Assembly: GCF_004135975.1 (NCBI RefSeq)
Contig: NZ_CP026538.1
Span: 1,240,001 to 1,304,000, forward strand
Reading direction: 5' to 3'
From: Solidesulfovibrio carbinolicus
GTDB lineage: Bacteria > Desulfobacterota > Desulfovibrionia > Desulfovibrionales > Desulfovibrionaceae
DNA length: 64,000 nt
The position numbers and the translations under genes were made by a program. Below are positions 1-64,000 of this stretch, piece after piece; the first letter of the stretch is position 1, and the number at the start of each line of letters is the position of its first letter. Below the pieces are notes generated by a model, which worked only from the letters and a program-made list of their open reading frames with translations, made no database searches and had not been told where the DNA came from.

Positions 1-5
1 CGCCC

Positions 6-1739
<1,734 letters not shown>

Positions 1740-1863
1740 TGCCCGCGTTCCCACATGATGTCCGTCATGTTGGAACAACAAGCCCATAAAGCACGCTACG
1801 ACGTTTGTATTGGATTCCACGCGAGAAGTGCAATCGACGTCAGCCAGGTCTTCCGCCACAATA

Positions 1864-1897
1864 AAACGGCCGGGGCACTGCCATGCCCCGGCCGTTT
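1864..1897. terminator. Bidirectional intrinsic terminator
   Basis: A perfect 14-bp stem (AAACGGCCGGGGCA and its complement) encloses a 6-nt loop, with A residues on the left and T residues on the right. It lies between the convergent sensor kinase and cstA-type genes and can serve both. Confidence 0.85.
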
Positions 1898-1917
1898 CGT
1901 TTGCGGATGTCCAGAAG

Positions 1918-3729
1918 TTATTCGGGCACGACTTCGAGGACCGGATCGCCGTAGGGATCGACCACGGTCTTCTTGATATTCAAGAGTTCTATCCAGCGCC
2001 GCACCGTGCCGACGATGACCACGGCCATGAGGGCGACCACGATGATGGCCAGGGTGGCCAGCAGGTAGAGGCCCTTGGGAATGTAGTTGTTAAACACCTG
2101 CAGATAGCCGGCCCACATGGTGATGACCACCATGGACAGGCCCGGCACGGCCGTCATCCAGGCATAGCGCGCCTTGCCCATGCGGATGATCATGGTGGTG
2201 CCGATGAGTAGTCCCACCGCGGCCAGCAGCTGGTTGGACATGCCGAACAGCGGCCAGATGGTGGAGATGTCGCCGGTGTAGACGAGGTAGCCCCACATGA
2301 AGGTGAAGATGGCCGAGGTGGACAGGATGCCCGGCATCCAGTGCTTTTCCTGGAACTTGGGGATCACCTGGCCGATCATTTCCTGGAGGAAGAACCGGCC
2401 CACCCGGGTGCCCGTGTCCACGGCCGTGAGGATGAACACGGCCTCGAACATGATGGCGAAGTGGTACCAGTAGTCCATGAGGTGGTTCATGATGGGAATC
2501 GACGAGAAGATGTGGGCCATGCCCACGGCCAGGGACACCGCGCCGCCGGGGCGGCCGGTGATGTTCTCGCCTACGGCGGCGGAGAGCTGGGCCAGATCGA
2601 CGGTGGCCATGCCGAGCGTCGCGAACACCTCGGGCTTGGTGTTTATCGCGAAATAGTCGGCCGGCACCAGCACGCAGGCGGCGATAAGGGCCATGATGGC
2701 CACGAAGCCTTCCATGAGCATGGCCCCGAAGCCGACGAAGAGCAGGTTGTTCTCGTTATCGAGCATCTTGGGCGTGGTGCCGGTGCCGATGATGGCGTGG
2801 AAACCGGACAGCGCGCCGCAGGCGATGGTAATAAACAGGAACGGGAAGACCGCGCCCGGAATGATCGGGCCGCCGCCGCTGACGAACTTGGTGAGCGCCG
2901 GCATCTGCAGGTCGGGGCGGACGTAGAAGATGCCGATGGCCAGCATGGCGATGGTGCCGATCTTCAAATAGGTCGAAAGATAGTCGCGCGGGCATAGCAG
3001 CAGCCAGACCGGCAGCACCGAGGCTACGAAGCCGTAGATGGGGATGGTCAGCGCGATGGCCGGCCGGGGCATGTTGAACAGCGGTCCCCAGGTGGGGCTG
3101 GCGGCCACGTAGGGGCCGATGAGGATGGCGACAAAGAGCAGACCCACGCCGATGATGGAGGCCCCAAGCACGTCGCCGTCGCGCCACTTGTGGAGATAAA
3201 CGCCCATGATGAGCGCAATGGGGATGGTGGCGAAGACGGTGAACGTGCCCCAGGCGCTGTCGTGCATGGCGTTGACCACGGCAATCGACAGGCCGGCCAG
3301 GGTCAAAACGAGGATGAACAGCACGGCAAAACCGGCCACGGAGCCGGTGCCCTTGCCGATTTCCTGGGTAGCGATGTAGGCCAGGGACCGGCCCTTGTGG
3401 CGCACCGAGGCGAAAAGCACCACGGTGTCGTGGACGCAGCCGGCCATGACGCAGCCGACGAGGATCCACAGCGCGCCCGGCAGGTAGCCGAACTGGGCCG
3501 CGAGCACCGGCCCGAGCAGGGGGCCGGCCGCGGCGATGGCCGCGAAGTGGTGGCCGAAAAGGACGTACTTGTTGGTCTTTACGTAGTCATGTCCGTCCGC
3601 CATTTTGACCGCCGGGGTGAGCCGGTCGATCTTGGCTCCCAGCACCTTGCGGGTGAAAAACAACCCGTAGAAGCGGTAGCCGATGGCGAAGACGCACAGG
3701 GCGGCGAAGACCAGGGTCATGGCGTTCAT
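1918..3729 (-). CDS. cstA: CstA/BtsT-family transporter (carbon starvation protein A)
   Basis: This is a polytopic inner-membrane protein of 603 residues. The family motifs are at the N-terminus (GHHFAAIAAAGPLLGPVLA, CVMAGCVHDTVVLF, LAYIATQEIG), followed by many hydrophobic helices. CstA/BtsT proteins are proton-coupled importers of pyruvate or peptides. The start at 3729 is chosen because GGGAGG sits 5 nt upstream; the frame extends 35 codons further but that stretch looks like leader. It is the third gene of a minus-strand set after a LytR-type regulator and a LytS-type kinase, the arrangement by which E. coli BtsSR controls BtsT. The transported substrate here is inferred, with pyruvate the first guess. 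Confidence 0.9.
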   Translation of the reverse strand: MNAMTLVFAALCVFAIGYRFYGLFFTRKVLGAKIDRLTPAVKMADGHDYVKTNKYVLFGHHFAAIAAAGPLLGPVLAAQFGYLPGALWILVGCVMAGCVHDTVVLFASVRHKGRSLAYIATQEIGKGTGSVAGFAVLFILVLTLAGLSIAVVNAMHDSAWGTFTVFATIPIALIMGVYLHKWRDGDVLGASIIGVGLLFVAILIGPYVAASPTWGPLFNMPRPAIALTIPIYGFVASVLPVWLLLCPRDYLSTYLKIGTIAMLAIGIFYVRPDLQMPALTKFVSGGGPIIPGAVFPFLFITIACGALSGFHAIIGTGTTPKMLDNENNLLFVGFGAMLMEGFVAIMALIAACVLVPADYFAINTKPEVFATLGMATVDLAQLSAAVGENITGRPGGAVSLAVGMAHIFSSIPIMNHLMDYWYHFAIMFEAVFILTAVDTGTRVGRFFLQEMIGQVIPKFQEKHWMPGILSTSAIFTFMWGYLVYTGDISTIWPLFGMSNQLLAAVGLLIGTTMIIRMGKARYAWMTAVPGLSMVVITMWAGYLQVFNNYIPKGLYLLATLAIIVVALMAVVIVGTVRRWIELLNIKKTVVDPYGDPVLEVVPE

Positions 3730-3864
3730 GCCTGCCTCCCGTGTTTGGGCCGCCCGGGGATCGGGCGGGCCGTTGCCGATGTTCGGCCCCGAAATGACAT
3801 CCCGGGTCGGCGACAACAAGACGCCGCGCGCCAAAAGGCGATTGTCGGGGGCGAAAGGGCGGTT

Positions 3865-5712
3865 TTACGGGGCGGTTGACAGGTCGGCCGGGTTCGCGGG
3901 CCGGGACGGCGTCAGCCCGGCAGGCCCGGCAGGCTCGGCGGCGACTCCGGCGTTAAGGGCGTCCCGGCCGGGACGGACCGGGAAGGCCGGCGGCGCGGCC
4001 GGCGGGGCACGAAAAACGATGCGCGTGCCCTCGCCCGGAGCGCTTTCGATGCGCAGGGCGTAATCGTGGCCGAAAAGCTGCACCAGCCGTTGGTTGGTGT
4101 TGCGCGCGCCAACGCCTTCGGTGAGCGACCCGGCGGCGTCGGGCGAGAGGATGCGCGCGCGGGTCTCGGGCGACATCCCCAGGCCCTCGTCGGCCACTTC
4201 CACCCACAGATGGCCGTCCCGGCGACGGGCCGTCACCGTCACCCGGCCGCCTTCAGGGCGGCCTTGCAGGCCGTGGCGCACGCTGTTTTCCACCAGGGGC
4301 TGGATGAGGAGCGGCGGCAGCAGCCAATCCTCGCAACCGGGTTCGAGGTCGATTTCCGAGACAATGCGGTCGCCGAAGCGGGCCTGCTCAATGGCGAGAT
4401 AGGAGCGCACCTGCTCCATCTCCTCGGACAGGCGGATGAGCCCCCGGGAGCTGTCGAGGTTGCGGCGCATGTAGCGGGCCAGGTCAAGCAGCAGTTCCCG
4501 GGCCTGCCCCGGGGCGGTGCGGCAAAACGAGGCAATGGTGTTGAGGGAATTAAACAGGAAATGCGGGTTGATCTGGGCCTGGAGGCGGCTGATCTCGGCA
4601 TGGGCCAGGAGCTGGTTTTTGATGCCGATGTCTTCCAGTTCGAGCTGGGTGGAAAACAGATCGGCCAGACCCTTGGCCAGCTCGAACAGGGGCTGGTCCA
4701 GGGGGCGCGCTTTGGTCCCGTAGATTTTCAGGCAACCGCGTATGGCCGCGCCCTTGCGCAGGGGCACGATGATGGCCTCGCGCAGCGGACAGTCGGGCAG
4801 GGCGCAGCCGATGCTTTCCTGGTCGCGTAAAAAAAGGGCCGCGCCGGATTCGTAGGAGAGCCGCGTGGCCCGGGTGCGCCAGGGTTCACCGGCCAGATGG
4901 TGGTCCTGTCCGGCCCCGACATGGGCCAGGATGGTGCTGTCGCCGGTGATGGCCACGGCGGCCACGCCGGTTTCCTGGCGGATGATGGCGGCGGTGGCCT
5001 GGGCCGATTCCGGGGTCAGGCCGCCGCGTAGGTGGGGCACGGTCTGGCTGGCGATGGACAGGATGCGCCGGGCCTCGGTGGAGTCCTGGCGCTCGCGCAG
5101 GCTGCGCTGGAGCTTGAGTGCTCGGGTAAAAATGGCCGCGCCCATGGCGTTTATGACGATCATGGGCGCGCCGATGACCTTGACCAGCTCCAGGGCCTCG
5201 TCAAAGGGCCGCGACAGGGCCAGCACCAGCCCCATGTGGACGCTCTCGCCCACCAGCCCCAGGGCCATGGCCCAGCCCCAGTCCAGGGCCTGGCCCGGAT
5301 AACGCCGGGCGATAAGGCCAGCCGCAGCACCCTCCAGGAATGTCGCCAGGGCGCAGGGCAGGGCGCTGAACCCCCCCACGTCGATCAAATAGCGGTGGCC
5401 GCCGGCGATGAGCCCGGCTCCGATGCCGACCACCGGGCCGCCGAAAAGCCCGGCGGTGATGACGCCCATGGCCCGCAGGTTGGCGTAGGAGTGGAACACG
5501 GCGTTGCCGGTGTAGGTGCCAAGAATCCCGAAAACGCCAAACAGCACGGTGACGGCGGCCGTGGCCCAGGCCGGGCGTTTCTGTCCCAGGCCCATGCGCT
5601 CGAAGGGGGCCAGGGTCATGATGGCGAAGCCGCCGGCCAACAGCAGGCCGAAGCGCTGGGAGAGGTGGACAAAAAGCCCCGGGACTTCGGGCGTGAGGAT
5701 GTCGAGGTTCAT
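3865..5712 (-). CDS. LytS/BtsS-type membrane sensor histidine kinase
   Basis: The 615-residue protein starts with a 5TM-5TMR_LYT membrane module (about residues 15-190), has a GAF-like segment around 215-365, and then a His_kinase domain whose motif QINPHFLFNS puts the phosphoacceptor at about H384. An HATPase domain with PLVENSVRHGL follows. This is the LytS/YehU/YpdA architecture, known for sensing pyruvate in BtsS and YpdA. The gene begins 10 nt after its partner regulator and precedes the CstA-family transporter, so the three are probably one signalling and uptake unit. The last 40 residues are a proline- and alanine-rich tail with no recognisable function. Confidence 0.88.
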   Translation of the reverse strand: MNLDILTPEVPGLFVHLSQRFGLLLAGGFAIMTLAPFERMGLGQKRPAWATAAVTVLFGVFGILGTYTGNAVFHSYANLRAMGVITAGLFGGPVVGIGAGLIAGGHRYLIDVGGFSALPCALATFLEGAAAGLIARRYPGQALDWGWAMALGLVGESVHMGLVLALSRPFDEALELVKVIGAPMIVINAMGAAIFTRALKLQRSLRERQDSTEARRILSIASQTVPHLRGGLTPESAQATAAIIRQETGVAAVAITGDSTILAHVGAGQDHHLAGEPWRTRATRLSYESGAALFLRDQESIGCALPDCPLREAIIVPLRKGAAIRGCLKIYGTKARPLDQPLFELAKGLADLFSTQLELEDIGIKNQLLAHAEISRLQAQINPHFLFNSLNTIASFCRTAPGQARELLLDLARYMRRNLDSSRGLIRLSEEMEQVRSYLAIEQARFGDRIVSEIDLEPGCEDWLLPPLLIQPLVENSVRHGLQGRPEGGRVTVTARRRDGHLWVEVADEGLGMSPETRARILSPDAAGSLTEGVGARNTNQRLVQLFGHDYALRIESAPGEGTRIVFRAPPAAPPAFPVRPGRDALNAGVAAEPAGPAGLTPSRPANPADLSTAP

Positions 5713-5722
5713 GGGGCCTCCG

Positions 5723-6493
5723 TCACAGTCCCAGGCGTTCCTTGAAGTCGCGTACCCGGTTGCGGCTGACCGTCACTTCGGTGCGGGCCGGGTCGTTCAT
5801 GACCAGCAGGTATTTGCCGCCGACCCAGGGCGAGAGCTCGGCTATGCGCTCCAGGTTGACCAGCACGGCCCGGTTGGCCCGGAAAAAGGGCTGGCCGGCC
5901 AGCCGTTCCTCGGCCCGGGTCAGGGTGGGGAAGCCGTGGCAGGGGTAGCGGCCCTGGTCGGTGAGCGCGCCCACGTCGCGGTCGTCGGCCTCGATGAGCA
6001 CCACTTCGGCGGCGGGCAACAGCGCGATGCGGCCATGGCGCAGCACGGCCACCCGGGCCAGCCCTCCGCCGGCCCGGCCAAGGCCGGCCAGAAGCGACCC
6101 CAGGGCGTCGGTGAGGCCGGCCCGGCCCTGGGCCAGCCGGCGGCGCACCCGGTCCAGGCTCACGGCCAGGCGTTCGGCGGCCACGGGCTTTAGCAGATAA
6201 TCCACGGCGTTTTGCTCGAAGGCGGCCACGGCGTACTGGTCGAAGGCGGTGACGAAAACGAACAGCGGCACATGGGGCAGGCTGGCCGCCTCGGCCAGGA
6301 CGTCGAAGCCGTCGCGGCCGGGCATGCGGATGTCGAGGAAAACGAGATCGGGACGAGAGACGGCCATGGCGGCCAGGGCGGCCTCGGCCCCGTCGGCCTG
6401 GCTGGCCTCGACGTCGGGGTGTTCGCCCAGCAGATAGGCCAGCTCGTCGCGGGCCGGTTTTTCATCGTCAACGATAAGCGCGCGGATGCCCAT
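5723..6493 (-). CDS. LytR/AlgR-family response regulator (LytTR DNA-binding domain)
   Basis: The 256-residue protein has an N-terminal receiver (RALIVDDEKPARDE, acceptor Asp about residue 54 in FLDIRMPG) and a C-terminal LytTR domain (FFRANRAVLVNLERI, KYLLVMND, VTVSRNRVRDFK). It is the first gene of the set with the LytS-type kinase and the CstA-type transporter. By analogy with BtsR and YpdB, it should activate transcription of the transporter when the kinase senses its ligand. The start at 6493 opens directly onto the receiver; an ATG eight codons upstream is in frame but adds unconserved residues. Confidence 0.88.
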   Translation of the reverse strand: MGIRALIVDDEKPARDELAYLLGEHPDVEASQADGAEAALAAMAVSRPDLVFLDIRMPGRDGFDVLAEAASLPHVPLFVFVTAFDQYAVAAFEQNAVDYLLKPVAAERLAVSLDRVRRRLAQGRAGLTDALGSLLAGLGRAGGGLARVAVLRHGRIALLPAAEVVLIEADDRDVGALTDQGRYPCHGFPTLTRAEERLAGQPFFRANRAVLVNLERIAELSPWVGGKYLLVMNDPARTEVTVSRNRVRDFKERLGL

Positions 6494-6595
6494 GCCCGTA
6501 TTTAGCCCCGCCGCCATCCCCTGTCCAGCCAGCGCCGCGTCAGCCTCTGACTCCCCAGCCGACAGCGCCGAACCCCCTTTTCCCCGTTGGGGGGT

Positions 6596-6616
6596 CCGGG
6601 GGCCTCAGGCCCCCGG
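6596..6616. repeat. GC-rich perfect hairpin
   Basis: A 9-bp perfect inverted repeat (CCGGGGGCC / GGCCCCCGG) around a TCA loop lies between the LytR-type gene and the CDF gene. Its setting next to CCGCCGGAGGCCTC resembles repetitive intergenic hairpins common in Desulfovibrio. No T-run follows on either strand, so a terminator role is uncertain. Confidence 0.5.
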
Positions 6617-6645
6617 CCGCCGGAGGCCTCTTTCTCTTCACATAA

Positions 6646-7674
6646 CTAATCCCCCCGTACGGGGTCGCCGGTGTTGTCGGGCGACCATAGGGGTGTTTCG
6701 GTGCAGGCACTTTGGCGCAGTTCGCAGGGGTTGGCGTCGCAGACCGGGCAGCAGGGCGGGTCGCAGGGGTCGGCGTGGATCATGACGTCGGCGTCGGGGC
6801 CGAGGTGCGCCAAGAGGAGTTTTTCCATGGCGTCCACCTGTTCGTGGGCTTCGGCCAGGGTCATGTCGCGGGGCAGGATCAGGTGCAGGTCCACGTGGAC
6901 GGCACGGCCGGACTTGATGGCCCGCAGCCGGTGGATGTCGATCCAGGACGGGTGGCGGCGCTCCCGCAGCAGGTCGCAGATGCCGGCCAAAAGGGCCGGG
7001 TCGGATTCGTTCATGAAGCCGGCCACGGACTGGCGCACCAGGGCGATGCCGGTCCAGGCGATGTTGGCCCCGACCAGGCAGGCGACCAGCCCGTCGAGCC
7101 ACAGCCAGCCGGTGGCCCAGACAAGCCCCAGGCCCAGGAGCACGCCCACGGAGGTGTAGACGTCGGTGAGCACGTGGCGGCCGTCGGCTTCCAGGGTCAG
7201 CGACCCCGAGCGTTTGCCCTGGCGCAGGAGCTTGAGTCCCAGCCACAGGTTGACGCCGCTTGCCGCCGTCAAAAGCCCGATGCCCGCGCCCAGGCGCGGC
7301 AGGGGCTGGGGATTGGCGATCTTGTCGAAACATTCCCAAAAGATAGCCGCAGCAGCGAAGAGAATGAGCATCCCTTCGAACCAGGCGGCGTAGTATTCGA
7401 TGTTGCCGTGGCCGTAGGGATGGCGCGCGTCGGCCGGTTTGGCGGCCACGGAGACGCTTAAAACCGCGAAGGCGGCGGCCACCACGTTGATGATGGACTC
7501 CAGGGCGTCGGACAGGATGGCGGCGGAGTCGGTGAGTACGTAGGCCCACATCTTGACGGCCAGCAGGACCACGGCCACGGCCAGGGACAGCCGGGCTGCC
7601 CGCACCTCGGGCACGGCGGTTTTGGCGAAGAGTTGCATGGCGACTTTGTACGTATGGGGCGGCGTTCTGTCCAT
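6646..7674 (-). CDS. Cation diffusion facilitator (CDF) family metal exporter
   Basis: This 342-residue protein has an N-terminal bundle of about six membrane helices with CDF motifs (ILSDALESIINVV in helix 2, HPYGHGNIEYYAAW before helix 3) and a cytosolic C-terminal domain of the ZT-dimer type (VHVDLHLILP). CDF proteins export Zn, Fe, Co, Cd or Mn against protons. The C-terminus is unusual: a cysteine-rich stretch (DPCDPPCCPVC, then two more Cys) that could bind metal. The start at 7674 follows an AAGGAA motif; it is divergent from the prepilin peptidase gene 52 bp away. Which metal is exported cannot be told. Confidence 0.85.
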   Translation of the reverse strand: MDRTPPHTYKVAMQLFAKTAVPEVRAARLSLAVAVVLLAVKMWAYVLTDSAAILSDALESIINVVAAAFAVLSVSVAAKPADARHPYGHGNIEYYAAWFEGMLILFAAAAIFWECFDKIANPQPLPRLGAGIGLLTAASGVNLWLGLKLLRQGKRSGSLTLEADGRHVLTDVYTSVGVLLGLGLVWATGWLWLDGLVACLVGANIAWTGIALVRQSVAGFMNESDPALLAGICDLLRERRHPSWIDIHRLRAIKSGRAVHVDLHLILPRDMTLAEAHEQVDAMEKLLLAHLGPDADVMIHADPCDPPCCPVCDANPCELRQSACTETPLWSPDNTGDPVRGD

Positions 7675-7726
7675 GGCCGGCGGGCTTTTCCTTGACGTGG
7701 GGCGGCCGGGCGGACACAAAGGGCCG

Positions 7727-8518
7727 ATGACCGCCGCCATCGACATTGCCCTTTTCCCGTATGCGTTTCCGGCCGCCGCCGCCCTCTTGGGACTGGTGCT
7801 GGGGAGTTTTTATTCGGTGTGCGTCTCCCGGGGCATCCGCGAGACCTCCATCGTGTCGCCGCCGTCGCATTGCCCAGAGTGCGGGCATCGGCTGCGGCCT
7901 TGGGAGCTTGTGCCGGTGGTGAGCTATCTGCTGCTGCGGGGGCGCTGCGCGGCCTGCCGCAAACCCATTTCGCCGCTGTATCCGCTCATTGAACTGGCCT
8001 CGGCGGCCTGGGCGACGCTTTGCGCCCTGCATTTCGGGCCGAGCTGGTTTTTCCTGGGCTACCTCGCCCTGGGCGGGCTTTTCATCATCGCTTCGGGCAT
8101 CGATTTCGCGGTCTATCTGCTGCCCAATTATCTCACCTATCCGGCGGCCGTGCTCGGCCTCGCCCTGGGAGCCTTGGACCCGGCCATCGGGCCGGTCCTG
8201 GCCGGCGTCGGCGCGGCCCTGGGCTTTGGCGTTTTTTGGCTTTTGGCCGCCGCCTACCGCACGGCCAAGGGCGTGGACGGCCTGGGCGGGGGCGACGTCA
8301 AGCTCATGCTCTCTATCGGCGGGGCCGTAGGGGGCTTGGGGCTGCCCTATGCCGTGCTCATGGGCAGTCTGGCCGCCCTGGTTGCCAGCCCCTACTATGT
8401 CCTGGGCCGGGGCAAGGACCGGCAGATGCCCATTCCTTTCGGCCCGTTTTTGTGCCTGGGCGGCATGGCCCAGATGCTTTACGGCCAGGAGATTTTTGCG
8501 CTCTTGGCTGGCCGCTGA
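7727..8518 (+). CDS. pilD: Prepilin peptidase (A24 family, PilD-like)
   Basis: The 263-residue membrane aspartyl protease cleaves leader peptides of type IV pilins and type II secretion pseudopilins and methylates the new N-terminus. The N-terminal methylase-like domain carries the zinc-type cysteine pairs C49/C52 (CPEC) and C74/C77 (CAAC). The catalytic aspartates are in the membrane segment (SGIDFAVYLLPN) and in the GGGDVKLM motif. The start at 7727 follows AAAGGG; the frame upstream overlaps the divergent CDF gene and is not used. No pilin genes are nearby. Confidence 0.88.
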   Translation: MTAAIDIALFPYAFPAAAALLGLVLGSFYSVCVSRGIRETSIVSPPSHCPECGHRLRPWELVPVVSYLLLRGRCAACRKPISPLYPLIELASAAWATLCALHFGPSWFFLGYLALGGLFIIASGIDFAVYLLPNYLTYPAAVLGLALGALDPAIGPVLAGVGAALGFGVFWLLAAAYRTAKGVDGLGGGDVKLMLSIGGAVGGLGLPYAVLMGSLAALVASPYYVLGRGKDRQMPIPFGPFLCLGGMAQMLYGQEIFALLAGR

Positions 8519-8613
8519 CGGCAACGCCGGGCTTGGGCTGGCCTGGGGCCGATGCTTCGTGCTAGAGAACCGACAGGCCCACGGGCCGTACCGCCATCCC
8601 GACGGAGGACGCC

Positions 8614-8955
8614 ATGACGCGCCGTTTCGCCTGCCTTGCCGCCGCTGCGGTTTTGGGCCTGATGACGGCCTGCACGCCGGTGCAGGTCAAGCCCTATTCC
8701 GATTCCATGTTCTACGGTAATTGCATCATGCCCTTTGGGCCGGACCCCTGCGATTCGGACATGGAAATCTGCCAGACCTTCCAGGACGTGTTCAAGACGG
8801 ATTATCCCAACGTCGAGGCCTGCCGGGCGGCCTGCAACAAGATTTTCATCGACCAGAACAACAAATACCTGGGCCGCAACTGCTTCTACATGCTCGACCA
8901 CGGCGGCTCCCTGTGCGAACAGCAGTGCAACCGCCTGTACCCGAAGCAAAAATGA
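8614..8955 (+). CDS. Small cysteine-rich lipoprotein of unknown function
   Basis: The 113-residue protein has a lipoprotein signal peptide ending in the lipobox LMTAC (lipidated Cys about residue 20). The mature part contains eight or more cysteines (CDSDMEIC, CRAACNK, CFYMLD, CEQQCNRLY), which suggests disulfides in the periplasm. A GGAGG motif precedes the ATG. I do not recognise the family. It stands between pilD and the Mla-type operon with its own short leader. Confidence 0.75.
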   Translation: MTRRFACLAAAAVLGLMTACTPVQVKPYSDSMFYGNCIMPFGPDPCDSDMEICQTFQDVFKTDYPNVEACRAACNKIFIDQNNKYLGRNCFYMLDHGGSLCEQQCNRLYPKQK

Positions 8956-9061
8956 CGCTTGGCATTCGGGCCGGCCAGGGGCATGGTGTGCCCCGTCCGG
9001 CCCATGGCCGGGATAAACTCGTCACTTTCGGACCGCCCATGCGCCATACTCTTTTCCCGTC

Positions 9062-10216
9062 ATGACACGTCCGGCCGCTCCGCTCCGGGCCGACGCCCCG
9101 CGCCGCGACATCACCGCCGCGGCCGGCGTCGTGACCCTGACCTTTTCCGGTTCCTGGCGCATGGACCAGACCCTGCCCGACATTGAGGCGGTGCGTCAGG
9201 CCCTGGCCGCTTCTCCCGCGCCCCAAAAGCTCGTGCTTACCGGGGAGGGCGTGACCGGCTGGGACAGCCTGTTTCTCACCCAGTGCCGGGCGATCATCGC
9301 CCTGGCCCGGGAACGCGGGGTGGCCGTGGACGCCGGTTCCCTGCCCCCGGGCGTGGAGAGCCTGCTGGCCCTGGCCGCCAAGGTGCCCGAACGCCAGGGC
9401 GCGGCCCGCGCGGTCAAGCGTACGCCCTTTCTGGAGCGCATGGCCGACATGGGCTACGGCGCGGCGGAAGGGGTCAGAAATCTGCTTGATTTCACCGGCG
9501 ACGTGACCCTGGCCGCCTGGGCCCTGGTGACGGGACGGGCGGTGTTCCAGCGCTCCCAGCTGACGACGCTCATTTACCAGGCCAGCATCGACGCCCTGGG
9601 CATCGTGTCGCTTATAAGCTTCCTGGTCGGCCTCATCCTGGCCTTTGTCGGAGCCATCCAGCTGTCGCAGTTCGGGGCGCAGATCTACGTCTCCACCATC
9701 GTCGGCATCGCCATGGTGCGGGTCATGGGCGCGATCATGACCGGCATCATCATGGCCGGCCGCACTGGCGCGGCCTATGCCGCCGAACTGGGCACCATGC
9801 AGGTCAACGAGGAAATCGACGCCCTGCGCACGTTTGGCTTCTCGCCGACCCAGTTTCTCGTGTTGCCGCGCATGATCGCCCTGGTCCTCATGATGCCGCT
9901 TTTGTGCATCTACGCCGACATCATGGGCATCATGGGCGGCTTCGTGGTGGGCGTTTTTATGCTCAAGATCAACCCCATCCAGTACCTGACCCACACCTGG
10001 CAGTCGGTGCCCCTGGCCAACTTCTGGATAGGCCTCGTGCACAGCACGGTGTTCGGGGTGCTGGTGGCCATGGCCGGCTGCTACCGGGGGATGCGCTGCG
10101 GCCGCAGCGCCCTGGGCGTGGGCCAGGCCACCACGGCCGCCGTGGTCACGAGCATTTTGGCCATCGTCATCGCCACGGCCATCCTGACCGTGTGCTGCAA
10201 CATCATCGGCGTGTGA
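9062..10216 (+). CDS. mlaE: MlaE-family ABC transporter permease with N-terminal STAS-like domain
   Basis: This is the inner-membrane permease of an MCE-type lipid transporter. Residues 1-110 form a STAS-like domain (VTLTFSGSWRMDQ...), as in a MlaB protein fused to MlaE; the rest (about 150-384) is the MlaE permease with LIYQASIDALGIVSLISFLVG and the GRTGAAYAAELGTMQVNEE motif. It heads a four-gene operon with the ATPase, MCE protein and lipoprotein, which together move phospholipid between the outer and inner membranes. The direction of transport cannot be told from sequence. Confidence 0.9.
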   Translation: MTRPAAPLRADAPRRDITAAAGVVTLTFSGSWRMDQTLPDIEAVRQALAASPAPQKLVLTGEGVTGWDSLFLTQCRAIIALARERGVAVDAGSLPPGVESLLALAAKVPERQGAARAVKRTPFLERMADMGYGAAEGVRNLLDFTGDVTLAAWALVTGRAVFQRSQLTTLIYQASIDALGIVSLISFLVGLILAFVGAIQLSQFGAQIYVSTIVGIAMVRVMGAIMTGIIMAGRTGAAYAAELGTMQVNEEIDALRTFGFSPTQFLVLPRMIALVLMMPLLCIYADIMGIMGGFVVGVFMLKINPIQYLTHTWQSVPLANFWIGLVHSTVFGVLVAMAGCYRGMRCGRSALGVGQATTAAVVTSILAIVIATAILTVCCNIIGV

Positions 10217-10223
10217 GGCCCGC

Positions 10224-11033
10224 GTGAAGCCCGTTTACGACACCGCCGCCCAGGCGAGCGCCGCCGCAACGGACGATCCGGCCATCCGGGTCGAGGGCCT
10301 GACCATGGCCTACGGCGATTTCGTCATCATGCGCGACCTCAATTTCGTGGTCCAAAAGGGCGACATCTTCATCATCATGGGCGGCAGCGGCTGCGGCAAA
10401 TCGACCCTGCTGCGGGTGCTGGTGGGCCTTAAGGAACCGGCCGCGGGCAAGGTGTACTACCGCGAGGGAAGCCTGTGGGACGCGGCCCCGGCCACCCGGG
10501 CGGCCATTTCCCGACGCACCGGCATCCTTTACCAGTCCGGGGCGCTTTTCAGCTCCATGACTCTGGCCGAGAACATCGCCCTGCCGTTGTCGCAGTACAC
10601 GGCGCTTACCCGCAAGCAGATCCGCGAGGTCTGCTCGCTCAAGCTCGCCCTGGTGGGCCTGGCCGGCTTCGAGGACTTCTATCCCTCGGAAATCAGCGGC
10701 GGCATGTGTAAGCGGGCCGGGTTGGCCCGGGCCATGGCCCTGGACCCGGACATTCTGTTTTTCGACGAACCCTCGGCCGGGCTGGACCCGGTGAGCGCCC
10801 ATCTTTTGGACGAACTTATCTTGGAGCTGCGCGAGAGTCTCAAGGCCACCTTCGTGGTGGTCACCCACGAGCTGGCCAGCATTTTCGCCATCGGCAACAA
10901 CTCCGTCTATCTCGACGTGGAAACCCGGACCATGACCGCCAGCGGCGACCCCAAGGAACTGCTGGCCCACAGCCAAGACCCCCAGCTCCGCCGGTTTCTC
11001 ACCCGGGGCCAGGAACAGCAAAAGGACGACTGA
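10224..11033 (+). CDS. mlaF: MlaF-family ABC transporter ATP-binding protein
   Basis: The 269-residue ATPase energises the MlaE permease. It has a Walker A motif GGSGCGKST (about residue 54-62), a signature ISGGMCKRAGLARAMA, Walker B ILFFDEPSAGLDP and the H-loop VVVTHEL. The start is a GTG 7 nt after the mlaE stop, and the stop is 2 nt before the MCE gene, so the genes are translated as one unit. The C-terminal tail (YLDVETRTMTASGDPKELL) is as in Mla/Ttg2A proteins. Confidence 0.9.
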   Translation: MKPVYDTAAQASAAATDDPAIRVEGLTMAYGDFVIMRDLNFVVQKGDIFIIMGGSGCGKSTLLRVLVGLKEPAAGKVYYREGSLWDAAPATRAAISRRTGILYQSGALFSSMTLAENIALPLSQYTALTRKQIREVCSLKLALVGLAGFEDFYPSEISGGMCKRAGLARAMALDPDILFFDEPSAGLDPVSAHLLDELILELRESLKATFVVVTHELASIFAIGNNSVYLDVETRTMTASGDPKELLAHSQDPQLRRFLTRGQEQQKDD

Positions 11034-11035
11034 CC

Positions 11036-12046
11036 ATGAGCGGCAAGGCCAACAAGACCATGATCGGGCTTTTCGTGCTGGGGGCGCTGACCCTGGCCCT
11101 GGCAGCCATCGTCGCCCTGGGTTCGGGCGTGTTTTTCACCAAGACGTTTCCCTGCATCATGTACTTCCCCAACTCCGTCTCGGGCCTGGAAGTCGGCGCG
11201 CCGGTGCTGTTTCGCGGCGTGCCCATCGGCTCGGTCAAGGAGATCAGCATCGAGGCCGACGCCTCGCGGCTGCATTTCTACATTCCGGTGGTGATCGAGA
11301 TCCTGGGCAACAAGATCAAGCTGGCCCCGAGCGAAAAGACCAAGAGCGCGGAAACCCTGGTCCAGACCCGCAAGGAAACCCCGGGCGATCTGTTGTCCCA
11401 GCTCATCGAAAAAGGGCTGCGGGCGCAGCTTGTGACCCAAAGCTTCGTCACCGGCCAGTTGGCCGTGTCCCTGGACCTCATGCCCGACACGCCGGTTCGG
11501 CTGGTCGGCGGCGCGCCCTTGCCGGAAATCCCCACCGTGCCCTCGACCTTTGAAAAGCTCACCGAGACCATCAAGCAACTGCCGCTCCAAGAGCTGGTCA
11601 ATCGCCTGATCGGCGCGGTGACCGGCATCGAACAGCTCGTCAATTCGCCCGAACTGACCAAGATGCCAGCCAAGATCGACGCTGTGCTGACCAGCGGCAG
11701 CGAGCTTGTCACCGAACTGCGCGCCCAGGTCGGCCCCTTGTCCAAGAACTTCGAGGACGCGGCCCAAAGCTTCACCGAACTGGCCAGGCACCTCGACAAG
11801 CGCACCGAAGGCATTAGCGTCTCGGCCAAGACGGCCATGGATTCCTTTGACGCCACCATGAAGGAGAGCCGGGCGGCGATTAGCCGGTTCCAGAAGATCA
11901 TCAACAGCGATTCGCCCACCGTCACCGACCTCAACCGGGCGCTGTCGGAAATCGCCGCCGCCGCCAGGGCCATCCGGGAGCTGGCCGACTACCTCGAACG
12001 CCACCCCGAAGCGCTCATCCAGGGCAAGGGAGGACCCCGCAAATGA
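11036..12046 (+). CDS. mlaD: MCE-domain (MlaD-family) substrate-binding protein
   Basis: The 336-residue protein has a single N-terminal membrane anchor (about residues 10-32) and one MCE domain (about 38-120, IMYFPNSVSGLEVGAPVLFR, then VPIGSV). After that comes a long helical region to the C-terminus, which in MCE proteins forms a hexameric channel across the periplasm. It is longer than E. coli MlaD (183 residues) and closer in size to single-MCE proteins of delta-proteobacteria. It overlaps the following lipoprotein gene by 4 nt (ATGA). Confidence 0.88.
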   Translation: MSGKANKTMIGLFVLGALTLALAAIVALGSGVFFTKTFPCIMYFPNSVSGLEVGAPVLFRGVPIGSVKEISIEADASRLHFYIPVVIEILGNKIKLAPSEKTKSAETLVQTRKETPGDLLSQLIEKGLRAQLVTQSFVTGQLAVSLDLMPDTPVRLVGGAPLPEIPTVPSTFEKLTETIKQLPLQELVNRLIGAVTGIEQLVNSPELTKMPAKIDAVLTSGSELVTELRAQVGPLSKNFEDAAQSFTELARHLDKRTEGISVSAKTAMDSFDATMKESRAAISRFQKIINSDSPTVTDLNRALSEIAAAARAIRELADYLERHPEALIQGKGGPRK

Positions 12047-12648
12047 ACTCCGCCATCCGTCGTCTGTCCATGACCCTGGCCGTCGGCGCGGCCTGCCTGC
12101 TGCCGATCCTGGCCGGCTGCGGCAAATCCGCGCCCACCCATTTTTATTCCTTAAGCGGCGCGGCCCCGGCCGCCGAGGGCGACGGGCCGTCCGGGCCGTG
12201 CCTGGCCGTGGGCATCGGGCCGGTGGACTTCCCGTCCTACCTGGACCGCTCCCAGATCGTCACCCGCACCGGGACCAACCAGATGCATCTGGCCGAGTTC
12301 GAGCAGTGGATCGAGGCCCCCCACGACAACTTCCAGCGGGCGCTGGCCGAGAATTTGTCGCGGCTTGTCTGCGTCAAGCCCATCTACACCTACCCCTGGC
12401 CGGTGGGGGCGCGCCTGGAGCGCCAGGTTGTCATCCAGGTGGCCCGCCTCGACGGGACCCTGGGCCAGGAAGCGGTGCTGCGGGTCAGTTGGTCCGTCCT
12501 GGACGCCGACCACAAGACCCTGGAGTGGCGTTCCGGCGACTACCGCGAGCCGGTCTCCGGCCCGGATTATGCGAGTTTGGCGGCGGCGCAGAGCCGGCTG
12601 GTGGAGAAATTCGCCAAGGAAGTCGCGGCCACATTGGCCGTTAAATAG
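12043..12648 (+). CDS. PqiC-like ABC transport auxiliary lipoprotein
   Basis: The 201-residue protein has a signal peptide with lipobox LAGC (Cys about residue 26) and a mature domain of the ABC-type transport auxiliary family (HFYSLSG near the N-terminus, VGIGPVDFPSYLDRSQIVTR, FEQWIEAPHDNFQRALAENL). Such lipoproteins (PqiC, LetC-like) sit in the outer membrane and receive the MCE channel. It is the last gene of the Mla-type operon and replaces MlaA/MlaC, which are not present here. Confidence 0.88.
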   Translation: MNSAIRRLSMTLAVGAACLLPILAGCGKSAPTHFYSLSGAAPAAEGDGPSGPCLAVGIGPVDFPSYLDRSQIVTRTGTNQMHLAEFEQWIEAPHDNFQRALAENLSRLVCVKPIYTYPWPVGARLERQVVIQVARLDGTLGQEAVLRVSWSVLDADHKTLEWRSGDYREPVSGPDYASLAAAQSRLVEKFAKEVAATLAVK

Positions 12649-12671
12649 CGTCTTGTCGGCACTGCCGCCTG

Positions 12672-12715
12672 AAGCGGGGCAGGGCGCGCGTTTGGCGTGC
12701 CTTGCCCCGCTTTGC
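12672..12715 (+). terminator. Intrinsic terminator of the Mla-type operon
   Basis: The inverted repeat AAGCGGGGCA / TGCCCCGCTT with a partly paired loop ends in TTT, 24 nt after the lipoprotein stop codon. Confidence 0.7.
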
Positions 12716-12975
12716 ATTGGGCTGCGGTCGGGGGCGGCGGCCTCAGCGGGCGGGAAGGCGACGGTCCGGTGGATCGGGCAGGGAGCGCGGCGTGGCAACG
12801 GCAAGGGGCGGCTGGAGGCCGCTGCGGCTTTCCACAGGCGGTCGAGGCCGGGAGCTTCGCCGGCCCGGGGCTGGCCGAAATGGCGATGGCCCTTGGCGGC
12901 GTCTTCTCTTGTTTTGACGTTGGGGCTCGCGGCTTCGCCGGGTCGGCGAAGTTCCCATCAGCCGTCGCGGGGCGC

Positions 12976-13006
12976 AAAAAAAGCCGGGCCCCCGAAGGGG
13001 CCCGGC
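12976..13006 (-). terminator. Intrinsic terminator of the porin gene
   Basis: On the minus strand a 10-bp GC stem (GCCGGGCCCC with its complement) is followed by seven T residues. It lies 36 nt after the porin stop. The sequence between this and the Mla terminator (about 12716-12975) shows no gene I can support. Confidence 0.85.
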
Positions 13007-13041
13007 GTGGCATCGGATAGTCGGATAACGCCGCGGGTGAA

Positions 13042-14493
13042 CTAGAACTTGTAGGTCAGGCCGAAAGCGACCTTCCAGGCGTCGCCCTCGCGGGACTTGC
13101 TGGCCAGGCGATGGCCCCAGACGCTGGACTGGAAGTCGCCGTGAGCCCAGCCCGTCTCCATGACGGCGGCCAAGTTCTCGTAGATCATGTACTTGGAGTC
13201 GAAGTTGACGGCCAGGAGGGATTCCTCGGTCGTCAGGTCGCGACCCATGGTGTAGTACGGGTTGGAACCGAGCAGGACGTTCATCTTGCGGATGGCGCCG
13301 GGCTGGTTGGTGCCGCGCATGTAGGTGAAGGTCAGGATGTGGGACAGCTTTTCGATGAACGAGATGTTGTTCAGCGAAGCGCCGAGGCCCCAGGCGCCGA
13401 CCGGGTTGGCGCCCATGTTGGACTCCTTGCCCAGCTCCTGGGAATCGTCGAACAGGAAGCTGTTGCCCGGACCCCAGTTGGGCAGGATCTGCGGCAGACG
13501 CTCGGAACCGTTACGGATGGAGCCGTCTTCGCCGGTGGACCACCAGCCGAAGACCTGCGGGGTCAGGATATCCCAGCCGGTGTACTCGGCGCCGAAGTCG
13601 ATGAACCAGCCCTGGCGCTTGGCGTACTTGCGGTCGGACATGGCGCCCGCGCCGAAGATCACGTCAGCGTAGAACTTCACGGGGTCAAGAGCGGTCACTT
13701 CGAAGGTCGAGCCAGCCCACCAGTAGGCGTTCTGGTCGTTCTTCCAACCGTACAGGACCGAACCGGCGGACATCAGGTAGTCGGCGAAGCCGGCGTTGAA
13801 GTAGCCGGCCTTGTCGCCGGCAACAGCCACGGCGCCCCACGGGGTGGCCTTGAAGCCGTCCAGGGTGATGGGCAGAGCCAGGAAGTACATGTCCAGCTCG
13901 TCGGCAACCTGGGTGGTGGTGGTGTCGTAGGTGCGGTTGGTGTCGATCATGCGCGAGAAGCCCGCGGACACGGCCAGGGTGTCCTTGATCAGCGGGGCGT
14001 TCACGACCAGGGCGGCGGCGCGGTCGCCGCCGAAGACAACGGAGTCGGTGAAGAAGGCGTTGGCCGGCAGGGACAGATCCTGCAGACCAGCGGTGACTTC
14101 GATGTCGCAATCCGGCAGCTTGAACTGCAGGTAAGCCTGGTAGACGGCGATGGCGACCTGCGGGTTGGCGGCGGTCAGGGTGCCGTGGCCCCAGACGTCT
14201 TCAACCTTGATGCCCAGACGGAACTTCACGGCCTCGTTGGCCACGAAGTCGGAACGCAGACGAAAACGTTCCCAGATCTGGAAACGGTCTTCGGTCTGGG
14301 TGCCGGCGCCGGTGTAGGCGCCGCTGTTGTTGTCCCAGCTGCCGGTGTTCCAGCCGGTGAAGTTGTGATTGGCAAAGAAGACGCCGTAGACGCGGGCGTC
14401 GCCGGTCATCTTCACTTCCGTGGCGGCCTGGGCGAACCCGGCCATGCCCAGAACCAGGGCGGCCAGCAGGGCCCAAACAGTGTAACGCTTCAT
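13042..14493 (-). CDS. Desulfovibrio-type outer membrane porin
   Basis: The 483-residue protein has a clear signal peptide (MKRYTVWALLAALVLGMAG, cleavage after AQA at about residue 23), alternating beta-strand sequence rich in aromatic residues, and a C-terminal phenylalanine (VAFGLTYKF), the mark of an outer-membrane barrel recognised by BamA. It matches the abundant homotrimeric porins of Desulfovibrio. Codon use is strongly biased to G/C-ending optimal codons, consistent with high expression. AGGAGG lies 7 nt before the ATG, and a good sigma-70 promoter is about 90 bp upstream. Confidence 0.88.
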   Translation of the reverse strand: MKRYTVWALLAALVLGMAGFAQAATEVKMTGDARVYGVFFANHNFTGWNTGSWDNNSGAYTGAGTQTEDRFQIWERFRLRSDFVANEAVKFRLGIKVEDVWGHGTLTAANPQVAIAVYQAYLQFKLPDCDIEVTAGLQDLSLPANAFFTDSVVFGGDRAAALVVNAPLIKDTLAVSAGFSRMIDTNRTYDTTTTQVADELDMYFLALPITLDGFKATPWGAVAVAGDKAGYFNAGFADYLMSAGSVLYGWKNDQNAYWWAGSTFEVTALDPVKFYADVIFGAGAMSDRKYAKRQGWFIDFGAEYTGWDILTPQVFGWWSTGEDGSIRNGSERLPQILPNWGPGNSFLFDDSQELGKESNMGANPVGAWGLGASLNNISFIEKLSHILTFTYMRGTNQPGAIRKMNVLLGSNPYYTMGRDLTTEESLLAVNFDSKYMIYENLAAVMETGWAHGDFQSSVWGHRLASKSREGDAWKVAFGLTYKF

Positions 14494-14580
14494 AACCTTC
14501 CTCCTGAAAATAAACAGTTGGCGTTAAACGGTGTCCGACGCCGTCGACGGGTGGCGTCCCGCCGACTTGGTTTAGCAATA

Positions 14581-14609
14581 ATGTTATCCATTACTTCTTG
14601 GCAAGACAA
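14581..14609 (-). promoter_or_regulatory. Probable sigma-70 promoter of the porin gene
   Basis: On the minus strand TTGTCT and TAACAT are separated by 17 nt, about 88 bp before the porin ATG. Just upstream (14616-14658) the motif GCGTAAAAAAA occurs twice, a possible regulator or UP-element site. Confidence 0.5.
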
Positions 14610-14767
14610 AATGGGGCGTTTTTTTACGCGAGTCAAAATTTTTTTACGCAAGCCCGTGGCCGCCAGGAACCACGGCATCCGACGCGGCCTGCAGGGGGAG
14701 GGGCCATGGCAGATCGTGCTTAACTCGCTGCATTTCAATGGCAAGCAGTGCAATCTGACAAGCCCGA

Positions 14768-16468
14768 TCAGGCCGGCCCCAGGTCGCGCAGCCGCAGCTC
14801 GATCTCCGGGATGCCGGAAAAGTAGGTGATCTTGGGCGAATAGGCCACGCGCACGGTGCGGCCGGCCGTCTTCTGGCCGATCTGAGCGGCCATGCGCCAG
14901 GCCTTGCCCTTGAACGACACCCCGGCGGCCGGGTCGCGCAGGGTCAGGGCCACATGGTTTTCCCCGAAGGCCCGCCGGGCTTGCACCGTCACCGGCGGCG
15001 AGGCAAAGGCCGGCTCGGGATTGCCGCAGCCAAAGGGTTCGAGCAGGGCCAGTTCGCGCACCAGGGTGGCGCTGATTTCGCCAAAGGCCAACTCGCCGTC
15101 CAGGCGCAGGCTCGGCGTCGGAACCACATGGCCCAGGGCCGCCGCCGCCGCCTCGTTGAAACGGCGCGACACCTCGCCAAGATTGTCGGGATCGATGGAG
15201 AACCCGGCCGCCTGCTTGTGGCCGCCAAAGGCCAGCAGGCTGTCGGCGATCCCGACAAGCAGGCCGTGCAGATCGCATTCCGGGATGGAGCGGCCCGAGC
15301 CCTTGAGCCGGCCCTTGGCCGGATCGGCCGTGAGGATGAGCGTTGGCCGGTAGCGGGCCTCGGCCACCCGGGAGGCCACGATGCCGATGACGCCCTGGTG
15401 CCAGTGGGGGGCGAAAAGGGTCAGGCCGAAGTGGTCCGGGGCAGCCTCGGCTTGGCGCAGGGCCTCGGCCAGGATGGCGTCCTCCTCGGCCCGGCGGCGG
15501 GCGTTTTCGGCGTCGAGATCGGCGGCCAGCGGCCGGGCGGTCTCCAGGTCCGGGGCCAGGAGCAGCTCCAGGGCGGCGTCGGGCCGGCCCATGCGGCCGG
15601 CGGCGTTGATGCGCGGGGCCAGGCCGAAGGTGATCTGGGACGCGCCGAGCGTCGCCTTGGGGTTGTGGCCGGCCACTTCCTTTAAGGCGTAGACGCCGGG
15701 CCGGCGGGCCTCGGCCAACAGCAACATGCCGTTTTTAGACAGGATGCGGTTTTGGCCGCCAAGGGGCACCACGTCGGCCAGGGTGCCAAGCGCCACGAGG
15801 TCAAGCAGACGGCGCACATCGCCGGGCTCGCCAGGCAGGGCGCGGCTTAAGGCGGCGGCCAGGAAAAAGGCCACCCCGACCCCGGCCAGATCGTTGCCCG
15901 GGCCGTCGCCCAGCTTGGGATCGACCACGGCGTCGGCTGGCGGCAGCTCCTCGCCCGGCAGGTGATGGTCGGTGACCACGACGGAAAGGCCAAGTTCCTT
16001 GGCTCGGGCCACCTCGGCCACGGCGGTGATGCCGCAGTCCACGGTGATGAGCACCCCGGCCCCGGCCGCGGCCAGTTCCTCGATGCCGCCGATGTTGAGG
16101 CCGTAACCCTCCTCGGCCCGCACCGGCAGCCGGTAAAGGGGGCTTAGGCCGCGCTCCCGGAAGAAATCGAGCAGAAGCGCCGTGCCGGTGATGCCGTCCA
16201 CGTCGTAGTCGCCCCAGATGGCCAGGGTCTGGCCGGCGGCCACGGCTCGGACGATGACGCCGACGGCCGCTTCCAGGCCCGGGATGTCAGCCGGACGCAT
16301 GAGATGGCGCAGGCCCGGCGACAGGTAGCGGTCCATGGCCTCGGCCGTGTCGTAGCCGCGCGTGGCGAGCAGGGCGGCGATGGGCTGGGAAACGCCCAGG
16401 CCATCGGCCACGGCGGCGATGCGGGCGGCGTCGGCCAGGGGGGCGGGGAAAATCCATTTCTTGGGCAA
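14768..16468 (-). CDS. recJ: Single-stranded-DNA-specific exonuclease RecJ
   Basis: The 566-residue protein degrades single-stranded DNA 5' to 3' in recombination and mismatch repair. The DHH-family metal motifs are visible: DYDVDGITGTALL (about residue 85), VDCGIT, the DHH motif TDHHLPGEELPPADAVVD, then the DHHA1 motif GGHKQAAGFS near residue 400 and a C-terminal OB-like domain. Length is normal. The start is a TTG, chosen because GGAGG lies 5 nt upstream and no ATG or GTG fits; the first residues are (M)PKKWIFPAP. Confidence 0.93.
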   Translation of the reverse strand: MPKKWIFPAPLADAARIAAVADGLGVSQPIAALLATRGYDTAEAMDRYLSPGLRHLMRPADIPGLEAAVGVIVRAVAAGQTLAIWGDYDVDGITGTALLLDFFRERGLSPLYRLPVRAEEGYGLNIGGIEELAAAGAGVLITVDCGITAVAEVARAKELGLSVVVTDHHLPGEELPPADAVVDPKLGDGPGNDLAGVGVAFFLAAALSRALPGEPGDVRRLLDLVALGTLADVVPLGGQNRILSKNGMLLLAEARRPGVYALKEVAGHNPKATLGASQITFGLAPRINAAGRMGRPDAALELLLAPDLETARPLAADLDAENARRRAEEDAILAEALRQAEAAPDHFGLTLFAPHWHQGVIGIVASRVAEARYRPTLILTADPAKGRLKGSGRSIPECDLHGLLVGIADSLLAFGGHKQAAGFSIDPDNLGEVSRRFNEAAAAALGHVVPTPSLRLDGELAFGEISATLVRELALLEPFGCGNPEPAFASPPVTVQARRAFGENHVALTLRDPAAGVSFKGKAWRMAAQIGQKTAGRTVRVAYSPKITYFSGIPEIELRLRDLGPA

Positions 16469-16958
16469 GGGTTCCTCCGGGAAAACGGGACAAGCGGCGC
16501 GAGCCGGCAGACCTGGGGCCTACCGTCGTCGGGATTGTTTTTCAAGCTGGTCGGCCATGAAGTCGCCGGGACGGCGGCATGGCAGGGCCTGTCGTCGCGG
16601 GGAGCGTTTATCAAAGGGCGGGAGTTGCGTCGCGTCCCGAAGAAGAAGGCTGGTGGTAGTCGCATAAAACGAAGCGTTTCGATCTGTTGCCTGTGGACGT
16701 CTGGCGGGTTCTCAAGGGTCCGACCCGGGAAGGCCGAGGGTTCGCCGCTTGGGGACATGGCCTGGAGCTGGCCCCATGCCCTCTGCCGGGCGCACGAGGC
16801 GGTTTGGGTCAGAGTCCAGGGGCGCCATCGTTACCCTTGGCCGCGCGCGAGGCTGTTTGGCAACGCTCCGACGGCGGAACTGCCGGCGCGCCATCGCCGG
16901 GAGCTCCAGCCGAGGCCGACGCGACGGTCCGGCCCGCCGGCGGCAGGGCGGATAAACG
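16469..16958. other. Intergenic stretch without a supported gene
   Basis: These 490 bp lie upstream of recJ on the minus strand and downstream of the TPR gene. Open frames here are short, have no ribosome binding site and look like random high-GC sequence. I see no RNA gene or strong hairpin. It presumably holds the recJ promoter. Confidence 0.5.
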
Positions 16959-17849
16959 TCAGCCGGCGTCGTCGGTCAGGGGCTCGGTGTCCATGGTGAC
17001 GCCAGCGGCCCGGGCCGCAGCCGCGTCGTCGGTGGGGGAGACGCCAAGGGGCGGGGAAGTCTCGGGCAGATCGGCCTTGGCCAAACCCTTGGCGATGAGG
17101 AACTCGGCGAATTTGCGGGCCTCGGCCTGGTCGGGATTGAGCTCCAGGGCCTTTTGCAGATACTCCATGGTCTGGGCGTATTGCTTTTTGTCGAAAAAGG
17201 CCCTGGCGATGTTGAACATGAGATTGTCGTCGCGAATCGAGAGTTCCTCGGCTCGGCGGTAATACTCCAGGGCCTGGTCGGTCATCTTGTTCTTGCGCAG
17301 ATTGATGCCGAATTCATTGAACAGGTGCTTGTGGCTTTTCTCAAAGGCGGCGTCCAGACGCACCAGCCGCTGGAAGATGTCGTCGGCCTTGTTGGCCTCG
17401 CCCCGGTCGAGGTAGGTGAGCCCCAGGCCGAAGTTGGCCCGGACGTTGTCCTCGTCCACGGCCAGGGCCTGGCCGAATTCCAGTTCGGCGCAAAACGTCT
17501 CGCCCTTTTCGCGGTGGCGCTCGCCCTTCTGGATGACCATGTTGAGCTCGCGCAGGCGCGGATACACCGTGGAGACGTAAAACTCCGGCTCGGGGGAGAA
17601 TTTTTCCAAGAGCTCGTCCAGGCTGATGTTGCGCTTGGGGCCGGACGGCACGTAATTTTTGTTGAGCGGCTGGATCTCCAGGACATGCTTGTCGTCTTCT
17701 TCCACGAACCAGTACATTTTTTGAATGGTGCGTCGGGTTGTCGTGCCCGTGCCGACCTTCTGGATGGCCTGGGTGGAGAAGATGCCCTTGATGCGTTCGC
17801 GCGCGGGAGAGGTCGCGGCATCGTGGGATTCCGGAGTCTTTTGGCTCAT
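16959..17849 (-). CDS. TPR-repeat protein of unknown function
   Basis: The 296-residue soluble protein opens with a short basic region (RERIKGIFSTQAIQKVGTGTTTRRT), then a unique domain (about residues 45-95), then four or five tetratricopeptide repeats (about 100-245, such as RANFGLGLTYLDRGEANKAD and LMFNIARAFFDKKQYAQTME) and an acidic tail. TPRs mediate protein contacts; the partner is unknown. The N-terminal motif GIFSTQAIQKVGTG recurs in Desulfovibrio TPR proteins as I know them, but no function is established. It is 87 bp downstream of gmk in the same direction. Confidence 0.8.
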   Translation of the reverse strand: MSQKTPESHDAATSPARERIKGIFSTQAIQKVGTGTTTRRTIQKMYWFVEEDDKHVLEIQPLNKNYVPSGPKRNISLDELLEKFSPEPEFYVSTVYPRLRELNMVIQKGERHREKGETFCAELEFGQALAVDEDNVRANFGLGLTYLDRGEANKADDIFQRLVRLDAAFEKSHKHLFNEFGINLRKNKMTDQALEYYRRAEELSIRDDNLMFNIARAFFDKKQYAQTMEYLQKALELNPDQAEARKFAEFLIAKGLAKADLPETSPPLGVSPTDDAAAARAAGVTMDTEPLTDDAG

Positions 17850-17936
17850 GGCTTATGCTTTGTGACGATCCTGTTTACGCATCTCTATCAGGGAACAGGG
17901 AAACCGGTCAACGCCGCAGGCCTGTATCGGGTGGCG

Positions 17937-18569
17937 TCAAACGGCCGCCTCCCACTGGGCCAGGAGTTCGCCCAGAAAATCGGGATGGCGTCCCGGCCGG
18001 CGGCGCTCGGCCAGATAGATGGCCTTCAAGTCGCCGTAGGCGGCCTCCAGTTCGGCGTTTTCCACCCAATAATCGAAAAGCGGCGCTTGGGCCAGTTCGC
18101 CCTGGGCGGCGGCCAGGCGCTTGGCCACCACTTCCGGGGAATCCGTGCCCCGGCCGGACAGACGGCGGTAGAGTTCGGCCCGGGACGGCGGCAGAATGTA
18201 GATGTAAGCCCCGTCGTGGCCAAGGCTGTCGCGCAGCTGGGCCGCGCCCTGGACGTCGATGTCAAACAGGATGTCGCGCCCGGCGGCCAGGGCGTCCTTC
18301 ACCGGGGCGATGGGCGTGCCGTAGAAGTTGCCGTGGACCTCGGCCCATTCGGCCAGCCTGCCGGCTTCGCGCCAGGCGAGGAACTCTTCCCGGGACAGGA
18401 AATGGTAGTCGATGCCGGGCCGTTCCCCCTGACGCGGGGCGCGGGTGGTGGCCGAGACCGAGAAACTGATGGCCGGAAACTCGGCGCACAGCTTCTTGAT
18501 CAGGGTGGACTTGCCGGCTCCGGAAGGAGCGCAAATGACCAAAAACATGCCTAAACGTCTAGCCGGCAT
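17937..18569 (-). CDS. gmk: Guanylate kinase
   Basis: The enzyme makes GDP from GMP and ATP. Of 210 residues, the P-loop APSGAGKST is near residue 14, followed by the GMP-binding segment ([24 protein letters not shown]) and the DIDVQGA motif. The start at 18569 has AGGAGG upstream, so translation probably begins at [11 protein letters not shown] and overlaps the end of the remA-like gene by 11 nt. An ATG seven codons later is the alternative. Confidence 0.95.
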
Positions 18570-18819
18570 GGTCTTCCTCCTGGGCTTCGAAGCGGGTTCC
18601 CAGGGTTTCGGCCTGGATGCCCGACAAGATGACGTGGTTGGAGTCGGTGATGATGATGGAGCGGGTCTTGCGGCCCTGGGTGGCGTCGATGAGGCGACGC
18701 TCGGCCCGGGCTTCCTCGCGCAAGCGGCGCATGGGCGAGGAGGCCGGGTTGACGATGGCCGTCACCCGCGAGGCGGCGACGTAGTTGCCAAAACCGATGT
18801 TGAGCAGTCCTTGGGCCAT
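18559..18819 (-). CDS. RemA-like DUF370 DNA-binding protein
   Basis: The 86-residue protein matches the DUF370/RemA family: [40 protein letters not shown] and NHVILSG. RemA activates biofilm matrix genes in Bacillus as a ring-shaped DNA-binding oligomer. The order yicC, remA, gmk is conserved from Firmicutes to delta-proteobacteria, which supports the call. The role in this organism is not known. Confidence 0.9.
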
Positions 18820-18915
18820 GCCTCACCTGAGCTTTTTGACGACGAAAAAGCCGCGACGCCGGGGGCGCGACGCGGCCAGCATACCGGAAACGGCGGCAAA
18901 GGGAAGCCCGGCCGC

Positions 18916-19797
18916 CTACTCGATATTTTGCACCTGCTCGCGGCATTTCTCCAGTTCGGCCTTGAAATCCACCACCAGCCGGCTGATGTCCAGGTTCTGG
19001 GCCTTGTTGCCGCAGGTGTTGATCTCGCGGAAGGCTTCCTGGATGAGGAAGTCGAGTTTCTTGCCGATTTCGCCGCCCTGGCGCAAAAGTCCCTCCAGAC
19101 GGGCGAGGTGGCCGGAAAGACGCGTCATCTCCTCGGAAACGTCGAGCTTGTCGGCCAGGATGGCGGTTTCCTGAAGCAGACGGTCCTGGGTGGGTTCGAC
19201 CCCGACTTTTTCCAGCAGGGCGGTGATGCGGGCCACGACCTGCTCGGTGCGCTCGGCCACCACCGCCGGCGCGCCGGCTTCGATGGCCGCCTGCCAGTCC
19301 TTGAGCCGGCCCAAGCGGGTCAGCAGGTCGTCGGCCAGGTTGCGCCCCTCGCGGGCGCGGGCGTCGTTGAAATCGACCAGGGCCTGGCGCAGGCCGGCGG
19401 CCAGCTTGGCGAAAAGCTCGGGATCGGGGTCCACGGCCTCTTCCTGCCAGAGGTGGGAAATGCCGATCATGCGGCTTACGTCCGGGGTGAAGGGCACGCC
19501 TTTTTGGGCGGCAAACGCGGCCAGCTCGTCGAGCATGGCCCCGGCCAGGCCGGTGTTGAAGCTGGCCTTCCACATGTCCACCCGGGTGGGGGTGAATTCC
19601 AGGTGTATTTCCACCCGGCCCCGGGCCACGGCCTCGCGCACCACGCGCTCCAGGGCCGCTTCGCTGGGGCGCAAAAACAGCGGCAACCGCCATTTGAGGT
19701 CGAGGAAACGGCTGTTGACGGCCCGCACTTCCCAGACCTGGGTGAACGTGTCGGATTCGATGCGGCTTTTGCCGTATCCGGTCATGCTCTTGGGCAT
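18916..19797 (-). CDS. yicC: YicC-family endoribonuclease
   Basis: The 293-residue protein begins MPKSMTGYGKS, the hallmark of the family, and ends with the DUF1732 segment (GKKLDFLIQEAFREINTCGNKAQN). E. coli YicC cleaves RNA and has been linked to small-RNA turnover. The start at 19797 has AAGGAG 7 nt upstream; the frame is open 19 codons further without support. It overlaps the end of the DUF4416 gene by 16 nt. Confidence 0.92.
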   Translation of the reverse strand: MPKSMTGYGKSRIESDTFTQVWEVRAVNSRFLDLKWRLPLFLRPSEAALERVVREAVARGRVEIHLEFTPTRVDMWKASFNTGLAGAMLDELAAFAAQKGVPFTPDVSRMIGISHLWQEEAVDPDPELFAKLAAGLRQALVDFNDARAREGRNLADDLLTRLGRLKDWQAAIEAGAPAVVAERTEQVVARITALLEKVGVEPTQDRLLQETAILADKLDVSEEMTRLSGHLARLEGLLRQGGEIGKKLDFLIQEAFREINTCGNKAQNLDISRLVVDFKAELEKCREQVQNIE

Positions 19798-20360
19798 GGA
19801 AGCTCCTTGGAGAAAGGGTGAAGGACGGCCCCTTCGCGCAGATCGCGACGGCAACGGGCGCGGATGTCGGTGAGGATGGCGAGCATCTCCGGCGCGGCGT
19901 AGTCGGGAAACGTCCAGGGCAGGATTTGCCAGGAGCCGCCCTGAAAGACAAGGGTCAAGTCGGCGAATATTCCCTGGGCAAGGTAGACGCGGTGGGTGAA
20001 GTTCTTGCCCGTGGCCAGGATAAGGCGTTCGCAGGTGACCAAGCCCGGGTCGAGATTGATTCGGCGCGAGCCGTCCGGCCGGGCCAAACGGTCCTCCAGG
20101 GCATTGGTGGTCAGCTTGGCCGCCACGAGCCCGTCCAGGGGGAAGGGGCGGGCAAAGGCGGCCAGCCGGCGGATGATGGGCGTGCCCAGTTCATCATTAT
20201 AATAGGCCGTTTGGTCAAAGGGCAGGGCCGGGTAGACCAGCTCGGCCGGGCCGAAGAGGTCTTCCAGGGCGCCAAGGACCTCGGGCCAGAGCCGGTTCGC
20301 TTCGGCCGACAGGCACGAGACCATGAGCTTGCCCGGCCGGGGTTCCCGGGGGCGACTCAT
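19782..20360 (-). CDS. DUF4416 family protein
   Basis: The 192-residue protein fits DUF4416, a family of delta-proteobacteria and relatives: KLMVSCLSAEANRLWPEVL, FDQTAYYNDELGTPIIRRL, RRINLDPGLVTCERLILAT, FTHRVYLAQGIFADLTL, WTFPDYA. The conserved Tyr, Asp, His and Arg suggest an enzyme but none is shown. Its start overlaps the mtaB stop (ATGA) and its end overlaps yicC, so it is translationally coupled to both. The function is unknown. Confidence 0.85.
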   Translation of the reverse strand: MSRPREPRPGKLMVSCLSAEANRLWPEVLGALEDLFGPAELVYPALPFDQTAYYNDELGTPIIRRLAAFARPFPLDGLVAAKLTTNALEDRLARPDGSRRINLDPGLVTCERLILATGKNFTHRVYLAQGIFADLTLVFQGGSWQILPWTFPDYAAPEMLAILTDIRARCRRDLREGAVLHPFSKELPCPRA

Positions 20361-21664
20361 CTGGCCGCCTCGGGCAGGACGGCCACAAGCAGGCTGTCGC
20401 CATCGAGGCCGACCGGCCGGGCCGCGACCAGTCCGCCGGGCGTCAGGGGCGCGGCATCGACAAAGCGGCAATCCACATAGCGCCCGCAGGAGCCGGCGGC
20501 CGGAGCGGCGCGCTCGACCGCCACCTCCAGCCGATCCTCGGTGGCCAGTCGGGCCAAGAACGCCTGGGCCTTGTCCTCGGCGGTGCGGCGCAGCTCGGCC
20601 GCCCGGAGCGTTTTGGTTTCCTTGGGCAGCTGTCCGGCCATGGTCGCGGCCGGAGTGCCCGGGCGGCGCGAATAGGGGAAGACATGGGCATAACTGACCG
20701 GCAGCCGAGTCAGGAACGCGGCGGTGGCGGCGTGGGCGGTGTCGGCTTCGCCGGGAAATCCGGCCAGGAGATCCAGGCCCAGGGCCATGGGGCCCCATTT
20801 CATACCGAGTTTGTCCACAAAAAAGGACACGGCCTCGGCATCATTCGGGCGGCGGTTCATGACGGCCAACACGCCCGGATCGGCGCTTTGCAGGGAGATG
20901 TGCAGATGGCGGCAGACGCGGCGGCTCTCCGCCAGGACGGCCAGGCCCTCGGCGTCCAGCATGGCCGGGTCCAGGGAGCCCAGACGCAGGCGGAAGGCCG
21001 GACCGTGGCTGGCCAGCAGGTCGCGCTCCAGATCGGCCACCAGCCGCCAGAAGGTCATGGCCGGGGCGAGGTCCGGGCCGAAGTGGCCGAGGTTGATGCC
21101 GGTGAGCCCCAGTTCGGCATGGCCGGCGTCCAGCAATCGCCGGGCTTCGGCCAGGATGGCGTGGTAGGGCCGGGAGACCGACGGTCCCCGGGCGGCGGGC
21201 ACGATGCAATAGGAACAGCCGTGTGAGCAGCCGTCCTGGATTTTGAGCAAGGCCCTGGCCCGGTCATAGCCGGCGACGGCCAGATTCGGAAAGTGGTCGC
21301 CGGGACGAGGCGGGCAAGGGGCCAGCCTGTCGGAGGCGGCCGCCAGCCGATCCTTGTCGGGCATGGGCACGGCCCCCAGGGCGGCGAAAGCCTCGGGCTG
21401 GACGGCAGCGGCGCAGCCCGTGGCCGCGACTTCGGCGCCGGGTTTGGCTTCGCGAGTAAGCGCCCGGGCCAGGCGGCGGCTTTCGGATTCGGCCCTGGCG
21501 GTGACGGCGCAGGATATAAGCACGATGCGGTCGGCGTCGGCCGGGGATGGGGCCGGGCTCCAGCCCTGGGCGGCAAAGGCCTCGGCCAGGGCCCGGGCCT
21601 CGTACTGATTGACCTTGCAGCCCAGGGTGGCGAGCCAGAAACGGCGTGGTGATGTGTGCGGCAT
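20357..21664 (-). CDS. mtaB: MtaB-like tRNA t6A methylthiotransferase (radical SAM)
   Basis: The enzyme adds a methylthio group to t6A37 of tRNA. The N-terminal UPF0004 cluster ligands are in LGCKVNQYEA, LISCAVTARAE and ATGCAA; the radical SAM cluster is CSHGCSYC; a TRAM-like segment is at the C-terminus (about residues 370-430). The motif GCKVNQ and the size (435 residues) fit MtaB better than MiaB or RimO. The start at 21664 is chosen for family length; an ATG 12 codons upstream is possible. First gene of the mtaB-DUF4416-yicC-remA-gmk run. Confidence 0.88.
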   Translation of the reverse strand: MPHTSPRRFWLATLGCKVNQYEARALAEAFAAQGWSPAPSPADADRIVLISCAVTARAESESRRLARALTREAKPGAEVAATGCAAAVQPEAFAALGAVPMPDKDRLAAASDRLAPCPPRPGDHFPNLAVAGYDRARALLKIQDGCSHGCSYCIVPAARGPSVSRPYHAILAEARRLLDAGHAELGLTGINLGHFGPDLAPAMTFWRLVADLERDLLASHGPAFRLRLGSLDPAMLDAEGLAVLAESRRVCRHLHISLQSADPGVLAVMNRRPNDAEAVSFFVDKLGMKWGPMALGLDLLAGFPGEADTAHAATAAFLTRLPVSYAHVFPYSRRPGTPAATMAGQLPKETKTLRAAELRRTAEDKAQAFLARLATEDRLEVAVERAAPAAGSCGRYVDCRFVDAAPLTPGGLVAARPVGLDGDSLLVAVLPEAAR

Positions 21665-21853
21665 GGGCGGGGCATAGCAAAGGGCGGGGTCGGGGTCCAT
21701 GGTGCAGGAGAGTCCTGGATTTGGGACAAACAGGACAATTTGGGATTCAGTCCTGAAAAAAGGACAGTTGTTGGACTTTAATATGCCGTTTTAATTGATG
21801 ATAATTGTGGATCGCTTCTTGTATGCACTATGTCATTTTTGAGGATGGGTGCC

Positions 21854-22573
21854 ATGGCGCAGACATTTGATCACACAGGACCGGTCGTGCGGGGAGTTCG
21901 AACCCTGGGGGAAGATGCCGGCGTTGTGCGGCAGGATCTCTATTTTCGAGCCCTGGTCGATCTCGGCGACGGCGGCGTGGCCGGCATTGAGGCCGCCAGC
22001 ATGTTGGGTTCGCGCCATGAAGAAGCGTCGCTTCGTCCGGCGCTCGGGACCGTCGATGGTGAAGGGGATGCCCTGGCCGCCTGGGGACGGGAGTTGCGCG
22101 AACCTGCCGCGTATCTGCTGCGGGGCGACCATCAGCAAGCCGGCGGCAATTTGGGCTTGTCGCTTGGCGTTTTGCCGGAGCGGATCATCGCCATGTACGA
22201 TGTGGGCATGCTTATGGCCGATCCGGCGCGCAGCCTCGACGTGCTGCTCACGGCCAAGCGGCGCGGCGTCCGGGTGCTGCTCGACAATTTTGACCTCGAC
22301 AATCCGCCGGCTCGTTTTATGGAGCTGTTGCCGGCGGATATTTTGCGGGTTACGCCGCGCCAGCTTCCCTGGCATTGGGATGAAGCGAAGCGCTCGGAAG
22401 CCATGTCCTCGCTGGTGCAATTTGCCGACAACTTGCTGATGGATGTCGCTGTTGCCGGCGTGGAATGCCGCAGCTATAAACTTGCCCTCAAACGACTCGG
22501 CGTCCGCTACGCGCAGGGCGTCTGGAAGCGCGACACAGCCGGCGTTATTCCGAATACGGGATATTGGCCCTAG
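21854..22573 (+). CDS. Degenerate EAL-domain protein
   Basis: The 239-residue protein resembles the cyclic-di-GMP phosphodiesterase fold but lacks its catalytic residues. Visible correspondences are LYFRALVDLGDGGVAGIEA (EAL position), VRVLLDNFDLDNPPARFMEL (normally DDFG), LPADILRVTP (normally K-x-D), GVECRSYKLALKRLGVRYAQG (normally the QG-Y/F end). Because the metal-binding Glu/Asp set is incomplete, it is probably a binding or adaptor protein and not a phosphodiesterase. GAGG lies 9 nt before the ATG at 21854; two earlier in-frame starts lack spacing. Confidence 0.6.
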   Translation: MAQTFDHTGPVVRGVRTLGEDAGVVRQDLYFRALVDLGDGGVAGIEAASMLGSRHEEASLRPALGTVDGEGDALAAWGRELREPAAYLLRGDHQQAGGNLGLSLGVLPERIIAMYDVGMLMADPARSLDVLLTAKRRGVRVLLDNFDLDNPPARFMELLPADILRVTPRQLPWHWDEAKRSEAMSSLVQFADNLLMDVAVAGVECRSYKLALKRLGVRYAQGVWKRDTAGVIPNTGYWP

Positions 22574-22915
22574 CATTTTGAGACATCCCTTTTTTGAGGG
22601 ATGGAGCGACTTGGCGGAAGGATCTCGCTGCCCTCGGGTTCTTGCGCCAAGTTGCTTTTTGTCATGTGTCGCCGTTTCGTCTTTTTTATCAGCACATGGT
22701 GATCGTCGTCTAATCGGGACCGCGCTTCTTCGTGTAGAATTCGTTTCTTAGATGGCAGATTGCGGGATACGATCTTCGGCGTTGGTTTACGGATATGTGC
22801 TTATCCGTCTGCATTTATTTCATGTGCGCCATGGAGAAGACAAGTATGAACAATAATTTAGTAGACATGGAGGCTGAGCCGGCGTAGGCCTCGAAGTATA
22901 AAGTGAGGATTACTT
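22574..22915. other. Intergenic region before the MucR-family gene
   Basis: These 342 bp are richer in A+T than the flanks. A hairpin CATCCC/GGGATG with a T-rich loop follows the EAL-like gene (22584-22603) and may terminate it. The rest shows no gene and probably carries the promoter of the mucR-like gene. Confidence 0.4.
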
Positions 22916-23329
22916 ATGGATGACTTTTTGAAAGAGGCGTTGGAGATCGTAAAGGCCCAGGCGAGCGTGCGCAATATGTCCGAGGAAGAGATTACTTCCA
23001 TGGTTCGCCGCCTGACTGATGATATTCGGGGGCTTGTGTCCGCTGGTCCGGGTCTGGCTGCTCCCGAGGAAGTCGGCGCGACTCCGGCGGTGGACCCCAA
23101 GAAGGCCGTTCGCGAGCGCAGCATCATTTGCTTGGAGTCGGGCAAGTCGTTCAAGATCCTGACCAAGAAGCATCTGGCGAAATTCGGGCTGACCCCGGAG
23201 GAATACCGCGCGAAGTGGGGCTATCCCAAGGGCATGCCGCTGGTGTGCAAGGAATTGCAGCGTGAGCGCCGCAAGAAGATGAAGGAAATGAAGCTTTGGG
23301 AGAAGCGCGTCAAGGGCGGCGCGAAATAA
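22916..23329 (+). CDS. MucR/Ros-family transcriptional regulator
   Basis: The 137-residue protein has the MucR signature in its C-terminal half: CLESGKSFKIL, then HLAKFGLTPEEYRAKWGYP, the prokaryotic zinc-finger fold of Ros/MucR. The second metal-ligand cysteine is missing, as in many non-zinc MucR proteins. MucR proteins are H-NS-like silencers or activators of surface and cell-cycle genes. The basic tail (RERRKKMKEMKLWEKRVK) may add DNA contacts. Several paralogues are usual in Desulfovibrio. It lies just upstream of the tRNA-Thr island. Confidence 0.88.
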   Translation: MDDFLKEALEIVKAQASVRNMSEEEITSMVRRLTDDIRGLVSAGPGLAAPEEVGATPAVDPKKAVRERSIICLESGKSFKILTKKHLAKFGLTPEEYRAKWGYPKGMPLVCKELQRERRKKMKEMKLWEKRVKGGAK

Positions 23330-23393
23330 GCGGCCTCCCCCGGCGGGAAAGCCTGTCGGGCTTTTCGGGGCGATGGACTTGACTGGAGATACG

Positions 23394-23424
23394 CGCTTAT
23401 GACCGCAAGACGCGGTCATAAGCG
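23394..23424. terminator. Perfect 13-bp hairpin after the mucR-like gene
   Basis: CGCTTATGACCGC and its exact complement enclose a 5-nt AAGAC loop. There is no T-run, so it may be a factor-dependent terminator or a protein-binding palindrome rather than a classical terminator. Confidence 0.5.
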
Positions 23425-23508
23425 ACCAGTGCTGACCAGTTTCGGCCGGTCGGCAAAAGTCTCTTGACGCCCCAGAAAGCCGCGTGTATCAAGCCTTTCC
23501 ACACATTC

Positions 23509-23584
23509 GCCAGCATAGCTCAGTTGGTAGAGCAGCTGATTCGTAATCAGCAGGTCTGGAGTTCGAGTCTCCATGCTGGCTCCA
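23509..23584 (+). tRNA. tRNA-Thr (anticodon CGT)
   Basis: The 76-nt gene folds as a complete cloverleaf: acceptor GCCAGCA / TGCTGGC, D-arm with AGCTCAGTTGGTAGAGC, anticodon stem GCTGA / TCAGC with loop TTCGTAA (anticodon CGT, reading ACG), T-arm TGGAGTTCGAGTCTCCA, and an encoded CCA end. Its 3' half is the integration target for the islands to the right. Confidence 0.96.
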
Positions 23585-23602
23585 TGATTTCAAGGGGTTA
23601 GG
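23540..23602 (+). repeat. Island attachment repeat, copy 1 (attL, tRNA-Thr 3' part)
   Basis: This 63-bp stretch, from the anticodon loop of tRNA-Thr through the 5' arm of its terminator, is repeated exactly at 25709-25771. Weaker similarity continues to 23680. Such a duplication of a tRNA 3' end is the normal scar of integrase-mediated insertion. Confidence 0.9.
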
Positions 23603-23626
23603 GCGTCAAAGTCCTGACCCCTTTTT
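23593..23626 (+). terminator. Intrinsic terminator of tRNA-Thr
   Basis: AGGGGTTAGG pairs with CCTGACCCCT (one mismatch-type pair) and is followed by TTTTT. The same hairpin with small changes follows the second attachment repeat. Confidence 0.85.
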
Positions 23627-24121
23627 CGTTTATCAGATGCCCCTGCCTGTTGGTTCCGTTGGCGGACCCGATTTGTCCGCAATCCCCCTGTTCCCATTTT
23701 TCCATGACTTTCGGCGCTGCCGGAATATTTTCATGCTATTTCAGTATGTTGAACAAATTTGAACGATTTTGAACGCCGGCGTCCGATGGATCGCTCGAAA
23801 TTTCAGTGTGTTGCGTCAAATTAGAGGTAATTTTAAACGAGGTGGGATTTCGAGCGGTTGGGGCGAAATGAACCGGAAAATGAGGGCGGGGTGAGGCGCT
23901 ACATAAGGCGCAGACGTCTGCGGGTGGGGGGGCAAGGGGGGCAAGGGGGGCGATTCAATCCGTCTTATTGGTAAGTTCGTATGGGAGATATTTGCCGATG
24001 AGTGGCCTTGCCCCCATTGGCAGAAAGATATATTATTATCCTATCTGATGTAATGTTATCTAATTACGCCATCCGTCTTTGGCCGTATATTCTGCACTTC
24101 TATCCTGGGTTGGGTTCAAGT
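23627..24121. other. Left part of island 1: repeats and G-rich tract, no gene
   Basis: This stretch holds TTGAAC-type direct repeats (23747-23776), two copies of ATTTCAGTRTGTTG about 62 bp apart (near 23738 and 23800), a perfect 14-bp palindrome CGCAGACGTCTGCG (23909-23922) and a run of four G-tracts (23921-23950) that could form a quadruplex. No open frame here is convincing. Confidence 0.5.
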
Positions 24122-25504
24122 ATGATGGAAAATAGAAGCCTTTTTTTGAAGCTGCTACGAATTACTCTTATAGTATTTGCCATTATTTTGGCCTGGGTAC
24201 TCCTTGTCGGTGTATTTAATATGGGGCCATATGTTTTTCTGTTGATAATGACTTTAGCAATTTGGGTTTTAATCCCTGGAATTTTGCTAGCAGTAGGTAT
24301 TTCACTGGTAATAACCTCTATGATTACATCGTTTAAAAATATTCAAAAGAAAAAAATACCGATCGAGGCCCTTGGCGGAATTGTCATGTCAATTGCGCTC
24401 GCCTTCCCTGCATACAAAGTTATAGACGTATATCTTGGTCCAAAGTATTCCTTGGTGTCAATTCTCAGAGAGAAAAGCAAGCCAAGTATTGGCAAGGTAT
24501 ACCTTGAGAGGGCTGGAGACTTCAAAGAAGGGAAAGCTCGTGTTGAAGAAAAAGGCACTAATTATTCGATTGACAGGACAGGTTTAGTGATGCCTATCTC
24601 AAGAAATACAATTACTGTTAAATATCAAACTAAGTGGGAACCTGGGGTCATGACAGGTACTGGATTTGACGACATAGAGCCTGGAGAAGGGTTCGAGAAA
24701 GTAGCAAAGTTAGATTATAATATGTTTGTTCGAGGCACGGCAGGAGTAATTGACAACACATCCGGACAGTTCGTTGCGCAATACGATGAAATTAAACATT
24801 TTTATCAAAATGTAGCCATCGCTTACAATCGAGGTCGGCCAGGGCTTATCAATAAGCAAGGGCAATGGGTTATAGAGCCTGGCGTGTACAAGGAAATTTG
24901 GCCTTTTCAATATGGCATGGCCAGAGTGCGCTCAGGAGATAATTATGGTTTTATAGATGAGAATGGGAAGCTTGTCATCGACACAACATACAACGACGCA
25001 CGAGACTTTAACGATATGGGGACAGCTCCTGTAAAAAAAATCAGCAAGGGCGGTGGAAACTGGGGGCTGATTTCGCGAGATGGAACCTGGATTCTTGAGC
25101 CAAAGTACGATGAAATTTTACGCTATGGAGAGGGTTTCTACCCTGTCAAAGATGCGAGAATGCCAAAATATGGTTACTGTGATTGGTCTGGAAATGAAGT
25201 CATGAAACCTCTCTACCTTCAGGCCAAACCCTTCCATGAGGGTCTCGCCGCCGTACACGTCGACAAGGAAGGATGGGGCTATATTGACCAAAGCGGGAAT
25301 GTAGTTATTCCCTTTCAATTTTATGAAGCTAATGATTTTCACGAAGGTCTTGCTGCTGTTCGAGTTGACACAAGAGGATCAATGCTGCGTCAATTATTTA
25401 TGAACTTTTTTGCTCCTGCCCTGGAACTTCCCGGAAGATGGGGGTACATCGATAGAAATGGAAATCTGGTCATCTCTACGGTTGTGCATTCTAAGCCAAA
25501 ATAA
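24122..25504 (+). CDS. WG-repeat protein with N-terminal membrane segments
   Basis: The 460-residue protein starts with two or three hydrophobic helices (LFLKLLRITLIVFAIILAWV, then VFLLIMTLAIWVLIPGILLA, then a third near residue 90). The rest is a series of WG repeats (GLINKQGQWVIEP, YGFIDENGKLVIDTTYNDA, WGLISRDGTWILEPKYDE, WGYIDQSGNVVIPFQF, WGYIDRNGNLVIS), which fold as a beta-propeller-like surface. G+C is far below the flanks, a sign of transfer. It is the only gene of island 1. WG-repeat proteins have no general known role. The start is uncertain: no good ribosome site; an upstream GTG at 24002 is in frame. Confidence 0.75.
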   Translation: MMENRSLFLKLLRITLIVFAIILAWVLLVGVFNMGPYVFLLIMTLAIWVLIPGILLAVGISLVITSMITSFKNIQKKKIPIEALGGIVMSIALAFPAYKVIDVYLGPKYSLVSILREKSKPSIGKVYLERAGDFKEGKARVEEKGTNYSIDRTGLVMPISRNTITVKYQTKWEPGVMTGTGFDDIEPGEGFEKVAKLDYNMFVRGTAGVIDNTSGQFVAQYDEIKHFYQNVAIAYNRGRPGLINKQGQWVIEPGVYKEIWPFQYGMARVRSGDNYGFIDENGKLVIDTTYNDARDFNDMGTAPVKKISKGGGNWGLISRDGTWILEPKYDEILRYGEGFYPVKDARMPKYGYCDWSGNEVMKPLYLQAKPFHEGLAAVHVDKEGWGYIDQSGNVVIPFQFYEANDFHEGLAAVRVDTRGSMLRQLFMNFFAPALELPGRWGYIDRNGNLVISTVVHSKPK

Positions 25505-25708
25505 AAGGGCATTCCAATTTTTGTGTATACAGTATTGTCGGTCAAAGGTGATTAAGTAGATTAAGTGCCCTCAAGGTAATTTGAGCCAAAGTGTTCGCCA
25601 AAGAATAGCCAAATGCTCAATTTTGCGCGAAGATATTTTGTTGGCTGGTCGCCAACAAATCAGTTTGGAAGTCCCTATAAAATCAACTAATTAGCCAAAT
25701 TTTGTGGC
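25505..25708. other. Right part of island 1, non-coding
   Basis: A+T-rich sequence after the WG gene with a hairpin TTGTTGGC / GCCAACAA (25638-25658) and several GCCAAA motifs. No gene is seen. Confidence 0.4.
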
Positions 25709-25771
25709 TTCGTAATCAGCAGGTCTGGAGTTCGAGTCTCCATGCTGGCTCCATGATTTCAAGGGGTTAGG
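25709..25771 (+). repeat. Island attachment repeat, copy 2
   Basis: Exact 63-bp copy of 23540-23602: anticodon loop to T-arm, acceptor strand and CCA of tRNA-Thr, plus the 5' arm of the terminator. Related sequence continues to about 25849, including GTTGGCGGACCCGATTT-type sequence. The 5' half of the tRNA is missing, so it is a scar and not a gene. Confidence 0.9.
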
Positions 25772-26328
25772 ATATAAAAGTCCTGGCCCCTTTTTCTATG
25801 TTCAGCGGTCTATGTCTGTTGGCGCCGTTGGCGGACCCGATTTGGCCACTATTTTATCCTCTTTCTCTTTTGTCTTTTCTGTGGTAAAGATTCAGCGGAT
25901 AGCTGTTTTCTATAGATTATTGTTTAAGGGTCTTGAAATGATTCGAGTGACTTTGGCAGAGCGGACTGCGTAGATGATTATTGATTAAAAATATATACGA
26001 TAAGCGCTGCGGAATGTGCGGAGTCTGTCGGAGTGAAACTGGTGAACCGAGCGAACATGACACTGCTAATGAGTGTAGACGATGCGCCAGATCGTGTATG
26101 AACTCTGTGCATGGGCGCAGATGATACTGAGGAGTTTGTCATGACGAGACTTTCAGCGCTGTAATACACTCGATATTTGTTTTTTATTTGTCAAACAATG
26201 ATGATGGGTTTTTGACGAGCTGATTATTCTAGGCGACTTGTGGTATTTTGCAATACAATCCACGCATAAAAAAAATTATTCCGATTTGTTGTGGAAATGA
26301 TGAAGAAGCTTAATTCCAACAGATAAAC

Positions 26329-26497
26329 CACCGCCTCTGGCGGTGTGACCCGAATCGGTTCGACCGTTCCGGGAATCTGGCCTTCGGTAATCAATCCGAC
26401 AAGTGATTCATAATGGCATGATACCGGAAGTTTCTTATTCTTGAGTCGTTAGCCCCCTTCGAGGGGGCATCATCATACCACCGGCTATGCCGGTGGT
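26329..26497. mobile_element. Palindrome-flanked element resembling IS200/IS605 ends (no transposase)
   Basis: Two imperfectly related hairpins, CACCGCC-TCT-GGCGGTG (26329-26345) and ACCACCGGC-TAT-GCCGGTGGT (26477-26497), bracket about 130 bp, with a third hairpin GCCCCC-TTCGA-GGGGGC (26452-26468) inside. Subterminal hairpins of this kind are the ends used by IS200/IS605 TnpA; a short copy with no transposase gene is a PATE-like or decayed element. The boundaries are my estimate. Confidence 0.5.
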
Positions 26498-26595
26498 AGC
26501 TGATTTGGCTATAAAACCAGCTCGCAATTGGTTGCTTGTTTGTTGAGGGTAGGCTTTAAACCGATTTCGGATAAGAAAAGGAATATATTTTTAAA

Positions 26596-28326
26596 ATGTT
26601 AACTGTCATTGGACCCGGGCAACAAGTCCGCGATGTTTGCTGTCTTTATAATTTTAAAAAAATACAATCGTGGTATAGTCTTGCCTTCTATTGGTTCTTT
26701 TCTTTTGGGATTGTGTATTCTTTTTACGGAGAATTTATTTTTTCAGATCGAGTTGGTGTGTTGGATTGGAGGAAAGATCTTTTTTATTTTCATTTTTTAT
26801 ACGACTCTTTGCATAATTTTGGAGTAATTCCAGTCTCGTTTTTAGCTATCCCGTCGGATATAGCATGGTTTTCTACTCTCCAGGATCTGTCTTACTGGTC
26901 TAATCCTGAAGTCATTAGCTTGTCTCCTTTTCTTCCTCTAGCCTACGTAATGTCTTTCATGGCCTTTATGAAAGCCTATTTTGCCGCACACATTTTTGTG
27001 GCTGTCTGGGGGGTGCGGTTCTTGGCCGCGCGAACGGGCCTCGGCACTGTACAGACTATGGCGTTGTTGGTTCTTTTTTTATTAAACCCCTGGCTGGTCC
27101 AGCACTTGGCTATTGGTTACACGCCCCAGATAAGCCTGTGCCTAGTGCCGCTTTTGGTCGCCCTGTTGATTTCAGAGCAGTTTCGGCCGATTCAATTGGC
27201 CGGTGCGTCGCTCGTCGCCGCTTGGATATTCTACCAAGGTGCGCTGCATTTATTTGTTTGGCTTTGCATGGCTATGGGGGTGACTATTGCTATGATCGCG
27301 CTGCTTGGTCGCCGGGCCGATGTATTGTGGCGGGCAGCCTTTTTTTTCATGGGTACGCTCATACTTGTTTTGCCGAAAGTCTATGCGGTGTCAAAGGTCT
27401 ACGGCGTCTGGGAGCGTTTCCCCGCCGTCGGGTATGCCTCGTTGACAGACGTCTGGGGGCTTTTGACTGACGACTCTTTTCCGATGTTTCTCTTTCCCGA
27501 GACTTACACAAAATATAACGTGGCCTTTTACGACGGTTCGCTTTTGGTTGGATCGGTATTTGTTTTGCTCGTCGTTTGGCTTGTTTTTGAATATCTCAGC
27601 CAGCTTCGCATTGTTAATGCCCTCCGTCTTCGCGACGGAGTTTGCTTGCTCGCCGCATCAGTATTTTTTCTCCTAGGCTGGAACACGATCTGGCGCACTG
27701 TCTCTGGCTATTTACTCCTGTCTTCGTCCGAGATATATCCCTTTCGTTTTCTTTTTGTCGCCTACAACTTCATGATTTTTTTTGTGGTCGATCGCATTGG
27801 TCGTTGCCACGCCAGATTCTCCGGGCGCATCCGGAATGCTGTGATTTATGCTGCGCTGACGATGACCTGTCTGACATTTTATGACCGAAACCGTGAACTT
27901 ATGCCTTATCTTACAGAAAATCCGAATTTTTACGGTGATTTTTCTATCTCGGAATTCTACAGCAACCGCATCGTCGCTCAGTCTGGCCAGACGCTGTTGC
28001 CTGTTACGGCAACTCCAACAAGCGTAACCATCATTCCCGCTGGTGTTGCTGGCCACCACATCCTTTTGCCCTGGCTTCCCTGGGGCGCTGTTGGGCATCA
28101 TATGTTCCATGGAGCCAGACCCCTGCGAGAATCTCCCTATGGCGGGACAGTCATCGAGGTCACGTCTGCGGCCAGTCCTGTGGTTATTGAGCCAGACTCC
28201 AGCAGCCGCGGCATGCTGCTGACTGGAGTGTCTCTTTTTTTTGCCGGGTTCGTTGTCGTAACAACTTTTGTTCATCGCAAATGGGTTGTTGGCAGTCGGC
28301 CTACAAAGCGCCAAGAATCTAGATGA
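26596..28326 (+). CDS. Large polytopic membrane protein, GT-C/YfhO-like topology
   Basis: The 576-residue protein has about eleven hydrophobic helices between residues 25 and 430, a loop region (430-535) outside the membrane and a final C-terminal helix (about 537-558) followed by a basic tail. The layout and the motif YPFRFLFVAYNFMIFF recall GT-C glycosyltransferases and YfhO-like proteins that use lipid-linked sugars, but I see no certain catalytic DxD or ExD motif. A+T-rich codon use differs from the core genes. An AAAAGGAA motif lies upstream of the ATG. It is the only gene of island 2. Confidence 0.65.
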   Translation: MLTVIGPGQQVRDVCCLYNFKKIQSWYSLAFYWFFSFGIVYSFYGEFIFSDRVGVLDWRKDLFYFHFLYDSLHNFGVIPVSFLAIPSDIAWFSTLQDLSYWSNPEVISLSPFLPLAYVMSFMAFMKAYFAAHIFVAVWGVRFLAARTGLGTVQTMALLVLFLLNPWLVQHLAIGYTPQISLCLVPLLVALLISEQFRPIQLAGASLVAAWIFYQGALHLFVWLCMAMGVTIAMIALLGRRADVLWRAAFFFMGTLILVLPKVYAVSKVYGVWERFPAVGYASLTDVWGLLTDDSFPMFLFPETYTKYNVAFYDGSLLVGSVFVLLVVWLVFEYLSQLRIVNALRLRDGVCLLAASVFFLLGWNTIWRTVSGYLLLSSSEIYPFRFLFVAYNFMIFFVVDRIGRCHARFSGRIRNAVIYAALTMTCLTFYDRNRELMPYLTENPNFYGDFSISEFYSNRIVAQSGQTLLPVTATPTSVTIIPAGVAGHHILLPWLPWGAVGHHMFHGARPLRESPYGGTVIEVTSAASPVVIEPDSSSRGMLLTGVSLFFAGFVVVTTFVHRKWVVGSRPTKRQESR

Positions 28327-28361
28327 TCTCCGTTTTCGCGTCATGTGCCAATACGTTCGGC

Positions 28362-28488
28362 TTCGTAAAGCATGCCTGGAGTTCAAGCCTTTGTGCTGAC
28401 TGCAGTATCTCAAGGTGTTAGGGGCGGTTGTCCTACGCTCATTCCCGTGTTCCACGGGCCGTGTCGGTTGATCCATCGGCAGAGCCGA
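28362..28488 (+). repeat. Island attachment repeat, copy 3 (decayed)
   Basis: The stretch starts TTCGTAA and follows the tRNA-Thr repeat with about 70% identity (CTGGAGTTCAAGCC, then TCTCAAGGTGTTAGG), continuing into a related GGTTGATCC...CCGATTT segment. It lies directly after the membrane-protein gene, marking an older insertion. Confidence 0.65.
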
Positions 28489-28802
28489 TTTATTCACGAT
28501 TCCAGCCCTGTCCGCATTTCTTCTCCGGGAAGTTGTGTCAACACAGGATGTTGTGATTTTGTCAGAGGCTCCGGCGTGATCGATATTGTCGGCACTTTTT
28601 TGAGTAGTATCGGTTTGAATGGATATGCTTGGATTTTTCTCTGCGGACAACGGCTGTCCATTGAAATTTAAGAGAATTTAATTTAAAATGCTGCTTTACT
28701 TCATCGGCGGCTGGATATAATTTCGATGAGGTTGGATGATTGAATGTCAGTGGTCTGTTGCTGTCCTTGTTCTGGCTGTTTGAAAAGGATGGAGAGAAAA
28801 CG

Positions 28803-30893
28803 ATGAGCGAAACCGTTATTAACGATCCCCTCTTTAGTCAGCAGTGGTATTTGCTTAATACCGGCCAAAATGGTGGGACGCCCGGTATCGACCTCAACGT
28901 TTTGCCTGTCTGGAAAGATTATACCGGCAAGGGAATAACTGTTGCAGTTGTTGACCAGGGTGTTGAGTACGCACATCCTGACTTGGCGGCGAATATCGAT
29001 ACGCGTATCAGCTTTTCTGGAAGCATCAACGGTAGTGATGGACAACCTGTTACCTCTGACGACAGTCATGGTGTGGCCGTTGCCGGCGAAATTGCCGCAG
29101 TGGCCGGAAACGGCATCGGCGGTGTCGGAGTGGCCTATGACGCGACCTTGGCTTCAGTATATATCGACCTCTCTGAAACAGCCTCAGACGCTGATCTTAA
29201 CGCTGGATTTACAGCAGTCTTGGTGCAGGCCGTCACTTCCTATGATGTTGTCAACAACAGCTGGGGGTTTAGCGGCGTTTTTAACAACTTCAACGACGCC
29301 GACAGTCAGGGCGTGAGCGAAGCTCTCACGAATGCAGCAACTAATGGACGAGACGGGTTGGGAACGATAGTAATCTTTGCAGCCGGAAATGATCGCGAAA
29401 AAGGCTATGATGCCAACGCAGACAATCTGACGAATTCTCCCTACACCATCGCCGTCGCGGCAATCGACAACGCCGGCAAGGTCTCCTCCTACAGTACGCC
29501 TGGGGCCTCTATCTTGGTGGCGGCCCCGTCCAGCTCTGACTACTATACTCTAGAGACTACAGTCATACCGGCTGAGAACGAAGATGAGGAAGACCAAGTT
29601 ATCCAACAACTGGTTCCCCACACCTATGGCGAGGTTGTTACCAGTGACCGGGTAGGAGAAAACGGCTACAACACGGCGGCCTCGCCTCAGGGCGATTACG
29701 CCTACGATTTCGGCGGCACCTCGGCAGCCGCGCCGGAAGTTGCCGGCGTCGTGGCGCTCATGCTGGAAGCGAATCCCGAGCTTGGCTATCGCGATGTTCA
29801 GGACATCCTTGCTCTTACAGCCCGCAACACGGATGCTTCAGGTTCCTGGAGCATTAACGGCGCGACCAACTGGAATGGCGGCGGCATGCATACCAGCCGC
29901 GATGTCGGTTATGGACTGGTTGACGCTACAGCGGCAGTACGTTTGGCCGAGACTTGGGACACGCAAAGCACTATGGCCAATCTGATGGTCTATACGGGTG
30001 GGGCCGATGCGCAAGCGGCCCTTGGAGACGGAACCGGCTCGGCGTCTTCTTCGATTGCTTTGCCTGCGGGCATCTCTGTAGAGCGGGCTGAGGTCGTTCT
30101 CAATTTAACCGATGCCGATGCTTCGGATCTAGAAATAGTTTTGACCTCCCCGGCCGGCACAAAAAGCACTTTGTTTGACGCTGCCGGTTTGCATGCTGCT
30201 TACCCGGCCAATTTTTCGATGTCTTCGACCCAATACCTCGGAGAATCCTCCCAAGGTGTTTGGACGATCACGGTCTCTGACACGAAAGCAGACGGGAGTG
30301 CTGCTTCTTTTGGGGGCTGGACGCTCAATTTATATGGCTCAGCGGCAACCGACGACACCCGCTATGTGTATACGAATGAATATCGTGCCTATGTCGAGCA
30401 GGATGCTTCCCGCGCCCTTGTCGTCGATGCTTCCGGAACCGACACCTTCAACATGTCTCCAGTGACTGCCGGCGCAGCGATCGACTTGAAATCGAGTTCA
30501 ATCAGTCTCGTGGACGGGGCTCCGTTGGTCATCGCCCCTTTCACCGTCATAGAAAATGCCTACACAGGGGACGGAAACGATCTGGTCGTTGATAATTCCG
30601 CCAACAACAATATTTCTGTAGGGCGCGGCAATGATATAATGATGACCACATGGGGGAAAGATGCTCTTGACGGAGGCAAGGGGTACGATGTCGTCGGATT
30701 CGAGCGTAATTATGATTCTTACTTGATTGAAACAAATAATAGTGGCATCGTTGTTTCTAGTATACAAGGTGCTAAGTCAATAAATAATGTTGAAGTTTTG
30801 TCTTTTGTAGACAGGATGGTCTTAGTTGATGATTTGCTGTCGCAGAAAACAGTCCAGGCATCAACATATTCTCTTGCGGTCGGAGTTTTATAA
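28803..30893 (+). CDS. Subtilisin-like (S8) serine protease with P-domain and RTX-like C-terminus
   Basis: The 696-residue protein has a kexin/proprotein-convertase-like S8 domain with the catalytic triad D51 (VAVVDQGVEYAHPD), H89 (DDSHGVAVAGE) and S307 (GGTSAAAPEVAGVVAL). A P-domain covers about 400-530 (AEVVLNLTDADASDLEIVLT, GVWTITVSDTKADG). The tail has RTX-like calcium motifs (YTGDGNDLVV, GRGNDIMM, LDGGKGYDVVGF). There is no signal peptide, which with the RTX tail points to type I secretion; no exporter genes are nearby. GGAGAG precedes the ATG at 28803. It is the cargo of the third island segment. Confidence 0.88.
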   Translation: MSETVINDPLFSQQWYLLNTGQNGGTPGIDLNVLPVWKDYTGKGITVAVVDQGVEYAHPDLAANIDTRISFSGSINGSDGQPVTSDDSHGVAVAGEIAAVAGNGIGGVGVAYDATLASVYIDLSETASDADLNAGFTAVLVQAVTSYDVVNNSWGFSGVFNNFNDADSQGVSEALTNAATNGRDGLGTIVIFAAGNDREKGYDANADNLTNSPYTIAVAAIDNAGKVSSYSTPGASILVAAPSSSDYYTLETTVIPAENEDEEDQVIQQLVPHTYGEVVTSDRVGENGYNTAASPQGDYAYDFGGTSAAAPEVAGVVALMLEANPELGYRDVQDILALTARNTDASGSWSINGATNWNGGGMHTSRDVGYGLVDATAAVRLAETWDTQSTMANLMVYTGGADAQAALGDGTGSASSSIALPAGISVERAEVVLNLTDADASDLEIVLTSPAGTKSTLFDAAGLHAAYPANFSMSSTQYLGESSQGVWTITVSDTKADGSAASFGGWTLNLYGSAATDDTRYVYTNEYRAYVEQDASRALVVDASGTDTFNMSPVTAGAAIDLKSSSISLVDGAPLVIAPFTVIENAYTGDGNDLVVDNSANNNISVGRGNDIMMTTWGKDALDGGKGYDVVGFERNYDSYLIETNNSGIVVSSIQGAKSINNVEVLSFVDRMVLVDDLLSQKTVQASTYSLAVGVL

Positions 30894-31049
30894 TAACTTC
30901 TGTTCTTTGCCGCTTGTTGTTGTTTGAAAATGCTCATGTAATGGTATCTTGCCGCTGAATGAGTCAAGCGCCCCTGGCAGATTGGTCTTGGGTTTTCTTG
31001 GACAGTTTTACCCTGAACGTTATGCCGCTTGGCGACCTTGCCAATATTT

Positions 31050-31077
31050 GGATCATCCCCGCGACTGCGGGGAACAC
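31050..31077. CRISPR. Solitary type I-E-like CRISPR repeat
   Basis: The 28-nt sequence has the I-E repeat form: GGATCATCCCCGC, a short stem loop around GACT, then GCGGGGAACAC. It occurs once; no second repeat is found 61 bp to either side and there are no cas genes in the window. It is probably the remnant of an array or an off-array copy. The rest of 30894-31212 shows no gene. Confidence 0.6.
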
Positions 31078-31212
31078 GCATCAAGGCAAAACCCAGGTTC
31101 CGCTTGGCGGGTCAGCGGCCACGTGCCCCCGCGCTGCTGGGCTAGGACCGCCCGCGGCGGACATAGCCCCTGACGCCCTGTACGAAGAGGTCAAACGGCA
31201 CGTGCGCGAGCT

Positions 31213-32676
31213 TTAGGATGGATTTGAGGAATACCGGGGTTGGTCCTCTTCGTGATCATGGTGCGATTGCCGGTATTTGCTGACCGCCTGGCGCGATACG
31301 CCAAGGAGCTGGGCGGCGACGGACTGGTTGCCGCCCGCCCGGCGCAACGCTTCCTCAAACAGCAGAGTACGCGCCTGATTAAGCGTGGGCAGCCTTGGAC
31401 CAAAGCCCAGAAGTCCCTTATCCGACGTTGCGCCGGGGAGGGCTTGCCCGGCCGCAGGGTCGAAGGGCAGGACCAGGCGGAATTGTTTTGGTCCAAGCTC
31501 TCCGCCGTCGGCCAGACGGGCCGCGTCGTGCACGAGATGGCACAATTCGCGGACATTGCCCGGAAAGTCATACCTGCCCAGCAGGGCCGCGATGCCCGGG
31601 ACGTCCGGACGCAACGCAACCCCCATCTCCCGGGCCGCCTGGGCCGCGAAATAGTCGATGAGCAACGGCAGATCGCCGATCCGCTCCCGCAGCGGCGGCA
31701 GGGTCACCATATGGCCGCGCAGCCGGAAATACAGGTCGCGTCGGAAAAGCCCCTGTTCCTGCAGGGCGTTGAGATCCTGGTGGGTCGCGGCGATGATGCG
31801 GGCCGTGGACTTGCGCGAAACGTCCGAACCAAGGGGCGCGTATTCCGCCTCCTGGAGCAGACGCAGCAGTTTTTTTTGGGACTGCGGGCTCAAATCGCCG
31901 ATTTCATCCAGAAACAACGTGCCGCCTCGGGCCGTCTCGACCAGGCCCGCCCGGACCTGGGACGCCCCGGTAAAGGCCCCTTTGGTGTGGCCAAAAAGGG
32001 TGTCGGCCACGATATTGTCGTCCAGCCCGGCCATGTTGACGGCCACGAATTTCCCCGTCCGTCGGCTGGCCCGGTGCATGGCCTGGGCGATCAGCTCCTT
32101 GCCGGCGCCGCTTTCCCCGATCAGCAGCACCGGCCAGGACGTCTCCGCCACGGCCTCGACATAGTGGAACACCGCCCGCATGGTTTTGTCGGCGGTGACG
32201 ATGGCCGCGAAATGTTCCGGACAGTCCAGCTCCTCCTGAAACAGGCGCTGGCGCAGGGTGGAGTTTTCCCGGCGCAACTCGAAGATCTCGATGGCGTGCT
32301 TGATGCCGGCGATCAAGGTGTTGCGCGATTCGGTCTTGACGATGAAATCAAAGGCCCCAAGGCGGATGCAGTTGATGGCGGTCTTGATCTGATTGAGCCC
32401 GGAGATGACAAGCACCGGCAATTCCGGATGCTCGGCCAAAATAAGCGGGATGAGTTCCTCGCCGGCGATATGGGGCATCATGAGGTCCACGGCCACGGCG
32501 CAGTATTGCTGCCGCCCGAGGGTTTCGAGCACCAACCGGCTGTCGGAGAGCGTCATGACGTTGTCCACGCCCGAGGCGCGCAGGGCGTTTTGAAAGCTGC
32601 GCAGCCACGCCTCTTCGTTGTCCACGAGCAACACCGGATAGCGGGGCGAAACCGGTTTTGGCTTGTTACGCTCCAT
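31213..32676 (-). CDS. Sigma-54-dependent response regulator (NtrC family)
   Basis: The 487-residue protein has a receiver (VLLVDNEEAW, acceptor Asp about residue 64 in VAVDLMMPHIAG), an AAA+ domain with Walker A GESGAGKE and the sigma-54 contact loop GAFTGA, and a C-terminal Fis-type helix-turn-helix (NQSVAAQLLGVSRQAVSKYR). It overlaps the end of the PocR kinase gene by 11 nt, so the two form a two-component system. They are divergent from the glycyl radical enzyme operon, the likely target. The start is MERNKPKPV; a longer frame of 19 codons upstream overlaps the kinase further. Confidence 0.92.
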   Translation of the reverse strand: MERNKPKPVSPRYPVLLVDNEEAWLRSFQNALRASGVDNVMTLSDSRLVLETLGRQQYCAVAVDLMMPHIAGEELIPLILAEHPELPVLVISGLNQIKTAINCIRLGAFDFIVKTESRNTLIAGIKHAIEIFELRRENSTLRQRLFQEELDCPEHFAAIVTADKTMRAVFHYVEAVAETSWPVLLIGESGAGKELIAQAMHRASRRTGKFVAVNMAGLDDNIVADTLFGHTKGAFTGASQVRAGLVETARGGTLFLDEIGDLSPQSQKKLLRLLQEAEYAPLGSDVSRKSTARIIAATHQDLNALQEQGLFRRDLYFRLRGHMVTLPPLRERIGDLPLLIDYFAAQAAREMGVALRPDVPGIAALLGRYDFPGNVRELCHLVHDAARLADGGELGPKQFRLVLPFDPAAGQALPGATSDKGLLGFGPRLPTLNQARTLLFEEALRRAGGNQSVAAQLLGVSRQAVSKYRQSHHDHEEDQPRYSSNPS

Positions 32677-34642
32677 TCCTGTCACCCTGGCCCCTGGAAC
32701 CGGCTGACGCCGGGATTGATCGGCCTGACCCATTGGGGGCGGGCCGATCTGTTGTCTTGGCCCGGCCGGCCGCGCAGGCGGGCAGCCGCAGCTCCACCGT
32801 GGTCATGACGCCGGGATCGGAAGCAAAGGTCAAACGCCCGCCATGTTCCTCGACGATGGTGGCCGAGACGGAAAGCCCAAGCCCCGTGCCGCCGGTTTCC
32901 CGTTTGGTGGTGAAAAACGGGTCCATGATCTTGGAGAGCACGTCCGGCGATATGCCAATGCCCCCGTCCGTCACCCGGACAACCAGGCAATCCGTGGCGG
33001 CATCATAAAAGGTCTTCACGCCTATGGCCTGACTGGGCGTGGACAGGGCCTCGCAGGCGTTGACCACGAGATTGATGACGACCTGGGAGAGCTTTTGCGG
33101 ATTGGCGGTCACCGGCGGCAGGCCCTCGGCCAGGGACACGGTGAAGCAGCGGGTGCTCTTGGCCACAAGATTGCCGACAAGTTCCAAGGAACTGCGTACG
33201 ACGGCATTGATGTCGATGTCCCATTTGAAATCCTCGGGCGAGTGGCGCGAGAAATTCTTGAGACTGCCGACAATGCCACGGATGCGGGCGGCTCCTTCAA
33301 ACATGCGGGCCAGGAGATCGGGCATCTGGTCGCGCAGTTCGGAATACTCCAGGCCCCCGGCCAGAAAATCGCCGTTGTCCCGATAATAGGCGTCCAGGAT
33401 GGGCGCGACGTCTTCCCAGACCTCCTGAAGCAGCGGAAGATTCAGCGTGATCACGCTGTTGGGGTTGTTGATCTCGTGGGCCATGCCGGCCACGAGCACC
33501 CCAAGGGAAACCATTTTGTCGGCCTGGATCAGCTGCTGCTGTTTTTCCTTGGCCACCTGATCGGCCAACACCTGCTCGGTGATGTCGCGTACGGCCAGCA
33601 CCCGGGCGGCGCGGCCCTGGTAGGCCATGTCGCGCTCCCGGATTTCGCAGACCCGCTCCTTGCCCCCCGGCCCCAGGAATTTCGCCAGGCAGGCGTCCCC
33701 GTCGTCGGCGTCGTGACCGGCCGTCGCCAGAGGCCGGTCGGCTAAGGAGACCAGGCTTTCGACGTCGCGGCCAAGCAGCTCCTGGCGCGTACGGCCGAAC
33801 ATGGCGCAGCCGGCCTTGTTGACGTCCAGGATCCTGCCGCCCTGGTGAATGAAGATGCCTTCAAAGGTGGCCCCGGAGAGTTGTCGGAAACGTTCCTCGC
33901 TCTCCCGCAAAGCCAGTTCCGCCTGCCGCAGCCGTTCGATGGCCTGGGCCTGCAAGTAATTGTTCTCCGCCAGGGTCGAGATCTGGTAGGCGATCAGGCA
34001 AAGCGCCTGGCACACGTTGAGAAACTGCTCGTGGGTCATGACCGGGACTTCGGCCAGGGCGGTCCGGTATTGTTCTTCGTCTGCGCCGATCTCGGCCGCA
34101 TAGGCGCGCATCCGGTCGTCGTCGCCGCTTTCGATGCGCACCTGTCCCACCACCCAGTTGGCCACATGGCGCTCGCCCACATAGATGCTCGTGCCGCCGT
34201 CCCACAGGCCGCTGCTCAGGCACGGACGCATGATCGGCTCCAGGGGGTCGTTGGACCCGAAGGCCGCGTCGGAACGGATGCAGTTGGCAAGGCCGGTCGG
34301 CGTGCGGCGCACCACTTCCCGGCACAGGCGGCAGAAGCGGCTCGGGCGGGTGATGGGACGGCCGTCGACCTCGGTGATGATGGAGGCGACGTTGGTGGCG
34401 GCGGCAAAGGCGTCCTGGATTTCCTGGATGGCCTCAAGATTGAAAATGTCGCGGAAGGCCAGCTGGCTGTCGGCCGGCGCTTCGGCCGGCCAGCGAAATC
34501 CCGGCCGCGTCGGATCGCGCAGGAGGCACAGGCCATAGCCTGTTTCCAGTTCGCGAATGCGGGCGCGCAGGCTTTCGAGCTCCCGCAGCAGCGTCCCCCT
34601 GGCCGGACGCTGTTGCGCCGGCCCATGCTCCCGTGGCTCCAT
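32666..34642 (-). CDS. PocR-domain sensor histidine kinase
   Basis: The 658-residue kinase opens with a coiled segment, then a PocR domain (about residues 60-235; FRDIFNLEAIQEIQDAFA, CRLCREVVRRTPTGLANC), a PAS domain (about 250-370), a HisKA motif GVLVAGMAHEINNPNSV and an HATPase domain (VINLVVNACEAL, GTGLGLSVS). PocR domains bind small hydrocarbons such as propanediol or glycerol, which fits control of a diol-type glycyl radical enzyme next door. No membrane helices are seen. The start at 34642 has GGGAGGGAG upstream. A proline- and arginine-rich tail of about 30 residues ends the protein. Confidence 0.9.
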   Translation of the reverse strand: MEPREHGPAQQRPARGTLLRELESLRARIRELETGYGLCLLRDPTRPGFRWPAEAPADSQLAFRDIFNLEAIQEIQDAFAAATNVASIITEVDGRPITRPSRFCRLCREVVRRTPTGLANCIRSDAAFGSNDPLEPIMRPCLSSGLWDGGTSIYVGERHVANWVVGQVRIESGDDDRMRAYAAEIGADEEQYRTALAEVPVMTHEQFLNVCQALCLIAYQISTLAENNYLQAQAIERLRQAELALRESEERFRQLSGATFEGIFIHQGGRILDVNKAGCAMFGRTRQELLGRDVESLVSLADRPLATAGHDADDGDACLAKFLGPGGKERVCEIRERDMAYQGRAARVLAVRDITEQVLADQVAKEKQQQLIQADKMVSLGVLVAGMAHEINNPNSVITLNLPLLQEVWEDVAPILDAYYRDNGDFLAGGLEYSELRDQMPDLLARMFEGAARIRGIVGSLKNFSRHSPEDFKWDIDINAVVRSSLELVGNLVAKSTRCFTVSLAEGLPPVTANPQKLSQVVINLVVNACEALSTPSQAIGVKTFYDAATDCLVVRVTDGGIGISPDVLSKIMDPFFTTKRETGGTGLGLSVSATIVEEHGGRLTFASDPGVMTTVELRLPACAAGRAKTTDRPAPNGSGRSIPASAGSRGQGDRNGA

Positions 34643-35035
34643 GTCGCTCCCTCCCGGCGCGCTCTGGCCGCGCCCTCCCGAGTCCGGGGCAGCATTGCCA
34701 GATCCGTGCCGCCGCGGCCTTCCCGGTCTCGCCCAGCCCGAGCCGGATACGGGCCTTGGCAGACGGTTCCCCACGCTTTTTCCGGAGAAATGCCCTGTTT
34801 CTGTCCTGGGAAAGCCTCTTGCCGGCCGCCAGCCCGGCGTTTTTGCCCGCGCTTGCGTGATCGTGACAACCGCCCTCGGCTGGCGACAACCACGGTTGAC
34901 GGCCTCCAAGGCCCGTCCGGCCTGGGGCCGGGGCCTTTGGCCTGTCCGGTCAGCCTGTTTTTGTCAACCTTGGTTGCGGGGGAGGGCGGAGCGAGGCCGT
35001 TCCTGAAGCGTCAAATTTTATGTTAAAATGCTAAA
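34643..35035. other. Divergent intergenic region upstream of the glycyl radical enzyme operon
   Basis: The kinase-proximal 340 bp are GC-rich without a supported gene. The last 40 bp turn A+T-rich and lead to the palindrome and putative sigma-54 promoter annotated separately. Confidence 0.5.
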
Positions 35036-35051
35036 ATAAAATGTATTTTAT
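35036..35051. promoter_or_regulatory. AT-rich palindrome before the GlcG-GRE operon
   Basis: ATAAAAT-GT-ATTTTAT is a perfect inverted repeat in otherwise GC-rich DNA, ending 4 bp before the putative -24 element. A related half-site (ATTTTATGTTAAAAT) lies 20 bp upstream. It may bind the NtrC-type regulator or IHF or another regulator. Confidence 0.4.
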
Positions 35052-35054
35052 GGT

Positions 35055-35070
35055 TTGGAACAGCGTTTGA
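35055..35070 (+). promoter_or_regulatory. Possible sigma-54 (-24/-12) promoter
   Basis: TTGGAACAGCGTTTGA matches the -24 GG and much of TGGCAC-N5-TTGC, but has GA in place of GC at -12. The divergent sigma-54 activator makes such a promoter expected here, about 80 bp before the first ATG. Confidence 0.35.
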
Positions 35071-35148
35071 ACAAGGTCCTGTCCAGAGCAACGTCCACTC
35101 TTGGCCCGGACGCTTAAGCCGCCTCCGGCAACGACAAGGAGCCCCGTC

Positions 35149-35547
35149 ATGCCCGTCACCCTCCAAGCCGCCCGCCGCATGATCGAGGCGGCCAAGGCCA
35201 AGGCCGACACCCTGGGCGTCCCCATGGTCGTGGCCGTGGTCGATGCCGGCGGCAACCTGGCCGCCCTGGACCGCCAGGACGACGCCCTGCTGGTCAGCAT
35301 CGATCTGGCCCGGGACAAGGCCTATTCGGCCGTGGCCGTCAAGGCCGACACCGCCGCCATCGGCAGCCTGTCCCAGCCCGGAGCCGAACTGTTCGGCCTT
35401 GGCCGGGCCTGCGGCGGACGCATCGTCACCTTTGGCGGCGGCCTGCCCATCCTGGAAAACGGCCGGGTCGTCGGCGGCATCGGCGTCAGCGGCGGCAGCG
35501 TGGCCCAGGACACGACCTGCGCCGAAGCCGGCCTGGCCGCCTATTGA
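35149..35547 (+). CDS. GlcG/HbpS (PduO C-terminal-like) family protein
   Basis: The 132-residue protein fits the DUF336 family of GlcG, HbpS and the C-terminal PduO domain: ARRMIEAAKAKADTLGVPMV, VAVVDAGGNLAALDRQDDA, KAYSAVAVKADT, GGLPILENGRVVGGIGVSGG. HbpS binds haem and PduO-C is found in propanediol metabolism, so a role in cofactor handling or aldehyde protection near the glycyl radical enzyme is plausible but unproven. AAGGAG lies upstream of the ATG. It is the first gene of the operon. Confidence 0.85.
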   Translation: MPVTLQAARRMIEAAKAKADTLGVPMVVAVVDAGGNLAALDRQDDALLVSIDLARDKAYSAVAVKADTAAIGSLSQPGAELFGLGRACGGRIVTFGGGLPILENGRVVGGIGVSGGSVAQDTTCAEAGLAAY

Positions 35548-35600
35548 GTCGCTTTTTGCGGCGGCACGTCGCAACGACACATAACCATCCGGAGGAAGCA

Positions 35601-37991
35601 ATGTCCCAGCATCAGGTTCAAGCGCCCGATCTCCATGGCCCCACCCAACGCACCACTGCCGCCCTGGCCCGGTTTGTCGACACCACGCCGACCATCTGTC
35701 CCGAACGGGCAATGCTCATCACCGAATCCTACAAGGAGACCGAGGCCCTGCCCATGGTCCTTCGCCGGGCCAAGGCCCTGGAGAAGATCCTGGCCGGGAT
35801 GCCGATTTTCATCCAGGACGGGGAACTCATCGTGGGCAACCAGGCCAGCAAGCCCAGAAGCGCCCCCATCTTTCCGGAATTTTCGTGCAAATGGGTCGAG
35901 GCCGAGCTGGACCGTCTGGCCAACCGCACGGCCGACGTCTTTTTGATCTCCGAGAACACCAAGGCCAAGCTGCGCCAAGCCTTCGCCTACTGGGACGGCA
36001 AGACCACCAACGAGTTCGCCGCCGCCATGATGCCGCCCCAAGCCCTGGAAGCCCATAACGACGTGGTCTATACCGTGGGTAACTACTTCTACAACGGCGT
36101 GGGCCACATATCCGTGGACTACGCCAAGGCGATCGGCCAGGGCCTGTCCGGGGTCATCGCCGACGCCCGCCAGGCCCTTGAAGCCCTGGACTATGCCGAC
36201 GCCGAACAGCTCAAAAAGCGCCATTTCCTCGAAGCGGTCATCATCGCCAATCAGGCTGTCATCGATTTCGCCGGCCGCTTCGCCGCCCTGGCCGCTGCCC
36301 TGGCCGCCGACTGCGCCGATCCGATCCGGCGCGACGAGCTGCAGGAAATCGCCCGCATCTGCCGCAAGGTCCCGGCCCAGCCGGCCGAAACCTTCCACGA
36401 GGCGGTGCAGGCCTTCTGGTTCGTCCATCTGGTCATCCAGATCGAGTCCAACGGCCACTCCATCTCGCCCATGCGCTTCGACCAGTACATGGAACCTTAC
36501 CATGCCCGGGACAAGGGCCGGGTGTTGCCGGAAAAAGCCCAGGAACTCCTGGATCTGCTCTGGATCAAGTTTGCCGAACTCAACAAGGTGCGCGACGAAA
36601 ACTCCACCATGGCCTTCGCCGGCTATCCCATGTTCATGAACCTCATCGTCGGCGGCCAGAAGCGCGACGGTTCCGACGCCACCAACGATCTGTCGTTTAT
36701 GTGCCTGCAGGCCGCGGCCAACACCAAGCTCTACGCTCCCTCGCTGTCCATCCGCATCCACGAGGGCACGCCGCCGGCGCTGTACAAAAAGGCCGGCGAA
36801 ATAAGCCGCCTGGGCATGGGCTACCCGGCCTACTACAACGACCGGGTGATCATTCCGGCCCTGTTGGCCCGGGGCCTGACCCGCGAGGATGCCCGGGACT
36901 ACGGCATCATCGGCTGTGTGGAGCCGCAGGTGGGTGGCAAGACCGAGGGCTGGCACGACGCCGCCTTTTTCAACATGGGCAAGGTCATGGAACTGGCCCT
37001 AAACGACGGCGTGGACAAGCGCACCGGCAAGCAGATCGGCCCCAAGTCCGGCAGCCTGGAAACCTTCAAGACCTTTGACGACGTGATGGCCTCCTACAAG
37101 GCCCAGACCGCCTACTTCGTCCGGCTCATGGCCGCGGCCGACAACGCCGTGGACATGGCCCACGCCATGCGTTGCCCGCTGCCGTTTCTTTCCTCCCTGG
37201 TCGATGACTGCATCGCCGCCGGCAAATCCCTCCAGGAAGGCGGCGCCCACTACAACTTCACCGGTCCCCAGGGCGTGGGCGTGGCCAACGCCGGCGACTG
37301 CCTGACCGCCATCAAGAAGCTGGTCTTCGACGACCGCCTGCTCACCCTGGCCGAACTGCGCCAGGCGCTCGACAGCGATTTCGAGGGCCGCGAGGATCTG
37401 CGCCAGATGCTGCTCAACCGCGCCCCCAAGTACGGCAACGACGACGACTATGCCGACGCCGTGGCCAAGGAAGCGGCGCTCATCTATTGCGAAGAAGTCA
37501 ACCGCTACACCAATCCGCGTGGCGGCCGCTTCCAGCCGGGGCTGTACCCGGCCTCGGCCAACGTGCCCCTGGGTTCGGTGGTGGCCGCCACGCCCGACGG
37601 ACGCAAGGCCTGGAGCCCCTTGGCCGACGGCGTTTCGCCCATCTCCGGCTGCGACACCTGCGGCCCCACGGCCTCGGTGCTGTCCGTGGCCAAGCTCGAC
37701 CATGAAATCGCTTCCAACGGCACCTTGCTCAACCAGAAGTTCCACCCCACGGCCCTGGAAGGCGACCAGGGGCTCAACAACCTCAAGGCCGTGACCGAAA
37801 CCTACTTCCAAAACGGCGGTTTCCACGTCCAGTACAACGTCATCAGCCGGGAAACCCTCCTGGAAGCCCAGGCCCAGCCCGAGGCCTACAAGAACCTGGT
37901 GGTGCGCGTCGCCGGCTACAGCGCCTTTTTCACGGCGCTGGACAAGTCCCTGCAGGACGACATCATCGCCCGGACCGAACAGACCTTCTAA
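35601..37991 (+). CDS. Glycyl radical enzyme, diol/glycerol dehydratase-like
   Basis: The 796-residue enzyme has the catalytic Cys439 and Glu441 in GIIGCVEPQVGGKTEGWHD and the glycyl radical at Gly772 in RVAGYSAFF. The Asp 14 residues after the cysteine, the GVGHIS histidine and the ESNGHSIS segment match positions that bind the substrate hydroxyls in glycerol and propanediol dehydratases. Isethionate sulfite-lyase, common in sulfate reducers, is the main alternative and shares this frame; no isethionate transporter or microcompartment shell gene is in the window. GGAGGAAGC precedes the ATG. The enzyme is oxygen-sensitive and needs the activase encoded downstream. Substrate is an inference from the PocR sensor and motifs. 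Confidence 0.85.
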   Translation: MSQHQVQAPDLHGPTQRTTAALARFVDTTPTICPERAMLITESYKETEALPMVLRRAKALEKILAGMPIFIQDGELIVGNQASKPRSAPIFPEFSCKWVEAELDRLANRTADVFLISENTKAKLRQAFAYWDGKTTNEFAAAMMPPQALEAHNDVVYTVGNYFYNGVGHISVDYAKAIGQGLSGVIADARQALEALDYADAEQLKKRHFLEAVIIANQAVIDFAGRFAALAAALAADCADPIRRDELQEIARICRKVPAQPAETFHEAVQAFWFVHLVIQIESNGHSISPMRFDQYMEPYHARDKGRVLPEKAQELLDLLWIKFAELNKVRDENSTMAFAGYPMFMNLIVGGQKRDGSDATNDLSFMCLQAAANTKLYAPSLSIRIHEGTPPALYKKAGEISRLGMGYPAYYNDRVIIPALLARGLTREDARDYGIIGCVEPQVGGKTEGWHDAAFFNMGKVMELALNDGVDKRTGKQIGPKSGSLETFKTFDDVMASYKAQTAYFVRLMAAADNAVDMAHAMRCPLPFLSSLVDDCIAAGKSLQEGGAHYNFTGPQGVGVANAGDCLTAIKKLVFDDRLLTLAELRQALDSDFEGREDLRQMLLNRAPKYGNDDDYADAVAKEAALIYCEEVNRYTNPRGGRFQPGLYPASANVPLGSVVAATPDGRKAWSPLADGVSPISGCDTCGPTASVLSVAKLDHEIASNGTLLNQKFHPTALEGDQGLNNLKAVTETYFQNGGFHVQYNVISRETLLEAQAQPEAYKNLVVRVAGYSAFFTALDKSLQDDIIARTEQTF

Positions 37992-38046
37992 CCCACGCCA
38001 ACCCACGGCCGGGGGACGCCAGGTGTCCCCCGGCCCAAGGCCTTGC

Positions 38047-39009
38047 ATGAACTGGAAACAGCGCCAGCACACGTTTCGATTGTCCGACCGGGATCGCCCC
38101 GGTCCCACCGGGCTTGTTTTCGACATCCAGCGTTTCGCCGTGCATGACGGCGGCGGCATCCGCACCCTGGTGTTTCTCAAGGGCTGTCCGCTGCGTTGCC
38201 AGTGGTGCCAGAATCCCGAATCCATGTTTCCCGGCCCGGAAATCCTGCGCATCCCGCACAACTGCATCTCGTGCGTGAAGTGCATGACCCTGTGTCCCCA
38301 GCAGGCCATTTGCTACGATGGCGGCGGCGAAATCGACATCGACCGTGTCCGGTGCGACCTGTGCGGGGACTGCGTGACGTCCTGCTATGCCGGCTCCATG
38401 ACCATTGTGGGCCGCTATCTGACGGCCGGGGAAGTCATGGAGGAGGTGGATCGGGACCGGAAGTTCTACGCCGAGTCCGGCGGCGGGGTGACCTTTTCCG
38501 GCGGGGAGCCGACGTCCCAGCCGGATTTCCTGCTGTCCTGCCTGCGCGCGGCCAAGGCCCGGGGGCTGCACACGGCCGTGGAGACCTGCGGACACGCGCC
38601 CTGGGAGACGTTGGCCGCCTTGCGCGACGTCGTTGACCTGTTTTTGTGCGACATCAAGCACATGGACACGGCGCGCCACCGGGAGCTGACGGGGATGCCC
38701 AACGAACGCATCCTGGACAACATCGCCCATCTGAGCCAGGCCGGCAGCGCCCTGCGTCTGCGCCTGCCCCTTGTGCCCGGCGTCAACGACAGCGAGGCCA
38801 ATATCGTTGCCAGCGCGCAATTCGCCGCAGGGCTGCCGACCCTTGAGGGGTTTGACATCCTGCCCTACCACCGCCTCGGCGAAGCGAAGTGGCGACAGTT
38901 GGGGCGGGTCTATCCCCTGCACGACGTTGCGCCGCACACGCGCGAGGATGTTCTGGCCAAGGCCTGTCTGGCCGGGCGGCACGTCGAGGGCGTCGGCATC
39001 GGCGGCTGA
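38047..39009 (+). CDS. Glycyl radical enzyme activase (radical SAM)
   Basis: The 320-residue enzyme installs the glycyl radical. The radical SAM cluster cysteines are C47, C51 and C54 (CPLRCQWC). Two 4Fe-4S ferredoxin-type sites follow: C73, C76, C79, C83 and C103, C106, C109, C113, as in activases of diol dehydratase-type and other GREs. The SAM-binding GGE motif is in GGGVTFSGGEPTSQP. The start at 38047 is chosen near the activase consensus; an in-frame ATG at 38023 would overlap the leader. It is 55 bp after the GRE gene and ends the operon. Confidence 0.92.
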   Translation: MNWKQRQHTFRLSDRDRPGPTGLVFDIQRFAVHDGGGIRTLVFLKGCPLRCQWCQNPESMFPGPEILRIPHNCISCVKCMTLCPQQAICYDGGGEIDIDRVRCDLCGDCVTSCYAGSMTIVGRYLTAGEVMEEVDRDRKFYAESGGGVTFSGGEPTSQPDFLLSCLRAAKARGLHTAVETCGHAPWETLAALRDVVDLFLCDIKHMDTARHRELTGMPNERILDNIAHLSQAGSALRLRLPLVPGVNDSEANIVASAQFAAGLPTLEGFDILPYHRLGEAKWRQLGRVYPLHDVAPHTREDVLAKACLAGRHVEGVGIGG

Positions 39010-40305
39010 TCCGGGGCGGGGCGTTATCTGCTGCCGGCCAACGTATGGCCCGTTCGTCGAGTCTGCCGGCAGGGCATCGCTCTTGCCGCCGGCTCGGCTA
39101 TGCATTGCGGGAGCCACCACCGGGCGGTCGCCAAAAACGCGCAGCACGGCGTCCGTGCCATCTATTTGCCGGCCGCCGGCCAGATGTTTGAGCAAAAAAG
39201 CCTCGCCCACGATGTCAGGCTTGATCGGGGCGACGCCTTCGTTGCCGTCCGGCAACACATCCGAAAGCAGACGCCGAGACGTTGCCACGTCGCTGCCGCC
39301 GCAGCCAAACGCCTCCCTTTCCCGGGCCAAGCTCGAGCCAATCTCCCGTGCCCCGATGCCGCCGCGCAGGGTCGCAAAGGCGGCCATGTGGGCGACCAAT
39401 ATTTGCATGGATGCATTGTCGCCGCAGGGCAGCAGCAACCGCTTATGCTCATGTTCCGCCACCGTCTGGGCCAAATCGACTCGCCCCAGGTGCAACACCT
39501 CACCTGCGTCGCCCTGCTGGTGCATGACCATGGCCGCCATCATCAGATAGAGCGGCGTGCCGGCCTAGTCCGTCGCGGCACGTTTGGCTTGGAAGTCTGC
39601 ATTGTCAGCCGACAGGACGACCCGGCTTCCCAGGCGATCCAGCATGTTCTGCATGATGCCCCGCTGCATGTCCGGGGCGCACAGGCCCGGCAACAACTTC
39701 GGCGGGCCGTCGAGCAGATCGCGCGGTCCCGTCGCGCCATGACCGAGGTCGCCGGGAAATGCCTCGTAAAGCCAGCCGCGTTGCTCCTCGGCTTGTCGTT
39801 CCAAAAGAAGGATGCGTAGTGGATGGCGACTCTGCGTCACGGTGCACAACTCGCGCATTCAATCCGGCAGAACATCCACCAAGGAAAGCGCATAGTCGAA
39901 CACCATAAGGGTGGATTTCTGCTAACCCCAGTTCGTGAGGTTGGTCTGGCCCAAAAAACGTCAAGCCTCCTTGACGGGAACGAAACCTGCCTGCCAGTCT
40001 GGACCAAGGGCGCGACACAGTTCGAGGGCGAAGCGGGTTTTGCCGACGCCCGCGCCGCCGTGCACGACACGCACGGAGACTGGACGTTTCGGGTCGTGCG
40101 CCCGCGCCCATCTCGTAAAATCGTCCAGAAAGTCTGAGCGGCCCACGAATTCCGTCGCCTCAACCCCCGGCCGCAGCAGGGCCGCATCGCTTGGGGTCGG
40201 TTCTGTGACTTTGCTGCGCTCCTGAGGTGGGCAGTGAATCGTGAGATGGGGTCTATCGCCGACGATATTGTTGTCGCCCGCCTGGACCTGCTGCTGCGTG
40301 GACAT
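39010..40305 (-). pseudogene. Decayed STAND NTPase with RHIM-like N-terminal motif
   Basis: One minus-strand frame reads as a protein from 40305 to about 39010 but is broken by four in-frame stops (TGA 39961-39963, TAG 39922-39924, TGA 39859-39861, TAG 39565-39567) and no frameshift. The first 114 residues carry QVQAGDNNIVGD (a match to the RHIM amyloid core, residues 7-15), then FVGRSDFLDDF and a P-loop GGAGVGKT, the layout of NLR-like STAND NTPases. The next parts (LMVFDYALSLVDVLPD, MRELCTVTQSRHPLRILLLE) read like the Walker B and NTPase core, and the stretch after that like a helical repeat. The true 3' end is unclear and may be deleted up to the activase gene. Confidence 0.65.
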
Positions 40306-40390
40306 GGGCCATGACTCCCTGGATGGATGCCTGCCCTTATATCTGAATGTCGATGGATCAGGAAGTCCGGGGAAGGACGGCGCGCCACTA
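40306..40390. other. Host sequence between pseudogene start and prophage left end
   Basis: About 85 bp that would have carried the pseudogene's promoter; the prophage is inserted at its right side. Confidence 0.35.
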
Positions 40391-40397
40391 TGGGGAG

Positions 40398-40419
40398 TCA
40401 GGCAAAGTGAGAAGTGGCG
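40398..40419 (+). promoter_or_regulatory. Putative transposase-binding site L1
   Basis: TCAGGCAAAGTGAGAAGTGG begins 7 nt from the proposed end. The same pattern TCAGGCAAA-N2-GAGAA-N3-GC recurs at 40549. In Mu the outermost MuA site also starts about 6 nt from the end. Confidence 0.55.
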
Positions 40420-40548
40420 TGGGGGTTAGATCGGGCAGGACGGACGTGGGCTAAACGTAGGACTGACGCGGGCCTGGGGGGATTGGGCGGGCGCGCGCGG
40501 GCCGTAACGAGCAAGATAAGAAATTCGGCAAAAATGGGGGTGAAATTA

Positions 40549-40570
40549 TCAGGCAAAACGAGAAACCGCA
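40549..40570 (+). promoter_or_regulatory. Putative transposase-binding site L2
   Basis: TCAGGCAAAACGAGAAACCG matches the site at 40398 in about 16 of 20 positions. A weaker relative (TTCGGCAAAAATGGGG) lies at 40524. The flanking 40420-40665 contains no supported gene. Confidence 0.5.
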
Positions 40571-40665
40571 GAAAGTCTAAAAAGAACACAACGAAGATAT
40601 AGAATTGTCTAAGGCTATAGGCATAAAAAAAAGAGCTAAGTGCCCATTTTGATACAACAATAAGA

Positions 40666-41292
40666 TTACCCCTCCGCACCCACCGCCTTGTCTCTGCTGG
40701 AAGGCTCCAGCCGCTGCTTCAATTCCCTGTTTTCTCTCTCTAATTCTTCCATGCGCTTCACCATCGCGTCGGTTTTGGCTTCCCATTCCGCCATCCGCTC
40801 TTCGATTCGCGCGAGCGTCCGCTCGCTTCTCACCGCTTGATGAAATGCGTTGATATTGCTGGCTAAAGCCGTCCGGTAAATCGTGTCGGACTCCAGCACT
40901 TCGGCCGTTTTGGTCAGCATGTCCGACATGCGGAACTCTTCCTGCGGGGCGGTCAAAAACGCTTCCGCAGGAGCGGGGGCCGGCGCTGGGGCCTCTTTCG
41001 CGGCTTCTCCCCGGCGCATAGGGCCAGAACCCATGAGAAGCCATTCCGGATGAACTGAGAACTCAACACACGTTTGTTTAATGAAGTCACTACTAGGCAA
41101 ACGAACGCTTTTGAAATAATTCTGAAGAGTTACAGTCGTTACCCCGAGCTTCGCCGCAAAGTCGTCTTGCTTCAAACCTGTCCCAGACCAGACTTCACGG
41201 AGCCTTTCCCCCAATTTCGGGCTTTCTTGGGGAAAGCCTGAAGCAAAGCCTGAAGGAGGCCTTTCGTTTGTTTTGTCGTCTAGTCTGCTCAT
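40666..41292 (-). CDS. Phage repressor, XRE-type HTH with C-terminal coiled coil
   Basis: The 208-residue protein has an HTH about residues 28-80 (LGERLREVWSGTGLKQDDFAAKLGVTTVTLQNYF, shown here in part as TGLKQDDFAAKLGV) and a long heptad-rich C-terminus (RMEELERENRELKQRLE) that should make it oligomeric. It is divergent from the early phage genes, the position of the Mu c repressor. No LexA-like protease dyad is seen, so release by self-cleavage is unlikely. The start at 41292 is tentative; the ribosome site is weak. Confidence 0.8.
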   Translation of the reverse strand: MSRLDDKTNERPPSGFASGFPQESPKLGERLREVWSGTGLKQDDFAAKLGVTTVTLQNYFKSVRLPSSDFIKQTCVEFSVHPEWLLMGSGPMRRGEAAKEAPAPAPAPAEAFLTAPQEEFRMSDMLTKTAEVLESDTIYRTALASNINAFHQAVRSERTLARIEERMAEWEAKTDAMVKRMEELERENRELKQRLEPSSRDKAVGAEG

Positions 41293-41337
41293 ATACTTGA
41301 ACAATCCCCAGGTTACGGCGGTGACACAAAATAAATT

Positions 41338-41388
41338 AAGCCTGAAGCAAACAAATGCTTTGACACGAGACAAAACGAATGTTTATTT
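41338..41388 (+). promoter_or_regulatory. Early promoter and operator region of the prophage
   Basis: A -35 TTGACA (41360-41365) and a -10-like TTATTT (41383-41388) are 17 nt apart. The promoter is overlapped by two related 9-mers, AAACAAATG (41349) and AAACGAATG (41373), 24 bp apart, and AAGCCTGAAGCAAA (41338) recurs at 41234 inside the repressor gene. These are good operator candidates. Confidence 0.5.
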
Positions 41389-41494
41389 CATGCCTGTGGG
41401 GTGACGAACGTCACCGTTACGAACGTAGCTACCAGGGCCGGCAATAATCCTCAATGTCCAGCGGCCCGGAAACTTTGGATCGGAGCACTCGGAA

Positions 41495-41929
41495 TTGGCT
41501 GCCCACTCTCGACGCCTCAGCCTGCTCGAACTGGTCGAGCTCAATCCGGACGCGGACATAGCGATGTCCATGGATCGGATCATCCAGGCGGCCGGGGTAT
41601 CGCGGGCCGAAGCCGTCGACCGACTCAACGCCGCCGCGCGTCGGTTCGGCGTGCGGTTGGCGGCCGGCAGCGCCAAGGAGCTTGGCCTGGCCACCTTCGA
41701 TAAATGGCTCAATCCGCGAGAAGGCGACTACGTGCCGAGCGTTCGGGCGCTGAACCTGTTTTGCCATGTGTTCGGCTCGGCCGAACCCCTGGACCTCCTG
41801 GCCCGGTCTCACGGCCTGGGGTGGCGGGTCATCGACGGCGACGACGCGAAGCTCTTGGAGCTGGCCCGCACCGAACGGGAGATCAAGCTCTTGCGCGAAC
41901 GCAAACGGAAAATCGAGGCGGGATTATGA
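41495..41929 (+). CDS. Phage early regulator, small DNA-binding-type protein
   Basis: The 144-residue protein begins with LSLLELVELNPDADIAMSMD and an HTH-like segment (IIQAAGVSRAEAVDRLNAAARRFGV), then WLNPREGDYVPSVRALNLF, and ends in a charged coiled coil (RTEREIKLLRERKRKIEA). It is the first gene of the early operon, where Mu has ner; the sequence is not that of Ner. The TTG start at 41495 has GGAG upstream; ATG 41564 is the alternative. Exact function unknown. Confidence 0.65.
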   Translation: MAAHSRRLSLLELVELNPDADIAMSMDRIIQAAGVSRAEAVDRLNAAARRFGVRLAAGSAKELGLATFDKWLNPREGDYVPSVRALNLFCHVFGSAEPLDLLARSHGLGWRVIDGDDAKLLELARTEREIKLLRERKRKIEAGL

Positions 41930-42144
41930 GACGCGCAGGCAACAAAATTAAAGGCTGGATGGCCGAAAAGAAGATCAAAGTTATTGAAATAGCGCGCAAA
42001 GCCGACATTTCGCATTCACTGGTGTCCGACACCATCCACGGCAAACGCAATAACCGCCGGGCGCTGCAAGCGTTGCTGGACGCCGGTTGCCCTGCTCGGC
42101 TGCTCGATCTGCCGGCGGACATGAAAGGCAAGCAAGCGGCCTAG
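41926..42144 (+). CDS. Small Cro/C1-type (XRE) phage DNA-binding protein
   Basis: The 72-residue protein has an HTH (KVIEIARKADISHSLVSDTI) and a basic tail region (HGKRNNRRALQALLDAGCP). It overlaps the preceding gene by ATGA and is probably a Ner/Cro-like regulator of early transcription. It is too small for any other domain. Confidence 0.7.
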   Translation: MRRAGNKIKGWMAEKKIKVIEIARKADISHSLVSDTIHGKRNNRRALQALLDAGCPARLLDLPADMKGKQAA

Positions 42145-42289
42145 GCCGCCAGGGATTTCCGCGCCTTCGCGGCAGCCAGGGGCCGCGCGGCAAGACCGCC
42201 AGTCCACCCGGCGCGAGAGGCAGAGCGACACGATCGCCATCCCCTGCGGGGACGCGGAAAATATCACAATAAGAAAGGGGGTTGAGGGG

Positions 42290-42472
42290 ATGAGCAAACG
42301 AACGCGGGCGAGAGGGTTTGCGGAGGAGCTCCGGCAGGTTGCCCAGGTTTTGAGGCAAAACGGCCTACCGAAAAGCGCCATTCAGGTTTCCCTGATGGCC
42401 ATGTGCGGCGTCGAGATGAAGGCGTCGGCGACGGGAAGCGACGCGGCGGCCGAGGCCGTCACCACCGGCTAG
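42290..42472 (+). CDS. Small phage protein, unknown
   Basis: The 60-residue protein (MSKRTRARGFAEELRQVAQV at its start) has a helical first half and an alanine-rich end. GAGGGG lies just before the ATG. It resembles nothing I recognise. The 145 bp before it contain no further gene. Confidence 0.5.
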   Translation: MSKRTRARGFAEELRQVAQVLRQNGLPKSAIQVSLMAMCGVEMKASATGSDAAAEAVTTG

Positions 42473-42485
42473 GCCCCCGCTTAGA

Positions 42486-42548
42486 CCTGCGAAACCGCCC
42501 TGCGCGGGCGGTCGTCGGGGCGTGGCGGCCTCGGCCTGATGAGCAGCC
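42486..42548 (+). repeat. Repeated intergenic phage element, copy 1
   Basis: The 63-nt sequence (CCTGCGAAACCGCCC at its start, GAGCAGCC at its end) contains a CCGCCC/GGGCGG hairpin and a GC-rich second half. It is about 88% identical to 47325-47388. Each copy follows a stop codon and precedes the next gene group. Confidence 0.75.
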
Positions 42549-42568
42549 AAACAAAGAGAGGAGTCGAT

Positions 42569-42727
42569 ATGCGTGACATTAGAGAGATCAGGGAAGACCT
42601 ACAAGGACTCAAGAACTTTCTTGAGTCGGCTTTGGAAAGAGCCATGCCGTTTCATGAATATAAGTTAAAAGTGGCAGTCCTAATTCCATTCCTGAAGAAC
42701 CATCAAGCAAACCATCCGGGAAAGTGA
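42569..42727 (+). CDS. Small phage protein, unknown
   Basis: The 52-residue protein reads MRDIREIREDLQGLKNFLES at its start and is predicted as two helices. GAGAGGAG lies 6 nt before the ATG. Its last 119 bp overlap a minus-strand frame that also looks real; only one of them may be used. Confidence 0.5.
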   Translation: MRDIREIREDLQGLKNFLESALERAMPFHEYKLKVAVLIPFLKNHQANHPGK

Positions 42728-42971
42728 AATCTGGAGCCAGTTCGAGAAACATTATGTGCTGTGTCAATAGCTCAAACAACACTTTTTTATCCTTGTCCGA
42801 CAGCATAGTTGCTTCAGTCGCTGTGATTTTATCGGACTTAAGCAGCATCTTGAACACACGGGATTCTGCGTGCTCACAAAGCGGAACAGTCTTGGATTTG
42901 GCTGCGAACTCTCTGAAAGAAAACATGCTGAAATTATACAATATTTCTTGAACAGAGCTAGCTTGTATCAT
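42609..42971 (-). CDS. Minus-strand small protein inside the early region
   Basis: The 120-residue frame starts at 42971 with AAGGAGG 9 nt upstream and reads like a folded protein: MIQASSVQEILYNFSMFSFR, then ESRVFKMLLKSDKITATEAT and FELLTQHIMFLELAPDFTFP. Its A+T content exceeds that of the neighbours. It is opposite in direction to all early genes and lies just before the transposase gene, so it may be a separately expressed lysogenic gene. I do not recognise the family. Confidence 0.55.
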   Translation of the reverse strand: MIQASSVQEILYNFSMFSFREFAAKSKTVPLCEHAESRVFKMLLKSDKITATEATMLSDKDKKVLFELLTQHIMFLELAPDFTFPDGLLDGSSGMELGLPLLTYIHETAWLFPKPTQESS

Positions 42972-43070
42972 ATTCCCGCGCCTCCTTTGCGGGTTGACGG
43001 TTGGGTGAACAGGTAACGGAGACCCTATCAGGGGGCGCGGAACTCTATCAAGCGGACGGACGGCGGCACC

Positions 43071-45188
43071 ATGCAGGACAGCTACACAGTCAAGGAAATC
43101 GCGCAAGCGATGGAGGTCACGGAGCGGGCAGCGCACGCCAGGGCTGTCAAGGAGTCCTGGCCCTTCGAAGAGCAGTCCTGCCGTGGGGGCCGCCGCCGCT
43201 TGTATGTCGCCGTTTCCCTGCCTGCCGAGGTCCAGGACGCCTTGACTGCTTATGAGGGGGCAAGTCTCCCCGCCGCCGTCGCGGCCGATGAAACGGCCCT
43301 GACCGAAGACCAGCGTCGCGGTGCCCTGGCCAGGGCGGACCTGGTGCGGCTCTACACCGAAGCCATGGCCCGGGCTCCCCGCAAGGGGATAGCCCAAAAG
43401 GAATTTCTCTCGGCCTACCGGGCCGGGGTGTGGCCGAAGATCAAGGAAGTGCTTGGCGACGCGGTGTCCGCGCAATCCCTGGAACGCTGGAAGCTCAAAC
43501 TGCGCCGCACCGGTTCCGCCCTGTCCCTGGCTGACACGCGCGGCGGGGTTCATGTCGAGCCGATTCTGACCGTGGCGCACCAGACCATCATCACTGCCCT
43601 GGTCCGGCATCCCAACCAGCCGAACATCGCCGAAGTCTGCCGCGAAGCGCTCAAGGCCTTCAAACCGGCCGGCCTGCCGCCTTGCTCCGAGATCACCATT
43701 CACCGCTTCGTGAAAAAGTGGATCGCCAAGAACTACGGGGAATTCGTGTATTCGCGCAAAGGCAAGAAAGCCTGGAACGACGAATGTTGCCCCTACATCG
43801 TGCGCGACTACACCAAGATCGGCGTGGGCGACATCCTGGTGGCCGACGGCCATGCCCTCAATTTCGAGACCATCGACCCGGAGACCGGCAAGGGCACACG
43901 CATGGAACTGGTGCTCTGGTACGACATGGCCTCAAGCTACCCCCTCGGCTGGGAAATTCTGCCCACGGAAAACACGCAAGCCATCGCCTCGGCCCTGCGC
44001 CGGGCCTGCCTGCGCCTCGGGAAGTTCCCCAAAGTGGCCTATCTGGACAACGGCCGGGCGTTCAAGGGCAAGTTCTTCACCGGGGTTGACCTAGAGCAGT
44101 GCGGCCTTGGCGGCGTGTTCCAGGTGCTCGGCATAGCCACGATCTTTGCCTGGCCCTACCACGGGCAATCCAAGACCATCGAACGCTTTTTCCGGTCCTT
44201 TGGCGAGCTTGAGCGCTGGTGCCCTTCCTATGTCGGCACGTCAATCGCCACCAAGCCGCCGCGCCTCAAGCGGGGCGAGACCCTGCACCGCAAGGTCTAC
44301 GAGGCCATGGGCTACAGGCCGCTCACCCTGGAGGAAACCCACGCGGCGGTGGCCATGTGGTTTGACGACTACGTCGGGCGGCCCCAGCGCGGCCATCTGA
44401 AGGGGCGGTCGCCGCTTGAGGTCTTCCAGGAAGGAGCCGGACCGGGCCTGACCGACGCCGATTTGCTCAAGCTGCGGCTGTGTATGCTTTCCAAGGCCGT
44501 TCGGCACATCGAACAAAACGGCGTCAAACTCTTCGGGCAGCATTACCGCCACCCCTTCTTGCACAGCCTGCGCCATCCCGTCCTTGTCCGCTACGACGAC
44601 CAGGATCGGCGGACAGTGCTGGTCTACGACCAGGCCGGCAAGAACCTGATTTGCGAGGCCACCCCGGCCCCGTCTGTCCATCCTGCGGCGGCGCTGCTTG
44701 GCACGACCGAGGACAAGGCCGTGTTGGAATCCGAGATCGCCTACAAAAAGGCCCTTGAAAACCACGTCACTGCCGATGCTCGGGATTTCCTCAACACTGT
44801 CGTTCTGCCCGAGACACAACACCGGATGCGCTTGGTGGCTGCCAAGGACGCGGCCAAGGCTGCGCCGGCCGTTTCGTCGGCCCCTCGCACGCCGGACGTC
44901 AAGAGCATCGAGGCCGCCAAAAGCGCGGCCAGGGCCAAGCTCGAAGCCGCGCCGACCTATGTGCCGCCGGCGCAAATGCCCGCCATCGTCAGCGAACTCG
45001 ACCGCTACGAATACCTTTTCAACTTGGCCGTTCGGGACGGCGTGGCCCTGCGTGAGCCCGACGCCGATTGGATGGCCCGCTACGAGCAAACCGAGGAATA
45101 CGCTGCCTGCGCGGCTGGGCGTTACGCGCGCTTGCGCACGGTCTACGAACGCCGCCGCAAGGCCGCCAACGGGGGAGGAGACGCATGA
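43071..45188 (+). CDS. MuA-like DDE transposase
   Basis: The 705-residue protein has an N-terminal Mu-DNA-bind winged helix (YTVKEIAQAMEVTERAAHAR), end-binding helical domains, an RNase H-fold core with the catalytic triad D259 (LVADGHALNF), D326 (YLDNGRAFKG) and E371 (SKTIERFFRSFG), and a C-terminal beta-barrel and B-interaction region. Spacing is close to MuA (D269, D336, E392). It cuts phage ends and joins them to target DNA. It overlaps gene B by ATGA. Confidence 0.95.
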   Translation: MQDSYTVKEIAQAMEVTERAAHARAVKESWPFEEQSCRGGRRRLYVAVSLPAEVQDALTAYEGASLPAAVAADETALTEDQRRGALARADLVRLYTEAMARAPRKGIAQKEFLSAYRAGVWPKIKEVLGDAVSAQSLERWKLKLRRTGSALSLADTRGGVHVEPILTVAHQTIITALVRHPNQPNIAEVCREALKAFKPAGLPPCSEITIHRFVKKWIAKNYGEFVYSRKGKKAWNDECCPYIVRDYTKIGVGDILVADGHALNFETIDPETGKGTRMELVLWYDMASSYPLGWEILPTENTQAIASALRRACLRLGKFPKVAYLDNGRAFKGKFFTGVDLEQCGLGGVFQVLGIATIFAWPYHGQSKTIERFFRSFGELERWCPSYVGTSIATKPPRLKRGETLHRKVYEAMGYRPLTLEETHAAVAMWFDDYVGRPQRGHLKGRSPLEVFQEGAGPGLTDADLLKLRLCMLSKAVRHIEQNGVKLFGQHYRHPFLHSLRHPVLVRYDDQDRRTVLVYDQAGKNLICEATPAPSVHPAAALLGTTEDKAVLESEIAYKKALENHVTADARDFLNTVVLPETQHRMRLVAAKDAAKAAPAVSSAPRTPDVKSIEAAKSAARAKLEAAPTYVPPAQMPAIVSELDRYEYLFNLAVRDGVALREPDADWMARYEQTEEYAACAAGRYARLRTVYERRRKAANGGGDA

Positions 45189-45907
45189 AATCGGTTTTTG
45201 TGGAGACGGGCAATGTGACCGCCTTTCGGCGGGCCGTGCTGACCGTCGAGGACACCCAGCGCGGACAGCCCGGCATTGTCGTGGCCTGGGGACAGGCCGG
45301 CCGAGGCAAGACGTTTACCGCGCGTAACTCTCACTCCGAACGCGGTGGGGTCTTCCTCTCTGCCTGGGAGGGGATGACGCAAGCCGCCTTCCTGGGACGG
45401 CTTTGCAAGGAGACGACGGGAGAAAAGACAACGCCGCGTTCCGCCCATGCCTGCAAGGTTCGCATCATCGAAACCTTGGAAAAGCGGCGCGACCAGGGGC
45501 AGACCGTCACCATCTACATGGACGAGGCCGACCGCTTGCACTTCGGGCGCATCGAGGACTTGCGCGACATCCACGAGGCGACTGGCGCGGCCGTGATCCT
45601 GATCGGCGAGGAAGAACTTATTGGGCTCCTGTCCGAGCGCCGCCGAATCTGGTCCCGTGTGACCCAGGAAGTTGCCTTCGGGCCTGTGGATGAAGCCGAC
45701 ATTGCAGCCTTTGCCTTTGAAGCTGTCGGCCTCGACATGACGCCCGAAGCCTGCGCCATGGTGCGGGCCACCTCGGATGGCGACATGCGGCTGGTTCGCA
45801 ACATGGTGCAGTTGCTGGGGCAGGCGGCCAAGGCCCGCGAGACCGACAAGGTCGACGCGGCCATGGTGGCGGCGATCCAGAAGCTGAAGAGCTGGAGGCG
45901 GGCATGA
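45185..45907 (+). CDS. MuB-like AAA+ target-selection ATPase
   Basis: The 240-residue protein has a Walker A motif WGQAGRGKT, Walker B VTIYMDEADR and sensor segment AVILIGEEELI, and belongs to the MuB/IstB-type AAA+ group. MuB polymerises on target DNA and delivers it to the transposase, and protects phage DNA from self-insertion. It is shorter than MuB (312) and lacks the N-terminal HTH. Coupled to A upstream and to the next gene by ATGA overlaps. Confidence 0.9.
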   Translation: MKSVFVETGNVTAFRRAVLTVEDTQRGQPGIVVAWGQAGRGKTFTARNSHSERGGVFLSAWEGMTQAAFLGRLCKETTGEKTTPRSAHACKVRIIETLEKRRDQGQTVTIYMDEADRLHFGRIEDLRDIHEATGAAVILIGEEELIGLLSERRRIWSRVTQEVAFGPVDEADIAAFAFEAVGLDMTPEACAMVRATSDGDMRLVRNMVQLLGQAAKARETDKVDAAMVAAIQKLKSWRRA

Positions 45908-46524
45908 GAACCGAGGAGATGGATCGCCTGCGCCTGGTCATCCAGGGCCTTACGGTCAACGGCAAGGAGCCGGTCACCAATGCCCTGCTTTACGAGGCCA
46001 TGGGGTTGGACAACGAGCCGGCCAAGGCCCGGCTGCGCTCACGGATAAATGACCTCATCAAGCGCGCGGAACTGACCCGTATTGAGGACGGCAAGTACAC
46101 CTACAACCCCAAAGCCAGGGTGCGCAGCGGGGAGTTTTACCAACGGGCTTGGCGGGCCATCCGTTCGGCAAAACCTGGCTTTTCCTGGACAAGCATCGCC
46201 CAGGTGTCCCGGGTTTCCTACACCCACGTTCGGAAATACGGGCAATGGCTCCTTGATGAGGGCTTTGTAGAACGGCACGGCCGCGATGGGGCGACGCACC
46301 TTTTCCGGGCCACGCTTCGGGCCAAGGACACGGTGAACACGCCATATCCTCCCCAGGATTCCGCCGATCCTTTCGAGATCGAGCGCAACGCGGCCTGCCG
46401 ACTGGTGCGGGCCTTCATGGAGCGCGACCCCTACCAACCGGCCGTCCGCGCCAAGATCGTCGACAACTGCCGGGCCATCCTGGCCCGGTTCGAGAAGGAG
46501 GAAGAGGAGGTGTCCCATGGCTAG
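45904..46524 (+). CDS. Winged-helix phage protein
   Basis: The 206-residue protein has two wHTH-like units (ALLYEAMGLDNEPAKARLRS; SWTSIAQVSRVSYTHVRKYG) and an acidic C-terminus. It sits between MuB and Gam in the early operon. A DNA-binding role is likely; the target is unknown. Confidence 0.7.
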   Translation: MRTEEMDRLRLVIQGLTVNGKEPVTNALLYEAMGLDNEPAKARLRSRINDLIKRAELTRIEDGKYTYNPKARVRSGEFYQRAWRAIRSAKPGFSWTSIAQVSRVSYTHVRKYGQWLLDEGFVERHGRDGATHLFRATLRAKDTVNTPYPPQDSADPFEIERNAACRLVRAFMERDPYQPAVRAKIVDNCRAILARFEKEEEEVSHG

Positions 46525-47050
46525 AACGAAACCGAAGGTCGCCGTGTTGGCCGACGTCAAGGACGTGGACGCGGCCCTGGCCGAACTGGCCGGCATCCAG
46601 CGCGACGTGGCTGCCCTGGAGTGCGTCATGAACGACTCCATCGACCGGATCAAGGCCGAGGCCAAGGCGCAGTCGGAACCGTTGCTGACCCGCAAGAAAG
46701 ACCTGGAAGCGGCCCTGGCCAATTTCGCCACGGCCCGCAAGGACGATCTTTTCCCGAAAAAGAAGTCCCTGGAAATGACTTTCGGCGTCCTGGGATTCCG
46801 GCAGTCCACCAAGCTCAAGACTGCGGTGAAATGGACCTGGAAACTCGTTCTGGAACGGCTCCAGGAGCTGGCCGAAGGCGATGCGGGCAAGCCTTTCCGC
46901 GAAGCGCTGCGCACCAAGGTCGAGGTGGACAAGGAAGCCATGCGCGACTGGCCGGAAGAACGCCTGAAGACGGTCGGCGTCCGCAAGGTGGCCGAGGATG
47001 AATTCTATTACGAACTCAAGGGTGAAACGATCAAAGAGGCTGCCGCATGA
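46517..47050 (+). CDS. gam: Host-nuclease inhibitor Gam
   Basis: The 177-residue protein matches Mu Gam: a long N-terminal helix pair (VDAALAELAGIQRDVAALEC, then IKAEAKAQSEPLLTRKKDL) and a Ku-like part (KKKSLEMTFGVLGFRQSTKL). Gam binds DNA ends and blocks exonucleases such as RecBCD. GGAGGTG lies before the ATG; the start overlaps the previous gene by 8 nt. Confidence 0.93.
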   Translation: MARTKPKVAVLADVKDVDAALAELAGIQRDVAALECVMNDSIDRIKAEAKAQSEPLLTRKKDLEAALANFATARKDDLFPKKKSLEMTFGVLGFRQSTKLKTAVKWTWKLVLERLQELAEGDAGKPFREALRTKVEVDKEAMRDWPEERLKTVGVRKVAEDEFYYELKGETIKEAAA

Positions 47051-47322
47051 ACAAGGCTGATCTGGTCAACTGCCTCGCCGAGCATGAAGGCGTGAGCAAG
47101 GCCCAGGCGGAACAGTGGCTGGATACCCTGACCAAGTACGTCATGGGCGCGCTGTGTTGCGGCCACAAGGTCACTTTGCCGGGCCTGGGGCATCTGGAGC
47201 CGGTCACACGCAAAGAACGCAAGGGCCGCAAGCCCCGGACCGGCGGCGAGATCGACATCCAGGCCAAACGGAGCGTGAAGTTCCAGCCCGGGAAGGCCCT
47301 CAAGGATGCGCTGACTGCCTGA
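47047..47322 (+). CDS. HU/IHF-family DNA-binding protein
   Basis: The 91-residue protein has the HU fold: MNKADLVNCLAEHEGVSKAQ, VTLPGLGHLEPVTRKERKGR, then a beta arm (RTGGEIDIQAKRSVKFQPGK). HU is needed for Mu transpososome assembly, so a phage-encoded copy fits the setting. The arm lacks the usual RNPQTG and has RKPRTGG in its place. Confidence 0.9.
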   Translation: MNKADLVNCLAEHEGVSKAQAEQWLDTLTKYVMGALCCGHKVTLPGLGHLEPVTRKERKGRKPRTGGEIDIQAKRSVKFQPGKALKDALTA

Positions 47323-47324
47323 TC

Positions 47325-47388
47325 CCTGCGAAACCGCCCCCATGCGGGCGGTCGTCCGGGCGTGGCGGCCCGGGCCTGACGAGCAGCC
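47325..47388 (+). repeat. Repeated intergenic phage element, copy 2
   Basis: The 64-nt copy of 42486-42548, with changes mostly in the hairpin loop and four single sites. It begins 2 nt after the HU stop codon. Confidence 0.75.
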
Positions 47389-47455
47389 GATGCGCTTGGG
47401 ACCATCTGCCTTCTAAGCAGGAGGTCCGGGGCGCTTACAACCAAACGAGGTATCC

Positions 47456-48034
47456 ATGGCAACGCGACCGTTTGTCTCCTGCGCGGCCATCTACAACATG
47501 CAAAGCAAGGTGTTCTTCGGCACGTTGCTGCCGGCCACGTCGCTTTCCTATGAGACCGACAAGGCGCTTCTTGTGGAGCTCTTCGGCCGCATCCTGGGCG
47601 GCGAAGGCGCTTCCTGGTCGAAGCTCTCCCTAGGGGAGCGCAACCAGGTCCTGGACGCCTTGGCGGCGCAGTGGTTGCCCGATCATGCGGCCGTGGACAT
47701 TCCGCTTTTGCCCAAGCGCCTCCGGGACTGGAAGAAAGGCGACAAGGCCGACGGCTACGAGCGCCTGGACATTCCCGCCGGGCCGCTGGCGCGCCAGAAG
47801 CGCTACATCGTGACCCTGTGGCTGCTGCTTGGCTACGAACCCAAGAGCCTCGACGGCCGGGTGTCCAAGCAGTTCGGCGTCGAGCGGTTCGTCTGGCTGA
47901 CCGATCCGGCCGCCCTGGCCACCCTGGCCAAGGACCTGTGGAGCCGCTGCCGCAAAGCCGGCATCGATCCCGAGCCCCATGAAGGCATGGCCGGCAACGG
48001 CAAGGCCGGAAGCGGCCGGCGCGGCGCGGCATGA
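47456..48034 (+). CDS. Phage early protein, unknown (possible GemA-like)
   Basis: The 192-residue protein contains a short motif ETDKALLVELFGRILGGEGASWSKL, of which TDKALLVELFGRILGG is the centre, and a helical end (ATLAKDLWSRCRKAGIDPEP). Mu GemA/gp16 sits at a similar place in the order and has a comparable mixture of helices, but I cannot make a firm match. The C-terminus is glycine- and arginine-rich. Confidence 0.6.
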   Translation: MATRPFVSCAAIYNMQSKVFFGTLLPATSLSYETDKALLVELFGRILGGEGASWSKLSLGERNQVLDALAAQWLPDHAAVDIPLLPKRLRDWKKGDKADGYERLDIPAGPLARQKRYIVTLWLLLGYEPKSLDGRVSKQFGVERFVWLTDPAALATLAKDLWSRCRKAGIDPEPHEGMAGNGKAGSGRRGAA

Positions 48035-48037
48035 CGC

Positions 48038-48379
48038 ATGGGGCCGGACGAACGCGAGGCGTTGCGGGCCGCCATCCTGGCCCGCCATCGGACCCTCTAC
48101 GCTTTCTGCAAGGCCACCGGCATCACCAAAAGCGTCGTGCTCCAGCTCCTGGCCGGGCGCTATCCCGGCAACGTGGAACGCCAGACGGCCCGCATCCGGG
48201 CCGCGCTGGCCGATGCCCCGGTTCTGGACGTGACACCCGGAGCGGTGTTTGCGGTGCTCGAGCGCATCGGCTGCGCCCGCTGCCGGGCCACGGACAAGCG
48301 CCGCTGCCGCAGTTGCCGCACCCTTTGGGAGAAGCAGGCCGAGGCGCTGACCGGCCTGTTTGGGCCAGCTGATGCGTAA
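48038..48379 (+). CDS. Small phage protein with HTH and cysteine cluster
   Basis: The 113-residue protein has an HTH-like part (LYAFCKATGITKSVVLQLLA) and a C-terminal knuckle (CARCRATDKRRCRSC) that could hold zinc with four cysteines. A DNA-binding regulator is the best guess. It is 3 nt downstream of the previous gene. Confidence 0.65.
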   Translation: MGPDEREALRAAILARHRTLYAFCKATGITKSVVLQLLAGRYPGNVERQTARIRAALADAPVLDVTPGAVFAVLERIGCARCRATDKRRCRSCRTLWEKQAEALTGLFGPADA

Positions 48380-48448
48380 GCAGCGGGCGAAACCGGGCCA
48401 GGGCCAACCGATGGTTTTCTCAATTTGGCTGAAGGAAGCGATAGCGGC

Positions 48449-48865
48449 ATGAGCGAAAAGCGCGCCAAGGAAATCACCATTTTGCTTCGTAACCAGGGCA
48501 AAACCGTCAAGCTGGAACTGTTCCCGGCAACGGCTTGGGGAGGCCCGGCAGGCTGTTACCGCCTGCGCCTTGACGGCTGCTGGCACAGCCCCGGCGGCAG
48601 CAAGCACGAATTCTTCGCGCCGGGCGGCATCGCCGGGCTCGTCGTCGCGCTGGCCAGCGGCGCTCCGGTGCAGCCTGAGGAATGCCCCAGGCTTCGCTGG
48701 GGCGACCGGGTGCGCGTTCCTAACGGGACCGGCGCTTACGACAAGACCTTTGTGTCCGGCCTGCCGATCCTGGGGCTGGATGGCCGTTGGTGGGTGACGG
48801 TCACAGGCCGCGATCTGCCTGTGGCCGTGGACACGCTGCTTCGCGCGACAGGGGGTGACCAATGA
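48449..48865 (+). CDS. Phage hypothetical protein
   Basis: The 138-residue protein is mostly beta in appearance (KEITILLRNQGKTVKLELFP, RLRWGDRVRVPNGTGAYDKT, GRWWVTVTGRDLPVAVDTLL). GAAGGAAG lies upstream of the ATG. It ends with ATGA overlap to the next gene. No family recognised. Confidence 0.65.
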   Translation: MSEKRAKEITILLRNQGKTVKLELFPATAWGGPAGCYRLRLDGCWHSPGGSKHEFFAPGGIAGLVVALASGAPVQPEECPRLRWGDRVRVPNGTGAYDKTFVSGLPILGLDGRWWVTVTGRDLPVAVDTLLRATGGDQ

Positions 48866-49314
48866 GCATCATCGACGACGTCTTGAAGCTCCTGGACAAG
48901 GGCTATCTGCCCTACCAGGGGCAAATTGAAGGGCACGTCTACGAGCCCCTTGGCTGCGGCCCCAAGCGCAAGCCACGGTGGTTTTGGAAGGAGCGCAAAT
49001 ACGTTTGCCTGGGCTGCGTTAAGCGGTGCTGTCTGGTCGATCCTGTGGGATTCGAGTTGATGCTGCCAGTGACTTACCAGACGAAGAAACTGGCGTTTGC
49101 GAGCTTGCCGGCGGTTTCGGCGCGTGAATTGGTCACGAAAAAGGCGTGGTTGACGATAGCGGAAGTGGCATTTGTATTGTCTATTGGCAGAAGCAAAGTT
49201 TGGGAAATGATTCAGGAAGGGAGACTGGAGAAGCATCCGGATTCACCGCCAGCGCGAGTGCTTACGGAGAGCGTCAGGAAAGAGCTGGAGAGAACCGACG
49301 TTTATCTATCATGA
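48862..49314 (+). CDS. Phage protein with Cys-rich part and C-terminal MerR/excisionase-type HTH
   Basis: The 150-residue protein has a cysteine-rich middle (CLGCVKRCC) and, after residue 90, a helix-turn-helix of the excisionase/HTH_17 type (WLTIAEVAFVLSIGRSKVWE, IQEGRLEKHP). The last 250 bp are more A+T-rich than the first half, so the 3' part may have been exchanged. It is the last plus-strand gene before the cargo operon and could be a middle-gene regulator. Confidence 0.65.
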   Translation: MSIIDDVLKLLDKGYLPYQGQIEGHVYEPLGCGPKRKPRWFWKERKYVCLGCVKRCCLVDPVGFELMLPVTYQTKKLAFASLPAVSARELVTKKAWLTIAEVAFVLSIGRSKVWEMIQEGRLEKHPDSPPARVLTESVRKELERTDVYLS

Positions 49315-49347
49315 TATTTACTGTTCCTCAATTGTAGTCCACAGCAC

Positions 49348-52299
49348 TCACTTCTTGTTCTTTTTCATAATGTTAAATGATTCATCGTAAGCTGCTTGTG
49401 CATCTTCCATACGACTATGGTCGCGGTACATATTGCCCAGGTTGTTGAGCGTCTCAGCCACTTTGGGCAAATAGGTGGCCGGATTGGTCGCGGCCAGATC
49501 ACGGTAGATCCTGAGGGCCTCTTCGTAGGCAGCCCGCGCTTCGCCCAGGCGGTTCTGGGCGCGATGTAGGTTGCCCAGATCGTTGAGCGTCATGGCCACA
49601 TAAGGTAGATAGGTGGCCGGATTGGTCGCGGCCAGATCACGAAGGCCCTTGAGGGCTTCGTCATAGGCCGACCAAGCCTCATCCATGAGGTTCAAATCAG
49701 AGAGCAGATTGCCCTGGTTATTGAGCGTCGTGGTCACATACGGCAGATAGGTGGCCGGATTGGTCGCGGCCAGATCACGAAAGACCTTGAGGGCCTTGTC
49801 GTAGGCCGACCGCGCCTCGCCCAGGCGGTTCTGGGCGCGATGTAGGTTGCCAAGATCGTTGAGCGTCATGGCCACATACGGCAGATAGGTGGCCGGATTG
49901 GTTGCAGCCAGATCACATCTAATCTTGAGGGCCCCTTCGTAGGCCGCCTGCGCCTCGTCCAGGCGGACCTGTTCGCGATGTAGGCTGCCAATATTGTGGA
50001 GTGTCATAGCCACATCCGGGAGATAGGTGGCCGGATTGGTCGCGGCCAGTTCGCGACTGATCTTGAGGGCATCTTCGTAGGCCGCCCGCGCCTCATCCAG
50101 ACGGTTTAATCGATAGAGTAAGTTGCCCAAGTTGTTGAGCGTCTTGGCCACATACGGCAGATAGGTGGCCGGATTGGTCGCGGCCAGATCGCGTCTCATT
50201 CTGAGGGCTTCTTCATAGGCCGACCGCGCCTCGTCCATGCGGTTCAACTCAGAGAGCAAATTGCCCAGGTTACTGAGCGTCATGGCCAGATCCGGCAAAT
50301 AGGCGGCCGGATTGGTCGCGGCCAGATCACGAAGGCCCTTGAGGGCCTCGTCATAGGCCGACCAAGCCTCATCCATGAGGTTCAAATCAGAGAGCAGATT
50401 GCCCTGGTTATTGAGCGTCGTGGTCACATACGGCAGATAGGTGGCCGGATTGGTCGCGGCCAGATCACGAAAGACCTTGAGGGCCTTGTCGTAGGCCGAC
50501 CGCGCCTCGCCCAGGCGGTTTATATGATAAAATAGATTGCCCAAGTTGTTGAGCGTCTTAGCCACATCTCGCAGATAAGTGGCCGGATTGGTCGCGGCCA
50601 AAACACGGAAGGCCTCGAGGGCCTCTTCGTAGGCCGTCTGCGCATCATCCATGCGGTTCAATCTCTTGAGAAGATTGCCCAGATTGTTGAGCGTAGTGGC
50701 CACATATGGCAGATAGATGGTCGGATTGGCCACGGTCAGATCACGGAAGGCCTTGATGGCCTCCTCGTAGGCCACCCGCGCCTCATCCATGCGGTTCTGA
50801 TCGCTGTGCAAGATGCCCAGGTTATTGAGCGTCTTGGCCACATCCGGGAGATAGGTGGCCGGATTGGTCACGGCCAAAACACGGAAGGCCTCGAGGGCCT
50901 CTTCGTAGGCCGCCCGTGCCTCGTCAAGGCGGTTCATACCAAAGAGCAGATTGCCCAGGTTGTTGAGCGTTTTGGCCACATCCTGGAGATAGGTGGCCGG
51001 ATCGGCTGCGGCCAAATCCCGAAAGGCCTTGAGAGCCTCCTCGTAGACCACCCGCGCCTCGTCCAATTGGTTCAAATCAGAGAACAGGTTGCCCAGGTTG
51101 TTGAGCGTTGAGGCCACCTTGGGCAGATGAGCAATTGGATTGGTTGTGGCCAGATCTCGTCTGATCTTGAGGGCCTCATCGTAGGCCGTCCGCGCATCGT
51201 TCATGCGGTTCTGAACATGATGAAGATTGCCTAGATTATTGAGCGTCGTGGCCACTTTGGGCAGGTGAGTTGCCGGATTGGTCGCGGCCAGTTCGCGACT
51301 GATCTTGAGGGCCTCTTCGTATGCCGCCCGCGCATCGTTCATGCGGTTCAAATCAGAGAGCAAGTTGCCAAACCCATTGAGTACAACAGATTTATTTGAC
51401 AAGTCCTTAGACTGAATAGCAATTATCTGACAAGTCTCGTAAAGAGGCAGAGCTTTTGCGAAGTTGTTTAAATTGTGCTCGAATCTAGCATAAGCTAATA
51501 GAGCATTAAAATTGTCCGGAACAGTATCTACGAGCTCTTGATGTACATTTTCTGCATCTGCAAACTGAAATTTGAGGGCAAACAGATTTGCTTTTAACAA
51601 ATAGGCCTCAACTACGTTCTCAATCTCCTTCTCCGCCTCTTTTTTCTTAAGCTTCGCTGCATCCATCGCTTGACGTAATCTCTCCTGGTTCAAGACATTC
51701 AGGGACGCATCAATATCCCCGCCTAAAAACAAACGCATAGCCTCCCGATAGATGTCCGACATTTGTCCCGGCTTAATGCGGGCAGCCTCTTCAGCGAATT
51801 TAGGTATAGTTGCCAAGAGGCGGTCACGCTCTTTCTGAAGACTGGCAATCTCCTTAGCCGCATCATCATTAATTTTCATCAAATCCTCAACGCGTTTTCT
51901 ATAATTAGTCTCAACAACTTCAGTGCCTTTGATGCCGTAATACAGCCTAGCCATCTCTTCGCGCGCGCTAGATTTGCAAATAACAACCAATAAAGGTTTA
52001 ATATCTGGATTATTGGGCAACACAACATTGTAAAGCTCGTAAAAATTCACAACTTCGTAATCCAACTTCTTGACTGTAACATCTGTAATATCACCAATAT
52101 TTCGAGTTTCAAAAACTAATGAAAAATCTCCAAAATTACCCGTTACAGTGTCACTCGCCCCATTTGCATGAATTTGAACATTTACGACCGCAGGCCCTCC
52201 AAGCCTATTCTCGACCACTTTACCCTTTAGCACAACAGACGCAAGACCATCACAGAAAGGATACAGTACACATATTATAATGACAGCAATGCTACGCAT
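49348..52299 (-). CDS. Exported TPR-repeat protein (prophage cargo)
   Basis: The 983-residue protein starts with a signal-like hydrophobic segment (MRSIAVIIICVLYPFCDGLA), has a carboxypeptidase-regulatory-like domain (about residues 25-95), a charged coiled coil (about 120-230) and then one degenerate plus fourteen regular 46-residue TPR units with the frame NPATYLP-VA-TLNNLGNL---NR-DEAR-AYEEAL---RDL. This is the kinesin-light-chain-like TPR type. Two units are identical after a recent 220-bp duplication. The start overlaps the upstream gene by one nucleotide (TAATG). G+C is lower than the phage average at the 5' end. Partner and role are unknown. Confidence 0.8.
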   Translation of the reverse strand: MRSIAVIIICVLYPFCDGLASVVLKGKVVENRLGGPAVVNVQIHANGASDTVTGNFGDFSLVFETRNIGDITDVTVKKLDYEVVNFYELYNVVLPNNPDIKPLLVVICKSSAREEMARLYYGIKGTEVVETNYRKRVEDLMKINDDAAKEIASLQKERDRLLATIPKFAEEAARIKPGQMSDIYREAMRLFLGGDIDASLNVLNQERLRQAMDAAKLKKKEAEKEIENVVEAYLLKANLFALKFQFADAENVHQELVDTVPDNFNALLAYARFEHNLNNFAKALPLYETCQIIAIQSKDLSNKSVVLNGFGNLLSDLNRMNDARAAYEEALKISRELAATNPATHLPKVATTLNNLGNLHHVQNRMNDARTAYDEALKIRRDLATTNPIAHLPKVASTLNNLGNLFSDLNQLDEARVVYEEALKAFRDLAAADPATYLQDVAKTLNNLGNLLFGMNRLDEARAAYEEALEAFRVLAVTNPATYLPDVAKTLNNLGILHSDQNRMDEARVAYEEAIKAFRDLTVANPTIYLPYVATTLNNLGNLLKRLNRMDDAQTAYEEALEAFRVLAATNPATYLRDVAKTLNNLGNLFYHINRLGEARSAYDKALKVFRDLAATNPATYLPYVTTTLNNQGNLLSDLNLMDEAWSAYDEALKGLRDLAATNPAAYLPDLAMTLSNLGNLLSELNRMDEARSAYEEALRMRRDLAATNPATYLPYVAKTLNNLGNLLYRLNRLDEARAAYEDALKISRELAATNPATYLPDVAMTLHNIGSLHREQVRLDEAQAAYEGALKIRCDLAATNPATYLPYVAMTLNDLGNLHRAQNRLGEARSAYDKALKVFRDLAATNPATYLPYVTTTLNNQGNLLSDLNLMDEAWSAYDEALKGLRDLAATNPATYLPYVAMTLNDLGNLHRAQNRLGEARAAYEEALRIYRDLAATNPATYLPKVAETLNNLGNMYRDHSRMEDAQAAYDESFNIMKKNKK
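49611..49830. repeat. Internal duplication in the TPR gene, copy 1
   Basis: These 220 bp recur at 50301-50520 with two differences, offset by 690 bp, exactly five repeat units of 138 bp. Confidence 0.9.
50301..50520. repeat. Internal duplication in the TPR gene, copy 2
   Basis: See the copy at 49611-49830; identity is about 218 of 220, far above that of other units, so it is recent or kept by gene conversion. Confidence 0.9.
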
Positions 52300-53123
52300 T
52301 ACAGATTCCTTGAAAGCTGAACAACCGGAGATTTTCCACGAGGAATCAAACGGCCTCGCCACACACTAAATCCATAAGCTTCGACTACCATGGATAATTC
52401 AGATTTCATTGCAAGGTCCGATGAGAGCGTTGCGACAAAGTAACCGCTCTCGTCCGAGTGTAGCGTAACTCGATCTAGAGTCACCTTGGCGTTAGAAATT
52501 GGATTTCCGTCTTCGTCCTGAACCGTGCCAGAGACAATGCATGTCATAGGACGAACAGCAAGATAAACCTCTTCACTCAAGGAGACGGAGCTGTTTATCG
52601 GCTCAAAATCAACCCCCTCCAACGACACGACAACCTCTTTCTCTCGATAACTACTTGACAGTCCTGAAAAATGCACTTGCCCCTTGGCGTCAATAGCTTC
52701 GCTTCTGCGCCCTTTTACATCCAACAGGACAACACCTTTGCTCTTTAAGACGAGGTCATTTCGCCCTTTTTCGCCATGAACGTAAATTATAACTGAGAAA
52801 TCTTCCAAGGGACGAAAAACATACCCTCCTACAAGAACAAGTGCAAAGCCGACTACAGCACCGCCGAGTTTTAATTTGCCCCCTAAAACATCGCCTTCAT
52901 ACGTACCCGATGATGGCAAAATGCCAAAAAGAAAGCCTGCAACAGAAGCAGCAAGGATACATAATATTATATAATAAATACTCCTTGCAAGTCCAAGCCT
53001 AACAATCCATTCAGCTCGTTGAATATCCTGAAAGAAGTGAATCGCTATAGATGTCCCTACAATCAAGAACAACGAAACCACAACAATTAATCTATAAGAA
53101 ATTCTAGGATTACTCTTTTTCAC
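52299..53123 (-). CDS. Membrane protein with carboxypeptidase-regulatory-like domain (prophage cargo)
   Basis: The 274-residue protein has three hydrophobic helices (LIVVVSLFLIVGTSIAIHFF, IYYIILCILAASVAGFLFGI, VVGFALVLVGGYVF), then a beta-rich part that ends in a CarboxypepD_reg-like domain (SGTVQDEDGNPISNAKVTLD, SDESGYFVATLS). It is the first gene of a two-gene operon with the TPR protein, which has a similar domain. Base composition is about 45% G+C, unlike the phage. The family is not one I recognise. Confidence 0.7.
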   Translation of the reverse strand: MKKSNPRISYRLIVVVSLFLIVGTSIAIHFFQDIQRAEWIVRLGLARSIYYIILCILAASVAGFLFGILPSSGTYEGDVLGGKLKLGGAVVGFALVLVGGYVFRPLEDFSVIIYVHGEKGRNDLVLKSKGVVLLDVKGRRSEAIDAKGQVHFSGLSSSYREKEVVVSLEGVDFEPINSSVSLSEEVYLAVRPMTCIVSGTVQDEDGNPISNAKVTLDRVTLHSDESGYFVATLSSDLAMKSELSMVVEAYGFSVWRGRLIPRGKSPVVQLSRNL

Positions 53124-53317
53124 AGCCTAGCGTCCTCCTGGGGTGGGTTTGACAGAAATCTCAACTTCTCGTTGGTCCTATTTTAAGGGAGGTCTACAGT
53201 TGCTCAAAAAACATCTCTCACATTGCTGCATTATTTTGAGTCCATTTCCGTCCAGCCGACATCTGACCTAAAACACGAAACTGTCTATGTTCACCCTATA
53301 CCTTCTGGAGGTGAAGC

Positions 53318-53818
53318 ATGACTCAATTTTCTGATACAAACATTGAAAACCACATCAAATCCGCAGCAATAAAACATGTCCAGCCGCCAGAAATCGTCCA
53401 AGCCATCGTCTCAGTTGAATCCGGTATAAACCCGTTTGCTATGCGGTTCGAGCAAATATTCTACGACCGCTACATAAAAGGCAAGCCATTATCCTTCGCC
53501 CCGCCCGGTTGCTCCAAAGATACCGAGGCCATCGGCCGCGCCACCTCCTGGGGCCTGCTCCAGATCATGGGCGAAACGGCCCGCTCCATCGGTTTTCGCG
53601 GCTGGTTCGGCGAGCTGCTGACCCCGGAAGTCGGCCTGGAATGGGGTTGCAAATATCTGGCTCGGCTGCGCGACCGGTTCCTGAATGCCGGCGGCTGGGA
53701 AGTCGTTTGTCGTGCCTACAACGGCGGTCCCGGCAATGCCCACAATCCCGCAAACACCTATCCGGCCAAGGTGCTGGCGCATCTGCCGGGCGGCGTCTGG
53801 CCGCAGGAGGGCTTTTAA
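53318..53818 (+). CDS. Phage lytic transglycosylase (endolysin)
   Basis: The 166-residue protein has an SLT-type fold with catalytic Glu34 in SVESGINPFAMRFE, the GLLQIMGETAR motif, and AYNGGPGNAHNPANTYPAKV near the end. It has no signal peptide, so it needs a holin or other export. The ATG is preceded by GGAGGTGAAGC. It opens the late gene block. Confidence 0.88.
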   Translation: MTQFSDTNIENHIKSAAIKHVQPPEIVQAIVSVESGINPFAMRFEQIFYDRYIKGKPLSFAPPGCSKDTEAIGRATSWGLLQIMGETARSIGFRGWFGELLTPEVGLEWGCKYLARLRDRFLNAGGWEVVCRAYNGGPGNAHNPANTYPAKVLAHLPGGVWPQEGF

Positions 53819-53820
53819 CC

Positions 53821-54273
53821 ATGCAGACGCAAACCCCACCCCCCGCGCCCGCCACCACCCCGGGCCACACCCCGGCCATCACCCCGGAAGCCGTGGCTTC
53901 GGCGCTGAACATCCTGGGCGAAGTGGCCAAGGGGCTTCTTGCCAAACCTGAACCGGTTGCGGCCGATTTGGCGCAAGCGCCCGCGACCGAAACGACTGCC
54001 GGCCCGGCCGCCGCCTTACCGACTTCGGTCGAGGGCATCGCGCGCTTCGCCGACGTCCTTGATCTGCCGATGGCGGCTCAGGTTGGCCGGGTCCGGGAAC
54101 CGCTGCTCACGTCCAGCCGCTTTTGGACCATGATCGGCACCGTGGCCACCCTGGCCGTCCAGCACCCCATCGGGTTCGAGCTGTCGCCCATTACCCAGGT
54201 GTGCATCGCCGGCGTGGCCGGCATCTACATCGCCGCCCGCACCATCAAGGGCGGCCGGCGGATCGAGGCGTAA
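53821..54273 (+). CDS. Phage membrane protein, possible holin
   Basis: The 150-residue protein has a proline-rich N-terminus and a helix pair near the end (MIGTVATLAVQHPIGFELSP, ITQVCIAGVAGIYIAARTIK). It follows the lysozyme gene by 2 nt. A holin role is inferred from position and topology. Confidence 0.6.
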   Translation: MQTQTPPPAPATTPGHTPAITPEAVASALNILGEVAKGLLAKPEPVAADLAQAPATETTAGPAAALPTSVEGIARFADVLDLPMAAQVGRVREPLLTSSRFWTMIGTVATLAVQHPIGFELSPITQVCIAGVAGIYIAARTIKGGRRIEA

Positions 54274-54274
54274 C

Positions 54275-54685
54275 ATGGATCAATCGCTGGCGGCGACCTT
54301 GCTTAAAATCCTGTCGGCCATGGACGCGGGCACGATTGCGTTTGTGGCGGGCCTTGTCACGCTCACGCCCATGGGGCTGGTGCTGCTCATCGTGGTCTTC
54401 TGGCAGGTCGAGGATCGCCGCCGGCGAACCGACTTAGCCCGGTATCGCCAGGACATGGACAACCTGCTCAAGACCTACGGCGACGACCTGCGGCTGGTGA
54501 CCGCCTATTACAAGGACAACGTCAAGCTGGTCGAGGGCTACCAATCCCTGGCCGCGAGCCTACACGATCAGGTCGTGCTCAACACGCAGGTCATGCAGCG
54601 CATGGTGGACGCCATTTGCACCAACCAGTTTTGCCCGTCGGGGCGCATTGCCAAGGGCGAAAGCCCCTTGAGGAGCGGAATTTGA
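54275..54685 (+). CDS. Phage membrane-anchored protein, possible spanin-like
   Basis: The 136-residue protein has one membrane helix near residues 20-45 (TIAFVAGLVTLTPMGLVLLI) and a charged helical body. It lies in the lysis block and could be an Rz-like protein, but a lipoprotein partner is not seen. It overlaps the next gene by TGATG. Confidence 0.55.
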   Translation: MDQSLAATLLKILSAMDAGTIAFVAGLVTLTPMGLVLLIVVFWQVEDRRRRTDLARYRQDMDNLLKTYGDDLRLVTAYYKDNVKLVEGYQSLAASLHDQVVLNTQVMQRMVDAICTNQFCPSGRIAKGESPLRSGI

Positions 54686-54930
54686 TGAACCTCGAACGCG
54701 CGGCCATGGTCGGCCAGAAGACCGAAAAAGAGCTCACGGCCAAGGGCCTGGCCATCAAGGCGTCGGGCCTGAGGGACTCCCTGCGCTTGAGCTTGCTGCT
54801 CACCACGCCGGTGGAAGAACTCAATGACGAGCGCATCGCCTCCCAGGCCCTGGAGCTGGCCGAAACCGTGATCGGGCTGCGGGCCGTCCGCGCCGAGATC
54901 GTGGCCATCAACAAGCACCTGGGGAGCTGA
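54685..54930 (+). CDS. Small phage protein, unknown
   Basis: The 81-residue helical protein (MNLERAAMVGQKTEKELTAK at the start) follows AGGAGCGG. Mu-like phages carry a small protein before the terminase small subunit at this place. No family recognised. Confidence 0.65.
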   Translation: MNLERAAMVGQKTEKELTAKGLAIKASGLRDSLRLSLLLTTPVEELNDERIASQALELAETVIGLRAVRAEIVAINKHLGS

Positions 54931-54933
54931 CCC

Positions 54934-55545
54934 ATGCCCGCCGTGGCCGGACGCCGGGAGCATCCCATGGAGACCGTGGAGCGCGCCGAAGAACTGTGGT
55001 GCGTGGACGGCCTCACGTTTGACGAGGTGGCGACGCGCACCCGGGTGGCCGCCTCGACCCTCAAACGATGGGCCGAGCGGTATGGCTGGCGCGCCAAGCG
55101 CGATGAAATCCGGCAGGCCCTGGCGTCCATCCGGGCCGACACCATCCGCCTGCGCGCCCGGCTCATCCAGAACTGCCTGGCCAGCATGAACGCCATGGAC
55201 GCCTTTGCCGTGGCCAAGATGGAAGAGATGGCCATCAAGGCGGCCGAGGTCGCGGACAAGCGGGCCGAGGCCGCGCCGGCTGGGCTTCCCATGCGCGAGA
55301 TCGCCACCGAGTCCGACGCCGTGGCCGCCCTGGAGGAAGCCGTGGGCCTGCGGCTTAACGCCATGCTGGCCAGCCCGGACAAGGTGACCTTGACCGCGCT
55401 TCGCGAGGTCAAGCAGGTGCTCGATCTGCTCAAGGACATGCGGGCCGCCGCCGGCGCTGCTGCCGAGAAGACGCCGGGCCGGGAAAACGGCTTGTCCGCC
55501 GACACCGCCGACCGGCTGCGCGCCTTGCTCGGGGGGCAGGCATGA
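54934..55545 (+). CDS. Terminase small subunit-like protein (Mu gp27 type, DUF1804)
   Basis: The 203-residue protein has an N-terminal HTH (AEELWCVDGLTFDEVATRTR, VAASTLKRWAERYGW), which binds phage DNA for packaging, and a helical C-terminus. It overlaps the large subunit gene by 4 nt. Confidence 0.8.
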   Translation: MPAVAGRREHPMETVERAEELWCVDGLTFDEVATRTRVAASTLKRWAERYGWRAKRDEIRQALASIRADTIRLRARLIQNCLASMNAMDAFAVAKMEEMAIKAAEVADKRAEAAPAGLPMREIATESDAVAALEEAVGLRLNAMLASPDKVTLTALREVKQVLDLLKDMRAAAGAAAEKTPGRENGLSADTADRLRALLGGQA

Positions 55546-57011
55546 ACGACGCCCCGCTGTTGTCGTATCAGGTGCGTTGGAACCAGGATCGCAACCCGGT
55601 CAAGTTCTGCGAGAAGTCCCGGCGCATCGGCCTGTCCTATGCTGACGCGGCCGAAGCCGCCATGCTGGCCAGCCTCAAGAAGAGCGACGGCGGCATGAAC
55701 ACCTTTTATATCTCCTACAACAAGGAGATGACCGAGACCTACATCAAGGACGTGGCCGATTGGGCCAAACGCCTCAATCTGGCGGCCTCGGAGTTCGAAG
55801 AGGTGGTCCTGGAAGATGAGGACAAGGACGTGCTGGCCTACCGGGTGCGCTTCGCCTCGGGCCAGGCCGTTATCGCGCTTTCGGGCAAGCCGAAAAATCT
55901 GCGCTCCAAGCAAGGCCGCATCGTCATCGACGAGGCTGCCTTTTGCGACGACCTGGAAGAGCTCTTGAAAGCCGCCATCGCCCTGACCATGTGGGGCGGC
56001 ATGGTGGAAGTCATTTCCACCCACAACGGCGAGACCAATCCCTTCAACAACTACATCCTGGACATCCGCGCCGGCAAGCTGCCCTACAGCCTGCACCGCA
56101 TCACCCTCGACGACGCCCTGGCCGAAGGCCTCTATCAACGCATCTGCCAGGTGCGCGGCCTGACCTGGTCGCCCGAAGAGGAAGCCGCCTGGCGGGCCAG
56201 CCTGGTCGAAATCTACGGCGAAGGCGCGGATGAAGAACTGTTCTGCGTCCCGTCCCAGGGCACGGGCACCTATCTGACTCGCCAGATGATTGAATCGTGC
56301 ATGTCGCCGGACATTCCGGTGCTGCGCTGGTCGCCGCCGGCCGTCGATTTCGTGGACTGGCCCGAGGAGCGCCGGCATCGGGAGGTCCGGGATTGGCTCG
56401 ACGCCGAGCTGGGGCCGATCCTGGCCATCCTGCATCGGGATGCCCGGTCCTACCTTGGCGAGGACTTCGGCCGCACCGGCGACTTGAGCGTCAACTGGCC
56501 CGTACTGGAAATGCCCAACCTGCAATTGGTGACGCCGTTTGTGCTGGAACTGCGCAATTGCCCGTTTCACCAACAGCGGCAGATGCTCTTTTTCATCTGC
56601 GACCGGCTGCCCCGGTTCTCCGGCGCGGCCCTCGATGCGCGCGGCAACGGCCAGTACCTGGCCGAGGTGGCCCGGCAGGCCTACGGCCCGGAGATCATCC
56701 AGGAGGTCATGCTGACCGAGGGCTGGTACCGGGAGCACATGCCCAAGCTCAAGGCGGCCTTCGAGGACAAGACCTTCCTGGCCCCGAGGGATGCGCTCAT
56801 TTTGGATGATCTGCGCGCGTTCAAGGTCATCAAAGGGGTGGCCAAGATTCCCGAGGCCCGCACCGGGGCCAAGGGCGAGAAGCGCCACGGCGACGCCGGC
56901 GTGGCCGCTGCCCTGGCCGTGTTCGCGGTCAAGACCATCCAATACGAGCCGTTCACGGTGACCACGGCCATGCCCTACACGGCCGGCAACCTGTTTCGGG
57001 GGTTTCGATGA
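55542..57011 (+). CDS. Terminase large subunit (Mu gp28-like)
   Basis: The 489-residue packaging ATPase has the family start (SRRIGLSYADAAEAAM), a nucleotide-binding region with IVIDEAAFCDDLEELLKA (Walker B and catalytic Glu), the coupling segment STHNGETNPFNNYI and a nuclease-like C-terminal half. Sizes and order are those of Mu-like phages (Mu packages headful DNA from the left end). Confidence 0.88.
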   Translation: MNDAPLLSYQVRWNQDRNPVKFCEKSRRIGLSYADAAEAAMLASLKKSDGGMNTFYISYNKEMTETYIKDVADWAKRLNLAASEFEEVVLEDEDKDVLAYRVRFASGQAVIALSGKPKNLRSKQGRIVIDEAAFCDDLEELLKAAIALTMWGGMVEVISTHNGETNPFNNYILDIRAGKLPYSLHRITLDDALAEGLYQRICQVRGLTWSPEEEAAWRASLVEIYGEGADEELFCVPSQGTGTYLTRQMIESCMSPDIPVLRWSPPAVDFVDWPEERRHREVRDWLDAELGPILAILHRDARSYLGEDFGRTGDLSVNWPVLEMPNLQLVTPFVLELRNCPFHQQRQMLFFICDRLPRFSGAALDARGNGQYLAEVARQAYGPEIIQEVMLTEGWYREHMPKLKAAFEDKTFLAPRDALILDDLRAFKVIKGVAKIPEARTGAKGEKRHGDAGVAAALAVFAVKTIQYEPFTVTTAMPYTAGNLFRGFR

Positions 57012-58516
57012 CCAGTGGCCTGTGGCTTGACGAAAAGCGATTCATGGAATTCGGCACCCGGCCCCTGGCCGGGCTGCTCGGCGAAGTCGCCGTGGCTCCG
57101 GCCTCCTGGGGGACGCTGGGGCTGCTGCCCGATCCGGACCCGGTGCTTCGGGAGCGCGGCGACGACGTCAAGGTGCTCGAAGACCTGACCGCCGACGGCA
57201 AGGTGTGCTCCTCGATCCAAGGGCGCAAGATCAAGACGCTCAACAAACGGGACTACCGGTTTTCACCCGGCAAGGCCGATGGCCAGGAACCCACGCCCGA
57301 GGCAAAGCGGCTGTGCGACGACCTGACCCGCGACCTGGAACGGGTGGACCTCTATGCGTTGTTCTCCCAGGTGCTCGATGCGCCGTACTACGGCTTTACG
57401 CCGACCGAAATCCTGTGGCGCCGGGACGGCGACCGGCTGCGCGTGCGCGACCTGGTTCCCAAACCGCGCGAGTGGTTCGTCTTCGACGTCGACGGCGCGC
57501 TGTGTTTCCGGGGCGAGGACGCCATTGTCGGCGACAAGGTGCATCCCTTCAAGATGATGGTCTCCCGGCACTTCCCGACCTTCAAGAATCCCTACGGGCT
57601 GCGCCTGCTCTCCCGCTGTCTGTTCCCGGTGGCCTTCAAGCGGGGCGGCATTGAATTCATGATGCGCTTTGCCGAGAAGTTCGGGATGCCTTGGGTGGTG
57701 GGCGAGGCCCGGCCCGGAGCCCTGGAACCGGAGCGTCGGGATATGCTGGCCAGCCTGTCGGCCATGGTCCGCGATGCCGTGGCCGTGGTTTCGGGTGGGT
57801 CCAAGGTCCATATCGAATCCGTGGAAGGCAAGGCCACGGGCGGCATCCACCTGTCCATCGTGGGCTACATGGACGCGGCTATTGCCCAGGTCATCCAGGG
57901 CCAGACGCTCACTCAGGAAATCGGTTCCAAGGGCAGCTACGCCGCCAGCCAGACCCATTATGACGTGCTGACGGACTACGCCGAGGCCGACCAGACCCTG
58001 GTCGTCACGGGCATGAATGATCTGGCCTGGATGTATGGCCAGGTTAACGCGCCGGACGCGTTGACGCCGGTCTTTGCCTATGTGGAGCCGGAAGACCTGG
58101 ACAAGAAAGCGACGCTTGGCAAGAAGCTCTACGACCTCGGCGCGCGCTTCAAAGCGCCGTACTTCGAGAGCTTCGGCCTGACATCCGAGGAATTCAGCGT
58201 AGCGGCCGTGGCGGCCGGCCCGGAAAACGGCGAAGCATTCGCGGCCGGGGAAGACCGGTTCACCCCGGACCAGCAGGCCGTGGAACGGCTGGTGGCCGAA
58301 GCCCTCAAGGAGGGCGGCCAGGCCGTGCGCGCCCAGGCCGGCCGCATCGTGGACCTTATGGAGCGCGCCGAGTCCTGGGAAGACGCGGAACTGCTCCTGC
58401 TCGAAGCCTTCCCGGACCTGGACAACGGGGATTTCCAAAAGACCGTGGAAGCGGCCCAGGTCGCCGCCGATCTGCTTGGCCGCCATGCCGTGCGCCTGGA
58501 GACCGGCCGTGCCTGA
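57008..58516 (+). CDS. Portal protein (DUF935, Mu gp29-like)
   Basis: The 502-residue protein fits the DUF935 portal family: the N-terminal DPDPVLRERG, then KVCSSIQGRKIKTLNKRDY, YYGFTPTEILWRRDGD, FKNPYGLRLLSRC, GMPWVVGEARPG. It forms the dodecameric ring through which DNA enters the head. Overlaps with both neighbours indicate coupled translation. Confidence 0.9.
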   Translation: MTSGLWLDEKRFMEFGTRPLAGLLGEVAVAPASWGTLGLLPDPDPVLRERGDDVKVLEDLTADGKVCSSIQGRKIKTLNKRDYRFSPGKADGQEPTPEAKRLCDDLTRDLERVDLYALFSQVLDAPYYGFTPTEILWRRDGDRLRVRDLVPKPREWFVFDVDGALCFRGEDAIVGDKVHPFKMMVSRHFPTFKNPYGLRLLSRCLFPVAFKRGGIEFMMRFAEKFGMPWVVGEARPGALEPERRDMLASLSAMVRDAVAVVSGGSKVHIESVEGKATGGIHLSIVGYMDAAIAQVIQGQTLTQEIGSKGSYAASQTHYDVLTDYAEADQTLVVTGMNDLAWMYGQVNAPDALTPVFAYVEPEDLDKKATLGKKLYDLGARFKAPYFESFGLTSEEFSVAAVAAGPENGEAFAAGEDRFTPDQQAVERLVAEALKEGGQAVRAQAGRIVDLMERAESWEDAELLLLEAFPDLDNGDFQKTVEAAQVAADLLGRHAVRLETGRA

Positions 58517-59789
58517 TCGTCCGACGTCCATCGTCTTTGGGCCGGTGCGGCCGGCCGAGGCCATCCGGTTCCTGCAAGACAAGGTTGCGGTCACTCGTGA
58601 GGAATTCGACCGGCTTTCCGACGCGGCCAAGGCCCGGGCCTTCACCGTCTCGGGCCTAGCCCGGGTGGATATGGTCGAGGCCGTACGCCGCTCCATGCTC
58701 GACGCCATGGAACAGGGCATCCCCCTCAAGGAGTGGAAGGCGAGCGTGGGCCAGGCCCTGGAAGCAGCCGGATACACCGGAGACCGGGCGCTTCGCCTGG
58801 AAACGATCTTTCGCACCAACGTCCAGTCCGCCTACATGGCCGGCCGCTACGCCGAGATGACGGCCATGGCCGACACGTTTCCTTATTGGCAGTATTCGGC
58901 GGTCAACGACGGCCGCACCCGGCCGGCCCACCGGGCGCTCTCCGGCAAGGTCTACCCGGCCGGCCATCCCTTTTGGGACACCTGGTTTCCGCCCAACGGC
59001 TTCAACTGCCGCTGTTCTGTCCGGGCGCTCACCCGGTCCCAGGTCGAGGATCGGGGACTTGCCGTCGAGAGCGAGATTCCCGAGGAGATCGACACGGCCA
59101 CCGGTCCGGTGCGCCTGACGCCCGACCAGGGTTTTGCAACCAATGTGGGAAAAGGTTGGCTGGACTCCCTGACGCCAAGCCCCTTGGCCGAGGAGATAAG
59201 GCCGCTCGTCTCCCGGGCCATCTGCCGGGGCGGTTTGGCCTTTGCCGACGATCCTTGCCGGCCGCCGCTGGCGGGCATCGATCCCCGGCACGTCCTGACC
59301 GTGGACGCGGCCGACATCCTTCCGGCGGGCTTGGCTCCGGATCGGTACGTGAAAGCGTTCCTGTCCGAGTTCGGGATTGCCGACATTGAGGGGACCAAGG
59401 TCGTGACCTTGCCCGGCGTCGAGCTGCCCATGGTGGTCGGCAAGGGATTTTTCATCGACAAGCGGACCGGCGGCTGGAAGGTGGACAAGGAAGGCCGCGA
59501 GCCTTTCGTCCGGCTCCTGGCCAGGACCATCCTGTCGCCTTACGAGGTGTGGATGACCCCGGCCGAGGTGGCGGGCAAACCCACGGACGTGCTGCGGCTC
59601 ATCCGGCTGTTCACCACCGAGGACAAGCGGATCGGCGGCTTTGCCGTGTTCAACCTGGTGCGGGGGCGGCAGTGGCGCGCGGCCACGGCCTTCACTCCCA
59701 AGGTCACGGCCGAAGGCTCGGCCCGAATGATGGCCTACTTGGAAAAGCAGAGGGTGGGAACGCTGGTTTACCGCGAAGCGCTCCGGTAG
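58509..59789 (+). CDS. Head morphogenesis protein (Mu gp30/SPP1 gp7-like) with C-terminal PBECR2 domain
   Basis: The 426-residue protein begins at GTG 58509. The minor-head domain has the motif FRTNVQSAYMAGRY and DGRTRPAHRALSGKVY, with FPPNGFNCRC. The C-terminal 120 residues (GKGFFIDKRTGGWKVDKEGR, LLARTILSPYEVWMTPAEVA) fit the PBECR2 nuclease-like domain often fused to phage head proteins. Whether it cuts RNA is not known. Confidence 0.85.
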   Translation: MPDRPTSIVFGPVRPAEAIRFLQDKVAVTREEFDRLSDAAKARAFTVSGLARVDMVEAVRRSMLDAMEQGIPLKEWKASVGQALEAAGYTGDRALRLETIFRTNVQSAYMAGRYAEMTAMADTFPYWQYSAVNDGRTRPAHRALSGKVYPAGHPFWDTWFPPNGFNCRCSVRALTRSQVEDRGLAVESEIPEEIDTATGPVRLTPDQGFATNVGKGWLDSLTPSPLAEEIRPLVSRAICRGGLAFADDPCRPPLAGIDPRHVLTVDAADILPAGLAPDRYVKAFLSEFGIADIEGTKVVTLPGVELPMVVGKGFFIDKRTGGWKVDKEGREPFVRLLARTILSPYEVWMTPAEVAGKPTDVLRLIRLFTTEDKRIGGFAVFNLVRGRQWRAATAFTPKVTAEGSARMMAYLEKQRVGTLVYREALR

Positions 59790-60246
59790 GGCCGGCTCCG
59801 GAGCCGACATGCGGCCTACCGATCCCCCGTGCCGGGGCTCGGCCGCGACGCCATGGCTTCGCCAGACGCGAAGCATCCGGCCGTCCCGGGCCAGCCGAAC
59901 AGACGCCGCCCTTGCTGCTACCCCCGCCCGGGCGAGGTTCAGGTGCGGCGTCATTGCTTCGCAAGCATCCTGTAGGAACTCTACCCGGTGCGGTCAAGCC
60001 GCGCTGGAGAGCCTTGGCCTGCTTTTGACCGCCTGATCCTATCCCGCATCCGTGATCCGTTCCCCCGGCCGCCCAGGCCTCCCATCCCTTGCAATCGCCT
60101 CCGCAAATCCTAGACCCATTTTAGACCTAGGATTATCCCGGGATTATCCCACCTCTCCCCCGAAACCCGGGGCATTGCCGCAATCGTGTCCGTGCGCGTC
60201 CGTAGCGCGCTCCTTTGTGTTCGCCGCCTCGGGCATACCAGGGGCC
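59790..60246. other. 457-bp non-coding gap in the late operon
   Basis: This long gap is unusual in a compact late operon. It starts with a GC palindrome (CGGCTCCGGAGCCG, 59793-59806) inside a longer GTAGG/CCTAC stem, then several hairpins and an SRP-RNA-like fold (59902-59952). Frames in either direction look like chance. Confidence 0.6.
59902..59952 (-). ncRNA. SRP-RNA-like hairpin (possible ffs mimic or remnant)
   Basis: On the minus strand an 8-bp stem (GACGCCGC / GCGGCGTC) encloses ACCTGAACCTCGCCCGGG and then CGGGGGTAGCAGCAAGG. The TGAACC on one side and AGCAGCA on the other are landmarks of the bacterial 4.5S RNA apical domain. The usual GGAA loop is replaced by G-rich sequence, so it may be degenerate. 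Full length is not established. Confidence 0.35.
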
Positions 60247-61194
60247 ATGGCAGCACGCACCAAATGGATCGAGATCGCCCGGGCCGGCGGCCCGTTTACG
60301 GCCCTGTCCGGCGAGGCGGTCAGCATCACCCGCGACGACCTCGACGCGGCCGTGGCCAGCTTCGCGCCGGCCGACCGCCGCGTGCCGTTGGTCCTGGGGC
60401 ATCCCAAGCTCGACGACCCGGCCTTCGGTTGGCTGACCGAGGTCAAACGCGACGGCGACGTGCTGCTGGCCCGCTTCGGGGACGTCCCGGAGCCGGTGCG
60501 CGAGGCCGTGGACCAGGGGCGCTACCGCAACGTCTCGGCCAAGTTCGCCAAGGGCTGGCGGCTTTGGCACGTCGGGCTTTTGGGCGCGGCCCAGCCGGCC
60601 ATACCGGGCCTCAAGGAAGTCCGGCTTGCCGGGGCCGAGGACGGATACACCTTCGAATTCGCCAAGGAGGCGACCAAGGAGACGGACATGGATGAACTGG
60701 CGCGGCTGCGGCAGGAACTCGCCGACGCCACGAAGGCCTTGCAGGAAACCCGGGACGAAATCGCCCGGCTCAAGGCCGAGAAGGCCGGCGAAGGCAAAAC
60801 CAAGGAGCTGGCGGTCCAGATCGAGGATCTGACCAGGCGCGTCCAGGCGGCCGAGGCCGACCGGGACAAGGCGGTCAAGGAATTCGCCGACTTCAAGAAC
60901 GACCAGACCGCCAAGGGCCGGGAAAGCCGTTTCGACGCCCTGGTGGCCGCCGGCAAAGCCCTGCCCGGGGAGCGTTCCAAGGTGTTGGCCTTTGCCGCCG
61001 CCCTGGGCAACGCCGGCGGCGAGATCGAACTGGCGGCCGGCGACGGCAAGACCGCGAAAGTCGGCCACGAGGAAGCCTACTGGCGCGAGCTGGAAGACCG
61101 GCCGGAAAACGGCCTGCTGACGGAACTCGCCGCGCCGGCCCATGGCGGCGGGCAAAAAGGCGGCGAGGCCGTCGACCTGACCGGCAAGGTCTAA
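60247..61194 (+). CDS. Mu-like head protease with scaffold C-terminus (gpI-like)
   Basis: The 315-residue protein has the Mu I protease-type N-terminal half (ITRDDLDAAVASFAPADRRV, PLVLGHPKLDDPAFGWLTEV, GRYRNVSAKF) and a coiled-coil scaffold half (RLRQELADATKALQETRDEI and onwards). It matures the head and provides the scaffold. A second start inside the frame probably makes the scaffold alone. Confidence 0.85.
   Translation: MAARTKWIEIARAGGPFTALSGEAVSITRDDLDAAVASFAPADRRVPLVLGHPKLDDPAFGWLTEVKRDGDVLLARFGDVPEPVREAVDQGRYRNVSAKFAKGWRLWHVGLLGAAQPAIPGLKEVRLAGAEDGYTFEFAKEATKETDMDELARLRQELADATKALQETRDEIARLKAEKAGEGKTKELAVQIEDLTRRVQAAEADRDKAVKEFADFKNDQTAKGRESRFDALVAAGKALPGERSKVLAFAAALGNAGGEIELAAGDGKTAKVGHEEAYWRELEDRPENGLLTELAAPAHGGGQKGGEAVDLTGKV
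60688..61194 (+). CDS. Nested scaffold protein (Mu Z-like internal start)
   Basis: An in-frame ATG at 60688 has AAGGAG 6 nt upstream (60676-60681), a better site than the outer gene's own. It would yield 168 residues consisting only of the coiled-coil scaffold part, as in Mu Z and lambda Nu3. Confidence 0.65.
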   Translation: MDELARLRQELADATKALQETRDEIARLKAEKAGEGKTKELAVQIEDLTRRVQAAEADRDKAVKEFADFKNDQTAKGRESRFDALVAAGKALPGERSKVLAFAAALGNAGGEIELAAGDGKTAKVGHEEAYWRELEDRPENGLLTELAAPAHGGGQKGGEAVDLTGKV

Positions 61195-61203
61195 GGGGGA
61201 GCC

Positions 61204-61800
61204 ATGACCATCGACGGCGTCGTCACCCGCATCAGCTACGACGACCAGCGCGCCCGGGGCGACGGGCATCCCCCGGTCATTGTCGGACGCAAACTCAAAC
61301 CCGGCCAGGGCGTGTTGCCCGTGGGCCTGCTCCTGGCCCGGGACGCTTCGGACCTGGCCGTGCCCTTTGAAACGGTTGCCGGGGAAGCCCTTGGCATGGG
61401 CACCGGAGCCGTCAAGGCCTACGCCGACGTCCTGGCCAAGGCCCCGGTCCAGCCCGGAACGGTCGTCGTGGCCGACGGCGTCGAGACCTTTGCCGACGAC
61501 GGTTTCGGCCGGCTCGTCGGCAGCGCCGGCGGCCTTGGGACTGTGAATTACGTCACCGGAGCCGTGGCCGTGGAATTCGCCGCCAACGTGGCGAACGGCA
61601 ATGAGGTCGCCGCCGCCTACTGCCGCCGCCTGGGCGGCGTGCTGGATGAAGTCGTGGACACCGCCGCGTCCGGTTCCGGCCTGGTCATCGTCCACGGCAG
61701 CGTCCGCAAGGACGTGCTCAAGGTCGGGGCCGTCGCCCCGGCCGCGCCCTCGGCCGCCGTGCTGTCGCTGCTGGCCGAAGCCGGCATCTGGCCCAACTAA
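61204..61800 (+). CDS. Capsid decoration-type protein (gpD-like)
   Basis: The 198-residue protein has a beta-rich body (VIVGRKLKPGQGVLPVGLLL, GTVNYVTGAVAVEFAANVAN) and fits decoration or head-stabilising proteins placed between scaffold and capsid. The family call is from position and sequence character. Confidence 0.65.
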   Translation: MTIDGVVTRISYDDQRARGDGHPPVIVGRKLKPGQGVLPVGLLLARDASDLAVPFETVAGEALGMGTGAVKAYADVLAKAPVQPGTVVVADGVETFADDGFGRLVGSAGGLGTVNYVTGAVAVEFAANVANGNEVAAAYCRRLGGVLDEVVDTAASGSGLVIVHGSVRKDVLKVGAVAPAAPSAAVLSLLAEAGIWPN

Positions 61801-61812
61801 AGGAGTCCCGAC

Positions 61813-62787
61813 ATGCTCAACCTGCGCGGCCTTTTTACCCGCGAAGCCATCATCGCCTATTTGAAGTCCCTGCCGGTGCTCAAGACGCCGGTCATGGACG
61901 CCATCTTCACCGAACGGCCCCAGCATCCCCTGGCGCTGCTCGGAGCCGACGACATCGCTGTGGACGCCGTGCCCTTGCCCTTTATCCGGCGAGGCGGCCC
62001 GAGCATAGCGGCCGTGTCCGAGGGCGGCGGCATCGCCATGTACGAACCGCTGCCCGTGCGTGTCCACAAGTCGACCACGGCGGCCGACCTGAGCACCTTG
62101 CAGGTGCTCAAGGGCGAAAGCCTGGACACCTGGGCCCGGGGCAAGACCGACTACCTGCGCCGGGCCGTGCGCCGTACCACCGAAGCCCTGTGCGCCCGGG
62201 CGCTGTCCGGCAAGCTGCGTTGGCCGGTCGCCCTGGAAAAAGGCGGCTTCGACGTGTTCGAGGTCGTCTATGGCGCGATCCTGTCGGTCACCCCGGACAA
62301 GACCTGGAACGCCGCCGACGTCAAACTCAAGGACGTCTACACCTGCCTGTCCGACATGGAAGAAGCCATCCAGGACGGCGGTTTCGGCGGTCAGGTTGAG
62401 ATTTGGGCCGGCAAGGACGCCTACAACGCCCTTTTCGTCATCGCCGAGAACTCCAAGACCACGGCGCAAATCCGGGTGGAGATCACGAGCCAGGGCATCA
62501 ACGTCGGCGGCTACCTGGTCAAGCGCCGGTCCGAAAAGCACCGCGACCCGGAGTCCGGCACCATGGTCCCGGCCGTGCCGAACGGCACCGTGCGCATGAT
62601 CGCCCTCGATGCCGGCCACAAGCTGCCGTACTGCGCCGTGGACGACCTGGACGCCAATCTCCAGCCGCTGCCGCTGTTCGTCAAACCGGTCAAGACCGAC
62701 AACCCGAGCGGCTACCAGCTCATCGCCGAGTCCAAGCCGTTCCCGGTCGTCAACACCCGGGGCGTGTGCGACGCCGTGGTGCTGTGA
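61813..62787 (+). CDS. Major capsid protein (lambda gpE-like / HK97 fold)
   Basis: The 324-residue protein resembles the gpE capsid family: an N-terminal helix (LFTREAIIAYLKSLPVLKTP), the segment DAVPLPFIRRGGPSIAAVSE, and the C-terminal FPVVNTRGVCDAVVL. It is followed by connector genes of Mu type, so the head module mixes lambda-like capsid with Mu-like neighbours. RBS AAAGGAG precedes it. Confidence 0.8.
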   Translation: MLNLRGLFTREAIIAYLKSLPVLKTPVMDAIFTERPQHPLALLGADDIAVDAVPLPFIRRGGPSIAAVSEGGGIAMYEPLPVRVHKSTTAADLSTLQVLKGESLDTWARGKTDYLRRAVRRTTEALCARALSGKLRWPVALEKGGFDVFEVVYGAILSVTPDKTWNAADVKLKDVYTCLSDMEEAIQDGGFGGQVEIWAGKDAYNALFVIAENSKTTAQIRVEITSQGINVGGYLVKRRSEKHRDPESGTMVPAVPNGTVRMIALDAGHKLPYCAVDDLDANLQPLPLFVKPVKTDNPSGYQLIAESKPFPVVNTRGVCDAVVL

Positions 62788-62790
62788 GGC

Positions 62791-63252
62791 ATGGCCATGG
62801 CCTACGTCACCCTCGCGGACCTCCGGGCGGTCATCCAGGAAAGCGACATCCTGGACTTGGTCAACGACGCCGGCACAGCCACGGACCTGACCGACCCGGC
62901 CGTGGCCCTGATCCTGGCCGAGGTCTTTGACCAGGCGTCCCAGGAGGTCGACGCGCATCTGGCCGGCGTGGCCGAGGTGCCGCTGGCCACGCCGCCCAAG
63001 ATCGTGCGCAACCTAGCCGCCCGGATCGCGCGGTACCGGCTCTACCAGCGCCGCCCCAACCTCGGGGACATCATCAAACCCGTGGCCGCCGACTACAAAG
63101 GGGCCGTTGACCTCCTGGCGCAGTTCGCCGCCGGCACGCTCACACTGCCCGGCACCGTCAATGGCCAACCGATTGTCGCGGGCGATAGCGGCCTGTCCGT
63201 GGCCAGCGCCCCCCGCCGGTTCGGGGACGATTTCTGGCGGAGGATGGGCTGA
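62791..63252 (+). CDS. DUF1320 connector protein (Mu gp36-like)
   Basis: The 153-residue protein begins YVTLADLRAVIQESDIL and has AARIARYRLYQRRP, the DUF1320 frame. It is a head-tail connector in Mu-like phages. A second ATG at 62797 is possible. Confidence 0.85.
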   Translation: MAMAYVTLADLRAVIQESDILDLVNDAGTATDLTDPAVALILAEVFDQASQEVDAHLAGVAEVPLATPPKIVRNLAARIARYRLYQRRPNLGDIIKPVAADYKGAVDLLAQFAAGTLTLPGTVNGQPIVAGDSGLSVASAPRRFGDDFWRRMG

Positions 63253-63749
63253 TGTACCTGCTCGTTGAAGTGATCGTCGGCCCGGCGGCCGGTTTGCTTG
63301 GCCGGATCGCGGCCCTGCTTGGCGACATGACGCCGGCCATGGACCGGATCGGCCTGGCCCTGGTGTCGTCGATCCAGGAAAACTTCGAGCTGGGGCACTC
63401 CCCGGACGGCCAGCGCTGGAAACCGAGCCGCCGGGCCGTGCTCCAGGGCGGCCAGACCCTGGTCGATACCGGCGCGCTCATGAACGGCATCGTGCATGAG
63501 GCCGCCGCCGACCAGGTCACCGTCGGGCCGAGCGGTCCCTCGCTCAAGTATGCGCGCATCCATCAGGAAGGCGGCGAGATTCGCCCGAAGTCGGCCAAGG
63601 CGCTGTTCTTCCGGGGGGCCGACGGCCAGGCGCGCACGGTCCAGGTGGTCCGCATCCCGGCCCGGCCCTACATGGGCATGAGCGCCGAAGATTGGAACAC
63701 CATCGGGAACGTGCTCATCGAATACCTGGGAGTCGCCGCCCATGGTTGA
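63252..63749 (+). CDS. Virion morphogenesis protein (Mu gpG-like)
   Basis: The 165-residue protein fits the Phage_tail_S/gpG family (LVSSIQENFELGHSPDGQRW, LVDTGALMNGIV, YARIHQEGGEIRPKSAKAL, IPARPYMGMSAEDW). It acts in tail completion or head-tail joining. Confidence 0.88.
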   Translation: MYLLVEVIVGPAAGLLGRIAALLGDMTPAMDRIGLALVSSIQENFELGHSPDGQRWKPSRRAVLQGGQTLVDTGALMNGIVHEAAADQVTVGPSGPSLKYARIHQEGGEIRPKSAKALFFRGADGQARTVQVVRIPARPYMGMSAEDWNTIGNVLIEYLGVAAHG

Positions 63750-64000
63750 AATCCACGAGATGGAAAACGCGCTGGTGGCCAGACTCGAACCCCTTCGGGA
63801 CAGCCACGGCGTGCGCGAGATCAAGACCTACGGCGACGATCTGGCTCCCGAGCAGCTGCCCAAGCTCTTGCCCAACCTGCCGGCCTTGCTCGTGGTCTAC
63901 GCCGGTTCGGTCATCGTGGATCACGGCCAGCGCCAGGTCGACCGGGGAGCCTACTTCGTTTTTGCCTGCGCCAAGTCGCTTCGCAGCAACCAGGACGCCC
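63742..64000 (+). CDS. DUF1834 protein (Mu gp37-like), cut by the window edge
   Basis: The first 86 residues are present (MVEIHEMENALVARLEPLRD, then LPNLPALLVVYAGSVIVDHG). It overlaps the gpG-like gene by 8 nt. The 3' end is outside the window. Confidence 0.8.
   Translation, partial: MVEIHEMENALVARLEPLRDSHGVREIKTYGDDLAPEQLPKLLPNLPALLVVYAGSVIVDHGQRQVDRGAYFVFACAKSLRSNQDA

Follow-up and report, generated by a model that had tools for sequence, protein, structure and literature searches.

The closest described relatives of the locus reported here couple neighbouring proteins through matched modules. In the EAD-coupled conflict systems (Kaur et al. 2020, PMC7159879), a small non-enzymatic domain is encoded in both of two adjacent genes: one copy belongs to the core or sensor component, the other to the effector or signalling component. 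The coupling copies of the described matched-adaptor conflict systems are treated as intracellular in the parts of these sources drawn on here. EACC1, from the same paper, has two genes, a small conserved membrane component with one helix and a variable second protein. In BASS (PMC12261475), described with NLRs, the receptor side and the effector side have matching short motifs. TPR-GreAB-C-PIN (Kaur et al. 2021, PMC8195603) is a TPR-based conflict system in a single protein, to which the effector is fused. Varied anti-phage systems also collect in the P2/P4 hotspots, turnover loci of 1-5 kb flanked on each side by a conserved phage gene (Rousset et al. 2022, PMC9122126); the part of that paper used here names P2-like, P4-like, Vibrionales and Bacillales elements as the carriers. 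We analyzed a two-gene pair in a 64,000-nucleotide stretch of Solidesulfovibrio carbinolicus DNA (the window), and the best reading is that the pair is a variant of the matched-adaptor conflict systems. The features of the locus are as follows.

43071..47050, plus strand: Mu-like early region with transposase A, B ATPase and Gam (profile matches)
48862..49314, plus strand: HTH gene of 150 aa that bounds the cargo slot on the left and is conserved in sister prophages
49348..52299, minus strand: exported-type TPR protein P0001, ATG start, 983 aa
49351..51417, minus strand: fifteen 46-aa TPR units (Pfam TPR_12/TPR_10)
51418..51963, minus strand: charged, helical-looking linker at about residues 113-294 of the TPR protein; type I homologues conserve it
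51964..52299, minus strand: signal-peptide-like segment and N-terminal CarboxypepD-like domain, TPR protein residues 1-112 (hydropathy, profile comparison)
52299..53123, minus strand: membrane partner P0002, GTG start, 274 aa
52302..52805, minus strand: residues 107-274 of the partner, its soluble C-terminal part, with a conserved beta domain and a CarboxypepD-like domain (alignments)
53225..53317, plus strand: block that precedes the lysis gene and closes the slot on the right, common to sister prophages as compared by eye and promoter-like by position only
53318..53818, plus strand: lysis gene for a 166-aa SLT-domain protein, bordering the slot on the right (Pfam, sister prophages)

The pair occupies 49348..53123 on the minus strand of a Mu-like prophage, with the membrane partner preceding the TPR gene. 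The two are joined by a TAATG junction, in which the ATG of the TPR gene at 52299 overlaps the stop of the membrane partner gene, and both frames are open over 3.8 kb. An earlier note on this DNA had given the same overall coordinates, strand and coupling. It had also reported a switch in composition, which we recovered, the GC content of the pair being 0.504, whereas the phage regions on either side have 0.641 and 0.666. By part, the values are 0.438 for the membrane gene, 0.415 for the TPR N-terminus and 0.568 for the repeat array.

The membrane partner has three hydrophobic segments at residues about 12-30, 51-69 and 84-102 (hydropathy only), followed by a beta-type domain without a Pfam family and then a CarboxypepD_reg-like domain. 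PF13620 (CarboxypepD_reg) matched the whole protein with an E of 1.4e-7 and 32.2 bits, just below the 32.3 cut-off, and the soluble part alone with 4e-8 and 33.9 bits; it was present in 9 of 10 members. The remaining Pfam matches of P0002 were Ig-like or weak and unrelated, with no EAD among them. The TPR protein starts with a signal-peptide-like N-terminus (hydropathy only), and its linker could be aligned to a relative on a Prosthecochloris plasmid. Its array has a period of 46 aa, with 14 full units and one shorter. The full units share a mean pairwise DNA identity of 74.6%, and two of them, 99.3% identical, mark a recent unit duplication. Kinesin light chain and designed TPRs were rejected as identities, since such matches reflect the repeat fold only. 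Profile-to-profile comparison of the partner's CarboxypepD domain with the TPR N-terminal domain gave an hhalign probability of 95.6 (E 1.2e-8), and each of the two adjacent genes therefore has its own copy of a small domain about 85 residues long. The suggestion that a CarboxypepD-type membrane protein adjoins an exported-type TPR protein with 15 repeats and a similar domain agrees with the Pfam, hydropathy, repeat and profile analyses.

The matched domain in adjacent genes, together with the TIR and EAD11 domains carried by relatives of the window's partner, likens the pair to the EAD-coupled systems (PMC7159879). The pair differs from those systems, as presented in the part of that paper used here, in that its shared domain is CarboxypepD/Ig-like and not a listed EAD, and the two copies are predicted to come together beyond the inner membrane. 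An NTPase core (MoxR-vWA, STAND or GTPase) was likewise not found among the Pfam matches of P0002 or the best 25 of the 32 Pfam families of P0001. As in EACC1, one of two genes encodes a small membrane component that is conserved, and the other a protein that varies; unlike EACC1 in the same part of the paper, the second gene has no caspase or cyclase by Pfam, and the partner combines three helices with an outer part of two domains, where EACC1 has a single helix. The pair matched no known anti-phage system in PADLOC-DB 2.0.0, where no model matched P0002 and P0001 matched a TPR model and two weaker ones. Topology was assessed by crude charge counting, with hydrophobic stretches that lie within globular N-terminal domains removed by hand in four partners, and by this count 17 of 21 pairs obeyed the topology rule. 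The discordant pairs were the window's own, in a near tie (5 v 6), L028, L036 and L111, the last because its chosen start lost the first residue.

We evaluated the recurrence of the pair in the type I TPR family, which was found through a DNA pattern for the 46-aa repeat. The partner adjoins the TPR gene at 9 of 13 loci encoding a type I TPR protein, across several phyla, with the genes overlapping or within about 21 bases of each other. The 13 loci exclude duplicate ids of one locus, L059 (linker and repeats present, N-terminal domain absent) and L124 from genome G544, where the TPR/partner pair is divergent and matches weakly; L170 and L202, one and the same sequence of the slot, were counted once. 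The other 4 loci, one with its 5' end cut and one near a contig end, have no adjacent partner, and no partner was detected at E <= 0.01 in their 4 genomes. Among the nine paired loci is that of a second related Mu-like prophage, in which identity is 54% for the partner and 46% for the TPR N-terminus and the one-base overlap is kept. By eye, the surroundings of the Nitrosomonas pair look like housekeeping genes, and neither this pair nor those of Variovorax and Aminicenantes seemed to lie in a prophage. The earlier note had allowed that the two genes might never be found together elsewhere, which is not so, or that both might belong to a well-known housekeeping system. A housekeeping role was dropped because neither protein matched a specific housekeeping family in searches that included Pfam and PADLOC. 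The recent unit duplication would fit chance neighbours in a decaying AT-rich insertion, with a repeat protein without selected function, but this explanation is highly improbable given the open frames and the conservation of pair and overlap in the second prophage at 46-54% identity, and it is contradicted by the recurrence in several phyla.

As the pairs were found from the TPR repeat pattern, the set is biased towards TPR neighbours, and partner-side searches revealed that the partner occurs also without a TPR gene. Its distribution is sporadic. In searches of 200, 246 and 239 genomes, the only strong near-full-length partner match among the matches listed came from the query's own genome, and close-relative scans with the partner alone yielded no match in IMG/VR, GTDB contigs, or phage and plasmid collections. 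Scans with the TPR N-terminus gave no match in plasmids, phages or IMG/VR, and IMG/VR gave none for the complete TPR protein or for an alignment of two rows either. A distant partner homologue in G043 (26% identity) had no adjoining TPR gene within the 3.5 kb examined. The partner domain adjoins exported-type proteins without TPRs in 3 of the 6 best-matching Bacteroidota genomes (one of the 6 being the query's own), and may therefore be a general envelope adaptor. The three-helix protein would then anchor various exported proteins by its Ig-like domain and alter the lysogen surface or stress signalling, with no anti-phage role. These Bacteroidota neighbours, which by eye include an outer-membrane-type protein, and the one pair in a housekeeping-looking neighbourhood are consistent with such an adaptor. 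We nonetheless consider it unlikely, because the partner is sporadic, the slot is also used by defence genes in sister prophages, and the TIR, SEFIR and EAD11 domains at the partners' other end are hard to explain as anchors.

Those domains came from a comparison of partner N-termini, which are interchangeable. Three helices form the N-terminus in 6 of the 9 paired loci. One relative has a TIR domain (9e-11) and one helix in their place, and another has EAD11 (2.3e-18) and one helix. The N-terminal domain of a third relative occurs elsewhere in a protein that lacks such helices and is encoded next to a TPR gene (35% identity, 3e-30), and elsewhere again fused straight to a type I-like TPR array (28%, 2e-12). 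The domain of the L121 partner is homologous to L024 and L104; the label 'DUF4062-like' for it was a by-eye reading that Pfam did not report, and was rejected. The window's own pair has only the three helices, with no effector or signalling domain by Pfam, whereas its relatives carry TIR and EAD11. In a Thiothrix pair of another TPR type, a SEFIR/TIR domain, a helix and a tail are encoded beside an exported-type TPR protein with the same motif. Matching of this kind was found in 14 other pairs of a TPR gene and a membrane gene, in which the partner tail matches its own TPR head; none of 20,000 permutations over all 14 adjacent pairs, with regions cut automatically, scored as high. The matching short motifs of these non-type-I pairs resemble BASS (PMC12261475), which is described with NLRs in the part of that source used here, whereas the window's pair uses a whole domain.

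The Mu-like character of the prophage, proposed in the earlier note, was confirmed by a DDE transposase A with a Mu C-terminal domain (phrog_310, 4e-97), a B ATPase (phrog_296, 1e-41) and Mu Gam (2e-36), and the prophage also encodes a terminase, portal, protease and major head protein. The same note had called the position typical of lysogenic cargo, in agreement with our comparison of sister prophages, in which a short slot of 2.6-4.0 kb between the HTH and lysis genes holds differing, often defensive content. Both borders are present in the window, G348, G010, G004, G008 and G136, and three of the last four have recognised defence or conflict genes in the slot. Over the nine other family prophages, such genes occur in four, different in each sister (an AriA/PtuA-like ATPase; REase-TPR-GreAB-C-PIN; Mrr-NACHT; Mrr with DndC), and the slots of the other five have no recognised defence gene. 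G039 was kept in this count, as transposase, B and Gam precede its HTH gene, although its contig ends inside the slot; G029, an HTH-linked RnlA-RnlB locus, was left out because no other gene of the phage family was found in the stretches around it. The slot is thus a prophage defence hotspot like the P2/P4 loci (PMC9122126), but in a Mu-like family. The TPR-GreAB-C-PIN member occupies the slot of G004; that system, in the part of PMC8195603 used here, lacks a pair of signal-peptide TPR protein and membrane partner.

Cargo on the strand opposite the phage genes, exported in type and membrane bound, would also suit superinfection exclusion within the same phage family, the TPR protein binding the incoming phage or its receptor and the partner blocking DNA entry without cell death. 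A promoter-like match upstream of the pair (53207-53180, minus strand) would agree with this, though the region has 5 such matches compared to 4.0 in shuffles, no excess. We regard exclusion of this kind as quite unlikely, since the TIR or EAD11 domains of partner relatives point to intracellular effectors, and the Nitrosomonas, Variovorax and Aminicenantes pairs do not appear prophage-borne by eye.

Linked genes with a matching domain, in a slot where related prophages carry defence genes, suggest that the pair is probably an unstudied phage-defence module signalling across the inner membrane; the predicted role draws on the slot position and on the immune-type domains of homologous partners. 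We consider it reasonably likely that the pair is a prophage-borne module for defence or exclusion, the TPR protein being an exported receptor that binds, through a matched Ig-like domain, to the partner as effector or transducer in the inner membrane. The host encodes Omp85 and therefore has a periplasm, and the TPR protein may be exported and serve beyond the inner membrane as receptor or scaffold, with the repeat array as its variable, ligand-binding part. It would dock on the membrane partner through the CarboxypepD/Ig-like domain present in both, and ligand binding would cluster the partner, whose membrane part may produce the response. In the window's member, the three-helix region itself may permeabilise or depolarise the membrane, or block DNA entry; in the relatives, TIR, EAD11 or another effector-type domain at the same end would give the response. 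A more tentative and broader proposal is that of a two-part cell-surface immune receptor resembling Toll-like receptors, in which an exported repeat sensor docks by a matched domain or motif on interchangeable intracellular effectors (TIR, SEFIR, EAD11 and others) or a three-helix membrane effector, and Mu-like prophages trade such modules with other defence systems. If the defence reading is true, the coupling domain would lie outside the inner membrane, and sensing at the envelope would be answered in the membrane or in the cell interior. The defence reading also offers a simple rule for searches, namely to look for an exported repeat protein that adjoins a membrane protein sharing its domain or motif, and the Mu-like prophage slot, which collects defence genes, can be mined.

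The genome under study (4.69 Mb) gave two Omp85 matches, and the host is therefore a diderm. The Mu-like prophage starts near 43 kb of the window, reaches at least 62.8 kb and carries a transposase with the Mu C-terminal domain, the B ATPase, Gam, a lysis gene, a terminase, a portal, a protease and a major head protein; all of the prophage genes that were tested lie on the plus strand. Between the HTH gene and the SLT-domain lysis gene the strand switches and the GC content falls from 0.64-0.67 in the flanks to 0.50 (0.44 in the membrane gene and 0.42 at the TPR N-terminus). This gap, or slot, is filled by two genes that overlap by TAATG.

Features of the slot in the window
48862-49314, HTH gene, left border
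49348..52299 (-), TPR protein P0001, 983 aa: signal-peptide-like start, N-terminal domain related to that of the partner, charged linker, fifteen 46-aa TPR units
52299..53123 (-), membrane partner P0002, 274 aa: three hydrophobic segments, beta-type domain without a Pfam family, CarboxypepD_reg domain
53318-53818, SLT-domain lysis gene, right border

The earlier note had proposed that the two genes share a CarboxypepD domain, and profile comparison confirmed this. The DNA of two TPR units in the array is 99.3% identical, and the TPR protein of G348, a related prophage, is shorter (800 versus 983 aa), suggesting that the array changes by recombination. In P0002 and its aligned homologues, a loop within residues ~36-105 of the three-helix region is conserved and reads YTGKVxxGxLELGGPxV in relatives; the membrane part may have a functional site here.

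We observed two further features of the window. A block 5' of the SLT lysis gene (53225-53317) consists of a GTCC-rich stretch, then CTATG... and then GGAGG; by eye, this possible late/lysis promoter of the Mu-like family appears kept in the sister prophages L169, L170, L203 and partly L201. The segment 24002-30893, which follows tRNA-Thr (23509-23584), has a GC content of 0.41-0.56 per kb compared to 0.62 for the window, encodes a WG-repeat protein, an unmatched 576-aa protein and a subtilase with a P-domain, and looks like another acquired segment.

Protein-based scans for close relatives found none with the partner in IMG/VR, GTDB contigs and phage and plasmid collections, none with the TPR N-terminus in plasmids, phages and IMG/VR, and none with the whole TPR protein in IMG/VR. 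Searching at the DNA level for the repeat motif NPxxYLPxVAxTLNNL recovered relatives, with matches in 2 viral contigs and 102 stretches of genomes; this TPR motif seeds the set of pairs. One of the viral contigs, IMGVR_UViG_2540341244_000004 (G348), represents a related Mu-like prophage in which the pair sits at the equivalent position, is joined by a one-base stop/start overlap (TGATG) and shares 54% (partner) and 46% (TPR N-terminus) identity with the window. TPR proteins of the window's type (type I), counted as N-terminal domain, linker and repeats, occur at 13 loci, and a partner adjoins the TPR gene in nine of them, overlapping or at most ~21 bases away: the window, G348, Variovorax (L038), Nitrosomonas mobilis (L043), Aminicenantes (L056), one Bacteroidetes genome (L062 and L121), Chitinophagales (L103) and Phycisphaerae (L019/L120). 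The Variovorax locus, near a Dam-like methylase by eye, has one partner flanked by two TPR genes; the genes around the Nitrosomonas pair appear housekeeping-like by eye. The loci without a partner are those of Accumulibacter (L027), two Verrucomicrobia (L048 and L101, the latter cut at its 5' end) and Nitrosospira (L069, a weak match near a contig end with most of the N-terminal domain missing); the Nitrosomonas partner as query gave no match at E <= 0.01 in these genomes.

The N-terminal end of the partner is an interchangeable part: three helices are present in six of nine cases, and a single helix is combined with a TIR domain (9e-11) in L062, an EAD11 domain (2.3e-18) in L103 and a different globular domain in L121. 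The last domain has homology to a helix-less protein whose gene adjoins a TPR gene in L024 (35%, 3e-30); in L104 it forms a direct fusion with a TPR array of this kind (28%, 2e-12). The effectors of conflict systems show this sort of swapping.

Seen from its own side, the partner is sporadic in distribution. Searches seeded with it in sets of 200, 246 and 239 genomes gave the query's own genome as the only strong near-full-length match (for the 246, among the matches listed); the first set also contained a divergent pair (L124), left out of the 13-locus count. Six of 395 Bacteroidota genomes stood out among the matches listed, one being the query's own; for the 246 and the 395, weaker relatives may lie beyond the matches listed. 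By eye, no TPR gene was seen beside the partners of L164 and L165, the L167 partner has an outer-membrane-type neighbor, and those of L166 and L168 adjoin an exported-type non-TPR protein and a lipoprotein-like third gene. The L164 partner has ~400 residues N-terminal to its three helices that gave no Pfam match. We also noted that it follows genes resembling HNH, HD, DNA methylase and methyltransferase proteins by eye (L164:461-6769), and that L166:519-2731 and L168:5383-7592, from two genomes, hold a similar set of three-helix partner, exported-type non-TPR protein and small lipoprotein-like gene. PADLOC has no model for P0002, and the text consulted from the open PMC literature, which lacks most subscription papers, gave no account of an exported TPR gene accompanied by a partner of this kind.

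We surveyed 59 TPR proteins of other types (at least 250 aa, with at least 500 bases upstream). Of these, 21 contain an N-terminal hydrophobic segment themselves, nine more have an adjacent small membrane gene and 29 have neither; all told, 13 have an adjacent membrane gene. The Thiothrix partner (L014) consists of a SEFIR/TIR domain, a helix and a short tail, and the motif of the tail is repeated right after the signal-peptide-like segment of its TPR protein. On a Prosthecochloris conjugative plasmid and the viral contig L006, related motifs occur in two-helix proteins and in TPR proteins that have no signal peptide. The L006 pair (4644-6562 (-)) lies on a second, unrelated viral contig, with an integrase by eye, and resembles that on the plasmid (pPAES01, L005), which adjoins type I restriction genes. 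When partner tails were scored against the heads of their own TPR proteins in 14 adjacent pairs (those 13 and L005), similarity added up to 550; permutations averaged 342 (sd 31), and 0/20,000 scored as high. The own TPR protein ranked first in 7/14 pairs. Omitting one near-duplicate gave 497 versus 312, again 0/20,000; part of the match may be due to composition common within a genome. By a crude charge count, tail and TPR protein lie on the same side of the membrane in 17/21 pairs, the window's own pair being discordant at a near tie.

Of 345 genomes in the class, 105 gave matches to the HTH gene, many covering just ~60 residues. We read the stretch following this gene in the 10 genomes that ranked next to the window's own by match (at one of two HTH places in G136) and in two IMG/VR records, G348 and one identical to G010 across the slot. 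G029 was dropped, as the stretches read around its HTH gene held no other gene of the prophage family; an RnlA-RnlB pair lies next to this HTH homologue (L209:5592-7009 (-)). Nine prophages were counted, apart from the window and G348.

Slot content of the nine other prophages
G010, L202:5757-7160 (-), AAA_15/AAA_21 ATPase, best PADLOC matches AriA and PtuA
G004, L201:3362-7255 (+), 1297 aa: Mrr-like REase start (weak), TPR, GreAB-C (weak), PIN of the TPR-GreAB-C-PIN system (1e-15)
G008, L203:4156-6891 (-), Mrr and NACHT
G039, Mrr REase and DndC (1e-120); contig ends within; transposase, B and Gam precede the HTH gene
G009, 156-aa exported-type protein
G007, unmatched 212-aa protein
G136, zinc-ribbon membrane protein
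G121 and G015, no clear cargo in the slots read

Recognized defense or conflict genes fill the slot in four of the nine (G010, G004, G008 and G039). The SLT gene is the right border only in G010, G004, G008 and G136, so of the four slots with both borders proven, three hold recognized defense or conflict genes; G009, G007, G121 and G015 have later family genes (holin-position gene, terminase) and no SLT match. Slot GC is 35-39% in G004, G010 and G008 (35.5% for the TPR-GreAB-C-PIN gene), and slots measure 2.6-4.0 kb in these three, the window and G348. The P2/P4 hotspots, described in the available text of Rousset et al. (PMC9122126) as 1-5 kb between two conserved genes, with high turnover and many anti-phage systems, fit the same terms of description.

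Kaur et al. 2020 (PMC7159879), in the text available, proposed that homotypic contact between matching small domains, encoded by adjacent genes, links a sensor to an effector. The pair would follow a like logic set across the membrane, and we do not file it as a member of that family because no NTPase was seen in either protein and the shared domain is not a listed EAD. We propose that the TPR protein would be exported and dock on the partner via the CarboxypepD/Ig-like domain, and that its variable array would bind a ligand, which could be part of a phage or a damaged envelope. The bound ligand would cluster the partners, whose membrane or cytoplasmic part would then act; for the window's member, the three-helix region is the only candidate effector.
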